Part shown: positions 1-64,000 of the stretch, piece after piece
Position numbering within the stretch: position 1 is the first letter of the stretch
How the letters are laid out: each line of letters begins with the position of its first letter
Source: Sphingobacteriales bacterium
Lineage (GTDB): Bacteria > Bacteroidota > Bacteroidia > Chitinophagales > CAIOSU01
Direction: 5' to 3'
DNA: 64,000 nucleotides
Assembly: GCA_027483645.1 (NCBI GenBank)
Contig: JAIXUD010000002.1
Coordinates: forward strand, 1-64,000
Translations under genes and position numbers: made by a program
Notes under the pieces: generated by a model
The model's database searches: none
The model's input: only the letters and a program-made list of their open reading frames with translations
What the model was told of the DNA's origin: nothing

Positions 1-173
1 TATTATACCTGAAATCACTGACTCTGATTATTCCTAGGGAGGTACCAATAATAAAGGCCCAACAAATAATTACTCTAGAAAATGCGGGCAAGGTTAGGTA
101 GGGTGTTTATAAGTCCAGTCTCTCTCAAAAATTGAAGCTTCCGTAAGCCTACACCCCCAAACTCTCACCACCA

Positions 174-683
174 CTCACTTCCTAGACGACAAAACCCCCA
201 AGTTCAGCGGTAAGGGGGCAGCAGTTCATATCGGCCCGAAGTTCCCTCCTGAATCACGCCCAAAAGCGTGACGGTATGACACGTGTTATGTAGCAAAGTA
301 CTTCTGTAACCCGCACCAAAACTCACTTCTTGGACGCCAAAACCCCAGAATAGACACAAGATGCCAGACACAAGACACAAGACTGCAGCAAAAACCAAGA
401 TGAGCCTGCAGCAGCTCCCCTCCTTCGCGTGGCCTTTTTGAGCGATTTGGCCAAGGAGGGGCTGGGGGTGGTCAGCACGTAACCCTTACCAAATCTCACT
501 TCGTGGACGACAAAACTGGTGGTGAGCATATTTCTTCGAGGCAGGGGATTGCCACAGGCCATTAGAAGGTATCACAAACCGCAACACCTAGTAGGCCTTC
601 GCAATGACGGGTAAGGGGGACGGCAATTAACCAATAACCTACCCCACAACCCTCATCAAATCTCACTTCTTGGACGACATAAC
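174..683. repeat. Four-copy spaced direct repeat in a gene-free region
   Basis: The first 714 bases hold no convincing gene. A core close to CACTTCTTGGACGACAAAAC recurs with cores beginning near 174, 322, 495 and 662, so spacing is about 148, 173 and 167 bases. Copies 2 to 4 are preceded by a GTAACCC- or AACCC-like stretch and a CAAA. On the minus strand every copy reads a short peptide ending like GVLSSKK followed by a stop, with one or two changes per copy. The spacers differ and carry other small repeats: heptads at 353, a hairpin around 256-273 and a GC-rich palindromic stretch near 430-475. This looks like an accumulation site for repeats, not a coding gene. The function is unknown. Confidence 0.7.
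353..387. repeat. Heptanucleotide tandem repeat, GACACAA type
   Basis: Five consecutive 7-base units, three of them exactly GACACAA and two variant (GATGCCA, GACTGCA). The same unit reappears inside the heptad array at 40480-40535. The repeat sits between copies 2 and 3 of the spaced repeat. Confidence 0.75.
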
Positions 684-687
684 ACCC

Positions 688-715
688 AACTCGTAACCCG
701 TAACTCGCAACTAAT
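688..715. repeat. Heptanucleotide tandem repeat, AACCCGT type
   Basis: Four 7-base units (AACTCGT, AACCCGT, AACTCGC, AACTAAT). The array runs exactly up to the stop codon of the minus-strand peptidase gene at 715-717. The same family occurs at 4869-4903 (inverted) and 24096-24137. Confidence 0.8.
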
Positions 716-2616
716 CAACCCATGTTTTTGCGCAAAAACCCGCACATCGCCTTATAGAACTCAAACTTGTTCTCTTGGTTGCGGAAACCGTGGCCCTCGT
801 TGGCTTTCACTAGGTAGGGTACCTGCACGCCGTGGGCGCGGAGGGCCTTTACAATCTGGTCGCTTTCGTCAATGTTCACGCGGGGATCTTTGGCGCCCTG
901 TACTATGAATAGGGGGGCGGTTATCTTGTCCACATGGTACACGGGGCTGGCGGCGCGCATGGCTTCGGCATCCTTTTCGGGGTGGCCTACCATCTCGTAC
1001 ATCATGTCCAGGTAAGGCTTCCAGTACGGCGGTATGGTCTGCATAAAGCTGAAGAGGTTGCTAACGCCCACATAGTCGATGGCGCAGCGGTATAGTTGGG
1101 GCGTGTAGGCCACGCCGGCCAGTGTGGCGTAGCCGCCGTAGCTGCCGCCATATATGGCGATGCGGGCCGGGTCTGCAATGCCCTTGCCGATGAGCCACTG
1201 TACGCCGTCGGTAATGTCGTCTTGCATGGTGCCGCCCCACTGCTTAAACGACTTCTGCCAGAACTCTCGCCCGTAGCCGGTACTGCCGCGGAAGTTGATT
1301 TGGAACACCGCATAGCCGCGGTTGGCCAGCAGTTGCACCTCGGGGTTGAAGCCCCAACTGTCCCTATGCCAAGGCCCGCCGTGCGGGTTGATGACTACGG
1401 GCAGGTTGCGCGCCTCCACGCCCACGGGCAGGGTGAGGTAGCCGTGTATGGTGAGGCCGTCGCGGCTGGTGTAGGTTACGGGCTTCATGGCCGCCATCTC
1501 GTTCTCATCGAGCGCGGGGCTCACTTCGGCCAGTTTGGTGAGTGCGCCGGTGGCGGCGTTGTATAGGTAATAGGCGCCCAGGCTGCGGTCGCTGTAGGTA
1601 CGTACTATGAAGACCTGCTCGGCGCGGTCGTGGCTGGTGAGGGCCACTTCGTAGCCGGGCAGTAGCTGGTATAGGTGGTTGTAGATGCGCTCCACGGTCT
1701 CGTCCAGGAACACCATTTGGCGCTTCCAAGAGGTGTAAGTGATGCCGGTGAGCACCTTGCGCTTGTGGCTGTAGTGCAGGTTGTGCACGTCGTACTCGGG
1801 GTTGCTGTACAGCACCTCCACTTCCTCGGCGGTGTGCGGGTTGTAGCGAATTATGGCGCTGGTATCGCGGCCTAAGTTGCTGCTCATGTAGAGCTGCTGG
1901 TTGTCGAAGGTAAAGAAGAGCGGCGAGAGGCTGTTCTTGAAGTCAACGGTCTGCAGCACGCGGAAGTCGTCTTGCTCCATGTCGCGGTACAGTAGGCTTA
2001 CGTTTACGCCATCTTTCATGCGGCTGGCTACGCGTATGCGGCCGTCGTGGTCGGTCATCCAATCGCTGATGGGGTTCTCCTCGTCGGTGTTCTCAGCCAG
2101 CAGGGTCAGTTCGCCAGTGTCCAGGTTCAGGCGGTATGGCTCAAAGAGGCTTTCGTTGCGCTTGTTGAGGCCCACGATGATCTCGCCATCGATGTCCTTC
2201 AGGTCGTCAATAATGTCCGCCTTTACGCCGGGGAAGGGCGTGAGGTCTCGCTCTCCGGCGCCGTCTCGGCGGATGGTGTATACGTGGTAGTTCTCGTCGC
2301 CACCATCATCTTGCACGTATATCAGGCGATCGGCATCGGCCCAGAAATAGCCCGGTATGTCGCGGTCGGTTCGGCTGGTGATGCGTTGCTCAGCACCGGT
2401 GGCAATGTGGCGCACGTACACGTTCATGCGGTCTTGGTACGGGGCCATCCAAGAGAGGTACTGGCCATCGGGACTTACTTTATAGTCGCTCTGCTCGGGG
2501 TTTTGGAAGAAATGCTCTACTGGCTTGGTGCCGTTATCTAGGGCCACTAGGGCTTGTATCTCTTCTTCGTCGGCAAGGGGGAACTGGCTCTTGATGCTCT
2601 GTTGGCTCTGGCTCAT
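715..2616 (-). CDS. S9 family prolyl oligopeptidase-type serine peptidase
   Basis: An alpha/beta-hydrolase peptidase of the S9 (prolyl oligopeptidase / acylaminoacyl peptidase) family. The N-terminal two thirds is a beta-propeller with PD40-like turns such as VSPDGQYLSW. The C-terminal hydrolase domain has an oxyanion-type HGGPW segment and the nucleophile motif GGSYGG (Ser about 492 in the 633-aa product), an Asp in KDPRVN (about 577) and a His in EGHGF (about 609), so the catalytic triad is intact. The frame is open for 33 more codons upstream, but that stretch is proline/serine-rich and family-unlike, so the ATG at 2614-2616 (MSQSQQS) is preferred. No signal peptide is visible, so the protein is probably cytoplasmic. 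It lies in the same orientation as the E1 dehydrogenase upstream, with 120 bases between them. Confidence 0.93.
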   Translation of the reverse strand: MSQSQQSIKSQFPLADEEEIQALVALDNGTKPVEHFFQNPEQSDYKVSPDGQYLSWMAPYQDRMNVYVRHIATGAEQRITSRTDRDIPGYFWADADRLIYVQDDGGDENYHVYTIRRDGAGERDLTPFPGVKADIIDDLKDIDGEIIVGLNKRNESLFEPYRLNLDTGELTLLAENTDEENPISDWMTDHDGRIRVASRMKDGVNVSLLYRDMEQDDFRVLQTVDFKNSLSPLFFTFDNQQLYMSSNLGRDTSAIIRYNPHTAEEVEVLYSNPEYDVHNLHYSHKRKVLTGITYTSWKRQMVFLDETVERIYNHLYQLLPGYEVALTSHDRAEQVFIVRTYSDRSLGAYYLYNAATGALTKLAEVSPALDENEMAAMKPVTYTSRDGLTIHGYLTLPVGVEARNLPVVINPHGGPWHRDSWGFNPEVQLLANRGYAVFQINFRGSTGYGREFWQKSFKQWGGTMQDDITDGVQWLIGKGIADPARIAIYGGSYGGYATLAGVAYTPQLYRCAIDYVGVSNLFSFMQTIPPYWKPYLDMMYEMVGHPEKDAEAMRAASPVYHVDKITAPLFIVQGAKDPRVNIDESDQIVKALRAHGVQVPYLVKANEGHGFRNQENKFEFYKAMCGFLRKNMG

Positions 2617-2736
2617 AGTATCGGGGTTTCTTGGGGTGCAAAATAGGGCTTTCGGGCGGGTTGGGCAACTTGAAGATTGGGTGATTGTGATGGGGGATGA
2701 GACCATTGGCATCACTGCATTATGCCCACATCTTCC

Positions 2737-4833
2737 TCAAAACTCCAACACCTCGCCCATCGCCGCCGCAACCTTATCGGCATTCGGCAACATGGTAAAC
2801 TCTAGGGTGGAATTCAAAGGGATGGCCGGGGTATTGACCGCCCCTATGATGCGAACAGGGGCATCCAAATGCTTGAAACAGTGGCTGGCAATGCGCCCTG
2901 CCAATGATTCGGCAAAGGCGTTGCTGATGGTTTCTTCGGTAAGGACGATGCACTTGCCATGCAGCTTTACCCGTTCATAGATGAGTTCTTCGTCAAGTGG
3001 ATTGAGCGTGCGCAGGTCTACCACCTCGATGCGGCCAGGGAATTGCATTGCCGCATTCAAAGCCCAGTGTACGCCCATGCCATAGGTAATTACCGTGAGG
3101 GTGTTACCGTTTTTTAGCTCCGTTTCATTTGTTTCCAAAGCTATACGCCCCTTGCCGAGGGGGATGATGTAATCCGCGTCGGGTTCGGTGGTTTTGGCAG
3201 CACCTGTGCCTGGCACTTTACTCCAGTATAAGCCCTTGTGCTCCAGCATTACTACTGGGTTCGGGTCATAGAAGGCTGCCTTCATCAGGCCCTTCATATC
3301 TGCGGCGTTGCTGGGGTATACTACTTTGATGCCTTTAACCTGTAGCAGCACGCTCTCTACGCTGCTACTATGGTAGGGGCCGCCACTGCCATACGCCCCA
3401 ATGGGGATACGGATGAGCGCCTGCACTGGCCACTTACCGTTGCTCAGGTAGCACGAGCGGCTTACTTCGGTAAATAGCTGGTTGAGGCCTGGCCACACGT
3501 AGTCGGCAAACTGTACCTCTACAATCGGCTTGGTGCCCGCAGCGCTCATGCCCACAGTACTGCCAATAATGTAAGCCTCCATAATGGGCGTATTAAACAC
3601 CCTTCCATCGCCGTACTTTTTGGCTAGTAATGCCGCCTCCCGGAAAACGCCGCCCAGCTCACCGCCTACATCTTGGCCGTATAGCAGGGCCTCGGGGTGT
3701 TGGCGCAATATCTCGTCCACGGCATGTAGGGCCGCATCCACCATTACTACCTTTTCGGCATTGGCGGGACTGCGCTGGCCCTTCTCTTCGGTAACGGGTG
3801 TTGGGGCGAATATGTGGGTAAGCAAATCTTCCGGCCTTGGGTCGGGTGATAAGAGGGCGCGCTCGAAGTCCGCATTTACCTTATCCCGGGCTGCCGCTTC
3901 CATCTCAAACACCTCGTCCTCACCTATCCCATATATACCTAGTTGGTCTCTAAGGATGGGGTACGGGTCGCGGCTGGCGTGCTCGGCTAGGTCGGCCTCG
4001 CTGCGGTACCACTCCTTGCGCACACCGCTGGTATGGTGGTTTAGCAGCGGAACCTTAGCATGTACCAGCACTGGCCTGCGCTCGGTACGGATGATGTGCA
4101 GCACCTTCTTCAAGGTTTCGTAACTCTCAATAAAATCGTTTCCGTTGATGCTATATGCCTCCAAGCCTTTAAAGCCTCGGGCATATTCAAAAGCGTTCAT
4201 GGCGCGTACCTCGCGGGCATGGGCGCTTATGTCCCACTCATTATCCTGTACCAGGTATAGTATCGGCAACTGTTTCAACACCGCCATCTGGAATGCTTCG
4301 GCAACCTCGCCTTCAGTAACACTGGCATCGCCCAAAGAGCATACCACCAATGGCTTATGTGTCAAGCTGGCATCTGCCAAGCCTTGCTGTTCTTTATACT
4401 TAATGCCTTGCGCCACGCCAGTAGTGGGTATAGCTTGCATACCGGTAGCTGAGCTTTGGTGCGGTATTTTGGGCATATCGGCCCGGTTGCTGCTGGGGTG
4501 GCCATAATAGGTTCGGCCGCCACTAAATGGGTCGTCGCGGCGGGCAAGGAGTTGCAACATCAAGTCGTAAGGTTGGTAGCCAATGCCCAGCAAAATAGAG
4601 TCATCGCGATAGTAGGGCGCCACAAAATCTTGCGGCAACAATTGCAATGCCATCGCCAATTGTATGGCCTCGTGGCCTTTGCTAGTAGCGTGTACGTATT
4701 TAGCACAAATATCCTTCCGCTCCTCATACAGGCGCGACATCTCCCTAGCCGTAGCCATCAGGCTGAACGCCCGTTTCAGCACCTGCACATCCACCCTCAC
4801 CGTTCTATCTTGTATGTTCGCCTCCGCCATCAT
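2737..4833 (-). CDS. Fused 2-oxoacid dehydrogenase E1 alpha/beta subunits (thiamine diphosphate)
   Basis: Decarboxylating E1 component of a branched-chain 2-oxoacid (or related) dehydrogenase complex, with alpha and beta subunits on one 698-aa chain. Residues 1 to about 345 form the alpha half, with a thiamine-diphosphate motif running from GDAS (168-171) to QDN (196-198). From about 365 the beta half follows (ALLYGQDVGGELGG, FADYVWPGLNQL and the C-terminal transketolase domain). The alpha-beta fusion is a known arrangement in Bacteroidota. Two ATGs lie in tandem (4833 and 4830), and either may start. No E2 or E3 gene is nearby, so the substrate cannot be fixed from context. A heptad repeat lies 35 bases upstream of the start. 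Confidence 0.92.
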   Translation of the reverse strand: MMAEANIQDRTVRVDVQVLKRAFSLMATAREMSRLYEERKDICAKYVHATSKGHEAIQLAMALQLLPQDFVAPYYRDDSILLGIGYQPYDLMLQLLARRDDPFSGGRTYYGHPSSNRADMPKIPHQSSATGMQAIPTTGVAQGIKYKEQQGLADASLTHKPLVVCSLGDASVTEGEVAEAFQMAVLKQLPILYLVQDNEWDISAHAREVRAMNAFEYARGFKGLEAYSINGNDFIESYETLKKVLHIIRTERRPVLVHAKVPLLNHHTSGVRKEWYRSEADLAEHASRDPYPILRDQLGIYGIGEDEVFEMEAAARDKVNADFERALLSPDPRPEDLLTHIFAPTPVTEEKGQRSPANAEKVVMVDAALHAVDEILRQHPEALLYGQDVGGELGGVFREAALLAKKYGDGRVFNTPIMEAYIIGSTVGMSAAGTKPIVEVQFADYVWPGLNQLFTEVSRSCYLSNGKWPVQALIRIPIGAYGSGGPYHSSSVESVLLQVKGIKVVYPSNAADMKGLMKAAFYDPNPVVMLEHKGLYWSKVPGTGAAKTTEPDADYIIPLGKGRIALETNETELKNGNTLTVITYGMGVHWALNAAMQFPGRIEVVDLRTLNPLDEELIYERVKLHGKCIVLTEETISNAFAESLAGRIASHCFKHLDAPVRIIGAVNTPAIPLNSTLEFTMLPNADKVAAAMGEVLEF

Positions 4834-4868
4834 AGTGTCAATTTGGAGAGGTTAAGATACGAAAATAA

Positions 4869-4903
4869 GTTACGGGTTGCGAGTTGCGGGTTGCGGGTTG
4901 GTG
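4869..4903. repeat. Heptanucleotide tandem repeat, GTTGCGG type (inverted AACCCGC family)
   Basis: Five 7-base units (GTTACGG, GTTGCGA, GTTGCGG twice, GTTGGTG), the reverse complement of the family at 688-715 and 24096-24137. It sits in the divergent gap (4834-5146) between the E1 gene and the lipoprotein gene. The rest of this 313-base gap shows nothing recognisable beyond a generally AT-rich composition. Confidence 0.8.
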
Positions 4904-5146
4904 AAAGAATAGTTGTAAGCCAGTGGCTTTACTACTTTCAAAACCTTGATCAGAAGCGATAAAATTTAGTGTCAGAATTTTACCACCATTGACAAAAACC
5001 GGGGTCAAAATATGTTTAATAATCTGATTGTCAGCAAAGTGGCAAAGCAATTTCAGTTGTCAAGTATTACTTAACAACTGCCCTCACTAACATAGAATGA
5101 CTGTCTATCTCCCCATTTTTCCTTTTATTTACACCCAAAACCCACC

Positions 5147-6004
5147 ATGCGCCATCAATCCATGTTACTCCTGCTCAGCCTTTCTATTTTTGCTACCTCC
5201 TGCAACTCGGGCAGCGAGGAAGTGCCTGTGGAAATGGGCCAAAAGCGCATTAACCTGCCGGCCAACTTGCCAGTGTACGACTCCATCCCCAAACCAGAAA
5301 CATTGGCTGGGTATGCGTGGACCAATGCTGAAAAACGCATAGTAGAAACAGGTTGTGGTAGCCGCTGTAGCAATATTGGCTGGAAGTGGTTCACCCTTTC
5401 TCAAGCTCCTAGCCCAGTTTTGATTGATTCGGTGCAGCGGTATAACTGGTACTACCTAACGGGTATACCTGGAGCGCGTGAAATTGACCTAGATAGCATT
5501 GCCGCATCATTCTTCAAAGAAGCGCAGAAGGAGGTATCTGATAGTAGCGGAAGGGCAGTATGGACAGAAGGCAACAGCGTATGGCCAGTTGCCGCTACCG
5601 CTAATACCTTCACCATAGGGGGCTTCATATCCGGTAGCTATGGCGGCCCATCTCAAAACTATGCCAGCAACTTGGATAACTTCAATATTGCCAGCGGTAG
5701 ATATATCACCTTGAAAGACCTTGTGGCCGTACCTTTCGATATCTTCGCCGTGGGAGAAGCGGTCTTCCGCAAACAAAAGGGCGTAACAGAAGGTACCAGC
5801 CTTATCAATGCTGGGTTTAGATTCCCCGAAGATGTGTTTTACCTGCCAGAAACCTTTGGTATATTGCCCGATGGATTGCTGTTTGTATACGTGCCCGAGG
5901 AAGTGGTAAGCTATACCGAAGGCGAACAATACTTGTTCATCCCTTACTCGCTTATTGCAGACCAATTGAAGCCGGAATATCAATATCTTGCCAAAGCGCA
6001 GTAA
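5147..6004 (+). CDS. Lipoprotein with RsiV/DUF3298-like domain
   Basis: 285-aa predicted lipoprotein. A hydrophobic signal is followed by a lipobox (ATSC, Cys 19) and a serine/glutamate-rich linker. The C-terminal part has the pattern of DUF3298/RsiV domains: a 'LPETFGILPDGLLFVYVPEEV' type run split around residues 235-260, then a YTEGEQYLFIPYSLI-like end. This family includes the lysozyme-binding domain of the anti-sigma factor RsiV, but most members in Bacteroidota are envelope proteins of unknown role, and nothing here indicates a sigma factor partner. It probably sits in the periplasm or outer membrane. It converges with the AsmA-like gene, 15 bases away. Confidence 0.75.
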   Translation: MRHQSMLLLLSLSIFATSCNSGSEEVPVEMGQKRINLPANLPVYDSIPKPETLAGYAWTNAEKRIVETGCGSRCSNIGWKWFTLSQAPSPVLIDSVQRYNWYYLTGIPGAREIDLDSIAASFFKEAQKEVSDSSGRAVWTEGNSVWPVAATANTFTIGGFISGSYGGPSQNYASNLDNFNIASGRYITLKDLVAVPFDIFAVGEAVFRKQKGVTEGTSLINAGFRFPEDVFYLPETFGILPDGLLFVYVPEEVVSYTEGEQYLFIPYSLIADQLKPEYQYLAKAQ

Positions 6005-6019
6005 TCTGTTTTATCTCAG

Positions 6020-7174
6020 TTACTTCTTGTTTTTCCTGCGTTCCTTCCTGCGTTCTCGGAAAGATTTGTCGCCATCTACCGTAGTGGCTCCGCCATTTTC
6101 GCCGAAAGTAATGGTTCCTTCAATATCAGGGTTCAATGCCTGTATAAAGCCATTGCGCAATAAGCTTACCACAGTATCCCAAATCTTGAATTTGGGGTTT
6201 TGAAGGTTTCCACTCATTGGTATTTGCGTAGCAAATTGGTCCTTTTTCTGATTTTGGAAAATGTTTACGGTAAGCCCCACCAGGCCTTCCCATGCCGTCC
6301 GTAAGAAGGGATCATCTTCCTTGCGCAAATCCAATATATCTACATCGTGCAACAGGGGTTTAATGTAGCCTTCAAACTCCCCTTTTTCGGCTGCCGCCTC
6401 TGCATATAAACTAAAGGTGCCGCCTTCTGCATCAATTTTAGCATAGGCATCTAGGAAGTTATTAATGTCAACCAACGGCAACTTATCTAACTCTAAATCG
6501 AAGTTAAAAGTACCGAGGCTGTCAAAAGGGTCCAATTTACCTTTAATATTCAGTGGTGCGCCGCTCATTACGGCTGCACTCACTACTAGGTCGCTAACCA
6601 TGGTTTCTGAGAGGTCGGTACTATTGGTAAGGTTGGTAACTAAAACATAGAGCTCGTCCATATATACATCCAATGCTGGCTCAACGGTAAAATCACTATA
6701 ATGTATTTCACTGTTCATTACCTCAAAACGGTTGATTTTGATTGGTACCAAATCGATCACCTGTTGCCTCCAATCTACACCTTCCCCAGTCTGTTTGGGG
6801 TCAGCTTTACTCGTTCCTGCCACAAAGTTCACCCGTAGCTCGTCCAAGATTACCTCCGCAACGAAAGAGCCCTGCAACAGAGCCTTCCATTCTACGGAAA
6901 TATCCATAGATTTCAAATCAACAAAAGGCACGGGTATGGAGTCGGTAACGGTTTTGACGGTAAGGTCTTTAATCACATATGCACCCCTATAAAGGTTAAG
7001 GTCAATATCATCTACGTGGCCGGTGTAGCCATCTAAGTCAGCTAGTTTTTTGTTTATTACATTAAGCAGGATAAATGGTAGCGCAATACGAATGGCAATA
7101 ATAAGGACAACCAGCACCCCCATGCTAATCCAAAAGCCTTTGCCCAATTTCTTAATCCTGTCTTTAAACTTCAT
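6020..7174 (-). CDS. AsmA/DUF748-like membrane-anchored protein
   Basis: 384-aa protein with one N-terminal transmembrane helix (about residues 14-37) and a long periplasmic region in the style of DUF748/AsmA-like proteins (LNLYRGAYVIKDLTV, VDLKSMDISVEW, VILDELRVNFVAG). These are beta-rich repeats linked in better-studied relatives to envelope lipid transport or outer-membrane homeostasis. The C-terminus is very basic (RRKERRKNKK type). The frame is open 29 codons further upstream, but MKFKDR, directly before the basic and hydrophobic segment, is the more natural start. It is transcribed divergently from the glycosylase gene 109 bases away. Confidence 0.75.
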   Translation of the reverse strand: MKFKDRIKKLGKGFWISMGVLVVLIIAIRIALPFILLNVINKKLADLDGYTGHVDDIDLNLYRGAYVIKDLTVKTVTDSIPVPFVDLKSMDISVEWKALLQGSFVAEVILDELRVNFVAGTSKADPKQTGEGVDWRQQVIDLVPIKINRFEVMNSEIHYSDFTVEPALDVYMDELYVLVTNLTNSTDLSETMVSDLVVSAAVMSGAPLNIKGKLDPFDSLGTFNFDLELDKLPLVDINNFLDAYAKIDAEGGTFSLYAEAAAEKGEFEGYIKPLLHDVDILDLRKEDDPFLRTAWEGLVGLTVNIFQNQKKDQFATQIPMSGNLQNPKFKIWDTVVSLLRNGFIQALNPDIEGTITFGENGGATTVDGDKSFRERRKERRKNKK

Positions 7175-7283
7175 GGTGGTGCATTTGATATGCCGCATAG
7201 GGTAATCAAATGGTTTGCCAAAAAGGGTTGAGGAACTTACCCAGCTAAGGAACTCCCGCAAACCGGCGAGCGTTTAACTACCT

Positions 7284-7886
7284 GTGACGAAGAAACTACC
7301 GCACGAATTTTATACCCGTACCGATGTGGTGCAGATTAGTAAAGACCTGTTGGGTAAATACCTGTTTACCAACGTTGGTGGCAACCTTTCCGCGGGCATT
7401 ATTGTGGAAACGGAAGCCTACTGCGGCCGGGGCGACAAAGCCTGCCACGCTAACAACAAGCGCACCCCACGCACCGAAGTGATGTTTGCCGAAGGCGGCA
7501 AAGCCTACGTGTACCTGTGCTACGGAATCCACCACCTGTTTAATGTGGTCACTAATGTGGAGGGTATGGCCGATGCGGTGCTGGTGCGCGCCATTGAGCC
7601 TGTGCACGGGCTGGATTGGATGTTGCTGCGCCGCCAATACCCCCAACTGAAACCCGCCCTCACCGCTGGGCCGGGCGCCATGAGTGCCGCACTGGGCATT
7701 ACCACCAAACTATACGGACAAGACCTATTAGGCGATACCATCTGGATTGAAGACCATGGCATAATAATACCGGAGAAAGACATCATTGCTAGCCCTCGCG
7801 TAGGCGTGCAATATGCTAAGGAGGATGCCCTGCGGCCGTGGCGCTTTCGCATACGCGGCAATGCGTATACTAGCCCCGCCAAGTAA
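7284..7886 (+). CDS. 3-methyladenine DNA glycosylase (AAG/MPG family)
   Basis: Base-excision repair glycosylase that removes alkylated purines such as 3-methyladenine and hypoxanthine. 200 aa, the usual length for bacterial members. Conserved family blocks are present: the active-site VETEAY segment (Glu about 46), the GDKACHA stretch, TEVMF, YVYLCYG with HHLFNVV, AVLVRAIEP and the TAGPGAM loop. Translation starts at GTG (7284). No in-frame ATG lies closer, and the protein begins just as the family does (TRTDVVQISKDLLGK). It converges with the amidase gene 13 bases downstream. Confidence 0.95.
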   Translation: MTKKLPHEFYTRTDVVQISKDLLGKYLFTNVGGNLSAGIIVETEAYCGRGDKACHANNKRTPRTEVMFAEGGKAYVYLCYGIHHLFNVVTNVEGMADAVLVRAIEPVHGLDWMLLRRQYPQLKPALTAGPGAMSAALGITTKLYGQDLLGDTIWIEDHGIIIPEKDIIASPRVGVQYAKEDALRPWRFRIRGNAYTSPAK

Positions 7887-7899
7887 CTTCCCTAAACTA

Positions 7900-10800
7900 T
7901 TACTCCCGCAACACGGGCATGGCCTTTCTGCCCTGCTGGTTCTCCATCAGCAGCCAATAAGTACCCGCCGAATAGGGCTTCAAATCCAACTGTAATGTGG
8001 TAGTGTTTGGGTTGATTTCTTGCTGTTGCAGCACTTGACCCAGCGCATTTACCAGCCAGTGCCGCACAAACCCGTCTTGAACTTGCCAAGTAATATTTAC
8101 CGAACCGTTGGTGGGATTGGGGTATATATTGATTTGAGCTTCTAACGGATTCTTAACTCCCTGCCAAACCCCAAAACCATACGTGGTATCGTACACACAG
8201 CCATACGCATCCTGAATCCTTAACGAGCATTCCCTAGCGGGGTCGCCGGGCAAGCCACCCGTATATATCCGGCATTGCAGTTCGGCAATGGTGAAGGGGG
8301 CAGTGCCGCCAGTAATACTGTCCCAGCCTAGGCCGATGCTATCAAAAGTTTCGGCTACACCCCATACCTGCAAGGCTGTGGGTTGGGCAATGCTGTAACT
8401 ACCTATAGCCGTACAGCCGCGGCCATCGGTAACGGTTACTGCATAGTTGCCTGCGCTTAGGTTAGTAAGCGTAGCCCCGCTGCCAGTGTTCCATTGGTAT
8501 TGATAAGGCGCCCTGCCGCCCGCGGGGGTAAGGGTAATTGAACCTGTTTGCCCGACACAGTAGGCATCGCTCACAAAAGCGTTGATCAAGATGCTATCCG
8601 GCTCCCCAATCACCACTATCACACTGGCTATGCAGCCGTTGGCATCGGTGGTGGTTATGCTATATACACCAGCACTGAGGTTGTTTAGTTGCGTTGAGTT
8701 ACTACCCGTGTTCCATAGGTAGCTGTAGGGCCCGTTCCCACCCGAAACGCTCACGGTGATGCCGGCGTCCGCATCGCCTGGACAATTTAGGGAGTCAATA
8801 GTAGCGGTAATGGCAATACTGCTCACACTATTGATGGTAAACGAATTGCTAGCTATGCAGCCGTTGGCATCGGTGGTGGTTACACTATATACGCCAGCAC
8901 TAAGGTTGGTTATTTGGGTTGACGTGCTGCCCGTGTTCCACAAGTAGCCGTAGGGTCCATTACCACCCAAAGCGCTTACGGTAATGCCAGCATCCGCAGC
9001 GCCAGGGCAATTTAGGGAGTCAATAGTAGCGGTAATGGCCATACTGCTCACACTATTGATGGTAAAAGCTTCACTGTTGGAGCACCCATAGGCATCCACA
9101 ACAGTTACGCTATAGTTACCGGCATTCAGGCCGGTGCGGATGGCGGTGTTGTTCCCGTCGTTCCATATCAGGCTTAAAGCACCCGTGCCGCCGCTACCGC
9201 TTACGGCTATATATCCGCCTTGGCAACTGGCATCACTTAGGCTATCGGTGGTAATGGAAATGCTATCAGGCGATGCAATGCTTGTGCTGGCGGTAGCCGT
9301 GCAGCCCGCGCCATCGGTAACGGTGACGGTGTAGGTGCCTGCGGAGACGCCCACAATGGTTTGGAAGTTACCAGTTACGTTCCAAGCATAGCTATATGGC
9401 AACGTACCCGCCGAAGCGGTAACCGTTACCATGCCGTCACTGCCGCTATAGCAAATGGGTGGCGTACTACTCAATTGCAACGATGGATTGGGCGTGGAAG
9501 GGATGGAGAACACTTGGCTTACGGAGCAGCCATTGGCATCCGTTACCGAAACGGTAAATGCCCCCACGGGCATATTCGTGCGCACCGGACCGGTTGTGCC
9601 GTTGCCCCATACATAGGTGTACGGCGGGGTGCCGCCCGAACCCTCCACGCGGATGTAGCCGGGGTTGCAGGTTGCCGGCCTTAGGCTATCCACCGCCACG
9701 GACAAGCTGCCGGGGCAAGCCGCACAGCTCCACGTTGCCGCAAAGCCCGTACTGTTGATGCTGCAATCGCTAGTGAAGAGCAGGCTCATGGTGCCGCTGT
9801 TGGCCGTGAGCGTGCCTGGGTTTTGGGTGCCTGTGTACCGGCCCAGCAAGGTGCCACCCGTACCGTTGCCATCGTAGATATACAGCGAATCATATCCCGC
9901 CTCGGTACTGAAACTGGTAAAGTTAATGGTGACCGATACCGCGCCGGCAGGCTGAATAACGGTCAGGTATTTGGTGAGGTCGGTATAGTTGCCTGTGCTG
10001 CCACCGTTATCGGTAAGTGTGCCGATGCAAGCACTTAAGCGTGTGGTGGCAATAGTATCGTTAATCAGGTTGTGGTACAGCGGCCAGTTCCAGTTCACGC
10101 CAGGGTCGGTGTGGCTTTGGTTGGGGTAATGGGTGTGCCCTTTAATGCGGTAGCAACTGCTTAACACCACCTGCGCCGAGCCCTTGTACGTGCTCAGTGG
10201 GTTGATGATGTATTTGCCCGCCAGGTACTTCACCAAGTTGGCCGAGCTTTGGTACATGGCAGGGGTGTACCAACTTGGGTCGGTTACATACCCCTCGTGC
10301 TCAATGCCCACGGTGTAAGGGTTTTCGCTGCCCACATGGTAGGCGCGGTTGGCCTCGGGCACCATTTGGGTTACCTGCCCATCGCTGCTGCGTATCACGT
10401 AGTGGGCGCTCACGCCCGCATTACAGTTCTGGAACCACGAAATGCACCCCGCATAGCTGCCCTGCACCGTATGCACCGTAACCGCCGAAATAGCCGTGCC
10501 GTTGCGCGAGCCATAGTTGCAGCTCGCCGCGGGGTTCCATAGCGCATTGGGGTAATCGGCTGCGCTGCGGCTGTTGCTATAGGGTTGGCCTTGGCCGTTG
10601 GTAATACCCTGTGGCGATATAATCACTTGCCCGCTGCTCAGCACGTCATAATTCGCCCCAAACACCTGCCGCAAATCGATTTGATAAGCCGGGAAACCAT
10701 ATTGTTGCTGCTTTGCTGGGTCGTTTAAGAAGGTAAGTACGCTGTAGAAGTAGCTGTTAAGCGCAAAGTCGGCGCCTTCTAAGGTGTCAAGTGGCAGCTC

Positions 10801-11235
10801 GCTGAGGGCGGCCAAGATGGGCAACTGCGCTGCGAGGTCTTGATTGGCAAATGAGTATAGCCCATATTGCGCCCTCTCGTAAACGTGCGCAAAAGCCATG
10901 ATTTGTACACTAGGGTTACTTGCCAGTGATGTTAACGGTTGGTTCGTTATGCTGGCTAATAATTGCATGTTTTCCCTAAATACCCCTTTGCCATCGGCAA
11001 TCAGTCCCATTACGCCCACATACTGCGGTATGCCACTGCACCCAGATGCCTCGTTAGGCTCTACGTGGCGTATACGTGTTTGCGTATAGCTTATCGCTTC
11101 CAGCATCCCTCGGGGGATGGATGGGTACTGTTGATATGCTTGCTGAAATGCTTGGGCGTAGGGATAGGTGGTTTGGGCGGCCAAGGAGCCGGTGAGGGTG
11201 AGGGTAAGGAGGATTATGGTTAATAGGCGAAGCAT
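7900..11235 (-). CDS. Secreted N-acetylmuramoyl-L-alanine amidase with CUB domain, SprB repeats and T9SS sorting domain
   Basis: 1111-aa multidomain exported enzyme. A signal peptide (1-20) is followed by an all-alpha N-terminal region (about 25-200) and an amidase_2 domain (about 245-390) with metal-ligand candidates H255 (VTVHT), H367 (KGHTHY) and D377 in the TDPG motif, so peptidoglycan amidase activity is expected. A CUB-like domain (about 403-504; FTSFSTEAGYDSLYIYDG) precedes six SprB-type repeats of the form PYxYxWNxG...AGxYxVTVTDxxGC. The last 80 residues are a type A T9SS C-terminal sorting domain (INIYPNPTNG, SAGTYWLLM). Repeats 4 and 5 are a recent tandem duplication with a 225-base period. 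The protein is presumably delivered to the cell surface or medium through T9SS. Confidence 0.92.
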   Translation of the reverse strand: MLRLLTIILLTLTLTGSLAAQTTYPYAQAFQQAYQQYPSIPRGMLEAISYTQTRIRHVEPNEASGCSGIPQYVGVMGLIADGKGVFRENMQLLASITNQPLTSLASNPSVQIMAFAHVYERAQYGLYSFANQDLAAQLPILAALSELPLDTLEGADFALNSYFYSVLTFLNDPAKQQQYGFPAYQIDLRQVFGANYDVLSSGQVIISPQGITNGQGQPYSNSRSAADYPNALWNPAASCNYGSRNGTAISAVTVHTVQGSYAGCISWFQNCNAGVSAHYVIRSSDGQVTQMVPEANRAYHVGSENPYTVGIEHEGYVTDPSWYTPAMYQSSANLVKYLAGKYIINPLSTYKGSAQVVLSSCYRIKGHTHYPNQSHTDPGVNWNWPLYHNLINDTIATTRLSACIGTLTDNGGSTGNYTDLTKYLTVIQPAGAVSVTINFTSFSTEAGYDSLYIYDGNGTGGTLLGRYTGTQNPGTLTANSGTMSLLFTSDCSINSTGFAATWSCAACPGSLSVAVDSLRPATCNPGYIRVEGSGGTPPYTYVWGNGTTGPVRTNMPVGAFTVSVTDANGCSVSQVFSIPSTPNPSLQLSSTPPICYSGSDGMVTVTASAGTLPYSYAWNVTGNFQTIVGVSAGTYTVTVTDGAGCTATASTSIASPDSISITTDSLSDASCQGGYIAVSGSGGTGALSLIWNDGNNTAIRTGLNAGNYSVTVVDAYGCSNSEAFTINSVSSMAITATIDSLNCPGAADAGITVSALGGNGPYGYLWNTGSTSTQITNLSAGVYSVTTTDANGCIASNSFTINSVSSIAITATIDSLNCPGDADAGITVSVSGGNGPYSYLWNTGSNSTQLNNLSAGVYSITTTDANGCIASVIVVIGEPDSILINAFVSDAYCVGQTGSITLTPAGGRAPYQYQWNTGSGATLTNLSAGNYAVTVTDGRGCTAIGSYSIAQPTALQVWGVAETFDSIGLGWDSITGGTAPFTIAELQCRIYTGGLPGDPARECSLRIQDAYGCVYDTTYGFGVWQGVKNPLEAQINIYPNPTNGSVNITWQVQDGFVRHWLVNALGQVLQQQEINPNTTTLQLDLKPYSAGTYWLLMENQQGRKAMPVLRE

Positions 11236-11463
11236 GGGGTTGGATTGCCTTTTTGTAGGTGCAAGTTAGGGAATTATGCGATTTGGTGAGAATGATTTTG
11301 GGAAAACACTTGCCGCCTTCCAGCGTCCTCGTTGTAACAATACTTGAAAATTTATTGCAACAGCATCTAGGTTTAAGGCACTATGGAGAGGCTAATTTTA
11401 ATACAACCTCTCATGTAATACACACCGACTCGCAATGAAAATTCGGGCAAATTGGGAGGAGCA

Positions 11464-12942
11464 TTAAGTAGTTTGGGGACGTTGTTTTACTTCTAGCCAA
11501 TATACCAAAGCCCCATACAGCGCAAGGTATACCGCCTTAATCAAGTAGGCATGGGCCGGCAAATAATGGGTAAAGTTGCTATCGATAAAGAAGATAAGCG
11601 CAGCCACCATAATGTAAACCGCTATGCGGCCCACTTGGTAAGGGATAGGGTAGTACCGGTTGCCAAGGATGAGCGATACCACCGCAAGGTATACATATAC
11701 TATGAGCGTGGCCCAGGCAGAGCCCGTGTAGCCAAATAGCGGTATCCACCACACATTGAGGGCTATGGTAAGTGCGGCGGCGCTCAGGGCAACCCAGCCG
11801 CCAAGGCTGGTTTTATCAGTAAGCTTGTACCAAATGGAAAGGCTGATGTACAGCCCAAAGAACAAATTGGCCATGAGCAGTATGGGCACTACATTCAACC
11901 CTTCGTGAAACTCGGTGTTGCGGATGAACCACTTGAATACATCCAAGTACAGGGTTACGGTTAAGAAGATAAATGCCCCTGCAATGGCAAAATAGTTAAG
12001 CAGCTTGGCAAACAAGGGTTTGCTATCCTGCTCCTTTGCCTGCGAAAAAAAGAACGGCTCGGCGGCGTAGCGGTATGCTTGTATAAAGATGGTCATCAGC
12101 ATGGCTAGCTTGTAATTGGCGCCGTACACCCCAAGCTGGTAGAGGTTGGCTTCGGTATCGCCGGGTAGCAAGTATTTCATCAGGGCACGATCTAGCGTTT
12201 CGTTTACAATGCCGGCTAGGCCAACTATTACCAAGGGCAGCCCGTACCCCATCATACGCTGCCAAGTGGGGCGGTGGAAGCCTTCGGCTATTCCTTTAAA
12301 CGACGGCAGTAATAAGATGAGTGTAACTATGGTAGCCACCAAATTGGCGATGAAAATATAGCCAACCCCGATGTTCGGGTCGTAGCATTGTGCCAGCCAA
12401 GAGGTTTCGCCAGCTTGGTGGGCGTTCAAGGCAAAATAGAGGAAGAATACATTTAGCCCAATATTGACCCCAATATTGATTAGCCTAATTAAGGCAAAGC
12501 GCAGGGGCTTATTATCGAACCTCAACTTGGCAAACGGCAATGCCGAAATAGCATCCAAGGCCAATATCCAAGCAAACCAGCTAATGTATTCGGGGTGCTC
12601 TGGGTACTCTAGCGCCGTGGCTATAGGTCCCGCTGCCAAAGTAAATGCTACGGCAAACAATAAGGAGGTTACCAAAAACGATATTAGAGCAGAGCTGTAG
12701 ATTTTTTTATTACTTGGCTCGAGGTTTGCAAAGCGGAAGAAGGCCGTTTCCATGCCGTAGGTAAGCAGCACCACAAAAAACCCCACGTAGGCATACATTT
12801 CGGTGTATACCCCAAACTCCGCAGGCGACAGCCCCGCTGGCCGGGTATATAAGGGCACCAGTAGGTAATTGAGCGAACGGCCCAAAATACTGCTGATGCC
12901 ATATAAGGCGGTTTGGCTGGCAAGTTTTTTTAAGGGATTCAA
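11464..12942 (-). CDS. Polysaccharide flippase (MOP superfamily, Wzx-like)
   Basis: 492-aa polytopic membrane protein with about 12 to 14 hydrophobic segments. The N-terminus (LASQTALYGISSILGRSLNYLLVPLYTR and LSPAEFGVYTEMYAY, read in parts) is characteristic of lipid-linked oligosaccharide flippases of the polysaccharide biosynthesis protein family. It likely moves an undecaprenyl-linked glycan across the inner membrane. It is divergent from the deacetylase operon across a 156-base promoter region, which supports a shared glycan pathway. The 228 bases after its stop (11236-11463) contain nothing recognisable. Confidence 0.9.
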   Translation of the reverse strand: MNPLKKLASQTALYGISSILGRSLNYLLVPLYTRPAGLSPAEFGVYTEMYAYVGFFVVLLTYGMETAFFRFANLEPSNKKIYSSALISFLVTSLLFAVAFTLAAGPIATALEYPEHPEYISWFAWILALDAISALPFAKLRFDNKPLRFALIRLINIGVNIGLNVFFLYFALNAHQAGETSWLAQCYDPNIGVGYIFIANLVATIVTLILLLPSFKGIAEGFHRPTWQRMMGYGLPLVIVGLAGIVNETLDRALMKYLLPGDTEANLYQLGVYGANYKLAMLMTIFIQAYRYAAEPFFFSQAKEQDSKPLFAKLLNYFAIAGAFIFLTVTLYLDVFKWFIRNTEFHEGLNVVPILLMANLFFGLYISLSIWYKLTDKTSLGGWVALSAAALTIALNVWWIPLFGYTGSAWATLIVYVYLAVVSLILGNRYYPIPYQVGRIAVYIMVAALIFFIDSNFTHYLPAHAYLIKAVYLALYGALVYWLEVKQRPQTT

Positions 12943-13014
12943 ATGGCGGTGCTATTTCGGCATGCAAATTAGCAAGAAAAAGCTAGCTGATTAGAATCAG
13001 CCGTAATCCGGCAT

Positions 13015-13042
13015 TTGTAACTGATATATTTTGATATTTTTG
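13015..13042 (+). promoter_or_regulatory. Bacteroidota-type promoter for the glycan operon
   Basis: A TTTG (-33 type, 13014-13017) is separated by 17 bases from TATTTTTG (13035-13042), which matches the TTG-N17-23-TAnnTTTG pattern known for this phylum. A second weaker pair (TTG at 13043, TATATTG at 13064) follows. Both face the deacetylase start at 13099. Confidence 0.5.
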
Positions 13043-13098
13043 TTGACATTACTGCACATGCATTATATTGTGGAAATTGGGAAGAAGGTAACATAAGG

Positions 13099-14139
13099 AT
13101 GCAACGAGCAAAAAAATTATTAGGCCGCATAGGCCGCCACATTAGCGTTCGCAGGTTGCTATCCATTACGGGCAAGCAACTGGTGTTGCCGTTTTATCAT
13201 GTAGTGAGCGATGAGCATCTTCCGCATGTGGCCAACCTATATCAATACCGCAATACCCAGCAATTTGAGCATGATTTGGATGTATTGCTGCAATACTTTG
13301 AGCCCGTATCGCTAGAGCAACTATTGAAAGGCGGCGAAAAGCCCGCAAGTTTCCAGAAGCCATCTTTCCACCTATCGTTTGATGATGGGCTGCGCGAGTG
13401 TGCGGAGGTAATAGCGCCTATATTGCTGCGCAAGGGCATACCGGCTACCTTCTTTCTCAATAGCGGGTTTATTGATAACAAGGGATTGTTTTACCGGTAC
13501 AAGGTATCGTTGATTATTGAGCACATCAACCAAAATGAGATAAGCCGAGAAGAGCTCAATACCATACAAGCCTTGATGCCAGAAGGCTCAAAGCAGCTTA
13601 AGGACGTGGTAAGTGTAAAAAAATTATTGTTGAGCCTTGGCTATGAGCATCAATTCGTCATTAACCAAATAGCCGATGCGTTTGACTTGGATTTTGGCAC
13701 CTATACTCGTCAGCACAAACCTTACCTTACCAAATTGCAAGTGCAGGAATTGATAAATACAGGCTTTACTATCGGGGCGCATAGCATCGATCATCCCAAC
13801 TACAATAAGCTGGAGCTGATAGAGCAGGTAGAGCAAACATTAGATAGCGTGCACTATGTACGAGAAGTTTTCCAAGTGCCGTACGGTGTATTTGCCTTTC
13901 CATTTACCGACAGTGGGGTGGGAAGCCAGTTCTTTAATAAAATGTATCCCAAAGGCCATCAGCGTCTGTTAGACCTAAGTTTTGGCACTGCGGGGTTGAA
14001 ACAAGATGCCTACCCGCTGCACTTGCAGCGCATACCTATGGAAGATTACCCTAGTGGTGCTTTGCAAGCTATAAAGAGTGCATATATGACCAGCGCGGTA
14101 CAGCAATCGTTGGGCATTAACCGCATAAAGCGCCGCTAA
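13099..14139 (+). CDS. Polysaccharide deacetylase (CE4/NodB-like)
   Basis: 346-aa protein of the NodB-homology (carbohydrate esterase 4) family. The key motifs are LSFDDG (about residues 93-98, catalytic Asp and first metal Asp), ATFFLNSGFID and AHSIDHPNY (metal His residues), then FAFPFTD near 258. There is no signal peptide, so it probably acts on a cytoplasmic or membrane-bound glycan intermediate by removing N- or O-acetyl groups. It is the first gene of a tightly packed run: its TAA overlaps the ATG of the next gene by one base (TAATG). Confidence 0.88.
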   Translation: MQRAKKLLGRIGRHISVRRLLSITGKQLVLPFYHVVSDEHLPHVANLYQYRNTQQFEHDLDVLLQYFEPVSLEQLLKGGEKPASFQKPSFHLSFDDGLRECAEVIAPILLRKGIPATFFLNSGFIDNKGLFYRYKVSLIIEHINQNEISREELNTIQALMPEGSKQLKDVVSVKKLLLSLGYEHQFVINQIADAFDLDFGTYTRQHKPYLTKLQVQELINTGFTIGAHSIDHPNYNKLELIEQVEQTLDSVHYVREVFQVPYGVFAFPFTDSGVGSQFFNKMYPKGHQRLLDLSFGTAGLKQDAYPLHLQRIPMEDYPSGALQAIKSAYMTSAVQQSLGINRIKRR

Positions 14140-15224
14140 TGGAAATTGTGGCCTATACCGCAGCAGCACTGGTGGAGCTTACCGATAGCCGAAAGTTTGC
14201 CCAATTGCGGCATCTGCCGGTAAGTAGGTTAAGGGCCCAAAGCCACCTGCATAACCCCAGGCTGAAGTCTGACAAGCCAATGATGTACATTGCCTGGCTT
14301 AATGGCGAAGTGGTGGGCTACCGCATGGTGCTGTGCGACGACATATTGGCAGATGGCGAAGTACAACCGGTAGGGTGGTATAGTTGTGTGTGGGTAAACC
14401 CGGAAGTACGAGGGCAAGGGATAGCCAAAAAACTGGTAACCCGCTGCTTGGAAGACTGGAACGGCCGCATTTTTGGTGCCGACGCTGTGCCCGAATCACG
14501 CAGCCTTTACTTAAGCACGGGCCTGTACAAGGGTGAGCTATACCTAGAAGGCACGAGAACCTACCTGAAGCTGAACCTAGCTGATACGCTCATTAAAAAG
14601 CGGCCGCAACTTGCCATACTGAAACCATTGTTTAGCATGGTTGATAAGGTGCTAGGCCTAATGGTGCCGCGCAAAGGCGGTAAAATGCCAAATGGCGTGG
14701 AAATAGTAACCCAGGTTGACGATGAGGTAGCGACATTTATAGAACCCTACTTGGCTACGCTGCTTTTTAGGCGAGATAAACACGACCTTAACTGGATAAC
14801 GCAACATCCTTGGGTGCGTAGTGGCGAGCCCGACCATGAGAGCAGGAGGTACTATTTTTCATCGGTGGCGCGGCGATTTGAGTATAGGCAATGGTTGCTG
14901 CGCGATGCGCAAGGGAGGATAATGGGCTACGCCATGCTATCAATTAGGGATGGGCATGTTAAAACCCCTTATGTATTTGTGGAAGACCAAGCCGTGGCGA
15001 TGCTGGCCAAAGCCCTTGCCGTACTCATGGTGAACGAGCGGCTGGAGATGCTCTCCACCTTCCACCCGAAGCTGTCGGCTTATTTTAAGCAGCACCGTAG
15101 CCCATTTATCTTTGTTAAATCCATCCGAAGGGAGTATTTTGTTTCGGTGCCAGTGAGCCAGTATGTAAAGATGGGTGCCGAGCCCAACATTTGCGACGGC
15201 GATGGCGACCAGGCTTTTACCTAA
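14139..15224 (+). CDS. GNAT-family N-acetyltransferase, glycan cluster
   Basis: 361-aa protein. The N-terminal half is a GNAT fold with the acetyl-CoA loop VNPEVRGQGIAKKLV (about residues 87-101). The C-terminal half (about 190-350) looks like a second, more degenerate acyltransferase-type domain. Start and stop codons overlap those of both neighbours through TAATG junctions at 14137-14141 and 15222-15226, so translation is probably coupled. With a deacetylase before it and a FemAB-like protein after it, it likely re-acylates the sugar exposed by deacetylation. That substrate is inferred, not seen. Confidence 0.8.
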   Translation: MEIVAYTAAALVELTDSRKFAQLRHLPVSRLRAQSHLHNPRLKSDKPMMYIAWLNGEVVGYRMVLCDDILADGEVQPVGWYSCVWVNPEVRGQGIAKKLVTRCLEDWNGRIFGADAVPESRSLYLSTGLYKGELYLEGTRTYLKLNLADTLIKKRPQLAILKPLFSMVDKVLGLMVPRKGGKMPNGVEIVTQVDDEVATFIEPYLATLLFRRDKHDLNWITQHPWVRSGEPDHESRRYYFSSVARRFEYRQWLLRDAQGRIMGYAMLSIRDGHVKTPYVFVEDQAVAMLAKALAVLMVNERLEMLSTFHPKLSAYFKQHRSPFIFVKSIRREYFVSVPVSQYVKMGAEPNICDGDGDQAFT

Positions 15225-16153
15225 TGAACCATAAAGAACTATACCGCCAATGGGCCGCCAAGCGCGAGCTGCCACTTTTCCACCGCCCAAAGTGGCTGGA
15301 TGCGGTATGCCAATGGGAAGCGGTTGTATATGCCAAAAGTGACAATGTGTGGGGCTTGTGGCCACTGCCCATAGCAGAGCAGGCAGGCTTTAAGCGGATT
15401 ACCCAACCCTATCTTACGCCTTACTTGGGCCCGATTGTGTTTTACCCTGAACGGCAGAAAAATGCTGGCCGCCTGGCACACGAAAAAGAAGTGCTGGCAG
15501 GGCTAATTGACCTACTGCCCGATTATGCATCGCTTGATGTAAAGTGCTTGCCCGAGCTAACCAACGGCCTACCGTTTTTCTGGGCGGGGCTTAACCAAAC
15601 CACACGGTATACCTACCTATTGGAGGATTTAAGTGATACCGATGCCGTATTCGCCAACTTCCGCGATAATGTGCGGAGGGAAATACGCAAGGCGGAAAAG
15701 CAGCTTACCATATCAGCAGGTTCTGCCATACAGCCGTTATTCGACCTAAAGAAGTCTTCCTACCAAGCCAAGAAGCAAACCGTACCATTCCAAGTGCCGT
15801 TTGTTGAGGGAATCCATCAACTGGTGAAAAGTGCCCAATGGGGTCAAGTACTTGAAGCCTATGACGAACAGCGCAACTTACACGCCGCCATACTATTAGT
15901 GCACGACCACCAAACCATGTATTACCTTCTGGGTGCTGCCGACCCGAAACATAATAATAGCGGCGCTATGAGCTTGCTACTGTGGCACGGCATACAACAA
16001 GCTGCGGAAAAAGGGCTGCAATTCAATTTTGAAGGCAGCATGGTGCCCGCCATCGAGCGGTTTTTCAGTTCCTTTGGCGGTACGCTCACCCCTTATCACC
16101 ATATCAGCCACGAGCGCTCCAAGCTTTTGAAACTGAAGAAATTGTTAGGATAA
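15224..16153 (+). CDS. FemAB/BioF2-like acyltransferase, glycan cluster
   Basis: 309-aa protein of the GNAT-related FemAB/CelD (BioF2-like acetyltransferase) type, often found in exopolysaccharide loci. The FRDNVRREIRKAEK helix (about residues 145-158) and the C-terminal block from YYLLGAADP to GAMSLLLWHGIQ are typical. The frame is open 11 codons earlier, but the ATG at 15224 overlaps the preceding TAA exactly as in the previous junction and gives a family-like start (MNHKELYRQW). It may transfer an acyl or aminoacyl group to the glycan. The 210-base gap after it holds an inverted repeat (TACAACC/GGTTGTA, 16208-16234) and a TACCTTTG promoter-like element at 16311. Confidence 0.8.
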   Translation: MNHKELYRQWAAKRELPLFHRPKWLDAVCQWEAVVYAKSDNVWGLWPLPIAEQAGFKRITQPYLTPYLGPIVFYPERQKNAGRLAHEKEVLAGLIDLLPDYASLDVKCLPELTNGLPFFWAGLNQTTRYTYLLEDLSDTDAVFANFRDNVRREIRKAEKQLTISAGSAIQPLFDLKKSSYQAKKQTVPFQVPFVEGIHQLVKSAQWGQVLEAYDEQRNLHAAILLVHDHQTMYYLLGAADPKHNNSGAMSLLLWHGIQQAAEKGLQFNFEGSMVPAIERFFSSFGGTLTPYHHISHERSKLLKLKKLLG

Positions 16154-16363
16154 TGGCGCTTAGGCGTTGTATTGTCTATCGTAATTTAACTTAATCTTAA
16201 ACCCTCCTACAACCATTGTGGCACGGCGGTTGTACTTGCAATATGAGTATTTGTTGGTATCGCTACGCTCAATACAGTCGAACAACTTTTAACTACTTGC
16301 CTCCATTATTTACCTTTGCAACATTGGGGAATATCATTATTTGGGGGAGATATTGATTAGGGT

Positions 16364-17422
16364 ATGTTGAACACGAAAATCATCTACGAAAAGTTAGAGG
16401 CTTGCACAGATGATAACCATCGGCTGCAACTGCTTTTTGACCTTACGGTGAACCTACTCAACTTTGACGAAAAGCGCACGTTGGAGGTGGCAGAGGAGAT
16501 ATTGGCACTCGCTGAACGACTTGATAGCAACAAAGGCCGCTCTTACTATCATTCAGCAAAGGCAAGAGTGTTTTTCAAGAAATCGCGATTTGCCGATGCC
16601 ACGAGGGAGTTTACCCTCGCACTGGATATGGCCAAGCTAACCAATGAACCCGCCTTACAGGCCATGTGCTTGGATAGCCTAGGCATAGTTTACAACCAGG
16701 CAAATGAGTACGAGAAGGCCATTGAGGCTTCTACTAAAGCGTTGCGCATTTTCCGAAACTTGCCCAATACCCTCAACTACCAAGCAGTATCGTTAAACAA
16801 TATTGGCAACGTTTATAAGCGACTCAACGATTTCGAAAAGGCTGAGCAGGTTTATCTGGAGGGTTTGCATATAGCGGAATCGGCTGATGATAACCGCATG
16901 GCGGCCAACTTGCTAAACAATTTATCGGCCATTAACATAGAGCAGAAAGATTTTAAAAATGCCATAAAGTATGTAGTGCCCGCATTACAGAATTTTAAAA
17001 GCAATAACCATAAATATGGTGAGGTACATGCTACTGTGTTTTTAGGGCACTGCCACTTTGGGCTGGGGGAGTATGCCAAAGCCTTGGACCAATATGTGAT
17101 AGCGCTTAAACTACTAAAGCAGGTAGACCATAAGCCTATAGAAGCACAGGTATACAAAGGCTTAGGGGATGTATACTTAAAAATGGAGGCCTTGCCTGAA
17201 GCCCTTAAAAACTACCTAAAAGCGACAAGAATCTCGATAGAGATAGAGGATTATATAGATACTTGCGACTTGTACATGGACCTAGCCAGACTATACCGTC
17301 AACTAGGCCGCAAGCAAGATGCGCTGGATGCTATTGATAAATGCCGGCAGCTAGCCCTAAGCCATAATATGCCTAAAAAGCTGGCCCTATTAGATGCGCT
17401 AGAAAAAGAGCAAGGGGCATAA
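16364..17422 (+). CDS. Tetratricopeptide repeat protein
   Basis: 352-aa soluble, almost entirely alpha-helical protein with about seven TPR units from residue 55 onward (A..LDSLGIVYNQANEYEKAIEA, LNNIGNVYKRLNDFEKAEQVY and similar, quoted in part). There is no signal peptide, transmembrane segment, kinase or DNA-binding domain, so it is most likely a cytoplasmic scaffold. It stands alone with its own leader between the acyltransferase and the glycosyltransferase. A role in the glycan pathway is possible only by position. Confidence 0.75.
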   Translation: MLNTKIIYEKLEACTDDNHRLQLLFDLTVNLLNFDEKRTLEVAEEILALAERLDSNKGRSYYHSAKARVFFKKSRFADATREFTLALDMAKLTNEPALQAMCLDSLGIVYNQANEYEKAIEASTKALRIFRNLPNTLNYQAVSLNNIGNVYKRLNDFEKAEQVYLEGLHIAESADDNRMAANLLNNLSAINIEQKDFKNAIKYVVPALQNFKSNNHKYGEVHATVFLGHCHFGLGEYAKALDQYVIALKLLKQVDHKPIEAQVYKGLGDVYLKMEALPEALKNYLKATRISIEIEDYIDTCDLYMDLARLYRQLGRKQDALDAIDKCRQLALSHNMPKKLALLDALEKEQGA

Positions 17423-17465
17423 CACGTGCTATTATTGCCCTGTTTTTAGCTATTATTGCTAACAG

Positions 17466-18599
17466 ATGAGGATAGCTGTAAACACCCGTTTTTTGCTAAA
17501 AGGCAAGCTAGAAGGCATTGGTGTGTTTACCCACGAAAGCCTACAGCGCATTACCCGTGCTCACCCGGAGCATGAATTCATTTTCATATTCGATAGGCCT
17601 TTCGACCCATCTTTTATCTATTCCGACAACATTACCCCTGTAGTTATACCCCCACCAGCAAGGCACCCGGTGCTTTGGTATATTTGGTTTGAGTGGGCAT
17701 TGCCGATGGTGTTGCGCAAGTATAAGCCCGATGTATTGCTTTCGCCCGATGGCTTTCTGCCGCTATCGTCAAGCATACCCAGCCTATTGGTGATACACGA
17801 TTTGGCCTTTGAACATTACTCGGAGCATGTATCGGGGTTGGTGGGTAAGTTTTACCGCCGCTACACCCCGCAATATGCGAGGCGCGCCAGCCGAATAGCC
17901 ACCGTATCAACCTACAGCAAAATGGATATAGTGCAGCTGTACGGCATTGATGCAGCAAAGATTGATGTGGTGTATAACGGTATAAAAGACGTGTATAAAC
18001 CACTACCGCTTACTGCCCAACAAGTGGTGCGAGACCAATACACCGGCGGGGCCGAATATTTTGTATATGTTGGCTCCATTAACCCGCGTAAGAATACAGC
18101 TAGGCTTTTTCAGGCTTTTGATGCTTTTAAAAAACAGACCAATAGCCCCGATAAGCTGGTAATAGTAGGTGCGAAAGGCTGGCAATATGGCGAGATAATG
18201 GCTGCCTACAATGCCATGCAATATAAAAATGAGGTCATATTCACCGGTCATTTGGAAGGCGAGCAAGTGGCCACATTGGTGGCATCGGCTAGGGCGATGG
18301 TTTATGTGTCGTTATTTGAAGGGTTTGGTATTCCTATCGTGGAGGCTTTCGCTAGCGGCACGCCCGTTATTACCAGCAATACCAGCTCCATGCCCGAAGT
18401 AGCGGGTGATGCTGCCATCCTCATCGACCCCACATCCGTAAGCCAAATTACCGATGCGCTGTGCCGCATCTACCAACAGCCCGCAACGGCGGAAGCCCTC
18501 CGTGAGAGGGCTTCCATACAATTACAAAACTTCAGTTGGGACCAAACCGCCCAAAAGCTTTGGGAAAGCTTGATGCTTTCAATTAACGGGAAAATATAA
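17466..18599 (+). CDS. Glycosyltransferase family 4 (GT-B fold)
   Basis: 377-aa retaining glycosyltransferase. It has the N-terminal GT4 start (NTRFLLKGKLEGIGVFTHE), the mid-protein donor-binding switch VGSINPRKNTARLFQAF (about residues 200-216) and the C-terminal EX7E signature FEGFGIPIVEAFASG (about 283-297). It transfers a sugar from a nucleotide-diphosphate donor to a lipid-linked or protein acceptor on the cytoplasmic side. It lies 43 bases after the TPR gene on the same strand and closes the glycan cluster. Confidence 0.9.
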   Translation: MRIAVNTRFLLKGKLEGIGVFTHESLQRITRAHPEHEFIFIFDRPFDPSFIYSDNITPVVIPPPARHPVLWYIWFEWALPMVLRKYKPDVLLSPDGFLPLSSSIPSLLVIHDLAFEHYSEHVSGLVGKFYRRYTPQYARRASRIATVSTYSKMDIVQLYGIDAAKIDVVYNGIKDVYKPLPLTAQQVVRDQYTGGAEYFVYVGSINPRKNTARLFQAFDAFKKQTNSPDKLVIVGAKGWQYGEIMAAYNAMQYKNEVIFTGHLEGEQVATLVASARAMVYVSLFEGFGIPIVEAFASGTPVITSNTSSMPEVAGDAAILIDPTSVSQITDALCRIYQQPATAEALRERASIQLQNFSWDQTAQKLWESLMLSINGKI

Positions 18600-18609
18600 A
18601 CACGAAGTG

Positions 18610-18682
18610 CACTAAGAAAAAAATCCACAAAGAAAACTAAGTAAATATTATAGGCTTAGTGTTCTTTGTGGATTCCTTAGTG
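18610..18682. repeat. Imperfect inverted repeat (CCACAAAGA / TCTTTGTGG type)
   Basis: Two arms of about 30 bases (18610-18641 and 18655-18682) are near reverse complements around a 13-base AT loop, and TCTTTGTGG is repeated again at 18685-18693. It lies just after the glycosyltransferase stop and may act as a terminator or be a repeat-element remnant. Confidence 0.65.
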
Positions 18683-18750
18683 CTCTTTGTGGTTAAATAC
18701 ATGGCACTGTCAATAGCAAAAGGTAAGTCCCAAACTAATGTGGTACAAAC

Positions 18751-20127
18751 TTACTTCACCAACACCCCTGTGGCTACTTTGCCGCCTACATTTATTTTAT
18801 AGATGTAGCTGCCCGCAGGTAGTGCGCTGGCATCCCAATGCATTACGTTGTGGCCAGCTGTGGCCTGTGTGCCTATTGCAAGCAATTGGCGGCCAGCCAA
18901 ATCGTAGATGGCCAATGCTGCGGTGCTATCTTGCTCAGCAGTAAAACTGAACGTGGCAATATGCTGTACCGGATTAGGGTACACGCTCAAGCCTTCTAAT
19001 TTGGCTGGTTGCTGGCCAATGCCAGTAGGGCCACCTTCTTGATAGTATTGACGGCGCTCCATCATTTTTACCCAAGCACTACTGCTCCAATCATAGTCTT
19101 CTTGCAAAGTTTGGTTGCCATTCGCATCATAGCTGTAGCTGGTGCTAGCTAGGTTTAGCCAGTTGCCGCTACTTTTTTCTTGGGCAATGGTAGAGTCTAG
19201 GCGGGTGCCAGTATATAGGTATTCCATCTGCTCGCTTTCTTGCCATGCGCTACCATCCCAAACTTCTATCAACCAATCTTGCACCAATCCGTTTGTGCCA
19301 ACAGTGTAATAGGTTTGCTTCACGTTATCCCATGTTAATCCGTTCCACTGCTGCTTCAGGTGCTGTGCTAGGTGGTTGCGGTTGTCGTACATGTTCGTTT
19401 CCTTCGCGCTATTCTCAAATCCGCCCATAAAGTTGCCAGTTTCGGTGGTCATAGTAAGCACCATTCCGGCAGAGTTGTAGGTATAGGTAACCCTATCCAT
19501 GCCAACCCAACCACCTATAAATATTTGCGACTCAACGGTTGCGGGCAAGTCTTCGGCGTTGTAAGTAGTAAGCGTTTTTACTACTGGCTCCAGGCCGCTA
19601 CCTTGATCTTGGTAGATGGCTTCTTCTACTATCAAGTTGTTGGTGTAGCTATTTAGCATTTTCAGCGTTGTATCCCAACCAGTGCCATCGTGCTGCTCAT
19701 ATACTATACTTAACAGGTTTCCACCAGCATCGTAGGTCATAGCGGTGCGGCTATCTTGCACATAGCCCGGGCCAGCATAGTAGTAGCCGTTTACCCCAAT
19801 AGGGTTGCCATTGCTATCATACAAATTCACATTAAGGGTTGCGGGCTCCCAGCTAGTGCCCATCCACTGGTAAGTGTAGCTGCTATCCACATCATTGTTG
19901 GTGCTTATCTTGTATATATAAGTGGTACTGTCGGTAAAGTCGAACCCGGTTCCTTCGTCGGTTAGGTTGGTCTCGGCTATTAGGCGGTAGGCAACGCTGC
20001 TCGATTTTTGGGTAGGCAACTTCTTTTTCATGAACATTTTCACTGGCTTAGGCAGTATAATACCTTGCGCGAAAGTATTACTAGAAACAAAAAGTAAAAT
20101 AATAAGGGGTAATAAATTGCGAAACAT
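18751..20127 (-). CDS. Secreted repeat protein with T9SS type A sorting domain
   Basis: 458-aa exported protein. The signal peptide (about 1-20, ending FAQ) is followed by repeated strands rich in Tyr, Trp and Asn with YD-like turns (YDSNGNPIG, YDAGGNLLS, YDANGNQTL), so a beta-rich repeat fold distantly resembling RHS/YD repeats is likely. The last ~75 residues are a T9SS sorting domain (LSVYPNPV, YDLAGRQL, ALPAGSYIYKI). The function of the repeat region is not recognised. The frame stays open 51 codons upstream, but the ATG at 20127 directly precedes the hydrophobic signal. Confidence 0.85.
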   Translation of the reverse strand: MFRNLLPLIILLFVSSNTFAQGIILPKPVKMFMKKKLPTQKSSSVAYRLIAETNLTDEGTGFDFTDSTTYIYKISTNNDVDSSYTYQWMGTSWEPATLNVNLYDSNGNPIGVNGYYYAGPGYVQDSRTAMTYDAGGNLLSIVYEQHDGTGWDTTLKMLNSYTNNLIVEEAIYQDQGSGLEPVVKTLTTYNAEDLPATVESQIFIGGWVGMDRVTYTYNSAGMVLTMTTETGNFMGGFENSAKETNMYDNRNHLAQHLKQQWNGLTWDNVKQTYYTVGTNGLVQDWLIEVWDGSAWQESEQMEYLYTGTRLDSTIAQEKSSGNWLNLASTSYSYDANGNQTLQEDYDWSSSAWVKMMERRQYYQEGGPTGIGQQPAKLEGLSVYPNPVQHIATFSFTAEQDSTAALAIYDLAGRQLLAIGTQATAGHNVMHWDASALPAGSYIYKINVGGKVATGVLVK

Positions 20128-20230
20128 GATGTTTGATTTTAAAAGTTTTGTGAGGTTTAAATGGATTTCATTAATAATGATTCGATGGGCAAAGGCACGG
20201 TTTCCAGCCCAAAGTACTCTTGTATGGTTT

Positions 20231-20368
20231 TCATAAGTTTGATGGGGTTTGATCGGTTGTTGCCAAGGTGGTAGTGGCAACCGGCTTGGCCTTTTCGGTT
20301 GGGTTTCCGTAGAGCGATGCGAATAGGCATAGCACTACCAGTACGGGGAGTAGTAAATTCCGTATCAT
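20231..20368 (-). CDS. Small signal-peptide-like protein, 45 aa
   Basis: A short ORF encoding 45 residues: a hydrophobic segment (RNLLLPVLVVLCLFASLYG) at the N-terminus, then a Thr/Lys/Ala-rich tail without other features. It lies 103 bases upstream of the T9SS protein on the same strand. It could be a small exported peptide or the surviving 5-prime end of a longer gene. The codons look normal for this genome, but there is no independent support. Confidence 0.4.
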   Translation of the reverse strand: MIRNLLLPVLVVLCLFASLYGNPTEKAKPVATTTLATTDQTPSNL

Positions 20369-20390
20369 AAAATAATTTTATAGGTGTTGG

Positions 20391-20423
20391 AAAAAAGAAA
20401 GCCCGGCTTTGAGACCAGGCTTT
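20391..20423 (-). terminator. Intrinsic terminator, minus strand
   Basis: On the minus strand an AAAGCCTGG...CCGGGCTTT stem (one mismatch) is followed directly by a T-rich run. It closes off whatever is transcribed through the degenerate ORF at 20451-20582. Confidence 0.65.
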
Positions 20424-20450
20424 AACAATTTCAACGAAGCAGGGGCTTAT

Positions 20451-20582
20451 TTACTTCGTTATTATTCCGCGGGATTGTTTGCCGTCCAAAGTCAACACAA
20501 AAACGCAACCTCCGTTGGGCAGGTTGCCATTACGCAACCAAAAAAGTGGGTGACGGAGTATAACTAATTGATTATCAATCAT
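20451..20582 (-). pseudogene. Possible remnant of a T9SS sorting-domain protein (43 codons)
   Basis: The minus strand encodes 43 residues whose end (LPNGGCVFVLTLDGKQS, then RGIITK and stop) resembles the last strand pair of a type A T9SS sorting domain (LpnGvYvl.l..g...kiik). No matching upstream domain is found in 20583-20874, and the stretch also contains a 7-base inverted repeat (GCAACCT/AGGTTGC). A terminator follows 28 bases on. It is either a decayed gene end that kept its terminator or a structured repeat that resembles one by chance. The gap 20583-20874 shows nothing else recognisable. Confidence 0.3.
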
Positions 20583-20874
20583 AAAAATTTTTCGCAGTAA
20601 GGTCAGGAATTCTAATTTCCACTTCGCCAGAGGGTGCAGGGGTAACTGAATGTTCTTTATTGGATTTATTATATCCTATAATTACAATTCCGCCACGCTA
20701 TATTACAGTTAGAAAAAGACTTGTAAAGTGAATAGGAAAGCCACTTTAAGAGTGTCATCAGCACCCCAAAGGTAGCCTTCATATTCTAGTACCTCAATTT
20801 ATGGATTTTGAAATAGTAGAAACTATTATATACCTTAGAAACTCAAACACATTAACTAACCTAAAAACAACTGT

Positions 20875-21258
20875 ATGGAAGATGGAATTGGTATCGTAGG
20901 TATATTAGTATACCTCGGAATTGTAGTACTTATTATCGCTGGCTATTGGAAAACTTTCCAAAAAGCGGGTAAGCCAGGTTGGGCGGCAATAGTGCCCATT
21001 TACAATATTATAGTAATGTTAGAGATTGCTCGCAAACCAATGTGGTGGTTGCTGTTACTGTTTGTTCCGATAGCAAACTTTGTAGTGCTAATTATTATTA
21101 ATATTGAGATTGCTAAAGCATTCGGTAAAGGTACTGGCTTTGGTTTGGGCTTGGCATTCTTGTCCTTTATTTTTTATCCTATTTTGGGGTTTGGTGACGC
21201 GCAGTACGAAGGCAATAAATTTGCCGTTCCAGGAAGCGATCGCCTATTGGATGCCTGA
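20875..21258 (+). CDS. DUF5684-like small integral membrane protein
   Basis: 127-aa protein with four hydrophobic segments. The pattern W..F.KAGKPGWAAIVPIYN, then RKPMWWLLLLFVPIANFVVL, AKAFGKGTGFGLGLAFL and a closing FYPILGFGDAQYEGN is that of the DUF5684 family of inner-membrane proteins. Some relatives sit next to, or are fused with, signal peptidase I, but no such partner is present here. The function is unknown. A strong terminator follows the stop. Confidence 0.75.
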   Translation: MEDGIGIVGILVYLGIVVLIIAGYWKTFQKAGKPGWAAIVPIYNIIVMLEIARKPMWWLLLLFVPIANFVVLIIINIEIAKAFGKGTGFGLGLAFLSFIFYPILGFGDAQYEGNKFAVPGSDRLLDA

Positions 21259-21282
21259 TTCTATCCATGTTTTATGATAAAG

Positions 21283-21308
21283 AACCCGGCTTAAGGTCGG
21301 GTTTTTTT
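21283..21308 (+). terminator. Rho-independent terminator between converging genes
   Basis: A perfect AACCCG/CGGGTT stem (21283-21288 with 21298-21303) is followed by seven T. The T run overlaps the stop codon of ridA on the other strand, so the hairpin may serve both genes. Confidence 0.8.
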
Positions 21309-21693
21309 ATGCCTTTACCGCAATTACCGATATCTCCACGTTTACGCCCTTGGGCAGTCGCGCTACTTGCACGGTTTCGCGGGCTGGGGGTGCATCGCCT
21401 TTAAAGAAGGTAGCATATACCTCGTTCACTTGAGGGAAGTTATCCATATTGCTCAAAAAGATAGATGCTTTCACCACCTCATTCATCGTAAATCCTGCGG
21501 CTTCTACTACGGCTTTCACATTGGTTAGCACCAGTTCCGTTTCTGCTCTTATATCATCAATCTCCAAAGCACCGCTTTGCGGCACTATGGCTATTTGGCC
21601 CGAAGTGTATAATACACCATTTGCAACTATACCTTGGCTATAGGGGCCAATAGGCGCGGGGGCTTTCTCGGTATGGATTACGGTTTTCGGCAT
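21307..21693 (-). CDS. ridA: RidA family reactive intermediate/imine deaminase
   Basis: 128-aa member of the YjgF/YER057c/UK114 family that hydrolyses reactive enamine/imine intermediates made by PLP enzymes such as threonine dehydratase. The family hallmarks are present: IGPYSQ near the N-terminus, LYTSGQIA, VVKASIFL and the catalytic-arginine motif PPARETVQV (Arg about 105) before RLPKGVNVEISVIA. It is cytoplasmic and probably a trimer. It is divergent from the dehydrogenase-like gene 49 bases away. Confidence 0.95.
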   Translation of the reverse strand: MPKTVIHTEKAPAPIGPYSQGIVANGVLYTSGQIAIVPQSGALEIDDIRAETELVLTNVKAVVEAAGFTMNEVVKASIFLSNMDNFPQVNEVYATFFKGDAPPARETVQVARLPKGVNVEISVIAVKA

Positions 21694-21742
21694 ATTCTCT
21701 CAGGTTTTATTAATTTTAGCGAATCCCTAAAGATAATCAACT

Positions 21743-22414
21743 ATGGACATACTGGTATTAGGCGACAAAAGGCGTGCCACTGAATTGATGCTGCGCATAC
21801 CCAAATTGCACCAAGTAACCCATAGCACCAAGATTAACGATGCATCGCTACCGCGGTACAACATCATTTTCGACCTCAACTTTGATGATGACAGTAACAA
21901 CCTACAATACTACAGCTACTTGAGGAACAAGCTAATTGTGGTGGGAGCGGTAAAGACCCAACTTGCCGATGCTGTATTCAACTTTCATGGACAGGTAAAG
22001 TGTAACTTAATAGGGATGAATACTTTGCCATCTTTTATCAACCGCGATCTGTTGGAGTTGAGTATATTGAGCGACGAAATCCTAGAATTGGTGGAAAGTC
22101 TTTCACAGACGCTAAACTGGCCCTATAAGCTGGTTACCGATCGGGTAGGCATGGTTACCCCTAGGGTAATAATGATGATTATTAATGAGGCATGCTATAC
22201 GTTGCAAGAAGGTACCGCCGAAATAAAAGACATTGACAAAGCAATGAAGCTAGGCACCAATTACCCACATGGACCCTTTGAATGGGCCGATATGATTGGG
22301 ATAAAAGAGGTGTATGAAACACTGGATGCTCTATACCGCGACACCAAAGACGAGCGCTACAAAATATGCCCCCTGCTGAAAACGCATTATTTGAAGAAGA
22401 AAGGGTTTTATTGA
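21743..22414 (+). CDS. 3-hydroxyacyl-CoA dehydrogenase-like protein, probable pseudoenzyme
   Basis: 223-aa protein whose C-terminal half matches the 3HCDH C-terminal domain (INEACYTLQEGTAEIKDIDKAM, TNYPHGPFEWAD). The N-terminal Rossmann half is abnormally short and lacks the GxGxxG loop (it reads LVLGDKRRATEL). The catalytic histidine motif (normally G-H-F-x-N-P) reads GMNTLPSF, so an Asn (N93) stands in its place. The partner Glu (E105) is kept. The NR pair that normally contacts substrate reads PR (140-141). NAD-dependent dehydrogenation therefore looks unlikely. The reading frame is intact with normal codons, so it appears to be maintained for another role. Confidence 0.8.
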   Translation: MDILVLGDKRRATELMLRIPKLHQVTHSTKINDASLPRYNIIFDLNFDDDSNNLQYYSYLRNKLIVVGAVKTQLADAVFNFHGQVKCNLIGMNTLPSFINRDLLELSILSDEILELVESLSQTLNWPYKLVTDRVGMVTPRVIMMIINEACYTLQEGTAEIKDIDKAMKLGTNYPHGPFEWADMIGIKEVYETLDALYRDTKDERYKICPLLKTHYLKKKGFY

Positions 22415-22438
22415 ATGTACGAAGTGATTGTGTTATTG

Positions 22439-22592
22439 CCCTCACCTAGCCTCTCCCAAAGGGAGAGGGATTTTGTACTCCTCACCTTTCGGCTCGTTGC
22501 AAAATTACACATTGAGAAAATTTCAGCACCAAATCCTTGCCAGAGGCAAGGAGTCCTAAGTCCCTCTCCCTCAGGGAGAGGCTAGGTGAGGG
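22439..22592. repeat. MITE-like palindromic element with 32-bp terminal inverted repeats
   Basis: A 154-base element bounded by 32-base inverted repeats (22439-22470 and 22561-22592, about 30 of 32 matching). Each arm is itself a hairpin (CCTCTCCC/GGGAGAGG). The middle holds another perfect hairpin, CCTTGCC/GGCAAGG (22535-22551). It fills the gap between the dehydrogenase-like gene and the transketolase gene. A degenerate single arm recurs at about 31104-31133. Confidence 0.8.
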
Positions 22593-22596
22593 AATC

Positions 22597-23439
22597 TCAA
22601 TAATCCCCAATAGAACCATCCAATTGCGCCAGTGCTTCAGCCAATTGCTTGTCATCGGGGGCTATACCGTGCCATTTAGGGCTGCCTTCCATAAAGTCGA
22701 CGCCTTTGCCCATGGCGGTTTTCATAAGGATCATGATGGGTTTGCCTTTGCCAGTTAAGCCAACAGCTTCCTCAATGGTGGCCACCAGTTTTTGCATATT
22801 GTTGCCGTCGGTTTCCAAAACCGTCCAGCCAAATGCTTCCCATTTGGCTCGCAGGTTACCCAGGCTCAATACCTCTTCTACGTGGCCGTCAATCTGCGCA
22901 TCGTTGCAGTCTACTGCCGATATCAGGTTATCCACCTTATTATGGGCGGCATACATGGCCGCTTCCCATATTTGGCCTTCTTGCAATTCGCCGTCGCCAT
23001 GCAGGGTGAAAACCAGGTGCTTGTCTTTATTCAACTTTTTGGCCTGTGCGGCACCAAGCGCTACCGAAAGGCCTTGACCCAAAGAACCAGAAGCAATGCG
23101 GATGCCCGGCAAATGCTCCTTGGTGGTAGGGTGGCCTTGCAAGCGGCTATCAATATGGCGAAAAGTAGCCAACTCTTTTACTGGGAAGTACCCCGAACGG
23201 GCCAATACACTATAAAATACTGGGGAAATATGCCCATTGCTGAGGAAGAACAAATCCTCTCCCTTGCCATCCATAGAAAAGTTGTTGTTGTGGCGCAATA
23301 CGCGGAAATAAAGGGCAACAAGGTAATCGGTGCAGCCCAAAGAACCACCCGGGTGGCCCGATTGCGCACCGTGCACCATGCGTACAATATCGCGCCTTAC
23401 TTGGCTGGCGATTTTCTTCAGTTCTGCTACTTCGGCCAT
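22597..23439 (-). CDS. Transketolase N-terminal subunit
   Basis: 280-aa thiamine-diphosphate-binding half of a split transketolase (pentose phosphate pathway, two-carbon ketol transfer). Visible motifs are the SGHPGGSLG substrate/cofactor loop (about 27-35), LSNGHISP, GSLGQGLSVALG and the GDGELQEGQIWEA cofactor motif (about 149-161, with NDAQ following). The length suits the N-terminal subunit only. The C-terminal (pyrimidine-binding and C-domain) subunit normally follows directly, but is absent within this window on either side. The MITE-like element lies at the 3-prime end, where the partner gene would be expected. Confidence 0.92.
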   Translation of the reverse strand: MAEVAELKKIASQVRRDIVRMVHGAQSGHPGGSLGCTDYLVALYFRVLRHNNNFSMDGKGEDLFFLSNGHISPVFYSVLARSGYFPVKELATFRHIDSRLQGHPTTKEHLPGIRIASGSLGQGLSVALGAAQAKKLNKDKHLVFTLHGDGELQEGQIWEAAMYAAHNKVDNLISAVDCNDAQIDGHVEEVLSLGNLRAKWEAFGWTVLETDGNNMQKLVATIEEAVGLTGKGKPIMILMKTAMGKGVDFMEGSPKWHGIAPDDKQLAEALAQLDGSIGDY

Positions 23440-23636
23440 GGCTTTCGGGGGTGTTTTTTGGTAGTGGCAAAGATAAGGAATAAGTTATGACAGAGGTGAG
23501 ACGAGGTGCTAAGTTTCTACTTCGGCCCTTGGGAATTGTTAATAGTCAAATTTATCGGACATTTTTTACCCTCTGATATAATAAGGCATCTTTTGTGGCG
23601 TTTTAGGAGTATAAAAACAAAACAGAAACAGTGCCT

Positions 23637-23876
23637 ATGAACGAAATTTTTACCCACGAAGATTTAATACGCAAAGTTTATGGTGAAACGGGGGTGACTG
23701 AAAACCAGGCCATCCAAGAAGTTTGTGATACCAGTTTTGAAATTCAGGAAGAAATGGAAAGATTAGAACAGGTAAAGCAGTTTTTGGATACAGCGTGGAA
23801 ACGTCCCAGTGCCGCAATCATCAAAAACATAATGCGCTACAGCTTAGAACATAAGCTACAGGGCATGGCCAATTAA
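23637..23876 (+). CDS. Small conserved-type hypothetical protein, 79 aa
   Basis: A 79-aa acidic, helical protein (MNEIFTHEDLIRKVYGE...). The TSFEIQEEMERLEQVKQFLD segment is a likely amphipathic helix, and the end is basic. The frame allows a GTG two codons earlier, but ATG at 23637 is preferred. It stands alone between the transketolase gene and a strong terminator, so it is probably monocistronic. No family was recognised; the make-up resembles short cytoplasmic regulators. Confidence 0.65.
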   Translation: MNEIFTHEDLIRKVYGETGVTENQAIQEVCDTSFEIQEEMERLEQVKQFLDTAWKRPSAAIIKNIMRYSLEHKLQGMAN

Positions 23877-23900
23877 GAACAATTAATTTGCGCTATTACC

Positions 23901-23938
23901 AAAAAAGCGGGTACAACTAGGTTGTATCCCGCTTTTTT
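23901..23938 (+). terminator. Strong Rho-independent terminator
   Basis: AAAAAAGCGGG...CCCGCTTTTTT with inner TACAAC/GTTGTA pairing gives a stem of about 17 pairs with one bulge, then TTGTTTTG. It lies 24 bases after the small gene. Confidence 0.9.
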
Positions 23939-23954
23939 GTTTTGGGGTATTCGG

Positions 23955-23999
23955 AGGGCGATGCCCCCCGCTAGCAATCTTATGCCCCTTCAGGGCGTA
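23955..23999. repeat. REP-like GC-rich hairpin repeat
   Basis: GGGCGATGCCCCCC followed by GCTAGCAATCTTATGCCCC and CAGGGCG. The second half matches the GCTAACATTCTGATGCCCC portion of the element at 26977-27119. Confidence 0.55.
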
Positions 24000-24095
24000 C
24001 CGCATTATGGGTTAACAAATTGCCCATTGTGGATTAACTTTAAGATGCCTTGAGCTTGCGCCCACTCAACATTATCATCCTTATCACTATTTTTG

Positions 24096-24137
24096 AACTC
24101 GCAACCCGCAACCCGTAACTCGCAACCCGCAACTAAA
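24096..24137. repeat. Heptanucleotide tandem repeat abutting a start codon
   Basis: Six 7-base units (AACTCGC twice, AACCCGC twice, AACCCGT, AACTAAA) end one base before the ATG of the CoA-transferase at 24139. The array therefore occupies the whole ribosome-binding region. Same family as 688-715 and 4869-4903. Confidence 0.85.
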
Positions 24138-24138
24138 A

Positions 24139-25197
24139 ATGCTCCAGCACCTAACCGTAATTGAATTGGCAAGTGTATTGGCCGGGCCGGCGGTGGGTAT
24201 GTTTTTGGCGGAGCTGGGTGCGAAAGTGATAAAGGTAGAGCACCCCGCAATAGGAGACGTAACCCGCCAGTGGAAACTGCCCGCAGAGGATGCGCAAAGC
24301 GATATATCGGCATACTTTTGCTCGGTGAACTGGGGCAAGGAATACCGCCAAATCGACCTCAAAACAACTGAGGGCGAGCAGGAAGTTTATAACCTGATTG
24401 CTACGGCGGATGTAGTATTGAGCAACTTTAAAGCAGGCGATGATGTGAAGCTGGGCCTGGATTATGATACCCTTAAAGCCCTTAAGCCCAACCTGATATA
24501 CGCTAGCATCACGGGCTTTGGCCCTAACGATACGCGCACCGCCTTTGATGTGGTGCTACAAGCCGAGGCTGGGCTAATGTATATGAATGGCACCCCTGAA
24601 AGCGGACCCGTAAAGTGGCCGCTAGCCGTAGTGGACTTAATGGCGGCCCATCAGTTGAAAGAAGGTATATTGCTAGCCCTATTACAAAGGGAGCTTACTG
24701 GAAAAGGCGCTAAAGTAAGCGTATCACTATACGATGCTGCGGTGGCATCCCTTGCCAACCAAGCCACGAACTGGCTGATGGCGGGCCATGTGCCGCAGCG
24801 CATCGGCAGCTTGCACCCCAATATTGCTCCCTATGGCGAAACCCTTACTTGTGCAGACGGCAGGCAAATAGTGCTGGCCGTGGGCAGCAACCCGCAGTTT
24901 GAGGGCTTATGCAAAGCGCTGGGGTTAGAGGTTTTGATAATTGATTATAGATTTACCACCAATTCCAGCAGGGTGGTATATAGAATCGAGCTATTACAAT
25001 TGCTTCAGGAACAAGCAAGCACATGGCAACGCGATGATTTGCTACAAACTTTGCTAACCGCCAAAGTACCTGCGGGTGCCATCCGCAATATGCAGGAAGT
25101 ATTTGCCGAGCCTCGTGCCCAGCAGCTAGTGCTTAAGGAAGCGATACAAGGCAAGGCTACACAGCGAGTAGCTACCGCCGTGTTCAAGATTGAGTAA
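24139..25197 (+). CDS. Class III CoA-transferase (CaiB/BaiF family)
   Basis: 352-aa enzyme that moves CoA between carboxylic acids via an aspartyl-CoA thioester. It has the characteristic N-terminus VIELASVLAGPAVGMFLAELGAKVIKVE, the LSNFKAGDDVKLGLDYDTL block and the catalytic Asp candidate in AFDVVLQAEAG (about residue 138), followed by AVVDLMAAHQL. It is somewhat shorter than typical members (380-400 aa). The substrate is unknown, and no acyl-CoA dehydrogenase or racemase lies near. The heptad array ends one base before the ATG. Its stop overlaps the upstream open frame of the exporter gene. Confidence 0.9.
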   Translation: MLQHLTVIELASVLAGPAVGMFLAELGAKVIKVEHPAIGDVTRQWKLPAEDAQSDISAYFCSVNWGKEYRQIDLKTTEGEQEVYNLIATADVVLSNFKAGDDVKLGLDYDTLKALKPNLIYASITGFGPNDTRTAFDVVLQAEAGLMYMNGTPESGPVKWPLAVVDLMAAHQLKEGILLALLQRELTGKGAKVSVSLYDAAVASLANQATNWLMAGHVPQRIGSLHPNIAPYGETLTCADGRQIVLAVGSNPQFEGLCKALGLEVLIIDYRFTTNSSRVVYRIELLQLLQEQASTWQRDDLLQTLLTAKVPAGAIRNMQEVFAEPRAQQLVLKEAIQGKATQRVATAVFKIE

Positions 25198-25228
25198 TAG
25201 ATATTATTTCCCCTATTTTGTGCAACAT

Positions 25229-25834
25229 ATGGCGCTATTACAAGGCTATTTAGTGGGGTTGGGCATGGTCATCTTTGTGGGGCCGGTGTTCTTTAGCCTT
25301 TTGCAAAACACCTTGGAGCGCGGCCGACTGGCGGGCATTATGGTTGCCCTCGGCATCATTATCAGCGATGTGGTTGCCGTGGGCCTTTGCATGGCTGGCA
25401 CTATAGCCTTCTTACAGAACGATTCCTATACTGTTTACGTAAGTCTATTGGGTGCGGCCATCCTGTTTGCCATCGGGCTTCGTTATATTTTCAAGCCTTC
25501 ACTAAGTACCGAAGGCAGCACCAAGTATTTGGGGTTGTTCGGGGCTTTTGGCAGTGGGTTTTTGGTCAATTTCGTGAACCCATTTGTATTCGGCGTTTGG
25601 CTTACGGTTATCAATATCGGGGGCACTACGCATGGCTTTCAGGATGGCTTGTACTGGTACCTTGGTGGTAGCTTATTGGGCATCCTCACTACCGATTTGC
25701 TCAAGGTTTTTTTGGCGGGTTATATTAAACCCCTCATGCAGCCACGTCGCTTGGCCATTGCCTTTAGGGTTATCGGCATTGTGCTGGTGGGCTTTGGGGT
25801 GCGGCTGGTGGTGTATGCCACTTGTGAGGGGTGA
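25229..25834 (+). CDS. LysE-family amino-acid/metabolite exporter
   Basis: 201-aa inner-membrane protein with six predicted hydrophobic helices and the LysE/RhtB signature (LVGLGMVIFVGPVFFSLLQNTLERG, then GIIISDVVAV and FVNPFVFGVWLTV). Such proteins export amino acids or related solutes using the proton gradient. The frame is open from 25190, but the ATG at 25229 directly precedes the first helix and follows the CoA-transferase stop by 31 bases, so the two genes are probably co-transcribed. Confidence 0.88.
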   Translation: MALLQGYLVGLGMVIFVGPVFFSLLQNTLERGRLAGIMVALGIIISDVVAVGLCMAGTIAFLQNDSYTVYVSLLGAAILFAIGLRYIFKPSLSTEGSTKYLGLFGAFGSGFLVNFVNPFVFGVWLTVINIGGTTHGFQDGLYWYLGGSLLGILTTDLLKVFLAGYIKPLMQPRRLAIAFRVIGIVLVGFGVRLVVYATCEG

Positions 25835-25869
25835 GTTTGCTATCTTAGATTAATTCCGTGATATTAACC

Positions 25870-25907
25870 ACGGAAAGCACGGAAAAAGGTACGGAAAAAC
25901 ACGGAAA
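25870..25907. repeat. Short ACGGAAA repeat array upstream of ACMSD
   Basis: Four copies of ACGGAAA (25870, 25879, 25891, 25901) at 9-12-base spacing lie between the exporter stop and the ACMSD start. Unlike the heptad arrays, the period is not constant. Confidence 0.65.
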
Positions 25908-25925
25908 TATTACGAATCTATCGCT

Positions 25926-26936
25926 ATGCTTACCATCGACATCCACACCCACATTATGCCCGAAACCATGCCCAACTGGGCGGCAAAGTTCGGCTACGGT
26001 GGTTTTATCAGCTTGCAGCACCACAAGCCTTGCTGCGCCCGCATGATGGTGGACGATAAGTTTTTCCGGGAAGTGGAGTCTAACTGCTGGGATGCCGAAG
26101 TGCGTATGAAAGAATGTGACCACCACGGCGTGCATGTGCAAGTACTGAGTACTATCCCAGTGCTTTTTAGCTACTGGGCCAAACCTAACGATGCGCTGGA
26201 GCTCTCCCGCTTCCTTAACGACCATATAGCCGATGTTGCCCGCCGTAACCCGAAGCGCTTTGTATCGCTGGGCACCGTGCCGCTGCAAGACCCTCAACTG
26301 GCCATACGGGAACTAGAGCGCTGCATGGGCGAGCTAGGCCTAGCAGGCGTGCAAATCGGTTCGCATGTAAACGACTGGAACCTGAGCGACCCCGCGCTGT
26401 TTCCATTTTTCGAAGCAGCCGAACGCTTGGGTGCGGCCATATTCGTTCACCCATGGGAAATGATGGGTCAGGATAAGATGGCCAAGTACTGGCTGCCTTG
26501 GTTGGTAGGTATGCCCGCTGAAACCTCCTTGGCTATTTGCTCCATGATATTTGGTGGTGTGCTGGAACGCCTGCCCAAGCTGCGGGTGGCATTTGCCCAT
26601 GGCGGTGGCTCCTTTCCGGCAACTATTGGGCGTATTGAGCATGGCTTTGACGTGCGGCCCGATTTAGTGGCGGTAGATAACAAAGTAAACCCTCGTGAAT
26701 ACTTGGGCAAATTCTGGCTTGATAGCTTGGTGCACGACCCGCTGATGCTAGAATACATCGTAAAACTGGTAGGCGAGAACAAGGTGTGTCTGGGTACGGA
26801 TTATCCCTTCCCATTGGGCGAATTGGAGCCTGGGCAACTCATCCGCTCGATGCCGTATAGCGATGCCACCAAAGAAACCCTGCTAAGTGGCGCGGCTTTG
26901 CAGTGGTTGAATATGGAGGCTACAATGTTCCGTTGA
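25926..26936 (+). CDS. 2-amino-3-carboxymuconate-6-semialdehyde decarboxylase (ACMSD)
   Basis: 336-aa amidohydrolase-fold, zinc-dependent decarboxylase of the kynurenine pathway. It converts ACMS to 2-aminomuconate semialdehyde, diverting tryptophan carbon away from quinolinate/NAD. All expected metal and catalytic residues are present: H7 and H9 (DIHTH), H175 (FVHPWE), H225 (AHGGGSFP) and D292 (GTDYPFPLGE). Length and motif spacing match characterised ACMSD. Kynureninase, an earlier enzyme of the route, is encoded 34 kb away at 61202. No other pathway gene is adjacent. Confidence 0.93.
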   Translation: MLTIDIHTHIMPETMPNWAAKFGYGGFISLQHHKPCCARMMVDDKFFREVESNCWDAEVRMKECDHHGVHVQVLSTIPVLFSYWAKPNDALELSRFLNDHIADVARRNPKRFVSLGTVPLQDPQLAIRELERCMGELGLAGVQIGSHVNDWNLSDPALFPFFEAAERLGAAIFVHPWEMMGQDKMAKYWLPWLVGMPAETSLAICSMIFGGVLERLPKLRVAFAHGGGSFPATIGRIEHGFDVRPDLVAVDNKVNPREYLGKFWLDSLVHDPLMLEYIVKLVGENKVCLGTDYPFPLGELEPGQLIRSMPYSDATKETLLSGAALQWLNMEATMFR

Positions 26937-26976
26937 TTGAAATTATATTATCTAAACGCATTTCCTGAAACCCATT

Positions 26977-27119
26977 ACGTCCCGAGGGTGAAAAGGCCCC
27001 CGGCTAACATTCTGATGCCCCCTTGGGGCGTGTATTGCGAGAATGCCCAAAATGCGCATTCCCCAACGGGGTCCAGTACCGTTAGCATAGGGCACCGCCC
27101 TATGTACGAAATTTCATAA
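26977..27119. repeat. REP-like multi-hairpin intergenic element
   Basis: A 143-base stretch with three hairpins: GCCCC/GGGGC (near 27018), CCCC/GGGG (near 27062) and a perfect ATAGGGC-ACC-GCCCTAT (near 27088). Its left part resembles 23955-23999 and its right end (CCGCCCTATGTACG) recurs at about 31249-31262. An apparent 60-codon ORF across it is a consequence of the repeat. Confidence 0.65.
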
Positions 27120-27128
27120 TGGCGATTA

Positions 27129-27161
27129 AAAAAGCCGCCAACCATAAGGCTAGCGGCTTTT
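27129..27161. terminator. Bidirectional terminator between ACMSD and the DUF1761 gene
   Basis: AAAAGCCGC (27130-27138) pairs with GCGGCTTTT (27153-27161), with A-rich and T-rich flanks, between two convergent genes. Confidence 0.8.
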
Positions 27162-27183
27162 GCTATTTCAGCTAATAACTTAA

Positions 27184-27693
27184 TTACAACCACTGGCAGA
27201 TAACACCGCCCATTAAGGCTAGGGAAACAACCCAGTAGCCAACATTAATGGCGATGTACTTAAAGCGCTTGCGCTCAAACATAGCATTCATGCCCAAAAT
27301 CGGCAATGCTATCACTATACCAGCAATAGTACCGTGCAAAGCTCCGTGGCCAAACCAACGGAACCGAGTGCCGTAGTTTTCCATAAAGTTGTTGTAATAA
27401 ACGGTAGATTCGGCAGTGGCATCCACCAAAAAGCCCGGCTCATTGGCCAAAGTGGAGTATACCCCCATTTGGTGAATAACAATGCCCGAGAGGGCAAAAG
27501 CCAAGAAGAAACTGAGCAAATAGGTAAGGCCGAATATAAGGGCCATGTTGCCGCCTTTAAGCTTCTCTTCAGTAAGGCCGGCCTGTGCCATCCAAGCGTT
27601 GCCGAATACTTTTGGGTGATACCATACAAAGCCGATTACCAAAGGGATAAGGGCCGTGCCAGCATATACTAGGGCCATGTGTTTTGCATCCAT
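27184..27693 (-). CDS. DUF1761 family integral membrane protein
   Basis: 169-aa protein with four hydrophobic helices. The N-terminal pattern TALIPLVIGFVWYHPKVFGNAWMAQAGLTEEKLK is the hallmark of DUF1761 membrane proteins, whose function is unknown. The frame is open 16 codons further upstream, but the ATG at 27691-27693 (MDAKHM) precedes the first helix and is preferred. It is transcribed alone, ending at a shared terminator. Confidence 0.8.
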   Translation of the reverse strand: MDAKHMALVYAGTALIPLVIGFVWYHPKVFGNAWMAQAGLTEEKLKGGNMALIFGLTYLLSFFLAFALSGIVIHQMGVYSTLANEPGFLVDATAESTVYYNNFMENYGTRFRWFGHGALHGTIAGIVIALPILGMNAMFERKRFKYIAINVGYWVVSLALMGGVICQWL

Positions 27694-27907
27694 ATAGTTA
27701 GGGTTTAGGATGCTAAAGTTAGGCTTTTTAGCAAAAAACAAAATGAAATAATCTTAACATTTCTGCTGCAATGTCAGGTATACAAGACATGGGTAAGAGG
27801 CGGAGGTTAAACCCTATCCCTACTGAGCTTAGCGAATGTGGCTTTTAGAATCCACATAGCGCTTTTTATACTTCTCCACACGGGTTATATTTTAATTACC
27901 AAAACAC

Positions 27908-27915
27908 TATATTTG
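27908..27915 (+). promoter_or_regulatory. -7 promoter element upstream of dnaN
   Basis: TATATTTG matches the Bacteroidota -7 consensus TAnnTTTG, 21 bases before the dnaN ATG. No exact TTG lies at the usual upstream distance (GTT at 27884 is the closest), so confidence is moderate. Confidence 0.4.
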
Positions 27916-27936
27916 CTAGCTAAAGTTGAAGCCACA

Positions 27937-29055
27937 ATGAAATTCATCGTTTCTACCACCACCCTGCTCAAACAATTGCAAACCATTAGCGGGGTTATAG
28001 CATCTAGCGCCGTATTGCCTATCCTGGAAAACTTCCTGTTCGAGATTAAAGACGGCAGGCTTACTGCCTTCTCTACCGACTTGGAGACTAGCATGAGCAC
28101 TAGCCTGAATGTGGAGGCGAAACAGAATGGCCGTGTAGCCATTCCAGCCAAAATTTTGCTGGATACCCTGAAAACCTTGCCTGAGCAGCCACTTACCTTT
28201 ACCGTGGATGACAAGAACTTTGGCGTGGAGATTACCAGCGAAAACGGTAAGTACCGCTTGGCTGGCGAAAACGGCGACGATTTCCCAAAAATACCGGTAG
28301 CCGAGGATGTAACCAGCCTACAATTGCCTACCAGCGTATTGTTGAAAGCCATTACCAAAACCTTGTTTGCAGTAAGCAACGACGAACTTCGCCCAGCGAT
28401 GACGGGGGTGTTCTTCCAGCTAAGCCCAGAAGGAACCACCTTCGTGGCTACCGATGCGCACAAACTGGTACGCTATAGCCGTGCCGATGCTCGCAGCGAA
28501 AAAGCTACTTCGTTTATCGTTCCTAAAAAGGCCTTGAACTTGTTGAAGTCGGCACTGCCGAACGATGATGCGTTGGTAAACATCAGCTACAACAACAGCA
28601 ACGCCTTCTTCGAGTTCAATAATATCAACCTTATTTGCCGCCTAATTGATGCCCGCTACCCTGATTATAATGCGGTAATACCAGTAAACAACAGCAGCAA
28701 ACTATCCATTGATCGCGGCGAACTGCAAGGCAGCCTGCGCCGCATCAGCATCTACTCCAACAAAACTACCAACCAGGTTATCCTGAAAATCAATGGTAGC
28801 GAGTTGCAAGTATCTGCGCAAGATTTGGACTTCAGCAATGAGGCCAACGAGCGCTTGAAGTGTAGCTACGATGGGGCCGATATCGAGATTGGTTTCAATG
28901 CCAAATTCTTGATAGAGATATTGAACGTACTGGAAAGCGATGAGATAGTATTTGAGCTGAGCGGCCCTACCCGTGCCGGTATCATTCTACCTACTGAGAA
29001 AGACGACAACGAAGATATACTGATGTTGGTAATGCCGGTAATGCTGAATTCGTAA
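27937..29055 (+). CDS. dnaN: DNA polymerase III subunit beta (sliding clamp)
   Basis: 372-aa processivity clamp that encircles DNA and tethers polymerase III. It shows the three-domain clamp pattern: MKFIVSTTTLLKQLQTISGVI at the start, FVATDAHKLVRYSR in the middle domain, and the C-terminal hydrophobic-cleft end (LVMPVML). The frame is open 33 codons upstream, but the family starts at MKF, so the ATG at 27937 is used. It is not adjacent to dnaA, recF or gyrB, which is usual in Bacteroidota, so its presence does not imply a replication origin. Confidence 0.97.
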   Translation: MKFIVSTTTLLKQLQTISGVIASSAVLPILENFLFEIKDGRLTAFSTDLETSMSTSLNVEAKQNGRVAIPAKILLDTLKTLPEQPLTFTVDDKNFGVEITSENGKYRLAGENGDDFPKIPVAEDVTSLQLPTSVLLKAITKTLFAVSNDELRPAMTGVFFQLSPEGTTFVATDAHKLVRYSRADARSEKATSFIVPKKALNLLKSALPNDDALVNISYNNSNAFFEFNNINLICRLIDARYPDYNAVIPVNNSSKLSIDRGELQGSLRRISIYSNKTTNQVILKINGSELQVSAQDLDFSNEANERLKCSYDGADIEIGFNAKFLIEILNVLESDEIVFELSGPTRAGIILPTEKDDNEDILMLVMPVMLNS

Positions 29056-29112
29056 TTAGCACCTCCGATTGTTACCCACCGGGTTTTATTATTTTACAAT
29101 CCTCAACCTACC

Positions 29113-30954
29113 ATGAAACAACTGTTACTCGTGTTGCTTTGCAGCAGCGTATTTTTCTTTGCCCAAGCGCAGATTACCCTATTAAGTACCGACTTGCCTA
29201 CTGCGCCCGATACCTTGCGAAATGCCGTGGATACTATACCCTCAGGTATTTCGGCAGGCCCAAAAGGTGCCAACCAAACTTGGGACTTTAGCAATGCCGT
29301 GCAAGATATTATTGAGAACACAGCGCATAGGGTGCCTAGCACCACGGCTTATTCTGCCGACTTCCCTACAGCTACGGCAGCGGTAACTACCGATGGCAGC
29401 AACTTTGCCTACTTCCGCAATACTGCAAATGCCTTTATCTGCCAAGGTTTAGCAGGCCCACTGCTAGGGGCGGGCACCAATCCCATCTCGGTACAGTTTA
29501 GCCCCACGTTCGATTTGTACCGTTTTCCAGTTGAGTATAACGATGCTTATACGGCCAACTATGGCTTTGTGGAAACACAAAACAACGTTACTGTCCCTGG
29601 CGTTCCAATTCCAGTATATCAAGTCAGGGTTACCTTTACCTCTACCTATTTTGATAGCATTGATGGCTGGGGCAATGTTACTACCCCTACAGGCACTTAT
29701 GCCAGCCTGCGCCAAGAGCGTATTGAGCGCACCCGCACGCTCATTGAATTTAAAGCTACCGTTATAAGTCCCTGGTCCACAGCCGATGATATACGTGATA
29801 CCACTACCACCTACAGTTGGTTGGCTAAAGAAAGCCAAGGTGCGGTAGCATCTATACAGTACAACAGCACTACTGGTGCGGTGAGCCGCTTTACCTACTC
29901 GTTAACACCCCCTGTAATTCCTGCCCCGGTAGCCGATTTTTCGTGGGTAAATACCTCGGGCGGATTGGTACAGTTTACTGATTTGAGCACTAATTCCCCA
30001 ACCACATGGTTCTGGGATTTTGGCGATGGGGCAACAAGCAGTGCGCAAAACCCAAACCATATCTATGCCGTAAACAGCAGCTACAACGTATGCCTAAATG
30101 TAATAAACGGCGGTGGTAGCGATACTATTTGCAAAAACATACAGGTTACCAACGTAAGCGCTGCCAACAGTGCGCCAGTGGCGGTAAATGATAGTACCAA
30201 TACAGCTTATGAAACCGCTGTTGTTGTTAATGCCATCAATAACGATTTGGACCCTGATGGTGATAATATAGCAGTAACCACAGCCTATAATGCTGCTAAT
30301 GGAACGGTTGCGGTAAATGGTAATGGTACCATCACCTTTACACCTGCAACGGGTTTTAGTGGATCGACAACCTTCCAATATGCTATTTGCGACGATGGCG
30401 TTCCAAGCCTTTGCGATACGGCTACCGTCTACATTGAAGTAGGCACTGCCCCTGTTGTGGGAGTGGCGAACTTTACTGCTGAAGATACTTGCTTGAGCGT
30501 GTTCTTTACCAATACCTCAACTGAGCAGGGCACTATTGCATGGACGTTTGGCGACGGTGCATCTAGTGGTAATATTGATACGGTAACCCATGTATATAGC
30601 GCAGCGGGCACCTATGAGGTTTGCCTTTCCGTTAGCGGTTTTGTCGGCTCGGTGGATACCTGCTACAACATTACCATTGATAGCTGTATTACCGATGGCA
30701 TTGGTAGCGTAAGCGCCCTTGCCCTACAAGTGTACCCCAACCCTGCCACTAGCCAACTAACCGTAGTGATGCCACAAGGCACACAAGGCGGCACCTTGGC
30801 CATCATCAACAACTTGGGCCTGTTGGTTAAAGAAATAGTGGTGACTAACAACCGCACCACGGTTTCCATCAATGAGCTGGCTGCCGGTATCTACCACCTT
30901 ACCTACACTTCCGCCGAAGGTACTTTGGGCGCTGGTAGGTTTGTGAAAGAATAA
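29113..30954 (+). CDS. Secreted PKD-domain protein with T9SS sorting domain
   Basis: 613-aa exported protein. A signal peptide (about 1-19, ending AQA) precedes a ~260-aa N-terminal domain of unknown function and a first PKD domain (about 275-345; WFWDFGDGATSS...NPNHIY). A cadherin-like/Big_9 domain follows (about 355-445; NDLDPDGDNIAV, ITFTPATGFSGSTTFQY). A second PKD domain (IAWTFGDGASSGN) and a type A T9SS sorting domain (LQVYPNPATSQL, NELAAGIYHL) complete it. It is likely cell-surface or secreted. A TTG-N18-TATTTTAC promoter-like pair lies at 29069-29097. A terminator follows the stop. Confidence 0.87.
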   Translation: MKQLLLVLLCSSVFFFAQAQITLLSTDLPTAPDTLRNAVDTIPSGISAGPKGANQTWDFSNAVQDIIENTAHRVPSTTAYSADFPTATAAVTTDGSNFAYFRNTANAFICQGLAGPLLGAGTNPISVQFSPTFDLYRFPVEYNDAYTANYGFVETQNNVTVPGVPIPVYQVRVTFTSTYFDSIDGWGNVTTPTGTYASLRQERIERTRTLIEFKATVISPWSTADDIRDTTTTYSWLAKESQGAVASIQYNSTTGAVSRFTYSLTPPVIPAPVADFSWVNTSGGLVQFTDLSTNSPTTWFWDFGDGATSSAQNPNHIYAVNSSYNVCLNVINGGGSDTICKNIQVTNVSAANSAPVAVNDSTNTAYETAVVVNAINNDLDPDGDNIAVTTAYNAANGTVAVNGNGTITFTPATGFSGSTTFQYAICDDGVPSLCDTATVYIEVGTAPVVGVANFTAEDTCLSVFFTNTSTEQGTIAWTFGDGASSGNIDTVTHVYSAAGTYEVCLSVSGFVGSVDTCYNITIDSCITDGIGSVSALALQVYPNPATSQLTVVMPQGTQGGTLAIINNLGLLVKEIVVTNNRTTVSINELAAGIYHLTYTSAEGTLGAGRFVKE

Positions 30955-30975
30955 GCGCACCGATACAAATACTAC

Positions 30976-31013
30976 AACGGCCACGAAGCATCGCTACGTG
31001 GCCGTTTTGTTTT
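30976..31013 (+). terminator. Rho-independent terminator
   Basis: A perfect AACGGCCACG/CGTGGCCGTT stem (30976-30985 with 30997-31006) is followed by a T-rich tail, 21 bases after the T9SS gene. Confidence 0.88.
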
Positions 31014-31103
31014 AATCCAATTGAACTAGTTTGACTGTGATATTCTTTGTTGAGTTTGTTGCTTTTGTCTTTATGTTTATTACGGTTATCGACATGCATT
31101 TTA

Positions 31104-31270
31104 CCCTCACATCACCTGGCCTCTCCCGGAGGGCTTTGTCTATGCGCATGGCTTAAAATTTATCTTTTCAACTAGGAATATGTTGTGAATTGCCCTTTCA
31201 ACGTGTGCCACGATATATCGTGTTTAGATACCAATACCATAAGGCTTTTCCGCCCTATGTACGTAACATA
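31104..31270. repeat. Degenerate repeat remnants in the gap 31014-31278
   Basis: The gap contains a single imperfect arm of the MITE-like element (CCTGGCCTCTCCCGGAGGG, about 31115-31133) and, near 31249-31262, the CCGCCCTATGTACG end of the REP-like element. A small palindrome (ACGATATATCGT, 31210-31221) lies between. No gene is seen. Confidence 0.5.
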
Positions 31271-31278
31271 AAGCACCT

Positions 31279-32088
31279 TTAATCCTTAACTATATTAGGC
31301 ACATAATACGGGTACAAATCCCCTTCTGGTGCTTCGCACCCGCCCTTTACCTCATTGAAGCGGGTAAACAACTGGTGCATCCATTTGCTAACAGGGTTGC
31401 GCATGCGGCTTAACATATCTGCTATTTCGGGGTCGTTGGCCATTGCCTCTCGCATACAATTGCTATGGGGTTCAATGCGGCCCGTGGCGCTACCCAAACC
31501 CGGTATTTTTGTAGCAAGGCGAGTTGCACCGTTTAATGCCCAATAATCGGCCTCATCCCAAACGCCATCCTCACCTGGGCCCATGGGCAGCAGGCTCGGG
31601 AAGTCGCTCCAAGCCTCAATAAACGTTATCTCGCCTTGGTCGTTAAACGTAAACTCCTCATAAATGGGGCAGGTAAGGCCGCCATAGTTAAACACCACAT
31701 GGCAGCGGCAAAAAGGCTGCTCAGCAAAGTATCGGCAATCCAGCACGTCGTATTTAGTGGGCGTAAGTTTCAGCATAGCATCCGACAGTACCAGCGTACT
31801 CTTCTTATAGCCTGTAAGCAGCAACCACGGCTCCCATTCCCAACGGATTACCCGCCGAGCATACTCCGGTTGCACCCGCACCGGCACATCCGATTGCATG
31901 GTGAGGAAATACTTAACCCCTTGCTCAATATAGTATTCTGGAGAAAACTTGGGCGTAAGCACGGTGGCCAACGCGCAATCTTCTCCTTTGGTTGGCGTAT
32001 TAGTTTGCCCCACAGCCCCGCCCCATGAACCCAATAGGGCCAAGGATATCAGTATCAATTTGGTAGCTAAGATGTGCATGTGTTTCAA
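31279..32088 (-). CDS. Exported protein of unknown function
   Basis: 269-aa protein with an N-terminal signal peptide (about 1-28, ending AVGQ) and a mature part rich in Trp, Tyr and Cys. The segment YEEFTFNDQGEITFIEAWSD recalls NTF2/SnoaL-like folds, but this is weak. The C-terminal third (RMRNPVSKWMHQLFTRF) is helical. No catalytic motif is recognisable. Either of two close methionines (residues 1 or 4) could start it. It is divergent from the sodium:solute symporter gene, about 100 bases away. Confidence 0.6.
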   Translation of the reverse strand: MKHMHILATKLILISLALLGSWGGAVGQTNTPTKGEDCALATVLTPKFSPEYYIEQGVKYFLTMQSDVPVRVQPEYARRVIRWEWEPWLLLTGYKKSTLVLSDAMLKLTPTKYDVLDCRYFAEQPFCRCHVVFNYGGLTCPIYEEFTFNDQGEITFIEAWSDFPSLLPMGPGEDGVWDEADYWALNGATRLATKIPGLGSATGRIEPHSNCMREAMANDPEIADMLSRMRNPVSKWMHQLFTRFNEVKGGCEAPEGDLYPYYVPNIVKD

Positions 32089-32191
32089 TACTACGCTTTA
32101 ATGCCTATAGGTGCAAGTAGCAAATTTAATAGCAAATTTTTAAATCTGATTACTACCCGCTACCTTAGTGCCGCACACCAACCGCTAGCGC

Positions 32192-33850
32192 ATGCACCTT
32201 AGTCCTGTTGATTACTTCGTTATTTCGTTGTATTTCCTTTTCGTGCTCGGCATTGGGTATGTCATTAAGCGGCGGGTGAAAACCAGTACCGACTTCCTAA
32301 TTAGCGACCGCAGCCTGCCGCTGTGGATTACCAGCTTGGCGTTTATTGCCGCCAACCTCGGCGCGCAGGAAGTAATCGGAATGGCTGCATCGGGTGCTAA
32401 GTACGGCATTATGACCAGCCATTTCTATTGGATTGGCGCTATACCGGCCATGGTGTTCCTCGGGGTGTTTATGATGCCGTTTTATTACGGCAGCCGTGCC
32501 CGCTCGGTTCCAGAGTATTTGGCGTTGCGTTTCGATGAAAAGACCCGTGGGTTCAATGCCATCACGTTTGCCCTTATGACCATCTTTTCGTCTGGTATAT
32601 CTCTATATGCCTTGGCGATGCTGCTGCAAGTGATTTTGGGTTGGAATTTCCACCTATCCATAGCATTGGCGGCGGGTATTGTGCTGCTGTATACGCTCCT
32701 TGGTGGGCTTACCAGCGCGGTGTACAACGAGGTGCTGCAGTTCTTTTTGATTGTGCTGGGCATTGCACCCGTAGTATTTGTGGGCCTGCACCAAATTGGC
32801 GGCTGGGAAGGTGTGGTAAACAACCTGCCCGATGTTATGACGCACAGTTGGGCGCATATGGATAATGCCGCCGACAACCCTATGGGCGTAAACCTATGGA
32901 GCATGGCCATGGGGTTGGGCTTTGTGCTCTCCTTCGGCTATTGGTGTACCGACTTTTTGGTGGTGCAGCGTGCCATGATAGCCCGCAGCATGAGCGCCGC
33001 CCAGCGCACGCCGCTGATTGCAGCCTTCCCTAAAATGTTGATGCCTTTTGTAGTGATACTGCCGGGTTTACTGATTATCGCCTTGCAAAACATTGGCATT
33101 AGCGAGCTGGACCTCCCCCTGAAAGCCGACGGCACTACCGATTACAACATGGCTTTGCCAACGCTTATTGGATATTACTACCCAACGGGTTTGCTGGGCG
33201 TGGGCATTACGGCTTTGCTGGCCTCGTTTATGTCGGGCATGGCGGGTAACGTTACGGCTTTTAATACGGTGTTTACCTTCGATATCTACCAAGCCTACAT
33301 TAACAAAAAAGGAACGGATAGCCACTACCTGAGCGTAGGTAAAATGGCTACCATCTTCGGTATTATCGCTTCGGTGGGTACGGCTTACGTGGCAGCGGGC
33401 TTCAATAACATTATGGACATGCTGCAACTGGTGTTCGGCTTTGTGAATGCGCCGCTCTTTGCAACGTTCTTCCTCGGTATGTTTTGGAAACGCACCACCG
33501 GCCACGCCGCATTCTGGGGCTTGGTGGCGGGTACCGTTGGCGCTGCCGTCTGCCATGGCATTACAGGGGCCGAGGGTAAGGGTGCTTGGCTAGGCGCCAA
33601 TATACACGAGTTTAGCAGCACCATGGCGCAAAGCTTTATGATTGCCATCGTATCATGGACGACCTGCTTTATAGTTACTATCCTTGTAAGCCTAGTTACT
33701 AAAGCCAAACCCGATAGCGAGCTGCGCGGCTTGGTTTACAGCCTTACCGAAAAGCCAAAAAGCGACGCCAAGCACTGGTACTTGCGCCCTGTGCCGCTGG
33801 CCATTGCCGTGCTTACCCTTACCATATTGCTTAACTTCATTTTTAGATAA
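32192..33850 (+). CDS. Sodium:solute symporter (SSF family, SLC5-like)
   Basis: 552-aa inner-membrane transporter with about 14 hydrophobic helices. The SSF signature regions are present: DYFVISLYFLFVLGIGYVIKRR at the start, TSTDFLISDRSLPLWITSLAFIAANLG, and the middle FGYWCTDFLVVQRAMIARSMSAAQRTPLIAAFPKM block. It resembles the sodium/sugar cotransporter branch. The substrate is not determinable from sequence alone. It is followed after only 6 bases by a 61-aa membrane protein, probably translated together with it. Confidence 0.92.
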   Translation: MHLSPVDYFVISLYFLFVLGIGYVIKRRVKTSTDFLISDRSLPLWITSLAFIAANLGAQEVIGMAASGAKYGIMTSHFYWIGAIPAMVFLGVFMMPFYYGSRARSVPEYLALRFDEKTRGFNAITFALMTIFSSGISLYALAMLLQVILGWNFHLSIALAAGIVLLYTLLGGLTSAVYNEVLQFFLIVLGIAPVVFVGLHQIGGWEGVVNNLPDVMTHSWAHMDNAADNPMGVNLWSMAMGLGFVLSFGYWCTDFLVVQRAMIARSMSAAQRTPLIAAFPKMLMPFVVILPGLLIIALQNIGISELDLPLKADGTTDYNMALPTLIGYYYPTGLLGVGITALLASFMSGMAGNVTAFNTVFTFDIYQAYINKKGTDSHYLSVGKMATIFGIIASVGTAYVAAGFNNIMDMLQLVFGFVNAPLFATFFLGMFWKRTTGHAAFWGLVAGTVGAAVCHGITGAEGKGAWLGANIHEFSSTMAQSFMIAIVSWTTCFIVTILVSLVTKAKPDSELRGLVYSLTEKPKSDAKHWYLRPVPLAIAVLTLTILLNFIFR

Positions 33851-33856
33851 CCGCCC

Positions 33857-34042
33857 ATGCACCGCCTCACCGATCTCCGCTTTATCATCGGCCTGTTCTT
33901 CTCCATAGTGGGCGCACTGTTGCTTACGCTATCGTTCATCACGGTTGATGACGGTAACTATGGCGTATCGCTCAATCAATTTTCCGGCGCGGCTATGCTG
34001 GTGTTCGGGGTTTTTATGTTGTTTATTGGGCGGAAGGGGTGA
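33857..34042 (+). CDS. 61-aa membrane protein paired with the symporter
   Basis: A small protein with two hydrophobic helices (about 9-28 and 42-58) joined by a polar loop (TVDDGNYGVSLNQFSG). It begins 6 bases after the symporter stop, so it is in the same operon. It may be a small accessory subunit of the transporter; the sequence does not match the known DUF4212 small subunit by eye. A heptad repeat follows 5 bases after the stop. Confidence 0.7.
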   Translation: MHRLTDLRFIIGLFFSIVGALLLTLSFITVDDGNYGVSLNQFSGAAMLVFGVFMLFIGRKG

Positions 34043-34046
34043 GAAT

Positions 34047-34074
34047 GGACCATAGACCATGGACGAAGGACCAT
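34047..34074. repeat. Heptanucleotide tandem repeat, GGACCAT type
   Basis: Four 7-base units (GGACCAT, AGACCAT, GGACGAA, GGACCAT) starting 5 bases after the stop of the small membrane protein. A distinct family from the AACCCGC and GTATCAA arrays, but with the same period. Confidence 0.75.
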
Positions 34075-34119
34075 GAGTGCTTCAGAAATGATTATCGAAT
34101 TTACGAATTAGCCCCCCCT

Positions 34120-34452
34120 CTAAAACGGAAACAAATCAATCCCTAGCCAATCCGTTAGCCTAAAAAAACCTGTGGAAGCTACGTTGATAGCGATGCTTAT
34201 GAGCAGCGCTTTAGCAGGTTTAATTACCCAAAAGAAATAGATACCTAGTGCCTCAATAATAATGGTAATGGCGATGATGGCCCAGAAGTCTAGTCCAATT
34301 TTGCCGAACAGCCACAAGCCGCCCAAAAAGGTAATGCCATTGGCCAAGGCGGCAAACTGTATGCAGGGTAACCACTCCTTTTTGAAAAAAAACAGCAGCA
34401 CCAAGTATTCGACAACAACAATTAAGAGTAGGTTATATAGCAGTAATGCCAT
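34120..34452 (-). CDS. Small integral membrane protein of unknown function
   Basis: 110-aa protein with four hydrophobic helices (LLLYNLLLIVVVEYLVLLFFF, then FAALANGITFLGGLWLFG, AIIAITIIIEALGIYFFWVI and ALLISIAINVASTGFF). No family recognised. It starts 9 bases after the stop of the gene at 34462-34947, so the two probably form an operon. Confidence 0.65.
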   Translation of the reverse strand: MALLLYNLLLIVVVEYLVLLFFFKKEWLPCIQFAALANGITFLGGLWLFGKIGLDFWAIIAITIIIEALGIYFFWVIKPAKALLISIAINVASTGFFRLTDWLGIDLFPF

Positions 34453-34461
34453 GGGGTAGTG

Positions 34462-34947
34462 TTACTTCATACCGAACCAAGAGCCGTTTTCCAGCTCGGC
34501 CAGGAAGAGGTTTTTATCGTTCTCGTCCACAATTTGGTCGGCGGCTTTATTTGCTAGCACATAGTATTGCTCAAACTCCAACCTATTGCCGCTCATGGCG
34601 TTGGCGCGTGCCATAGCTTCTAGTGCGAAAGCCAAATCGAAATCGCCCAGGCGCTGCTCTTGCGTAATCTCGAAACAGCGGCGGGCATAGTGTAGTGCCT
34701 GCGCTTTTTCGCCCACCATTAGGTATACCCGGGTAAGCTGCCACTGGCTGCGCTGCAAATGCTCCGGCTCGCCCACTTGCGACCAATGGAACGCGGCGGC
34801 ATGAGCGGCATGTATCATCAGCTCATCCTGCACCCTATCTCGCTGGGTACGGTCAAGCATATCCCACACCATATTGTACAATTCGGTAGCAAAATGGTGG
34901 TGCGCTTCGGCTATATCAAAATCCTCGGTATCTCTTTCGGTGGCCAT
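34462..34947 (-). CDS. Helical TPR-like protein of unknown function
   Basis: 161-aa soluble protein with acidic ends and a helical repeat pattern (WQLTRVYLMVGEKAQALHYARRCFEITQEQ resembles one TPR unit, then DFDLAFALEAMARANAMSGNRLEFEQYYVLA a second). There is no signal peptide. Just 4 bases upstream of the ATG, on the minus strand, is a TATCTTTG (34952-34959) that fits the -7 consensus. If real, the transcript would be almost leaderless. Co-transcribed with the membrane protein downstream. Confidence 0.65.
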   Translation of the reverse strand: MATERDTEDFDIAEAHHHFATELYNMVWDMLDRTQRDRVQDELMIHAAHAAAFHWSQVGEPEHLQRSQWQLTRVYLMVGEKAQALHYARRCFEITQEQRLGDFDLAFALEAMARANAMSGNRLEFEQYYVLANKAADQIVDENDKNLFLAELENGSWFGMK

Positions 34948-35037
34948 AATGCAAAGATATGGAAAGTCTATTGACCCATAGAGGATTGCCTACAAGGTTT
35001 AAAAAAATATTATGGGTGGCAACATATGCTTTCCACC

Positions 35038-37206
35038 TCAATCAACCACCCCAACCGTTCTAAATATATGCCAAATGTTGCGGTAGAACGGCCCGTAGCG
35101 GTCATTGCTTACTTGCTTTTCCTCGCGAAGCCAAAAGTGCAAGTTGCTGGTAGTGTATAAATAACCGAAATAGTAGACTGTATGGCTCCAGTGTCGGCGC
35201 GCCAATAACCATACCGGGTAGCGGTAGTGGCCTTCTACTTGTTCTACTATCTTAATGCCATTTAAGCGCACGGCTTCGGCATCTATTAAGAATGGCGCAG
35301 CTGCTTTCTTGGGTTTGATGCCGCCATTCAGCTCAGCCTCACGCTTTTGCAACAAGCCCTCAATGGTAAGCGAGCGGTGTTGGGCTCGCAAGGCGGTAAT
35401 ATCCAGCGCCAATACCAACTCACCCAACAACCTGCTAAGCGCACTGTCTTTCACCGCTGCAAAAAAAGGAGAGTACTCCTGCGTGAGCGCCATACTCTTG
35501 TCATGGAAGTTTAGTAGCGGCCGTACGCCCTCAATACGTACGCTATCCAACGTAAGCTGGTCGGCTTTGTAGCGCAGGTAGCGGTACATCCAGCGCGGGC
35601 GGGGGTGGAAGGGCAGGTTCAGCTGCTCCGATGCCACTTCGTCGGTAATGTTCATGCCCACCATGTATTGCATTAGGTTGTCGCGCTTTAGATAAGCTTC
35701 GTGGAGCCTGTGCTGCTTAGCAAAGTACTCGCCTATTTTATCGCCAAACAGCTCTTCCAAATATTCGGTAGGGTTATGCTTAGCCGTTTTTTCGCCGTAG
35801 GTATGGTCCCAACTCCAGCGGGCAATACTCCAGTCTATCGTCCAATAGCCCCACTCCCAGCCGCTGCTGAAGGTTACGTGCCCTGGTACACCGTGCTTGG
35901 CCATGGTATCAATATCATCCAACCGGCCACCCAAGTAGGGCAACAAGTACATCGGTATCGAGTTATCAAACGTAATCCAATACGCACTCTCAGGGTAGTA
36001 CCAGGTCTCGCGCTGCTTTATCTCTTTGTTCAGCTCGTCCATCATGTGCTTTAGATTTTCGTTGCCGTAAACGGGTGCGCTTTCTTCGGTTGCGGTATAA
36101 AACATTACCGTATGTATCAGTATGCCGCGGTTGGCATCCAGTTGCTTTTCCTGTTCACTCATTGCATAACCATTCTCTTGGTTTGCTCCCACCATCATAT
36201 TGTCCTTCTTCACTACGTGTTTGCGGCCCATCAATTTGGCTCCGTATTTGTTGGTTATCACATCGGTTATGTGCAGGCGCTGTTGTTCTTTTTTGGTTAC
36301 GTTGCCCTCGCTAAACTCCGTACTGCTAAACTCCATATTTACTACATCCCAACCTATGGCCATTAGCCAGTCCAAGTTGCGGTCAATCTGCTTTTGCTTC
36401 GGCCTCCAGCTTTTCGGAAATCCCTCGTACAGCTTGTATGCGTTCTGCTGCAACATGTGTAGGCTAACGTCCACACCCATAATAATGCCGCGGCTCTTGC
36501 CATAATCCACAAACTGTTGCGCATAGGCAGGCCAGTACTTGCGGCTGATGCCTTCCAGTAGGTTGAACTCAAAGTAGTTCTGCCCGTTGCGCACCAGCCA
36601 ATCCAGGTACTCGTTCACTTCTGCAATGCCGCCTTCAAACTCATGATTGAGCAATTGCTGTGTAAGCTCTAGCGGGTGCATGGTATGCAGGTGAAATCCC
36701 TTTTTGTCGAACCGCGCCTTAGCCTCCCAAGAGAAGTCTTTCGGCAGCGGCCAAGTTATTAGTTTGGGTATGATGGTTTCTTTAGGATGATAAAATTTGA
36801 ATCCTAAATGCTCCTGCAACAAGCCATACAGCCCAAAGGCGATGCCTTGGTAAGATGGCGTTTCCAGCGTCATCACGATACCGCTGCCTGATGCGGAAGC
36901 ACGCCAAGTATAATCGTGGTCAGGGTATTGCAGGTAGGGGTATTGGGTAAAGTTTTTACTGAAACGGTTGGGCTGGTTGGCGCGGGTGGTATCTATGGCA
37001 GGCAGCTTGAGCACTACATCGCCGGTGGTACCATACTGCACCGTGCAGTTGCAGGCTTGGGTGAGCAGAGCGCTTACATCAGTAAGGGTAATGCGGGTAA
37101 TGGAATTTTCCAGCACAGCTGGCGGGGCATCAATAGCAATAGTGTTGATGGCTTGCGATGCGTGCCAGCCCAACAGCATCAAGCAAACGAGTATAATATG
37201 GCGCAT
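35038..37206 (-). CDS. Putative secreted glycoside hydrolase, (beta/alpha)8-barrel type
   Basis: 722-aa exported protein with a signal peptide (about 1-19). The segment GIAFGLYGLLQEHLGFKFYHPKETIIP (about 123-150, read in parts) matches the accessory N-terminal domain seen before the barrel of GH67 alpha-glucuronidases, GH20 and DUF4838 proteins. The following part has barrel-like blocks: NEYLDWLVRNGQNYFEF, RGIIMGVDVSLHM and GWDVVNMEFSSTEFSEG (the last a candidate acid/base region). The C-terminal third is helical. No T9SS domain or lipobox is present. It is probably a periplasmic carbohydrate-active enzyme of an uncharacterised family. The catalytic residues are inferred, not established. Confidence 0.6.
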   Translation of the reverse strand: MRHIILVCLMLLGWHASQAINTIAIDAPPAVLENSITRITLTDVSALLTQACNCTVQYGTTGDVVLKLPAIDTTRANQPNRFSKNFTQYPYLQYPDHDYTWRASASGSGIVMTLETPSYQGIAFGLYGLLQEHLGFKFYHPKETIIPKLITWPLPKDFSWEAKARFDKKGFHLHTMHPLELTQQLLNHEFEGGIAEVNEYLDWLVRNGQNYFEFNLLEGISRKYWPAYAQQFVDYGKSRGIIMGVDVSLHMLQQNAYKLYEGFPKSWRPKQKQIDRNLDWLMAIGWDVVNMEFSSTEFSEGNVTKKEQQRLHITDVITNKYGAKLMGRKHVVKKDNMMVGANQENGYAMSEQEKQLDANRGILIHTVMFYTATEESAPVYGNENLKHMMDELNKEIKQRETWYYPESAYWITFDNSIPMYLLPYLGGRLDDIDTMAKHGVPGHVTFSSGWEWGYWTIDWSIARWSWDHTYGEKTAKHNPTEYLEELFGDKIGEYFAKQHRLHEAYLKRDNLMQYMVGMNITDEVASEQLNLPFHPRPRWMYRYLRYKADQLTLDSVRIEGVRPLLNFHDKSMALTQEYSPFFAAVKDSALSRLLGELVLALDITALRAQHRSLTIEGLLQKREAELNGGIKPKKAAAPFLIDAEAVRLNGIKIVEQVEGHYRYPVWLLARRHWSHTVYYFGYLYTTSNLHFWLREEKQVSNDRYGPFYRNIWHIFRTVGVVD

Positions 37207-37366
37207 AGGGTAAAGTTAGGGTAATGGAACGTGAGATAAAAACGGCCTCAAAGCAGGCACCAGTTTTCAGGGAATAAGTGGTCGGACGAATACCTCACTA
37301 TTAGTAGGGCATTCCCAATTTTGGTAATAAGCTAGCCACATGGCGTCCACGCTTTAGGCGTGGCTT

Positions 37367-37417
37367 AACACTAAAACGCCATCACCAATTTACATTACCG
37401 TAGGATGTTTTAGTGTT
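37367..37417. repeat. Inverted repeat in the 523-base gap 37207-37729
   Basis: Perfect 11-base arms AACACTAAAAC (37367-37377) and GTTTTAGTGTT (37407-37417) with a 29-base loop. A further small hairpin (ACGCTTTAGGCGT) lies just before. The remainder of the gap contains a TATTTTTG -7-like element at 37529-37536 facing the OmpA gene and no gene. Confidence 0.6.
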
Positions 37418-37729
37418 CAGACGAGGCAATGATTGGAATGTAAACCTGAATGCTGAAGAAATACCCACGCAGAAGTACTCGTGCGACCACAAAGTTATTC
37501 CTCCATGCCATCCCTCAAAAATATTATGTATTTTTGCAGCCCAATTGACGGACGGTGTAGCCTGTTTGGGTTATTAACGTGCCCCATTTGTGGATTATCA
37601 ATTGAAAAACAGTATCTTAGGTATAATTGGTGTAAAGGCACCGGCAACCTTTTGTGGATAACTACGTAGAAATACTTAACCACCACAATTTCCCGCACAA
37701 AAACGGGACTTCCTATAAATGGTAGAGCT

Positions 37730-39736
37730 ATGAAAGCAACCCATTTTTTATTGAGCACCTTTCTTGCTGCCAGCATGGCGGTGCATACGCCGCTTGCCGC
37801 CCAAGATGCCGATACCACTGCCAAATTCCACATTAGCAATGAACCGGTGGAAAAGGCCGATACCAAGAGTTATTTCATTCCGCCTTTTGCCTTTACCAAC
37901 CTCAATTCGCCAGTATACTTCGTTGATGCCAAGAAGCTGAAAAACCTGGAGAAGCTGGAAGCCTCCAATAAATTACCCGAGCTGAAAGAAGCTTTGGAAG
38001 AATACATTAGCAGCTTTAGTGGCGAAAACTTCGGTCAGGATTATGAACTGATGTGGAAACTAGCCCAGCTTTACGAAAAAGACGACCAGCTAGACAACGC
38101 CAAGTGGCTTTACCGCATACTGCTTCGCCACAGCGAAAGCCACATTGAAAAGATAGCGCAGTTTTATGAGGCGCTTACCGTAAACGATAAAGACTATTAC
38201 GTACCTATTTCTTTCTACTACGAACTGGTGGAATACCGCCGCCAAGTGGATACGCTGATACCGCCGCAAGGGGTTTTCTTGAACATGGGAGCCAGCGTAA
38301 ACAGCGAGTTTGAAGATTATGGCCCATCGCTGAGTACCGATGATGAGATAATGTTCTTCGGCACCAAGCGAAACCGCCGCACCATCAAGGGTGTGGAGCA
38401 CATCAACGAGGATGTATACTACAGCAACCGCGATGAGAACGGCGGCTGGGGCGAGGCCTTGCCACTGGAAGGCATCAACAGCCCATATAACGATGGTGCC
38501 CCCTACCTTACCCGCGATGGCAACACCCTATACTTTGTACGCTGCGAAGCGCCCGGCGGCCTTGGCCGTTGCGACCTATACGTGGCCGACAAACAAGATG
38601 ACGGCACTTGGGGCGATGTGCGCAATCTAGGTCCGAATGTCAATACTGAGCACTGGGACAGCCACCCATCGCTTTCGCATAGTGAGGATACCCTGTACTT
38701 TACCAGTGACCGCCCAGGTGGTTTTGGTGCCAACGACATATACTACACACACAAAAACAAGCACGGCGAATGGATGCCTGCCCAAAACATGGGGCCCATC
38801 ATCAATACCCGTGGCAATGATTTAAGTCCGTTCTATCACCCAGTGCACCACGTGTTCTATTTTAGCAGCGATAATCAGGTACTGAACTTCGGCCACTTCG
38901 ATATCTATAAGAGCCGTTGGCTGGGCGCGCAGTGGGAAGAGCCTAAAAACATTGGACCGCTGGTAAACGGCTGGGGCGATGAGCACTTTTTTACCATCGA
39001 TAGCAAATCAGAAAACCTATACTATGCCCGCAGCGAGCAGGAAAACATGAAGCAGGTTGACCTGTTTTCGTTCCCGTTGCCGATGGAGGCGCAGCCACTT
39101 GCCTTTACGGTGTTCAAAGGCTCTATTGTAGATTCCGCCACGGGCAATCCTTTTACCGGCATCGTTTCGATCATCGATTTGGATAACGGGATAGAGGTAG
39201 CGCCCAAGTTTGTACGCCCCGATGGTTCATTTGAGTTTGATTTGATTGATGAGAACCGCTACCTGCTGGTAATACAGGGGGAGGATTTCTTCCGGGTAGA
39301 GCAACATATTGATCTGAATGGCGATACCACCGTAACCATTGCGGTGCCTACTATTGACGTAGTGAAGATTCAGTTTACCTCTATTGAGTTTGAATCTAAT
39401 AGCTCGGAGATTACAGAGGGTATGAAGCCCGATTTGTTTAATCTGATGAACTACATGATTGATAACCCAACCATTGATTTGGTTATCAGTGGCCATACCG
39501 ATAGCCGTGGCGACCCCGAGAAGAACATTTACCTATCGCACCTGCGTGCCTTGGCCATTAAAGACTTCCTGACCGAGAACGGCGTTATAGAACCCGACCG
39601 CATTGATGCGCAAGGTTATGGCAGTACCCAGCCTATCATCAAGGAAGAGCTAACCGAAGAAGACCGCAAGATAAACCGCCGCGTGGAGTTTGAAATACTG
39701 AAACCCAGCGAAACCGACCATGCCGACCAAGAGTAA
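37730..39736 (+). CDS. PorE-like OmpA-family outer-membrane protein
   Basis: 668-aa envelope protein. A signal peptide (1-24) is followed by a TPR-like helical region (about 75-165) and a six-bladed PD40/WD40-type propeller (about 185-440; YGPSLSTDDEIMFFGTKR, APYLTRDGNTLYFVR, HPSLSHSEDTLYFTSDRPGG). A carboxypeptidase-regulatory-like domain (about 455-535) precedes a C-terminal OmpA peptidoglycan-binding domain (about 545-655; SGHTDSRGDPEKNIYLSHLRA). This order is that of PorE, the T9SS component thought to anchor the machine to peptidoglycan. Bacteroidota carry several paralogues, so PorE itself is not proven. No other por/gld gene lies nearby. Confidence 0.85.
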   Translation: MKATHFLLSTFLAASMAVHTPLAAQDADTTAKFHISNEPVEKADTKSYFIPPFAFTNLNSPVYFVDAKKLKNLEKLEASNKLPELKEALEEYISSFSGENFGQDYELMWKLAQLYEKDDQLDNAKWLYRILLRHSESHIEKIAQFYEALTVNDKDYYVPISFYYELVEYRRQVDTLIPPQGVFLNMGASVNSEFEDYGPSLSTDDEIMFFGTKRNRRTIKGVEHINEDVYYSNRDENGGWGEALPLEGINSPYNDGAPYLTRDGNTLYFVRCEAPGGLGRCDLYVADKQDDGTWGDVRNLGPNVNTEHWDSHPSLSHSEDTLYFTSDRPGGFGANDIYYTHKNKHGEWMPAQNMGPIINTRGNDLSPFYHPVHHVFYFSSDNQVLNFGHFDIYKSRWLGAQWEEPKNIGPLVNGWGDEHFFTIDSKSENLYYARSEQENMKQVDLFSFPLPMEAQPLAFTVFKGSIVDSATGNPFTGIVSIIDLDNGIEVAPKFVRPDGSFEFDLIDENRYLLVIQGEDFFRVEQHIDLNGDTTVTIAVPTIDVVKIQFTSIEFESNSSEITEGMKPDLFNLMNYMIDNPTIDLVISGHTDSRGDPEKNIYLSHLRALAIKDFLTENGVIEPDRIDAQGYGSTQPIIKEELTEEDRKINRRVEFEILKPSETDHADQE

Positions 39737-39911
39737 ACAGTGCTTTATCAAGTACTCTAATCAATCCACCAGCCTCTTAGAGAAATTCTGCCCTTTGTAG
39801 TGAATCCAAAGTATGGCAGTTAGCTGGGCCGAAAAATTAACAGCAGAGTTGGTAAAATACTACCAAAACTTCCCGCAAGAATATAGGTACCTGTTATTTA
39901 AATAATGCACC

Positions 39912-40472
39912 TTAAGTATTGTACACATTCATCGTCCGTTCCAACCCAATGGCCCCAAAGCTTAGGATAGCCTCGGCTGCCTTTTCAGTTGCGGCTTGTA
40001 CCAATGGTTCTTCATCAGGTTTCCACTTGCCTAATACGTATTCAGCCTGACGGCCTTTGGGGAAATCGCTGCCAACCCCCACACGCAGGCGCGGATACTC
40101 TTGGGTAAGCAGGCACTCGGTAATGCTTTTTAGGCCGTTGTGGCCGCCATCGCTGCCTTGCTTGCGCATACGTAGCTTGGCCACCGGCAGGGCAATATCA
40201 TCCGTTACTACCAGTATATCAAAGGGCAATACCCGCAAAGTTTGCATCCAATAGCGAACCGCCTTGCCACTTAGGTTCATATAGGTATTAGGCTTCAGCA
40301 GATAGAAGGTTTTACCCTTGTGTTTTATCTCCGCTACATCGCCATGGCGGTCGGTACGGAATATACCGCCTTCTTTGCGCGCCAAATAATCGAGCACATC
40401 GAAGCCAATGTTATGACGGGTATGGGCATACTCACTGCCAATGTTGCCGAGCCCGGCTATCAGGTATTTCAT
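39912..40472 (-). CDS. pth: Peptidyl-tRNA hydrolase
   Basis: 186-aa enzyme that releases peptides from peptidyl-tRNA dropped by ribosomes. The active-site residues are in place: N10 (LGNIG), H20 (TRHNIGF), D92 (VTDDIALP) and N112 (GGHNGLKS), with NTYMNLSG between. Normal length. It is often next to rplY (ribosomal protein bL25), which is not seen here. The gene starts 7 bases from a heptad array on its upstream side. Confidence 0.96.
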   Translation of the reverse strand: MKYLIAGLGNIGSEYAHTRHNIGFDVLDYLARKEGGIFRTDRHGDVAEIKHKGKTFYLLKPNTYMNLSGKAVRYWMQTLRVLPFDILVVTDDIALPVAKLRMRKQGSDGGHNGLKSITECLLTQEYPRLRVGVGSDFPKGRQAEYVLGKWKPDEEPLVQAATEKAAEAILSFGAIGLERTMNVYNT

Positions 40473-40479
40473 TTTGTTA

Positions 40480-40687
40480 GTATCAAGTAATGAGTATCAA
40501 GTATCAAGTACAAAGACACAAGATATTAGACGCAACAAAAATAGCGCACTTTCGGCAAAGCTGCCTAGGGCTCTACATTTTGCGGGCGGAAATCCATTGT
40601 AAATAGGACAAAATAACGGGGATTAAGCTAAAGGCTTTTTATTCATATCCATCAATGAAGCAGTACTTGATACTCAAATCTTGATTC
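40480..40687. repeat. Inverted pair of heptanucleotide arrays
   Basis: Left array: eight consecutive 7-base units (40480-40535), starting with GTATCAA units and passing into GACACAA-type units. Right array: about three and a half units in the opposite orientation (40660-40687; GAATCAA, GATTTGA, GTATCAA on the minus strand), ending exactly at the hpd stop codon. About 125 bases without recognisable features separate them. Confidence 0.85.
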
Positions 40688-41823
40688 TACAAAGTGCCCC
40701 GCAATTCTTGCTCCCTTTCAATCGCTTCGAAGAGGGCTTTAAAGTTGCCTTTGCCAAATGACTTGGCCCCTTTGCGTTGTATAATCTCGAAGAATACGGT
40801 TGGGCGGTCTTCTACCGGTTTGGTAAAGATTTGTAGCAGGTATCCCTCATCGTCGCGGTCTACTAATATGTTAAGCTTTTGCAACTCATCAATGCTCTCG
40901 TCTATTTGGCCGATGCGGGTTTTGAGCTCGGTGTAATAGCTACTAGGTACTATTAGAAACTCCACGCCACGGTTGCGGAGGTCGGTTACGGTATGCATTA
41001 TATCATCGGTAGCAACGGCAATATGCTGTACTCCCGGTCCACCATAAAAATCAAGGTATTCCTCAATCTGCGATTTCTTTTTGCCCTCGGCGGGCTCGTT
41101 TATCGGAAACTTGATGCGGCCATTGCCGTTACTCATTACCTTACTCATTAAGGCGGTGTACTCAGTGCTGATGTCCTTATCGTCAAAGCTGATGAGTTGT
41201 GCGAAGCCCATTACTTCTTGGTAAAACTTTATCCATGGGTTCATCTCGTTCCAGCCCACGTTGCCCACCATGTGGTCAATATATTTCAAGCCAACCGATT
41301 CGGCCCTGTATGGTGGGTTCCATACTTTATAGCCCGGCAAAAAGGTGCCATTGTAATCCTTTCGCTCCACAAATACGTGCACGGTATCGCCATAGGTATG
41401 TATGCCACTGCGCACCACTTTGCCGTTAGCATCGCTTTCTTCATTAGGCTCCAAGTATGGCTTTGCACCGCGTTTTACGGTTTCCTCAAAGGCTGCGCGA
41501 GCATCATCAACCCACAGGGCTACTACCTTTACACCATCGCCGTGTGCCTGCACGTGGCGGCTTATCTCGTTATCGGCTACTAGCGATGTGGTAAGTACTA
41601 TGCGAATTTTATCTTGCTGCAGTACGTATGAGGCACGGTCTTTTACGCCAGTCTCCAAGCCAGCATAGGCCAGCGGCTGAAATCCGAAGGCATTAATATA
41701 ATAGTACGCCGATTGCTTGGCATTGCCCACATAAAACTCCACATAATCGGTACCGTTCAGCGGTAAAAAGTCTTCGGCAGATGGATTTATTTTCGGGATA
41801 TTTAAAGCGGATGTAGATGACAT
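40687..41823 (-). CDS. hpd: 4-hydroxyphenylpyruvate dioxygenase
   Basis: 378-aa non-haem iron dioxygenase converting 4-hydroxyphenylpyruvate to homogentisate in tyrosine degradation. Two vicinal-oxygen-chelate halves are visible. The iron ligands of the facial triad are H184 (YIDHMVGN), H267 (GVQHIAVAT) and E346 (FFEIIQRKG), with the C-terminal GKGNFKALFEAIEREQ helix that closes the active site. Length and motifs are canonical. Homogentisate dioxygenase is not in the window. Degenerate heptads lie just upstream of the start. Confidence 0.96.
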   Translation of the reverse strand: MSSTSALNIPKINPSAEDFLPLNGTDYVEFYVGNAKQSAYYYINAFGFQPLAYAGLETGVKDRASYVLQQDKIRIVLTTSLVADNEISRHVQAHGDGVKVVALWVDDARAAFEETVKRGAKPYLEPNEESDANGKVVRSGIHTYGDTVHVFVERKDYNGTFLPGYKVWNPPYRAESVGLKYIDHMVGNVGWNEMNPWIKFYQEVMGFAQLISFDDKDISTEYTALMSKVMSNGNGRIKFPINEPAEGKKKSQIEEYLDFYGGPGVQHIAVATDDIMHTVTDLRNRGVEFLIVPSSYYTELKTRIGQIDESIDELQKLNILVDRDDEGYLLQIFTKPVEDRPTVFFEIIQRKGAKSFGKGNFKALFEAIEREQELRGTL

Positions 41824-41825
41824 AG

Positions 41826-42010
41826 CGTTGGGTTATTGGGTTACTGGCAATTAGTTATTGATTGCTTTACTGATTATTGGTGTTTCGAAAATCGGCAATG
41901 CAGACCAACCGATTACTAGATTAACTGATAAACCGGCATACTAATCCCAACTCTAATCTACGGATTAGGGTTCCGTTGTGCAAATTGGTTAACCGTTTCA
42001 TCGGTTAATC
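41826..42010. repeat. Degenerate heptads and inverted repeat upstream of hpd
   Basis: Directly before the hpd ATG, 41826-41880 shows roughly 7-base periodicity (ATTAGTT, ATTGATT-like units). Further on, an 18-base segment at 41919-41936 matches the reverse complement of 41993-42010 at 15 positions, and a CTAATCC/GGATTAG hairpin (41941-41968) lies inside. No gene lies in 41824-42076. Confidence 0.5.
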
Positions 42011-42076
42011 AGTTTTCGAATGTTTGTTTAATTATTGGAATTGGGCTTAGAAGCTGTTGGGGAATTTACCCGAAAC

Positions 42077-43858
42077 TTACTTGAGCCCTGCCATGCTCTC
42101 GTGCACGTTTACCACGTTGGCTACTATGCGCTCGGCACGCACCACAAAATCGAGGTACACCACGCCCACTTTGCTGGTGTATACGTTGCGCTCAAGGCGG
42201 TCGTAGTGGTTTTTTATCAGCTTTTTGCGCAGGGCCTTGGTTTCGTTTTCTAGTTGGTATATTTCTTTCAGCACAATCTCGTCCTTATCCAGTTCCATAT
42301 TTTTACGCATCAGCTTTATACCGCTGTATACCAAGTCCATCAGCTCTTTCAGTTCTTGCATGTTTTCCTCGGGCAGCTTAATGTTCTGCTTGGTCATGCG
42401 CTGGTAGTTCTTGGTCATTACATAAAAAATGTCGGCAATGCGCTCCAGGTAATTGGCCATGGTCAAAAACTCCCGTACGCGCTCCGAGGCCTTGTGGCTA
42501 AGGTCCGACTCTGATACTTTGGTAAGGTAGTTGCCCAGCTCCACTTCAATATCGTCGGTAATCTCTTCGCGCTTCCTAATTTTATCAATGATGGATTGCG
42601 TGTCTTTAGGGCGCTCAAATAGCAGTGCGGCAAGGCCAAAGCACATTTTATCGATAATCTTCCCAAAAATCTGTAGCTCTTTTTTGGCTTCCGTGAGCGA
42701 TAATTCAGGCGTTGACATAAGCCCAGCACTTATGTAGCGAAGCCTAAACTCCTCATCTTCTTGCCCTTTGCTGGGGCGTATTTTAATAACCAGACGCTCC
42801 AACAACGGTAGAAACCATACCAGTATTAATACATTAAGGATGTGGAATGAAGAGTGGAACAACGCCAAGGCAAGCTCTTTGGTAAACCCAATGGTATAGG
42901 CTAGCGACTCAATAAACGGCACAAGCTGCTTATAAAAAGGCAGCAGCAACAACACCCCAATTACATTGAAGAGTGTATGAAACCGAGCAGCACGCTTGGC
43001 GTGCACATTGCCCTTTAGCGCGGCAATATTGGCCGTAATGGTAGTGCCTATGTTGCCACCCAATACCATAGCCGCCGCTAGGGTAAACTCCACAAAACCT
43101 AAGCTGAGCAACACTAAGGTTACCGCCATGGTGGCACTGGAAGATTGTATGATAATGGTGAAAAGGCTGCCGATTAATATAAAGAGCAATACCGACCAAA
43201 AGCCTTTGTGCAAATATGGATCGACGAAGGTGTTTACAGACGGATTGGAAAGAATGTGGGGGATGGTATCCATTAAATAATCCATCCCAATGAGCAACAG
43301 CCCGAAGCCCAATATAAACTCGGCCAATTGTTTAAACTTATCGCTAGCCACAAACAACAAAGGAACGGCCAGGCCAATCAATACCAACGACAAATCGACT
43401 GAGAGAAACAGAAAACCCAAGTAGGCAATAATCCATGTAGTAACGGTAGTGCCTATGTTGGCACCCATAATCACTGTCATCGACTCTGATAGCGTTAGCA
43501 AACCCGTATTTACAAAGCTCACTACCATAACCGTAGTGGCTGAGGACGATTGTATGAAACCAGTAACCACCGCACCCCTATAAATACCTGATAGCCTGGT
43601 AGGTGCCATGTTTTTCAATAAGCCACGGAGTTGGTCGCCCGCGAGCTTTTGTAGGCCTTCGCTCATAATTTTCATACCGAAAATGAACAAACCGATGGCG
43701 CCTAGAAAAGTAAAAATGCTCCAAATATTAAAGGGCTCACCACCAGTTAGGTTTAAGGCAGAGCTCGTTTGGGCGGCTAATGGCAAAGCAGCTATAAGCA
43801 GCATGATTGTAAGCGAAAAGATATGTCTTTGCGGGAATCCCATATCCAAGAATGGCAA
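42077..43858 (-). CDS. Na/Pi cotransporter family protein with PhoU-like domain
   Basis: 593-aa inner-membrane protein. Two inverted halves each carry the QSSSAT motif of sodium-phosphate symporters (residues 103-108 and 238-243), with GANIGTT after the first and GGNIGTT after the second. A cytoplasmic PhoU-like helical domain follows (about 400-580). Eight or more transmembrane helices are expected. The N-terminus is extended by a signal-like segment (IMLLIAALPLAAQ) before the first Na/Pi helix. Either M1 or M6 could start. It likely imports phosphate or a related anion with sodium. Confidence 0.9.
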   Translation of the reverse strand: MPFLDMGFPQRHIFSLTIMLLIAALPLAAQTSSALNLTGGEPFNIWSIFTFLGAIGLFIFGMKIMSEGLQKLAGDQLRGLLKNMAPTRLSGIYRGAVVTGFIQSSSATTVMVVSFVNTGLLTLSESMTVIMGANIGTTVTTWIIAYLGFLFLSVDLSLVLIGLAVPLLFVASDKFKQLAEFILGFGLLLIGMDYLMDTIPHILSNPSVNTFVDPYLHKGFWSVLLFILIGSLFTIIIQSSSATMAVTLVLLSLGFVEFTLAAAMVLGGNIGTTITANIAALKGNVHAKRAARFHTLFNVIGVLLLLPFYKQLVPFIESLAYTIGFTKELALALFHSSFHILNVLILVWFLPLLERLVIKIRPSKGQEDEEFRLRYISAGLMSTPELSLTEAKKELQIFGKIIDKMCFGLAALLFERPKDTQSIIDKIRKREEITDDIEVELGNYLTKVSESDLSHKASERVREFLTMANYLERIADIFYVMTKNYQRMTKQNIKLPEENMQELKELMDLVYSGIKLMRKNMELDKDEIVLKEIYQLENETKALRKKLIKNHYDRLERNVYTSKVGVVYLDFVVRAERIVANVVNVHESMAGLK

Positions 43859-43923
43859 GGCTGATGTTAAGAAAACGTTAAGTAAAGTTACTTTAAGTAA
43901 TGTTAAGGCCTGCTATCTTAATA

Positions 43924-46338
43924 TCAACTATTTGTTAATAATGACTGTGCGGTAGGCGGTATAGTGGCGGTGGCGGCGGTAGGTAGCAGCTCCAGCAAGT
44001 GCAGTTGGCGCGCTATTACATCGTCCAGTTTCCAGAGCATGGGGTGGTACTTGCCTTCTAACCACATGGGTAGCTGGTCGTTGTAATGCGGACTTAGGAT
44101 ATTGGCCGATTGGCCAGGCGGCATAATGCAGGCACTCTCGTTCCACTTGGTTGGCTCCAATATTTGCCTAAAGGATGGAGCGATAACGTTGTGCCCGCGA
44201 GGGTCGCTGGCTAGTACCGCGGTTTGGTATAAGGTATCGGTATTGCCCGGTAGGCTAAACTCTGGTTGGTTGAAAATCTTATCCAGCGGTCTTTTCTGCG
44301 CCAGCGTGTGGTGAAACTCAGCCTTATGCAATCTACCCCATTGCCATCCGCTCATTTCAGGGCCCAGCTTTTCGCTTAGGTATTGGTAGGCATCGCCCAG
44401 CGCTTTGTTCAATACATCTTCTTTGCCGCCCGCGGCTTTTATCCAGAGGCTTTCGTGGTTATCGAGCATTCGCAGCAACATACTAGTATCGTGCCCGTAA
44501 AACTCCCCTTGCGGCATCAGGTTGGGGTTGAAGGTGGCCCCTCGGAGGCCAGCCATCAGCTCCTCGCCGAGCTTGCCTTGCAGCAATCGGTTAAAGAGGT
44601 AGTATTTAGTGGTTTCGTATATGCTGCCCGGTATGCTTTCGGTGGTGAGCATGCCATCCCAGTTTAGCATGGCCTGTTTCATGGCCTCAAGGCGCAAATC
44701 ATCGAGCCTCAAGCCCCTTAAATGAGTGGCGAAAATTGGCCCCGGCGTGCAATACACGTCGTTTTGCCAAGCCTTCATATCCTCAAAAGAGAATTTTTCT
44801 TTATTGGCCGCCAGCTTGTCGAATCGGTTGGCTCGGTAGCCATTCATCCAAGCGTTGCCCAGATTGTATTTATAGTCTTTGGAGATTATTTTGTGATTGC
44901 AAGTTACAATGTAGCCTTTAGCTGGGTTGTAGGAATATGGCATTTCCTCAAAGGGCACTGTGCCAGTCCATTCGTACTCCCCTGTCCAGCCAGGTGATGG
45001 CGTGCTGCCGTCGCCATTTTTGCGTATCGGCACTTCGCCTGTTACGTAATAGCCAATGTTGCCTTTGTTATCGGCATACGGTACATTGAGCGCTGGCGAA
45101 GTTATTTTCTTCATCGCCCCTACAAACTCGTTCCAGCCGGTGGCTTTGTTCAGCAAGTACCAGCCCTCCATCATGTTGGATGGGCCGAGCGCTTTGGAAG
45201 CCAGCGTGAGCTTAAAGTCTCCAGTTGGCATCACTCCCGAAATTACGGGGCCGTGGTGCGTAATCACTACCTTCTCCAAGTGGCTTTCCTCGCCCTTTAT
45301 ATTGATGGATTCGGCAATGATAGTAGCTTCGCGAGTTTCGCCCTTAAACTCATAGTGGGTAAGGCTTCCGTCGGTAAACTTCTCAATAAAAATATCCTGT
45401 ATATCGGTAAAGGCGAGGGTCATGCCCCAGCCCAGGTTTTCGTTGTGGCCGATCATTACGAGCGGTACACCAGGTATGGACACCCCAGTGGCATGCAGTT
45501 CAGGGCAATTGATGTGGTTTTCGTACCATATGGCGGGCTGCAATAGCGGCAAGTGCGGGTCGTTGCACAACATGGGCCGGCCCGTGCGACTGCGCGAGGC
45601 GGATACCGCCCAGGCATTGCTACCCCCCAAGGCTTGCAAAAACGGACCTTTAAAAGCCTCCAGCAAACCATTTTCCATAATCAGGTTCGATTCCGCGCCC
45701 AAGTCAAGTGTGGAAGGGTTGGACTCTGGGTAATGTATCTCCAGTTCGCGGGCCATCTCTTCACCCACCTTCTCGATGATTTTTCCCCTTATCAGCTCGC
45801 CGTACCAGGCATAACTCATCTGCCAAGAAAGCAACCTGCCAAAGGCGATGCTGTCCACTGGCTCCCAAGGGCTCGGCGTTAGTTTCAATAGCCCAAACTC
45901 CGGGGGTAATTTCTGTAGATTGGCCTGTATGTAGGCATTTACGCCATTGGCATAGTGTTGTAGCGCGGTGGCTAGCTCTTCGGGCATGGCGGCCAGATCA
46001 TCAGCAGCCAATCGCCCAAAACCCAATATGCGGCTGGCGCGGTCGGTATCCAAGGTAGAGCGGCCAACAACCTCGCTTAGTTGACCGCGGGCTATGCGGC
46101 GGTTTATCTCCATTTGCCACAAGCGGTCTTGCGCATGCGCATAGCCTTGGGCAAAGGCCATATCATTAAGGTTGGCCGCGTAGATGTGCGGCACTCCCCA
46201 TTGGTCTCTATAGATTTTTACTGGTTCGGTTATCCCATCCAAGTTCAGCACGCCATCCAATTGGGGCAAGCTCTTCCGCGATTTCTTGCGAACGATGGGC
46301 TTTAAAAATAGTAAGGTGAGCTTCTCTAATAAACTCAT
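43924..46338 (-). CDS. Penicillin acylase family (S45) N-terminal-nucleophile hydrolase
   Basis: 804-aa Ntn hydrolase precursor. Residues about 25-238 form the alpha chain with a spacer, then the autoprocessing site LGG|SNAWAVS with S240 as the new N-terminal nucleophile. The beta chain includes ATGVSIPGVPLVMIGHNENLGWGMT and NDPHLP. The family cleaves amides such as penicillin side chains or acyl-homoserine lactones. The real substrate is unknown. The N-terminus has only a weak hydrophobic stretch and a basic cluster, not a clear signal peptide, unlike many periplasmic members. A TATATTTG element (46356-46363, minus strand) lies 17 bases upstream of the ATG. Confidence 0.92.
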   Translation of the reverse strand: MSLLEKLTLLFLKPIVRKKSRKSLPQLDGVLNLDGITEPVKIYRDQWGVPHIYAANLNDMAFAQGYAHAQDRLWQMEINRRIARGQLSEVVGRSTLDTDRASRILGFGRLAADDLAAMPEELATALQHYANGVNAYIQANLQKLPPEFGLLKLTPSPWEPVDSIAFGRLLSWQMSYAWYGELIRGKIIEKVGEEMARELEIHYPESNPSTLDLGAESNLIMENGLLEAFKGPFLQALGGSNAWAVSASRSRTGRPMLCNDPHLPLLQPAIWYENHINCPELHATGVSIPGVPLVMIGHNENLGWGMTLAFTDIQDIFIEKFTDGSLTHYEFKGETREATIIAESINIKGEESHLEKVVITHHGPVISGVMPTGDFKLTLASKALGPSNMMEGWYLLNKATGWNEFVGAMKKITSPALNVPYADNKGNIGYYVTGEVPIRKNGDGSTPSPGWTGEYEWTGTVPFEEMPYSYNPAKGYIVTCNHKIISKDYKYNLGNAWMNGYRANRFDKLAANKEKFSFEDMKAWQNDVYCTPGPIFATHLRGLRLDDLRLEAMKQAMLNWDGMLTTESIPGSIYETTKYYLFNRLLQGKLGEELMAGLRGATFNPNLMPQGEFYGHDTSMLLRMLDNHESLWIKAAGGKEDVLNKALGDAYQYLSEKLGPEMSGWQWGRLHKAEFHHTLAQKRPLDKIFNQPEFSLPGNTDTLYQTAVLASDPRGHNVIAPSFRQILEPTKWNESACIMPPGQSANILSPHYNDQLPMWLEGKYHPMLWKLDDVIARQLHLLELLPTAATATIPPTAQSLLTNS

Positions 46339-46677
46339 AGGCGGGTGTAGTTATCCAAATATATGCCTTTGCAACAAAAGCGACCGCATAAACGGGCTTT
46401 TTTGGCTAAATACCCTTAGTTTTTACATTGGAAATGTTTTGGCACGGCACTGGTTTGCCCAACTTCAATATAGTTTGGGTAGGCTTGCACAACACAACTT
46501 ACCTCGTTGCTGTGCGCCATTACGTTCTCCATAAATCAAATATTGCCTATGCTTATGAGCTGTTTTTGAGTGTTTTGCAATTAGGGCAAGCTAAAGATTG
46601 GTGAGCTGGCTTTGTTATTTGCGCTCCCATTAATGGGGTAAATAATCACAGTAACCAACTTTGACGTGAAATAAATT

Positions 46678-46711
46678 TTGTGCTGTTATCTTAATGTTAA
46701 TTGTATTTTTC
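46678..46711 (+). promoter_or_regulatory. Candidate promoter for the adhesin gene
   Basis: TTG at 46678-46680 (in TTTTG), 23 bases, then TATTTTTC (46704-46711), one mismatch from TAnnTTTG, 34 bases before the ATG. The rest of the 407-base gap (46339-46745) holds only the minus-strand TATATTTG element at 46356-46363 and nothing else recognisable. Confidence 0.4.
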
Positions 46712-46745
46712 CTATTTTAGTTAGGCATTTTGCCCAAATGTATAT

Positions 46746-49700
46746 ATGATTCGCCTGGGATTCCGACAGTTGCAAGGGAAACGAAACCAGTTAATACGCA
46801 CTAAAACTTCTTTTCAGGTGAAAAATTCGCGCATTATCCTTTTAGTTCTTGGCTTGTTACTTTGGGGCAATACATACGCTCAACTGAACGTAACGGCCAA
46901 CAACAATGCCAATGCTTTGCTGAGCTCCATCATCGGACAGGGGGTTACTGTAAGTAATGTCACACTCAATTGCCCCAATGGTGCATCTGGCACCTTTACT
47001 ACCGGCGCCAGTGGCAGCAATCTCGGTTTATCATCAGGTATGATGCTTACCACCGGCCTTGCTTCAAATGCAGCTGGGCCTAATAACATAAGATGGGTAA
47101 ATTTTAATAGCGGCGTCACTTTGTCAGACCCAGACATAACAGCCCTTGAGCCATTGGCAATATACGACCCATGTATATTGGAGTTTGACATTATACCTAC
47201 TTGCGGTACGCTGAGTATCAACTACGTTTTTGGCTCTGATGAATACATGTTTTTTGTGAATGCCGGGTTTAACGATGCTTTTGGCTTTTTTATCACTGGT
47301 CCCAACCCAGGTGGTGGTAACTATACAGGATTAAACATTGCCCGAACTGCTGGTACCAACATCCCGGTTACTATTGACAATATCAATCTATTCACTAACA
47401 GCATTTACTATGTTGATAATGATGACGGCACCTGCCCGGGCTTTCCGCCTTTCATCCCTTACCCAGTTACTTGTACCAACCCTAGATATATACAGTACAA
47501 CGGGTTTACTATCCCACTTACTGCATCGGTAGCAGTGGTGCCGTGCTCTACTTACCGCATGAAATTGGCAATTGCTGATGCCGGCGATGGAGATCTTGAC
47601 TCTGGTGTGTTTTTTGCTGCAAGTGGTGTAAATGGTGGTGGCTTATTCTGCCAGGGGGCTACCAACTTGAGCCTAACCTTTACTACAAACCTTACCTGCA
47701 CTGCCCCTAATAGTGGCACAGCCACCATAAACCCAACAGGTGGCAACCCGCCATACAGCTATATCTGGAGTAATGGGCAAACCACTCAAACCGCAACCGG
47801 CCTTAGCGCAGGCACCTATGACGTAACCGTATCTGATAATGCCTGTTCACAAGCGAATACTAACTTTAGCATCGTGCTGGTTACTACTGGCCCTACCCTT
47901 ACCTTTACCCAAACCAACATACCTTGTACTGGTGGCACTACCGGCGCGGCCACGGTGAATATTACTGGCGGCACCCCGCCGCTTACCATTGCCTGGTCTA
48001 ACGGTGTAACCACTGCCAACAACCCGAACCTTACCGCAGGTACCTACGGGGTAACTGTAACTGATGGTATCGGTTGCCTGGGCATAGGGTCAGTAACCAT
48101 AACACAAGCAGGCAACTTATCCGCTACGGCTACTGCTACCGCATCGGCATGTAGCCCCGCTATAACTGGCACCGTAAACGTAACCGCCGCTGGTGGCACC
48201 CCACCATATACTTACGCGTGGAGCAATGGCCCTACCACACAGAGCCAAGCTGGCCTTGCAGCTGGCACCTATAGCGTAACCGTAAGGGATAATGTGAGCT
48301 GTACCATCATTGCCAGTACTACCGTAACTGCCCCCACTACCTTTACGCTTGCATTTGCCTCTACCCCTGGTAATTGCACGGGCCCCAATACCTCGTCAAT
48401 CAACCTCACCACTTCCGGCGGATTGGTACCCTTTACCTACGCTTGGAGCAATGGAGCGGCCACAGAAGACCTTAACAACGTGGCAGCCGGAAACTACACC
48501 GTAACCGTAACCGATGCCAACGGCTGCCAGGTAATTGGCGCTGCAGCGACCACGGTACCAACCCCTGCTGTGGCTACTGCAGCCGCTACGCCGGTTAACT
48601 GCTTTGGCGCTGCTAATGGCACTGCTACCGCCACCCCAACTGCGGGGGGTGCGCCATACACTTACGTATGGAGTAATGCTGGTAACACTAGCCAGATTAC
48701 CGGCCTTACAGCCGGTACTTATACCGTAACCGTAACTGGTGCAGGCGGCTGTAGCGCGGTAGCAAGCGCTACAGTAACAGGCCCAGCTGCTGCATTAACG
48801 GAGAGTGTAATTGGTACTAACCCAACCTGTCCGCAGCTAAACAATGGTACGGTAAACTCAAACCCAGCGGGCGGAACCCCACCATATACCTATGCTTGGA
48901 GCAACGGCCCCGCTACTACCCAAAACCAAACCGGCCTAGTGGGTGGTACTTATACTGTGACTGTTACCGATGGTGCGGGTTGCACGGTCACGGCCAGCAC
49001 CGTTTTGGTTGCGCCAAATACGTTTACACTAGCCTTGGGCAGCACAAACGGCAACTGTACGCAGCCCAACTCGGCGGCAATTAACTTAACGGTGAATGGC
49101 GGTTTGGCTCCGTTTGTATTTGCTTGGAGCAATGGTGCAAGTACCGAAGACATTACTAACCTAATTGCTGGTACCTACACCGTAACCGTTACCGATGCCA
49201 ACAATTGTGTAGTAATTGGCGCGGCCACACTTACCGTACCCACGGCTACTACAGCTACGGCCACAAGCACCCCTGCAAGCTGCTTTGGTGCCAATGATGG
49301 CACTGCCACAGTAACCCCAACTGCCGGCGGGCCGCCGTATACGTACCTTTGGAGCAACGCTGCCACCACCAATACCATTACTGCTGTCGCTGGTACATAC
49401 ACCGTGACCGTAACAGGTGCCAGTGGCTGTACCGTAGCGGTAAGCACCACGATAACCCAACCAACCGCACTCACGGTAACCACCTCATCAACCAACCCTA
49501 CTTGCCCTAGCCTAAACGACGGCGATGCCACCGCTAACCCAGCAGGTGGCACCCCGCCATACGCCTATTTATGGTCGAATGGGGATATTACCGCTAGTAC
49601 CACAGGATTGGTTGCGGGAGGATACAACGTAGTGATAACCGATGCCAATGGCTGTACCGCTACCGTTTCGGTTGCTTTGGCCAACCCACCTGCCGTAAAC

Positions 49701-51728
49701 GTAGCCGTAACGGTTACCCCGGAACAGTGTAACACCCCTAACTCTGGCTCGGCAACTGCTGTTGTTAACGGGGGTACCGCGCCATTTGGTGGAGTATGGA
49801 GCAATGGCTTCAACGGGATCAACCCTACCAACCTTGCCCCTGGCCCTTATAGCGTAACCATTACCGATGGTAACAATTGCACGGCTAGCGCCAGCGGAAC
49901 GGTAATTGCATCTACCTTGCCAACGGTAACCTTAGTGCCTACTAACCCCGGTTGTAATGGCGCCAGCACCGGTAGCCTAAATGCTACAGGCAGTTTTGCC
50001 ACTTTCACTTGGAGCAATGGCGCAGTTACCAACCCAGCCATTGGTTTGGTGGCAGGCAGCTATGATGTTACAGTAGTGGATGCTAACGGCTGCACTGCTA
50101 GCGCCAGTGCTACCTTAACCGACCCTACCGCACTTACTCTAAGCCTTACCCCTACCCAACTAGACTGCAACATCCCTAATACAGGTGCTGTAGTGGCTGC
50201 CGGGAATGGTGGTACAGCGTCGTTGACTTATTTGTGGTCAAACAACGCTACTACTGCATCTATTAGTAGCTTGGCACCAGGCACTTATTCCGTTACCGTT
50301 ACCGATGGCAATGGCTGTACCATTAGCGATGCCGCTACTCTAGCCACGCCCAACAGACCTACATTAGCCCTGAACGTAACCCCAGTAGATTGCTCAGGCC
50401 CTAATAGCGCAGCGGTAGATGCGGTAGTAACCGGCGGCACCATGCCGATTGGTTATGCTTGGAGCAACAGCGCCACCACCCCAGGCATTGCTGGCATTGG
50501 TGCTGGAACGTATACGGTAACCATTACTGATGGGGCGGGCTGTACCGCTGTAGCCTCGGTAAATGTATCTGCGATACCAGTGTTGCCGACAACGGTTGAC
50601 ACTAGCGACCCAACTTGCTTCGGCGCCACAGATGGTAGGATTGATGTTTTTGGGCCGTTTACTAACTTCAATTGGAGCCAGACTGGCCTCAGTATGCCTG
50701 CAACCAACCTTGGCGCGGGTACTTATAGTGTAACGGTAAGTGACAATGGCGGCTGCTCAGCCACCCGCACCTTTGTGCTGGTAGAGCCGAGTGAGCTAAC
50801 CCTAGCCATAGCCCCTACCCTTATTGATTGCAATGACCCCAATTCTGGCGCGCTAGCAGCCAGTGTAAGTGGCGGGGTGCCTGCATATGCCTACCAGTGG
50901 AGCAATGCCGCCAGTATACCAGCGCTTAGCGGCCTTGGTGAAGGCACCTATGGCTGCACTATTACCGATGCCAATGGCTGTACAGTAGCCGCTACTGAAA
51001 CGCTGGCTCCTAACCCAGCCCTTACTGTAAGCCTCGGCCCTGATGTGGTGCTTTGTGGCGGCGAGTCGGTTACGTTTAACTTAGATACCATTACCGCACC
51101 GATGGTTTGGCACGAGGGTAGCACCATTAACAGCTTTACAGCAACCACCGCAGGCACGGTAACTGTTACCGTTGATTACCCGAACGGCTGCCCAGCAACC
51201 GATGAGGTGCAGGTTACAGTTGAAGAAAGTGTAACGTTGTACGAAACTAATGACACCATCATTTGCAATACCCAGAGTGTGGAGTTTGTGGTAGGCCCTA
51301 GGGGCTTTGTATATGAGTGGTCGGATGGTAGCTTGGGCCCCGAGATACTGATTGTTGACTCGGGTACTTACATTGTAACTGCTACGAGCAACTGTAATGT
51401 GGTTACGGATACCATCAACGTAATAGTGGAGCGATGCAACTGCGAAGTATTTTTGCCAAATGCCTTCTCGCCCAATGGGGATGGGGTAAACGATGAGTTT
51501 AAGGCCTATGCCGGTTGCACACGGATACAGGGCTTCCGCCTAGAGGTGTTCGACCGCTGGGGAGCCTTGGTGTTCAGTAGTAATGATTTTAACAAAGGTT
51601 GGAATGGGCTAATGAGTAACCAACTATGTATTGTGGGTGTGTATGTATGGCAGGTATCGTTTGTTGAAGCCATTAATGGCCGCAACTACGAAAAATCCAA
51701 AAAGGGTAGCGTAGTATTGCTTAAGTAA
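46746..51728 (+). CDS. Giant SprB-repeat adhesin with choice-of-anchor L and gliding-associated C-terminal domain
   Basis: 1660-aa exported surface protein. After the signal segment (about 27-46, ending TYAQ) comes a choice-of-anchor-L domain (about 50-305; LEFDIIPTCGTLSINYVFGSDEY, FGFFITGP). Fifteen SprB-type repeats follow (PxYxWSNG...L.AGTYxVTVTDxxGC, about 75-85 aa each, to about residue 1420). The last ~90 residues form the gliding-motility-associated (CHU_C, type B) sorting domain (FLPNAFSPNGDGVNDEF, VFDRWG). Repeats 3-5 and 6-8 are a block duplication with a period of about 680 bases. The annotated ATG gives a 24-residue basic extension before the signal; a GTG at 46818 would give a classical signal peptide. 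Likely a T9SS-exported adhesin. Confidence 0.92.
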   Translation: MIRLGFRQLQGKRNQLIRTKTSFQVKNSRIILLVLGLLLWGNTYAQLNVTANNNANALLSSIIGQGVTVSNVTLNCPNGASGTFTTGASGSNLGLSSGMMLTTGLASNAAGPNNIRWVNFNSGVTLSDPDITALEPLAIYDPCILEFDIIPTCGTLSINYVFGSDEYMFFVNAGFNDAFGFFITGPNPGGGNYTGLNIARTAGTNIPVTIDNINLFTNSIYYVDNDDGTCPGFPPFIPYPVTCTNPRYIQYNGFTIPLTASVAVVPCSTYRMKLAIADAGDGDLDSGVFFAASGVNGGGLFCQGATNLSLTFTTNLTCTAPNSGTATINPTGGNPPYSYIWSNGQTTQTATGLSAGTYDVTVSDNACSQANTNFSIVLVTTGPTLTFTQTNIPCTGGTTGAATVNITGGTPPLTIAWSNGVTTANNPNLTAGTYGVTVTDGIGCLGIGSVTITQAGNLSATATATASACSPAITGTVNVTAAGGTPPYTYAWSNGPTTQSQAGLAAGTYSVTVRDNVSCTIIASTTVTAPTTFTLAFASTPGNCTGPNTSSINLTTSGGLVPFTYAWSNGAATEDLNNVAAGNYTVTVTDANGCQVIGAAATTVPTPAVATAAATPVNCFGAANGTATATPTAGGAPYTYVWSNAGNTSQITGLTAGTYTVTVTGAGGCSAVASATVTGPAAALTESVIGTNPTCPQLNNGTVNSNPAGGTPPYTYAWSNGPATTQNQTGLVGGTYTVTVTDGAGCTVTASTVLVAPNTFTLALGSTNGNCTQPNSAAINLTVNGGLAPFVFAWSNGASTEDITNLIAGTYTVTVTDANNCVVIGAATLTVPTATTATATSTPASCFGANDGTATVTPTAGGPPYTYLWSNAATTNTITAVAGTYTVTVTGASGCTVAVSTTITQPTALTVTTSSTNPTCPSLNDGDATANPAGGTPPYAYLWSNGDITASTTGLVAGGYNVVITDANGCTATVSVALANPPAVNVAVTVTPEQCNTPNSGSATAVVNGGTAPFGGVWSNGFNGINPTNLAPGPYSVTITDGNNCTASASGTVIASTLPTVTLVPTNPGCNGASTGSLNATGSFATFTWSNGAVTNPAIGLVAGSYDVTVVDANGCTASASATLTDPTALTLSLTPTQLDCNIPNTGAVVAAGNGGTASLTYLWSNNATTASISSLAPGTYSVTVTDGNGCTISDAATLATPNRPTLALNVTPVDCSGPNSAAVDAVVTGGTMPIGYAWSNSATTPGIAGIGAGTYTVTITDGAGCTAVASVNVSAIPVLPTTVDTSDPTCFGATDGRIDVFGPFTNFNWSQTGLSMPATNLGAGTYSVTVSDNGGCSATRTFVLVEPSELTLAIAPTLIDCNDPNSGALAASVSGGVPAYAYQWSNAASIPALSGLGEGTYGCTITDANGCTVAATETLAPNPALTVSLGPDVVLCGGESVTFNLDTITAPMVWHEGSTINSFTATTAGTVTVTVDYPNGCPATDEVQVTVEESVTLYETNDTIICNTQSVEFVVGPRGFVYEWSDGSLGPEILIVDSGTYIVTATSNCNVVTDTINVIVERCNCEVFLPNAFSPNGDGVNDEFKAYAGCTRIQGFRLEVFDRWGALVFSSNDFNKGWNGLMSNQLCIVGVYVWQVSFVEAINGRNYEKSKKGSVVLLK

Positions 51729-51736
51729 ATTCCGTT

Positions 51737-52147
51737 ATGGGTATTTTAAAGGAAATAGGGATAATAATGATAGCCATGTTTTTGGCCTACCTATATTCAA
51801 TAAATTATCTAAATTTTTATAGGGAAGATAATTTTACGGTTTTCGCAGTTACAGAGCAGTTTCAGGCTCGGGTAGTTTCATTTTTGGCAATACTTACTAT
51901 TATCCTAACAGGTGAGTATACGAGCAGAAGGGTAAAATCTTTAAAAAATAGGGCTATCTGGATTTATATCATACTATTGTTTCTGTTTTCTACCACAGCT
52001 TATTCCCATCTTTTCAGTAACATCAAACCACTTTTGAATATGGTATTGAAAGTGAGCATATGGGCTACTGTAACGTCCTTATTAATATGGGGCTTCTACA
52101 TTAGGCATAAAATAACCAGTGGTGAAGAAGCGTCAAAAACAGCCTAA
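51737..52147 (+). CDS. Small membrane protein after the adhesin
   Basis: 136-aa protein with four predicted hydrophobic helices and short basic loops (SRRVKSLKNRA). It begins 8 bases after the adhesin stop, so it is probably co-transcribed. Its DNA is visibly more AT-rich than the adhesin and rnhB on either side. No family was recognised. A role in adhesin export or simple hitch-hiking are both possible. Confidence 0.65.
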   Translation: MGILKEIGIIMIAMFLAYLYSINYLNFYREDNFTVFAVTEQFQARVVSFLAILTIILTGEYTSRRVKSLKNRAIWIYIILLFLFSTTAYSHLFSNIKPLLNMVLKVSIWATVTSLLIWGFYIRHKITSGEEASKTA

Positions 52148-52202
52148 CGCTGGGCTCGAGCGCAAGCTAAATTTACCATTCAGCTTTTTGTAACTTTATA
52201 CT

Positions 52203-52820
52203 ATGCGGGCGTATTTTCAAAAGGATTTACTGGAAGCAGGCTGTGACGAGGCCGGACGGGGCTGCTTGGCTGGCCCGGTTGTAGCCGCTGCGGTTATATT
52301 GCCCAAGCGCTTTAAACACCCGCTGCTGAACGACAGCAAACAAATGACCCACGCCAACCGCAGCCTGCTGCGGCCAATTATAGAAGCCAAAGCATTGGCT
52401 TGGGCAGTGGCATTTGTAGAGCCGCGGGAGATTGACGAAATCAACATACTCAATGCCTCCTTCTTGGCGATGCACCGCGCCATCGACCAATTGAAGATAA
52501 TGCCGGAACTGTTGCTGATTGACGGCAATCTTTTCAAAAAATACCGCGAGCTACCCCACGAATGTGTGATACAGGGCGATGGCATCTATGCCTCTATTGC
52601 TGCAGCATCGGTACTGGCCAAAACTTACCGCGACGAGTATATGGAGCAGTTGCACCACCAATACCCGCACTACCAGTGGCAAAAGAACAAGGGCTACCCC
52701 ACCCGCGACCACCGCAATGCCATCATGCTGCACGGCCACTGCATACAACACCGCCAATCGTTCCGCTTGCTGCCGTTGCCCCAGCAGGGGGAGCTGTTTG
52801 TAGGGAATGGTGCGAGGTAG
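52203..52820 (+). CDS. rnhB: Ribonuclease HII
   Basis: 205-aa endonuclease removing RNA from RNA-DNA hybrids and single embedded ribonucleotides. It shows the family start [22 protein letters not shown] (D15 and E16 metal ligands), LNDSKQM, the third acidic residue in LLIDGN, and [13 protein letters not shown]. Length is normal. The start ATG at 52203 agrees with family starts. Confidence 0.96.
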
Positions 52821-52896
52821 AATATTAGATTTATATCGATACTATAAGTCTATCAAATTGATAGGCTGTTGCTAGATAAATCCCTACTTTTGTTAC

Positions 52897-54240
52897 ATGC
52901 CTATTGAGCAAGAGCAAAACAACCCTAACCACAATATCCCCTTTGCCGATGCTGCTAAGGTTTGGGGCAAAGTAGCGTTGTACAGCTTTGGCGGCCCTGC
53001 TGGGCAAATTGCCGTGATGCACAAGCTGCTGGTGGAAGAAAAAAAATGGATATCAGAAGATGATTTTCTTCATGCGCTCAACTATTGCATGCTGCTACCA
53101 GGGCCCGAAGCCCAGCAATTGGCTACCTATACAGGTTGGTTGCTACATGGGTTTAAGGGTGGTTTGGTTGCAGGGGGTCTCTTTATTTTGCCAGGCTTTG
53201 TAAGCATCTTGCTACTAAGCATGCTGTATGTATTGTATAGCGATACCGTGCTTATCGAAGGCTTGTTTTATGGCATCAAGCCCGCCATATTGGCCATAGT
53301 GGCTGGGGCAGTATATCAAATCGGTAAACGAGTATTGAAAACACAGGCAATGTATGTTATTGCATTGCTGGCATTTGTGGCTATCTTCCTTTTCAATATA
53401 GCGTTCCCCGTTATTGTGCTTGGCGCAGGTTTGGTGGCGCTAGTTGGTGGGCGCATTAACGAGAGTCAATTTTATGTCATCAAAGGTCATCAAGTAGCAG
53501 CGCATCATACTGCAGCCAAGCGGCCCAGTTTATTAGCCAGCTTAGGTATGGCTATGTTTTGGGGTGCCCTATGGCTTTTGCCATTTGCGGCCATCTGGCT
53601 GTTTGTGGGCGTGGATAGCATTTTCTTTACCGAGGCATCTTTCTTCAGCAAATCGGCGGTGGTAACTTTTGGTGGTGCCTACTCCGTTTTGGCCTACATC
53701 TCGCAAAAAGCAGTGGAAACATACGGTTGGCTCAAGCCTGGCGAAATGCTTGATGGGCTAGGCATGGCGGAAACCACCCCAGGCCCGCTTATACAAGTGG
53801 TGCAGTTTGTGGGCTTTATGGGCGCCTACCGTTTCCCAGGCTCGCTCGATCCTTTGGTAGCTGGTATTATTGGCTCGGTAGTGGTTACCTGGGTTACTTT
53901 CGTGCCGTGTTTCCTGTTCATCTTTGTGGGAGCGCCTTACATTGAATATTTCCGTGGCAACAAATCGTTGAGTACTGCCCTATCGGGCATTACGGCAGCG
54001 GTTGTGGGTGTTATTCTCAACCTCGCCATTTGGTTCTCATTACATACCCTATTTGCTAGCCATTACGATGTGCAGTATGGCGCTTTGAAGCTATCGGTTC
54101 CTCGCCTAGCAAGTATCGATTGGTATGCCCTTGGTATCGCCGTAATGGCCTTTATCGCTTACTTCGGTTTTAAGCTGGATATACTCAAAACCATTGGGCT
54201 ATGCGCATTGGCGGGGTTAGCGGCAAAGTACTTGCTGTAG
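52897..54240 (+). CDS. chrA: Chromate transporter ChrA, long-chain type
   Basis: 447-aa inner-membrane protein made of two CHR domains. The N-terminal domain carries SFGGPAGQIAVMH and LPGPEAQQLATYTGWLLHG. The C-terminal domain carries TFGGAYSVLAYI and ETTPGPLIQVVQFVG. Characterised long-chain members export chromate, but in this phylum the natural anion may differ. No chrB-type regulator is adjacent. A terminator lies 43 bases after the stop. Confidence 0.93.
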   Translation: MPIEQEQNNPNHNIPFADAAKVWGKVALYSFGGPAGQIAVMHKLLVEEKKWISEDDFLHALNYCMLLPGPEAQQLATYTGWLLHGFKGGLVAGGLFILPGFVSILLLSMLYVLYSDTVLIEGLFYGIKPAILAIVAGAVYQIGKRVLKTQAMYVIALLAFVAIFLFNIAFPVIVLGAGLVALVGGRINESQFYVIKGHQVAAHHTAAKRPSLLASLGMAMFWGALWLLPFAAIWLFVGVDSIFFTEASFFSKSAVVTFGGAYSVLAYISQKAVETYGWLKPGEMLDGLGMAETTPGPLIQVVQFVGFMGAYRFPGSLDPLVAGIIGSVVVTWVTFVPCFLFIFVGAPYIEYFRGNKSLSTALSGITAAVVGVILNLAIWFSLHTLFASHYDVQYGALKLSVPRLASIDWYALGIAVMAFIAYFGFKLDILKTIGLCALAGLAAKYLL

Positions 54241-54283
54241 CAACTCTATTTACTGCGCCAAAGCCAATACTTTTGCCATAAAA

Positions 54284-54314
54284 AAAGGTGACCTCCGCGT
54301 AGGAAGCCACCTTT
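54284..54314. terminator. Terminator between chrA and the HU gene
   Basis: AAAGGTG/CACCTTT outer stem (54284-54290 with 54308-54314) and TCC/GGA inner pairing, flanked by A-run and T-rich sequence. It serves convergent genes. Confidence 0.75.
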
Positions 54315-54336
54315 AATTTGTTTGGCAGTAGAAAAA

Positions 54337-54606
54337 TTATACGTTACCAGCAAGCTCTTTGCCTGGCTTGAAACGTACTACTTTTTTAGCCTTGATTTTG
54401 ATTTCTTTGCCAGTGCGTGGGTTGCGACCTGTACGGGCAGCGCGCTCAGACACAGAGAAAGTACCAAAGCCTACCAAAGTAACTTTGCCACCTGACTTAA
54501 GACTGCCAGCGACAGAATCAAGTACAGAGTTTAGGGCAGCACCAGCTTGAGCCTTGCTCAATCCAGCATCAGCTGCGATTTGTGTAACCAGATCTCCTTT
54601 GTTCAT
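54337..54606 (-). CDS. HU family DNA-binding protein
   Basis: 89-aa nucleoid-associated histone-like protein. It has the canonical [21 protein letters not shown] start, [22 protein letters not shown] arm and [20 protein letters not shown] end, including the proline of the DNA-intercalating beta-arm (RNPRTG). It acts as a dimer that bends DNA. A 446-base AT-rich region with palindromes lies upstream, which is long for a leader. Confidence 0.96.
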
Positions 54607-55052
54607 GACGATTGAAGGTTTACGGGGGTTAATGTAATTGCTTGTTTATAAGCTCTCCAAGCAAATTTATACTTATAAAGTTATTATCCAAGTATTTTGA
54701 AAAAGCCAAGGTGTTGATAAGTAGGACGTTCTACGCTCATTTATAAAATTATTGCCAATATAAATAGTTGATTATCAACTACAATGAAATGATAATTATA
54801 CCTTTACTCTAGGTAGTGCTTGTTGATATAATAGGTAAAAATTTATCAAAAAAAATCTTTCAAAAAACTCTGAAACCCCCATTGGTGCTATATTTCGTAA
54901 AAATGGTGGACCACTAAGTAAGTGTAAACACTTAGTGATTTTTGGCTGTATCTGCAAGTTATACAATTGCCTGCTGCTGATGTGCTACAATCTTTATAGG
55001 GTTTATTTGAGCCGAATCCGTTAATTTTGACAACCAAGCCCTACCTGAAATT
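54607..55052. promoter_or_regulatory. AT-rich divergent region between HU and ruvB with palindromes
   Basis: 446 bases without a gene. It contains a near-perfect palindrome TAGTTGATTATCAACTA (54765-54781) and an inverted repeat CACTAAGT/ACTTAGTG (54912-54919 with 54930-54937) followed by ATTTTTGG. Both are plausible operator or hairpin structures for the divergent HU and ruvB genes. No direct evidence of a binding protein. Confidence 0.45.
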
Positions 55053-56087
55053 TTGAAGAACCCCAACATAGACCCTAAAGCCGGCAGCCTATCGCCCATT
55101 GAGCGCGACATCGAAAAAGTGCTGCGACCGCAGGGCTTTTTGGAGTTTGTGGGGCAACCCCGAATTATTGAAAATTTGCTGGTGTTTATTGAAGCAGCGC
55201 GCCGCCGCGAAGAGCCGCTGGACCACGTGCTGTTGCATGGCCCGCCGGGGTTGGGTAAAACTACCCTTTCGCATATTATTGCCAACGAGCTGGGGGTGAA
55301 CATTAAGATTACCTCGGGCCCAGTGCTAGAAAAGCCTGGCGACCTAGCCGGGCTGCTTACCAACTTAGAAGCGCGGGATGTATTGTTCATAGACGAGATA
55401 CACCGCTTAAGCCCGATAGTGGAGGAGTACCTGTACTCCGCCATGGAGGATTTTAAGATTGACATAATGATTGATAGCGGGCCCAATGCTCGCTCCATAC
55501 AGTTGGAGTTGAACCCATTCACCTTGGTAGGCGCCACCACCCGGTCAGGTTTGCTTACCTCGCCTTTACGCTCCAGGTTTGGCATTACCAGCCGCATGGA
55601 GTATTACACGGCCGAAACGCTCTGCAACATCATCATTCGTTCAGCAGGGATATTGAAGACCGAGATAATACCCGATGGTGCCATGGAGATAGCGCGCCGC
55701 AGCCGTGGCACACCGCGTATAGCCAACATGCTGCTACGCCGTGTTCGCGACTTTGCCCAGATAAAAGGCACTGGCATTATAGACCGAAAGATTGCCCGCT
55801 ATGCACTGGATGCCTTGAATGTGGACGAGCATGGCCTAGATGAGATGGACAACCGCATACTCACCACCATTATAGATAAGTTTAGTGGTGGGCCGGTGGG
55901 CCTTACTACTATTGCTACCGCAGTAGGGGAGGAGCCAGGCACCATTGAAGAGGTATATGAGCCTTATTTGATTCAGGAGGGTTACTTAAAGCGCACCCCT
56001 CGTGGCCGCGAGGCAACTTTGCAAGCCTACAAGCACCTGGGCAAAACCCCACCGGGCAACGCACAGGGTGGCTTGTTTGAGTTTTAG
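55053..56087 (+). CDS. ruvB: Holliday junction branch migration helicase RuvB
   Basis: 344-aa AAA+ ATPase driving Holliday junction migration with RuvA. Walker [10 protein letters not shown] (63-71), Walker B LFIDEIH (111-117), the sensor GATTRSG region and the winged-helix C-terminus ([17 protein letters not shown]) are present. The start is an unusual TTG (55053): the protein begins KNPNIDP as in the family, and no ATG or GTG lies between the upstream stop and this codon. The ruvB stop TAG and the stop of the opposite-strand TPR gene overlap within 56084-56087. Confidence 0.96.
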
Positions 56088-57562
56088 CGTTTCACGCGCA
56101 CTTGCTGCTTAGCTGCCAGCCTATCCAGCCATTCATCAAATCGTATCATTTCGAAGCCTAGAGGATCCCACCTGAAGTGTTCTTTGCCTTCGCGCAATTT
56201 AGTTATGCTGGTTTTCTCCTCAGTTAGCGTCATTTTAATGTCGCCTCCAGTTTTTACATAGGTATTCAGCACTTTCAATATGGTTCGGGGGCGCTCCACG
56301 TTTTCATCCTTCTGGCGTTGCAATAGCTTCTTAAAGCTCTCCGCGCGGTAATCTATAATGTCTAACTCGCCTTGCTCAATGGCGCACATCAGCTCCATTA
56401 TGCGGTAGCCCATCAGCCAGCCAGCCTTATCCTTGGTAAGCTCCGTCTCTTTCATCAGCATTACTGCTGCTTGGTTGTATTGGCCCTTTACAAAAAGCAG
56501 GTTGGCCTTAAAGTACTCCCATTTGGCAGGTATTATTTTGTTGGCTTTATACTTCGGGTGCACCAGTGCCATTTCCATTATCGTCTCGGCTTCTGTATAA
56601 TCTCGCTTGTGAAAGGCAATTACAAACATCAACTCAATAGCTTGAAGCTCATTGAAAAGACCGGTAATAAATTTTTCCTTGGCGGATCGGGCAAAACCCA
56701 TTGCTTCATCGTAATTGGCTTTATAAGCAGCGATAGAAGCAATCTGCAAGTTTGCCGTACCTATGCGTGTTTCGGAGGTGATGGATGGACTTACCTCCAC
56801 CAATTTCAGGTAATCCAGGGCATACTTATAGGCTAGCTCATAGTCGTGGTTTAATTGGCCATAGTAAATACCCAAATAATTATAGAAATAGCCTATTAAA
56901 GGTGATTGGCTAGCATTATAATGCCCTTCCGCCTCTTGTAGGGCGGTTTTAGCATACTCTTTTGATGATTTGTCAATGTTTTTGGCGAAGTAGCCTAGCA
57001 CGCCCAACCGATAATAGTAGTCTTTCACTATCAGGTATTTCTCCAACTTGTGCAGGCTATCGGTTATCTCCCGTTCAAAAGACAGGTAAGCCTGCTCTCC
57101 TTTACGGATACCGATAGTAGTACGCAGTAAATCGTTAATAAGCAGCGTTTCGGCAAACAGCTCATACTCCACTGCAAGTTCGTTGGCTTTCAACAGTACC
57201 GCCTCTCCGGCGCGGTAGGCACCCCTTTCAATCAAAATCTGGCCTTCTATTAGCATGCGGCGGCAATCAAATACTGCTTGAGCATATTTGGTCTCATACT
57301 TCTTGCTTCCTTCCTTAAGCAATAGTATATTGAGTACATCCTTTTGTAACCTATTCTTTAAATGAGAGTATGCTGAGTTGGGTTCGCCCTTGTATACGGC
57401 CTTAGCTGCCTCCATATCAGTGGTTACTTTGCCGCTTTTCACCAATTCGAAAAGCTCCAAACGACGTTTTATCTCGCCATTGGGCTGAACTTTGTAAAAG
57501 TTACGGATTAATCTCACCTCCGAAGGTTTCAATACCCGTACAATCTGTGTCAAGATTTTCAT
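56084..57562 (-). CDS. Helical repeat (TPR-like) protein of unknown function
   Basis: 492-aa soluble all-alpha protein. The N-terminal ~85 residues ([32 protein letters not shown]) form a distinct helical domain. The rest is TPR-like repeats, visible around 215-260 ([28 protein letters not shown]) and beyond. No signal peptide or catalytic motif. The frame is open 11 codons upstream, but [11 protein letters not shown] at 57562 is preferred. Its stop overlaps that of ruvB tail to tail by four bases. The upstream gap 57563-57949 is very AT-rich and shows no gene. Confidence 0.75.
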
Positions 57563-57949
57563 TGCCTTAGACCATTGATAATGAACATATTGCATTCGGC
57601 ATAGATGCTACAACTAAGTCAAAATACGTATACTGCTTTCCTCTGAAAGATTTCTGAAACTTATTTCATTTGCATCAGTAAAAGAGAAGAGTCTAAATCA
57701 CGAAACGAATCATAGGAGATTTGATTTAAAAATACGTCGAAATTTTTTGTAAAATAACGATTTGACATTCTGTGTCAAAATAGTTTGTATTTTTTTTACG
57801 TAACCGATTGTTTATCAATAGGATAAATTTTAATTGGCAGGAATAACCCTGTCCTTTAGTTCTTTTATATTGCCTTTATTAGCGGCTTAATTAGTTCCAA
57901 TTTTGTATTGCACAATTTGATATTTCACTAACAGCAAAACAAAAACAAA

Positions 57950-58123
57950 ATGGAACTTTTATTAGCAGTATTAATGTGGATTGGTGTTCTTTCCCAAGAG
58001 CAATTGCCTTACACTTCCGCCGCAGAGGCTAACGAATTATTTAGTGCCCACGGTAGTCAGATTGAATCTGACTTTCCTGAAGAGTATGCCATCATCATCA
58101 CTGACGAAAACGAAGTAAATTAA
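57950..58123 (+). CDS. Small single-helix acidic protein, 57 aa
   Basis: A short gene encoding 57 residues. An N-terminal hydrophobic segment (MELLLAVLMWIGVLS) is followed by a strongly acidic tail (10 Asp/Glu in the last 40 residues) containing EANELFSAHGSQIESDFP and ending ITDENEVN. It sits alone with an A-rich leader (AACAAAAACAAA) before the ATG and a strong terminator 38 bases after the stop, which is good support for a real transcription unit. It could be a secreted peptide or a small membrane-bound protein. No family was recognised. Confidence 0.65.
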   Translation: MELLLAVLMWIGVLSQEQLPYTSAAEANELFSAHGSQIESDFPEEYAIIITDENEVN

Positions 58124-58160
58124 TAAAAAGCACACCTAATCGTTGCCCTTTTTCCCGGAG

Positions 58161-58192
58161 GCCCGATTGATCCCCAATCAATCGGGCTTCAC
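58161..58192 (+). terminator. Strong Rho-independent terminator
   Basis: GCCCGATTGAT (58161-58171) pairs perfectly with ATCAATCGGGC (58177-58187) across a five-base loop, followed by TTCACCTTTTT. It terminates the 57-aa gene. Confidence 0.85.
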
Positions 58193-58307
58193 CTTTTTAT
58201 ACCATTGGCAGATAGGAAGCCCCAGTTGGTCTAATTTCTGCATACTAGTTTAAGATATAGCGCCATAAAACAACTAGTTTTGCGTTTCTACACGTAGCCG
58301 CTTCATT

Positions 58308-59675
58308 ATGTTTATTATTGCAAATAAAGGCTTTAAGCCAAGCATTTTAATCCTATTTATTACCCTACTTACCAGTTGGTCTCCGCTTGCTGCGCAAGAA
58401 GTTTGGGATTTGGAGAAAAGCATCAACCACGCCATTGCCAACAATTTGCAGATTAAGTTGCAGGTGGTTGCCGAGCAGCTTACGGCCTACCAATTGTCAC
58501 AATCTAAGGCAGGCCTTTACCCTACCCTTAATGGTACCAGCTCATACGCCATCAACTTTGGCCGTAGTGCCGACCCTACTACCAACCAGTTTGTAAACCA
58601 ACGGATACAAACCAGCAGCTTTTCTTTAAGCTCGCAGGTTATATTGTTTTCGGGTTTACGCCAGCTAAATACCATACAACAGAACAAATACACCCTGCTT
58701 GCTTCCCAATTTCAAACTGAAGAAACCAAGAACAATGTAATGCTCAATGTTACGGCTGGTTTCTTGCAAGTTTTGATGGCGCGCGAAAACATTAGGAGCC
58801 AACAGGAGCAAATAGGCATATCGCTGGAGCAGTTTAACCGCACCACCCAGTTGGTGGATGCCGGAGTGGTGCCCGAGGGCAACCTTTTGAACATAAAGGC
58901 GCAACTGGCAAACGACAGCCTGAACCTGATTAATGCCCAAAACAACTACGACTTGGCCTTGCTTACCATGAAACTGATGCTGCAGCTTGACCCTGCCGCT
59001 GATGTGGATTTTAGCCAAGGCGATATTGACATCAGCCAACTGATAGTAGATTTGGCAATTGGCCCCGAAGCAATTTATAACACCGCAACCGGCAACCAGC
59101 CACAGATAAAGCGCATGGAGTATACGGTAATGGCCGCTGAAAAGGGCCTAAAAGCAACCCAAGGGTTGCACTCCCCTACCTTAGCGCTATCTGGCAACGT
59201 GCGCACCAACTACTCCAGCTACGAGTTGCCGCCATTTGTTATCAAAGAGCCTTATTTCAATCAACTGAGTAACAACTTGAGCCAAACCATTGGCATCAAT
59301 CTTTCTATACCCATCTTCAACGGCCTCTCGACCCATTACTCTATAAAGAGCAGCCGCTTGCAGTTGGAGCGCAGCATCTACATGGAGCAGCAGGTAAAAG
59401 ACCAGTTAAAGCAAGATGTATACCAAGCATATACTGATGCTGCTGCGGCCGGCAAGCGGTACGATGCTGCGGGGAAAAACGTGGAAGCGCTTGAAACGGC
59501 ATTTGGCTATACCCAAAGTATGTTTGACCTAGGTGCAGTGAACTCTTTGGATTTTTCGACTGCAAAGGCTAACTTAGCCCAAGCACAGATTACATTTATC
59601 AATGCCAAGTACGATTATATTTTTAAAGTAAAAGTGCTTGATTTCTACCAAGGTAAGCCCATTAAGCTCGAATAA
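58308..59675 (+). CDS. TolC-family outer-membrane efflux channel
   Basis: 455-aa outer-membrane factor. The signal peptide (about 1-28, ending PLAAQ) is followed by the repeated helical-hairpin structure of TolC proteins (SINHAIANNLQIKLQ, AYQLSQSKAGLYPTLNGTSSY; mirrored in the second half by TVMAAEKGLKATQGLHSPTL and AKANLAQAQITFINAKYDY). It forms the trans-envelope tunnel of a tripartite exporter. A TAGTTTTG promoter-like element lies at 58275-58282. The next gene begins on the very next base after its stop. Confidence 0.93.
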   Translation: MFIIANKGFKPSILILFITLLTSWSPLAAQEVWDLEKSINHAIANNLQIKLQVVAEQLTAYQLSQSKAGLYPTLNGTSSYAINFGRSADPTTNQFVNQRIQTSSFSLSSQVILFSGLRQLNTIQQNKYTLLASQFQTEETKNNVMLNVTAGFLQVLMARENIRSQQEQIGISLEQFNRTTQLVDAGVVPEGNLLNIKAQLANDSLNLINAQNNYDLALLTMKLMLQLDPAADVDFSQGDIDISQLIVDLAIGPEAIYNTATGNQPQIKRMEYTVMAAEKGLKATQGLHSPTLALSGNVRTNYSSYELPPFVIKEPYFNQLSNNLSQTIGINLSIPIFNGLSTHYSIKSSRLQLERSIYMEQQVKDQLKQDVYQAYTDAAAAGKRYDAAGKNVEALETAFGYTQSMFDLGAVNSLDFSTAKANLAQAQITFINAKYDYIFKVKVLDFYQGKPIKLE

Positions 59676-60998
59676 ATGCCGTTCTCCAGAAAACTTTTGT
59701 ACCTAGTTGCTATCGTAGTAGTATTAGTTATTGTCGCGATAGCCGGAAAAAAGGCAGGATGGTGGGGGCAGAGCTCTACCGTAGAAGTAACTGTGGAAAA
59801 AATTGAACGCCGCAATATAGTGGAAACCGTTTCGGCAAGCGGAAAAATTTACCCCTCGTTAGAAGTAAAATTAAGCCCTGACGTATCGGGCGAAATCATC
59901 GATATATTGGTAGAAGAAGGCGATAGTGTAAACGAAGGCGACCTGATTATTAAGATTCGCCCCGATATTTACCTTTCTCTGCTCAACCGTGCCGAGGCAT
60001 CTGTAAACCAAAGCAAAGCCAACTTATTAAATAGTGAAGCCAGGCTGCTGCAAGTACAAGCGCAGTTTGACAATGCGAAGGCTACCTTTGAGCGCAACGA
60101 GAAGCTCTGGAAACAGAAGGTAATATCAGAAGCCGATTACCTGAACGCCTTGGCCAGCTTTAAATCATCGGAAGGGGAACTGGCCGCTGCCAAGCAAACC
60201 GTAGAAGCATCAAGGTTTAGTGTGAAAGTAGCCGAGGCGGCCCAAAAAGAAGCTGGCGATAACCTTAGGCAAACCAGCATATACGCCCCTACAACGGGTA
60301 CCATAAGCATGCTAAACGTAGAGAAAGGCGAGCGCGTGGTAGGTACTACCCAAATGGCCGGTACCGAGATGGTAAGGGTGGCTGACTTGAGCAGCATGGA
60401 AGTACAGGTAGACGTAACCGAGAACGATATATTGCGCGTGCAACTGGGCGATACCGCTGAAATTGAGGTGGACGCTTACCTTGGCCGTAAGTTTAAAGGT
60501 TTGGTAACCTATATTGCCAACTCTAGCAAAGTAGAGCAAACCCTCACTACTGAGTCGGTAACCAACTTTGTGGTGAAAATACAGTTACTGCCTAGCTCAT
60601 ACCAAGATTTGGTGAGCGATATTGATCCCTTCCCGTTTAAACCAGGCATGTCGGCATCGGTGGATATCTTCACCCAACAGGCCAATAATGTGATTGCCGT
60701 ACCTATACAGGCCATCACCTTGAGTGAAGACAATCCCGGCGATGAGCCTTACGAAGTAGTTTATGTGTACGAAAACGGCAAGGCAAAGAAAATGAAAGTA
60801 GAAACCGGCATTCAAGACAATTTCTACATTGAGGTAAAAAATGGCCTGTCGGACGACTTAGACATTATTACGGGCCCTTACCGTATTATCGCCCGAGTGC
60901 TAAAAGATGGCGACCCAGTGAGCCGCGCAAAGGATGACGACCTTGCCAAAAACAAGCCTACCCCTGCCGAGACAACAGGAGATAGCGGTACGAAGTAA
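59676..60998 (+). CDS. HlyD/MacA-like periplasmic adaptor (membrane fusion protein)
   Basis: 440-aa adaptor. An N-terminal membrane anchor (about 8-25) is followed by a biotinyl-lipoyl-like half motif (VSGEIIDILVEEGDSVNEGDLI), a long coiled-coil hairpin (about 105-190) and the second lipoyl half (APTTGTISMLNVEKGERVVGT), then a beta-barrel region. The Lys/Thr-rich tail is short and disordered. It starts immediately after the TolC stop, so the pair is one operon. A MacB-type ABC permease or an RND pump would be expected to follow, but the next gene is kynureninase after 203 bases. Confidence 0.92.
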   Translation: MPFSRKLLYLVAIVVVLVIVAIAGKKAGWWGQSSTVEVTVEKIERRNIVETVSASGKIYPSLEVKLSPDVSGEIIDILVEEGDSVNEGDLIIKIRPDIYLSLLNRAEASVNQSKANLLNSEARLLQVQAQFDNAKATFERNEKLWKQKVISEADYLNALASFKSSEGELAAAKQTVEASRFSVKVAEAAQKEAGDNLRQTSIYAPTTGTISMLNVEKGERVVGTTQMAGTEMVRVADLSSMEVQVDVTENDILRVQLGDTAEIEVDAYLGRKFKGLVTYIANSSKVEQTLTTESVTNFVVKIQLLPSSYQDLVSDIDPFPFKPGMSASVDIFTQQANNVIAVPIQAITLSEDNPGDEPYEVVYVYENGKAKKMKVETGIQDNFYIEVKNGLSDDLDIITGPYRIIARVLKDGDPVSRAKDDDLAKNKPTPAETTGDSGTK

Positions 60999-61201
60999 TA
61001 ATTAGCACCTACTAGGTATTTTTTTTAAAGTTTTGTAATACAGGGTAGTAGCCTAACTAGCGGTAGTCATAGTTATGTATTTGATAATTTGATGCTTTTC
61101 TTTCGTGAATTATTTCTAGATTTGTATTGCGCACTTCTAACTACCGACCAAATTTTTCTACCTAACAATCGGTATATTCACTCATCAAAATACTCCCTTT
61201 A

Positions 61202-62446
61202 ATGGATTTTCAAAATGATTTGAAGTATGCGCAGCAATTGGATAAGGAAGACGGCTTGAGAGAATACAGGAAACAATTCTTCATACCCGACTTTCAAGGT
61301 GCTGCTGTTGCCTATTTTTGTGGAAACTCTTTGGGCTTGCAGCCTAAAGTGGTGAAATTCTACATTGAGCAAGAATTGCTGGATTGGAAAAACTTAGGTG
61401 TAGAGGGACACTTAAAAGCCAAAAATCCATGGTTTTCTTACCACCACTTTTTCGAAAGTGCCGCCAAACTGGTAGGCGCCCAAAAAGAAGAAGTAGTGAT
61501 AATGAACAGCCTTACTGTAAACCTGCATTTAATACTGGCTAGCTTGTATAAAAACCGTGGCAAGCGCAGGAAAATATTGATGGAAGCCAAGGCTTTCCCT
61601 AGCGACCAACATGCCGTGGAGACTTTTTTGCGCCTGCGCGATTTGGACCCGAGTGACATTATTCTAGAAATAAAACCTAGAAAAGGCGAGCATACCCTTC
61701 GCACGGAAGATATACTGGAAGCCATTGAGGAAAATCGCCTGGAGCTGGCCATGGTAATGATGAGCGGTGTAAACTATTACACTGGCCAGTACTTTGATAT
61801 TCCAACCATTACCAAAGCTGGCAAAAAAGCCGGTGCCGTAGTAGGATGGGATTTGGCGCACACCACTGGCAACGTGCCGCTTAAGCTACACGACTGGAAC
61901 GTTGACTTTGCCGTATGGTGTACCTATAAGTACATGAATAGCGGCCCCGGCAGCGTAGGTGGCCTGTTTGTGCACGAAGAGCACGGCAACAATATTGATA
62001 TACCACGCATGGGCGGCTGGTGGGGCACCGAAGAGGAAACCCGTTTCCAGATGGATAAGCACTTTAAGGCACAACGCGGTGCGGCGGGCTGGCAGCTGAG
62101 CAATGCCCCAGTGTTTGCTATGGCCATGCACAAAGCATCGCTCGATATTTTTGATGACGCTGGCATTGAGAATCTGCGAGAGAAGAGCCTTAAACTTACT
62201 GGCTACCTGGAGTTTTTGTTGAAGGACAACAAAAACTTAACCATTATTACCCCCGCCAACCCTGAAGAGCGTGGGTGCCAGTTGAGTTTGCTTACCAAAA
62301 AAAACGGGAAAGCCCTCTTCCAAAAACTTAGGGATAATGGCATAATAGCCGATTGGCGCGAACCCGATGTGATTCGTGTTGCCCCAGTGCCGTTATACAA
62401 CACCTTTAGCGATGTTTATCGCCTAGCAGAAATATTGAATAGTTAA
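61202..62446 (+). CDS. kynU: Kynureninase
   Basis: 414-aa PLP enzyme cleaving kynurenine or 3-hydroxykynurenine to anthranilate or 3-hydroxyanthranilate plus alanine. The PLP lysine is K243 in CTYKYMNSGPG. GWDLAHTTGN (about 215-224) carries the aspartate that pairs with the pyridine nitrogen, and the N-terminal FCGNSLGLQPK block is typical. A TAGATTTG -7-like element is at 61117-61124. It links by pathway to ACMSD at 25926 in this window. Confidence 0.96.
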   Translation: MDFQNDLKYAQQLDKEDGLREYRKQFFIPDFQGAAVAYFCGNSLGLQPKVVKFYIEQELLDWKNLGVEGHLKAKNPWFSYHHFFESAAKLVGAQKEEVVIMNSLTVNLHLILASLYKNRGKRRKILMEAKAFPSDQHAVETFLRLRDLDPSDIILEIKPRKGEHTLRTEDILEAIEENRLELAMVMMSGVNYYTGQYFDIPTITKAGKKAGAVVGWDLAHTTGNVPLKLHDWNVDFAVWCTYKYMNSGPGSVGGLFVHEEHGNNIDIPRMGGWWGTEEETRFQMDKHFKAQRGAAGWQLSNAPVFAMAMHKASLDIFDDAGIENLREKSLKLTGYLEFLLKDNKNLTIITPANPEERGCQLSLLTKKNGKALFQKLRDNGIIADWREPDVIRVAPVPLYNTFSDVYRLAEILNS

Positions 62447-62481
62447 TAGGAATAGCCAAAAACCACAAGTTTATAATTTTA

Positions 62482-62514
62482 GCGCCTTGGTACCCACAGT
62501 GCCGAGGCGTTTTG
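62482..62514 (+). terminator. Probable terminator after kynU
   Basis: GCGCCTTGG and CCGAGGCGT pair with two G-U wobbles around a short loop and are followed by TTTGTTTTTG, 35 bases after the kynU stop. Confidence 0.7.
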
Positions 62515-62585
62515 TTTTTGCTAAGGGTTGCAGCTAGCCTTGAAGCACAATCGGCGTAGGTACGCTGGCATTGTTGGTTATCACT

Positions 62586-62726
62586 ATGTTTGAAGCAACG
62601 AGCCTGGTGCCGCTGGTTACGTTTATCTCGGGCTCTTCCATCGTGGCCCTCACCATATTACTGGTGGGTAAGGGCAAGATTAAGCATGAGATAACTTTGG
62701 ATGTGGATGTGGTGGTGGTGCCTTGA
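62586..62726 (+). CDS. Small possible membrane protein, 46 aa (doubtful)
   Basis: A 46-codon ORF with one hydrophobic segment (LVTFISGSSIVALTILLVG) followed by a basic turn (KGKIKHE) and a Val/Asp-rich end. The frame stays open about 15 codons upstream without an ATG, and those codons are also hydrophobic (VGTLALLVIT), so a TTG start and two helices are possible. It lies between the kynU terminator and a convergent gene. No independent support beyond plausible composition. Confidence 0.3.
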   Translation: MFEATSLVPLVTFISGSSIVALTILLVGKGKIKHEITLDVDVVVVP

Positions 62727-62734
62727 TATTATAT

Positions 62735-63331
62735 TCAATATTTACTGTTTTTATCTTGCTCATAAGCCTTTTGTATTGGTTCGGCATATAACTCTAGCTC
62801 CTTCTCGTATATCAAATCGCACACTAAAGCCTTGTCTTCTTTGAAATAACTGCATCCATAACTTGTAACGTCATCCAAATCCGTTGAAATCAATACTAAC
62901 TTATCTGGGTCTAGTCCATCCACATAAATCTCGTAAAAGAAAACCACATGGGTTTTACCTGCTATACTAATTTTAGCCAGCGATTTTTCAATGTATTGCA
63001 CTCCTTGAAATCCGCCATCGGTTGTTGCAATAAACTTTCTATTGTTTTCTGTAGAGGATTTTACTATCAAACTTAGGTTCGAAATCCATCCAGGTTCGCC
63101 AAAATTTCCAGCCTCCTTTTTCAAGATGTAAACCAAATGGTTGGAGTCAATAACCAATGAATCTACCCATGTTTCAGTCACAGGTAAGCTGGGTGTTGCT
63201 TCTTCAATTACGGCTGGAAGTGCCGCCTCTATAGCAACGGCAACAGTTTCCGTGGGCAGGGTTTCCTCCACGTTGCCACAACCCAGAATCGATATAGTAA
63301 ACAAGATGCTGGTCCAAATAGCTTTGCCCAT
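62735..63331 (-). CDS. Lipoprotein of unknown function
   Basis: 198-aa predicted lipoprotein: a basic start (MGKAIW), a hydrophobic run and the lipobox ILGC. A low-complexity Glu/Val/Ala/Pro linker (about 20-50) is followed by a globular domain with YILKKEAGNFGEPGWISNL and ISTDLDDVTSYGCSYF. The frame is open 13 codons further up from a GTG, but the ATG directly before the signal is preferred. No family was recognised. Convergent with the doubtful small ORF. Confidence 0.7.
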   Translation of the reverse strand: MGKAIWTSILFTISILGCGNVEETLPTETVAVAIEAALPAVIEEATPSLPVTETWVDSLVIDSNHLVYILKKEAGNFGEPGWISNLSLIVKSSTENNRKFIATTDGGFQGVQYIEKSLAKISIAGKTHVVFFYEIYVDGLDPDKLVLISTDLDDVTSYGCSYFKEDKALVCDLIYEKELELYAEPIQKAYEQDKNSKY

Positions 63332-63444
63332 TTTACAATATTTTGCCAGTAAACTTAATGAATCCCACACAATTCCAATATGCTACCCACTCTTTAGTTA
63401 TTACAATATATGTAGTGATATAGCGTATTTTATCGCCACATCAT

Positions 63445-63452
63445 TATATTTG
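63445..63452 (+). promoter_or_regulatory. -7 promoter element for the Rieske gene
   Basis: TATATTTG fits TAnnTTTG, 46 bases before the ATG. No clear TTG is found at the expected upstream distance. Confidence 0.35.
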
Positions 63453-63498
63453 TTTACATAGCATGCTGTTGGTTTGCTGTAAACTCCTCCCCGTACAC

Positions 63499-64000
63499 AT
63501 GCTACAAATCGTTCTCGCTGTTATATTATTGGCTATTGTTGGCACATTGGTCGGTTTCTATTTTGCCATTTTTGTGGTTGGCAAAAAGCGTGAAAAATTC
63601 ACCTTCGACCCAGTTTACGAAAAAGAACGCGCCAAGCACTACCCGCCGCCGTACCCCAATGGCTGGTTCAGCTTATGCAGCTCTGGCGACATTACTAAAG
63701 GAAAAGTAAAAGAGATTGAAGCCCTCGGGCAGAAGTTTGCCGTGTTCCGTGGTGAGAATGGCGAGGTGGGCGTGCTAGATGTGTACTGCCCGCACCTAAA
63801 CGCCAACTTGGCCGGTGGCACCGTAAAAGGCAACAACCTGGTTTGCCCTTTCCATGCATGGGAGTTTAAGGCCAACGGCAAGTGCGCCCACATACCGTAT
63901 AGCGACAATGTACCTCGCACCGCCGAAACCAAGGCGTGGACAGTAGTAGAAAACTGGGGCCTGATAATGGTATGGTATCACAGTGATGGCATAGCCCCCA
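63499..64000 (+). CDS. Rieske [2Fe-2S] oxygenase, Neverland/DAF-36-like (partial, runs off the window)
   Basis: The first 167 codons of a larger gene. An N-terminal transmembrane helix (about 3-27) is followed by a Rieske domain with both cluster-binding pairs: CPHL (C97, H99) and CPFH (C117, H120), read as C-x-H and C-x2-H. The flanking pattern (YPPPYPNGWFSLC, FAVFRGENGEVGVLD, FHAWEF, GKCAHIPYSD) resembles the Neverland/DAF-36 cholesterol 7-desaturase family and related KshA-type steroid oxygenases more than aromatic-ring dioxygenases. The catalytic mononuclear-iron domain lies beyond the window, so the substrate and completeness cannot be judged. Confidence 0.8.
   Translation, partial: MLQIVLAVILLAIVGTLVGFYFAIFVVGKKREKFTFDPVYEKERAKHYPPPYPNGWFSLCSSGDITKGKVKEIEALGQKFAVFRGENGEVGVLDVYCPHLNANLAGGTVKGNNLVCPFHAWEFKANGKCAHIPYSDNVPRTAETKAWTVVENWGLIMVWYHSDGIAP

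Follow-up and report, generated by a model that had tools for sequence, protein, structure and literature searches.

The closest described systems and the architecture of the protein

GH20 beta-hexosaminidases carry an adjacent Asp-Glu catalytic pair after strand 4 of the barrel, GH84 enzymes carry an Asp-Asp pair, and in several related families catalytic carboxylates are found where barrel strand 4 ends. The DUF4838 domain is linked to GH163. In amidohydrolases, the active centre is assembled round metal from an HxH on strand 1, an acid or lysine on strand 4, histidines on strands 5 and 6, and an aspartate on strand 8.

The gene described here lies in a 64,000-nucleotide stretch of DNA from a Sphingobacteriales bacterium, designated “the window” at its full length. 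It is an intact open reading frame with an ATG start, comprising 722 codons and a stop. Coordinates of the gene and its parts are given in Table 1.

Table 1. Features of the gene in window coordinates, with the evidence for each
Feature	Positions	Strand	Basis
Whole gene (722 aa), glycosidase-fold family without Pfam/NCBIfam match	35038..37206	-	ORF and homologues
Signal-peptide-like start, residues 1-19, hydrophobic, SQA end	37150..37206	-	By eye; modelled helix 2-15
GH20b/GH67N/DUF4838-type alpha/beta accessory domain, residues 20-165	36712..37149	-	hhalign; AlphaFold2 model
(beta/alpha)8 barrel, residues 166-470	35797..36711	-	Models (full chain and barrel alone); structure searches with barrel
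HLHTMHPLE, residues 172-180 (H172, H174, H177, E180), end of/after strand 1	36667..36693	-	108-row conservation
NMEFSSTEF, residues 290-298 (E292, E297), strand 4 end	36313..36339	-	108-row conservation
H330, directly after strand 5	36217..36219	-	106/108 rows
H365, strand 6	36112..36114	-	108/108 rows
E406, strand 7 end	35989..35991	-	107/108 rows
E451, loop after strand 8 (SSGWEW)	35854..35856	-	108/108 rows
Helical C-terminal domain, residues 480-722	35041..35769	-	AlphaFold2 model; invariant residues in 108 rows, gaps aside

A structure was predicted with AlphaFold2 from the 74-sequence alignment described below (mean pLDDT 92.6, pTM 0.92, 579 of 722 residues at a pLDDT of at least 90). 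The model consists of an alpha/beta domain (about 20–165), eight barrel strands in order (168–173, 211–215, 242–248, 288–292, 324–329, 361–367, 401–406 and 442–446) and a helical domain (about 480–720). When residues 160–482 were folded alone, the same eight strands were obtained at a pLDDT of 88.2. An earlier note on this DNA, made by reading the sequence, had described barrel-like blocks, and these correspond to a complete (beta/alpha)8 barrel. Its expectation that the accessory domain precedes a glycosidase barrel agrees with the model, in which a GH20b-like domain comes directly before the barrel, as in GH20.

Structure searches were performed with the full chain and with the barrel alone. 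Full-chain Foldseek placed GH138, GH115, GH67 and GH84 on top, with E-values from 1.1e-13 to 2.2e-10 over most of the chain; among the 50 matches listed, these alignments were loose (TM 0.36–0.53, rmsd 7.6–12.5). With VIA-align, the highest-scoring full-chain match was GH20C (Z 21.7, rmsd 5.2, 481 residues aligned), and FjGH20 (Z 20.8, rmsd 3.3, 357 aligned) and GH84 (Z about 20.5) were also found; the GH20C and GH84 matches span residues about 20–705. For the barrel alone, Foldseek ranked a GH20 protein, GH5 and GH84 highest, and VIA-align gave GH20C (Z 20.5, rmsd 3.2, 264 aligned), GH84 (about 18.4) and GH67 (17.9). The GH20 beta-hexosaminidases GH20C and FjGH20 therefore share the N-terminal domain and the barrel fold with the window protein at Z 20–22, and GH84 O-GlcNAcases have the same architecture at a Z of about 20. 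The GH67, GH115 and GH138 uronidases have the same three-part architecture of accessory domain, barrel and helical domain, a likeness at the level of fold only, and gave the best full-chain Foldseek E-values among the matches listed, GH138 being the top match.

Profile comparisons were made with hhalign. The family profile matched 15 GH20 proteins over residues about 1–243 (prob. 96.4, E 1.2e-9), including a PRFxxRG-like entry into strand 1 common to both families, and 8 DUF4838 proteins over residues about 1–170 (prob. 91.7, E 7.6e-7), where significant similarity ends; the accessory domains of DUF4838 and the window family have an LLExxLGxxxY...IP pattern in common. For the GH67 (10 sequences), GH115 (15) and GH84 (3 sequences only) sets, the probabilities were 0.1, 3.3 and 0.4. 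The domain that the earlier note had called GH67/GH20-type is thus recovered through GH20 and DUF4838. In alignments forced to full length against GH20, DUF4838 and GH84, later barrel strands were not credibly aligned. No Pfam match was found for GH67, GH115 or GH84 (PF07555), and DUF4838/GH163 (PF16126) matched neither the window protein nor any of 74 family barrels. GH138 was compared in sequence through the PDB search described below.

Membership in GH20 itself was considered and rejected despite the common fold. The Asp-Glu pair is absent, E292 and E297 of NMEFSSTEF not being adjacent, and the strand-1 arginine of GH20 (RG) is unmatched, aligning with K169 (Lys in 39, Arg in 23 and another residue in 12 of 74 sequences; Lys or Arg in 62/74). 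PF00728 matched neither the window protein (E ≤ 1) nor any of the 74 barrels (E ≤ 0.01). The Asp-Asp pair of GH84 is likewise absent from NMEFSSTEF. The earlier note had raised a conserved Asp/Glu pair; the adjacent GH20 kind is missing, and E292, E297 and E406 are among the acids that are conserved.

We lean towards reading the protein as an exported glycoside hydrolase from an as yet undescribed family in the GH20/GH84/GH67/GH115 superfamily. The confident fold, the structure matches, the GH20 and DUF4838 profile matches and the retained acids and histidines at strand ends all favor this reading, whose computed basis comprises fold, conservation, distribution and absence from HMM libraries.

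Family libraries, distribution and phylogeny

Neither Pfam nor NCBIfam contained a match to the window protein at E ≤ 1, and the earlier remark that it resembles no recognised family holds for these HMM libraries. Its best E-values were 0.25 against PHROGs and 2.3 against PDB sequences. Sixteen members scanned singly in Pfam yielded seven single matches (best E 0.052), and a profile of 16 members found no match at E ≤ 10 among 177,635 PDB sequences, those of GH138 included. Scanning 74 barrels gave one barrel matching one unrelated Pfam family (E 0.0052) and one barrel matching one unrelated NCBIfam family (E 0.0006); ten whole proteins from distant branches had no Pfam match at E ≤ 0.01. A literature search by family names and terms, covering mostly papers outside subscription, returned no description of the family in titles or the opening parts of abstracts. 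“Undescribed” is accordingly set against Pfam, NCBIfam, PHROGs, PDB sequences and this literature.

It is unlikely that the protein belongs to an existing CAZy family beyond the coverage of Pfam, NCBIfam and the PDB. In favor of such membership, a CAZy family may in some cases have no Pfam counterpart, and the comparison covered Pfam, NCBIfam, PHROGs and PDB sequences. Against such membership stand the lack of a Pfam or NCBIfam match for the protein and of any match common to more than one of the 74 barrels, the failure of the family profile to match a PDB sequence, and the silence of the literature searched by family names, which is compatible with it all the same.

Relatives were sought in a collection of 84,980 species genomes; 138 were found and 80 of them retained. 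Alignment A2 was built from 73 of these plus the window protein (74 sequences), leaving out the near-copies L039, L043 and L086 and the partial sequences L063, L068, L095 and L098. A 108-row set was made from A2 by adding 36 rows, including those seven, and removing 2 identical rows; some genes are still duplicated in it, entered under different record names (L171, for example, comes from the genome that also contains L091). We found no model for the family in Pfam or NCBIfam even though 54 columns of A2, E297 among them, are invariant across several phyla. With identity to the window protein falling to 37% in A2, such conservation is not due to chance.

Of 60 related genomes, 18 had a match, among them all 7 from the same genus and family, a figure that counts the own genome. 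Sixteen of the 18 had one long match each, one (G020) had two pieces, and one (G007) had a 42-residue remnant. Within the order, matches were found in 42 of 149 genomes, some as fragments only, and in a thin draw across the phylum the only match among 395 genomes was the own genome. Among 117 genomes of the class to which a Geobacter-type carrier belongs, 17 matched, one over 40 residues only and one with two partial matches on different contigs. Seven named carriers had one match each. Two partial matches per genome were found in G020, G469 and G520, and the second match in G473 is 35 residues long; for full-length matches, a single copy per genome is usually the rule. Occasional loss of the gene is suggested by stop-containing pieces in G020 and G520.

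Carriers belong to the Bacteroidota, Geobacter-type Thermodesulfobacteriota, Nitrospirota and Deferribacterota. In a quick maximum likelihood tree of 74 sequences, a branch with an SH-aLRT of 99 separates the 57 rows labelled Bacteroidota from those of Thermodesulfobacteriota (8), Nitrospirota (3), Myxococcota (3) and Deferribacterota (1). Note that phylum labels come from the record titles given by submitters, and that most of these records are MAGs. Four phyla is the safer count, since the three rows labelled “Myxococcota” carry the title “Deltaproteobacteria bacterium” and are nested within the Geobacter-type rows. Among the 74 rows, nothing in the tree pointed to recent exchange between Bacteroidota and the other phyla. 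If the protein is an enzyme, Saprospira-like, Geobacter-like and Nitrospira-like bacteria would have in common a glycan-processing step of which we found no description.

Predicted export and genomic context

Export was assessed by a simple and crude hydropathy test on the first 50 residues. Of 77 family members, counting the window protein, 67 had a hydrophobic stretch, versus 317 of 666 neighbouring proteins from the same loci. Half of the 10 members without such a stretch start at a non-Met residue, and their true start is possibly upstream. A lipobox-like motif was found in 5 of 77. The window protein is probably exported, to the periplasm or beyond, and the word “secreted” in the earlier note stands as likely.

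Across 81 loci (80 plus the window), no neighbouring family was present in more than 11, and that one lay at scattered positions; conserved neighbour blocks were limited to near relatives. Use of an operon or neighbourhood as a guide to substrate was therefore rejected, there being no widely recurring neighbour. In the window, the flanking SSF symporter (32192–33850) and TPR ORF (34462–34947) are not shared partners, and the divergent OmpA/PD40 gene (37730–39736) adjoins family genes in only a few loci. No match to PF00728, PF16126, PF07488, PF15979 or PF07555 was found in the own genome. The lack of shared neighbours and of these five families argues weakly against a role in polysaccharide utilisation.

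A scan of ten upstream genes found a YegS-like lipid kinase at the Geobacter-type loci L091, L099 and L103, MauG and MbnP at L101, and adenylosuccinate lyase at L041; the rest were mutually unrelated. At L091, L099 and L103, the gene for the YegS-like diacylglycerol kinase ends about 20 bases or less upstream of the family gene, an arrangement that may hint at co-transcription.

Promoter-like sites near the gene in the window were fewer than in shuffles (1 versus a mean of 5.4), and terminator-like sites were near expectation at 5 against 4.1, so neither was used as evidence. On the viral and plasmid sequences scanned, a mobile or viral origin was rejected: ten viral stretches matched a pattern and none was confirmed as a relative, and there was no plasmid match. 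Elsewhere in the window, the genes at 46746–51728 (+) and 7900–11235 (-) encode large proteins that combine SprB repeats with type IX secretion signals, the latter also containing an Amidase_2 domain. A 269-aa ORF at 31279–32088 (-) begins with a hydrophobic stretch, judged by eye, and matched neither Pfam nor NCBIfam at E ≤ 1.

Conserved residues and the putative active site

Residue conservation was counted over the 108-row set. The conserved residues at strand ends are H172, H174, H177, E180, E292, E297, H330, H365, E406 and E451, and each is kept in 106 to 108 rows when Asp at E292 is counted. In the strand-1 group, H174, H177 and E180 occur in every row and H172 in 107. The acidic region that the earlier note had singled out lies at the end of strand 4, with E297 in 107 rows and position 292 being Glu in 92, Asp in 15 and Ala in 1. 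W402 on strand 7 is present in all 108. In the C-terminal domain, Y663, Y678, Y682, W692, R694, E695 and E696 are invariant, gaps aside. Invariant residues were compared between the catalytic and the opposite face of the barrel, and showed no significant excess (19/137 versus 4/44, Fisher p 0.60).

Losses are few. H330 is missing in two rows only: in L115, together with H172 and S248, and in L086 (Saprospira grandis DSM 2844), which has E292A, E297A and H330Y. L079 (S. grandis Lewin) has E406G. The two S. grandis copies thus lack different candidate residues, as if the enzyme were decaying in the species. Co-losses of candidates were not significant (P 0.08–0.26).

If the protein is a glycoside hydrolase, its GH20b-like domain would be followed by a catalytic barrel and then by a helical domain likely to assist in closing the active site, itself placed at the C-terminal mouth of the barrel. 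One of the strand-4 carboxylates, Glu292 or Glu297, would be the candidate general acid, and Glu406 on strand 7 the candidate base or nucleophile. H172, H174, H177, H330, H365, W402 and E451 may line the sugar pocket. Enzymatic activity itself is something we infer, and several observations count against the glycosidase reading: the looseness of the Foldseek alignments, the lack of excess on the catalytic face, Asp at E292 in 15/108, the losses in S. grandis, and the lack of a visible sugar-utilisation neighbourhood. The usually single copy, the lack of widely shared neighbours and the presence of the gene in Geobacter-type bacteria, which are not known for breaking down polysaccharides, make it more likely that the substrate is a glycan the cell itself produces or encounters than a polysaccharide used as food. 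The confident model should ease the planning of active-site mutants and substrate screens.

The same residues could instead hold a divalent metal, with H172, H174, E292, H330, H365 and E451 forming an amidohydrolase-like centre on a GH20-like scaffold. The sequence positions of the HxH, acid, His, His and acid partly match the metal-centre pattern, these residues are conserved, and H330 is lost only with H172 and S248 or with E292 and E297. In two papers on GH115, a structural relative, a divalent ion is involved in the Michaelis complex and alanine at one histidine lowers activity about 10^5-fold (PMC9063842, PMC3879575). The window family fits the picture given there, of one scaffold supporting several chemistries. 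Nevertheless, no amidohydrolase was among the 50 matches listed in either barrel search, strand 8 ends five residues before E451, such a centre would leave the similarly conserved E406, H177, E180 and E297 unexplained, and the co-losses are not significant. We regard a metal-dependent enzyme of this kind as improbable. Slightly less probable is its fuller version, in which the amidohydrolase-like centre arose independently inside the GH20b-barrel-helical architecture, in a lone exported enzyme of several diderm phyla that remodels the cell's own glycans.

Least probable of all is a non-catalytic glycan-binding or structural protein retaining a glycosidase fold, a doubtful reading that would suit the lack of shared locus context and the absence of candidate residues in two S. 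grandis genomes but leaves near-universal polar strand-end residues, kept across several phyla down to 37% identity, to be accounted for.

Returning to the glycosidase reading, three sequences from the same order (L175, L176 and L177; E about 1e-91 to 1e-87) form a divergent branch. They lost 11, 13 and 14 of 60 conserved barrel positions and none of the 10 candidates; for 12 losses, P was 0.087, and retention of the candidates is only suggestive. They lack the barrel aromatics W450, W452 and W464 while keeping the candidate acids and histidines, and perhaps act on a different substrate.
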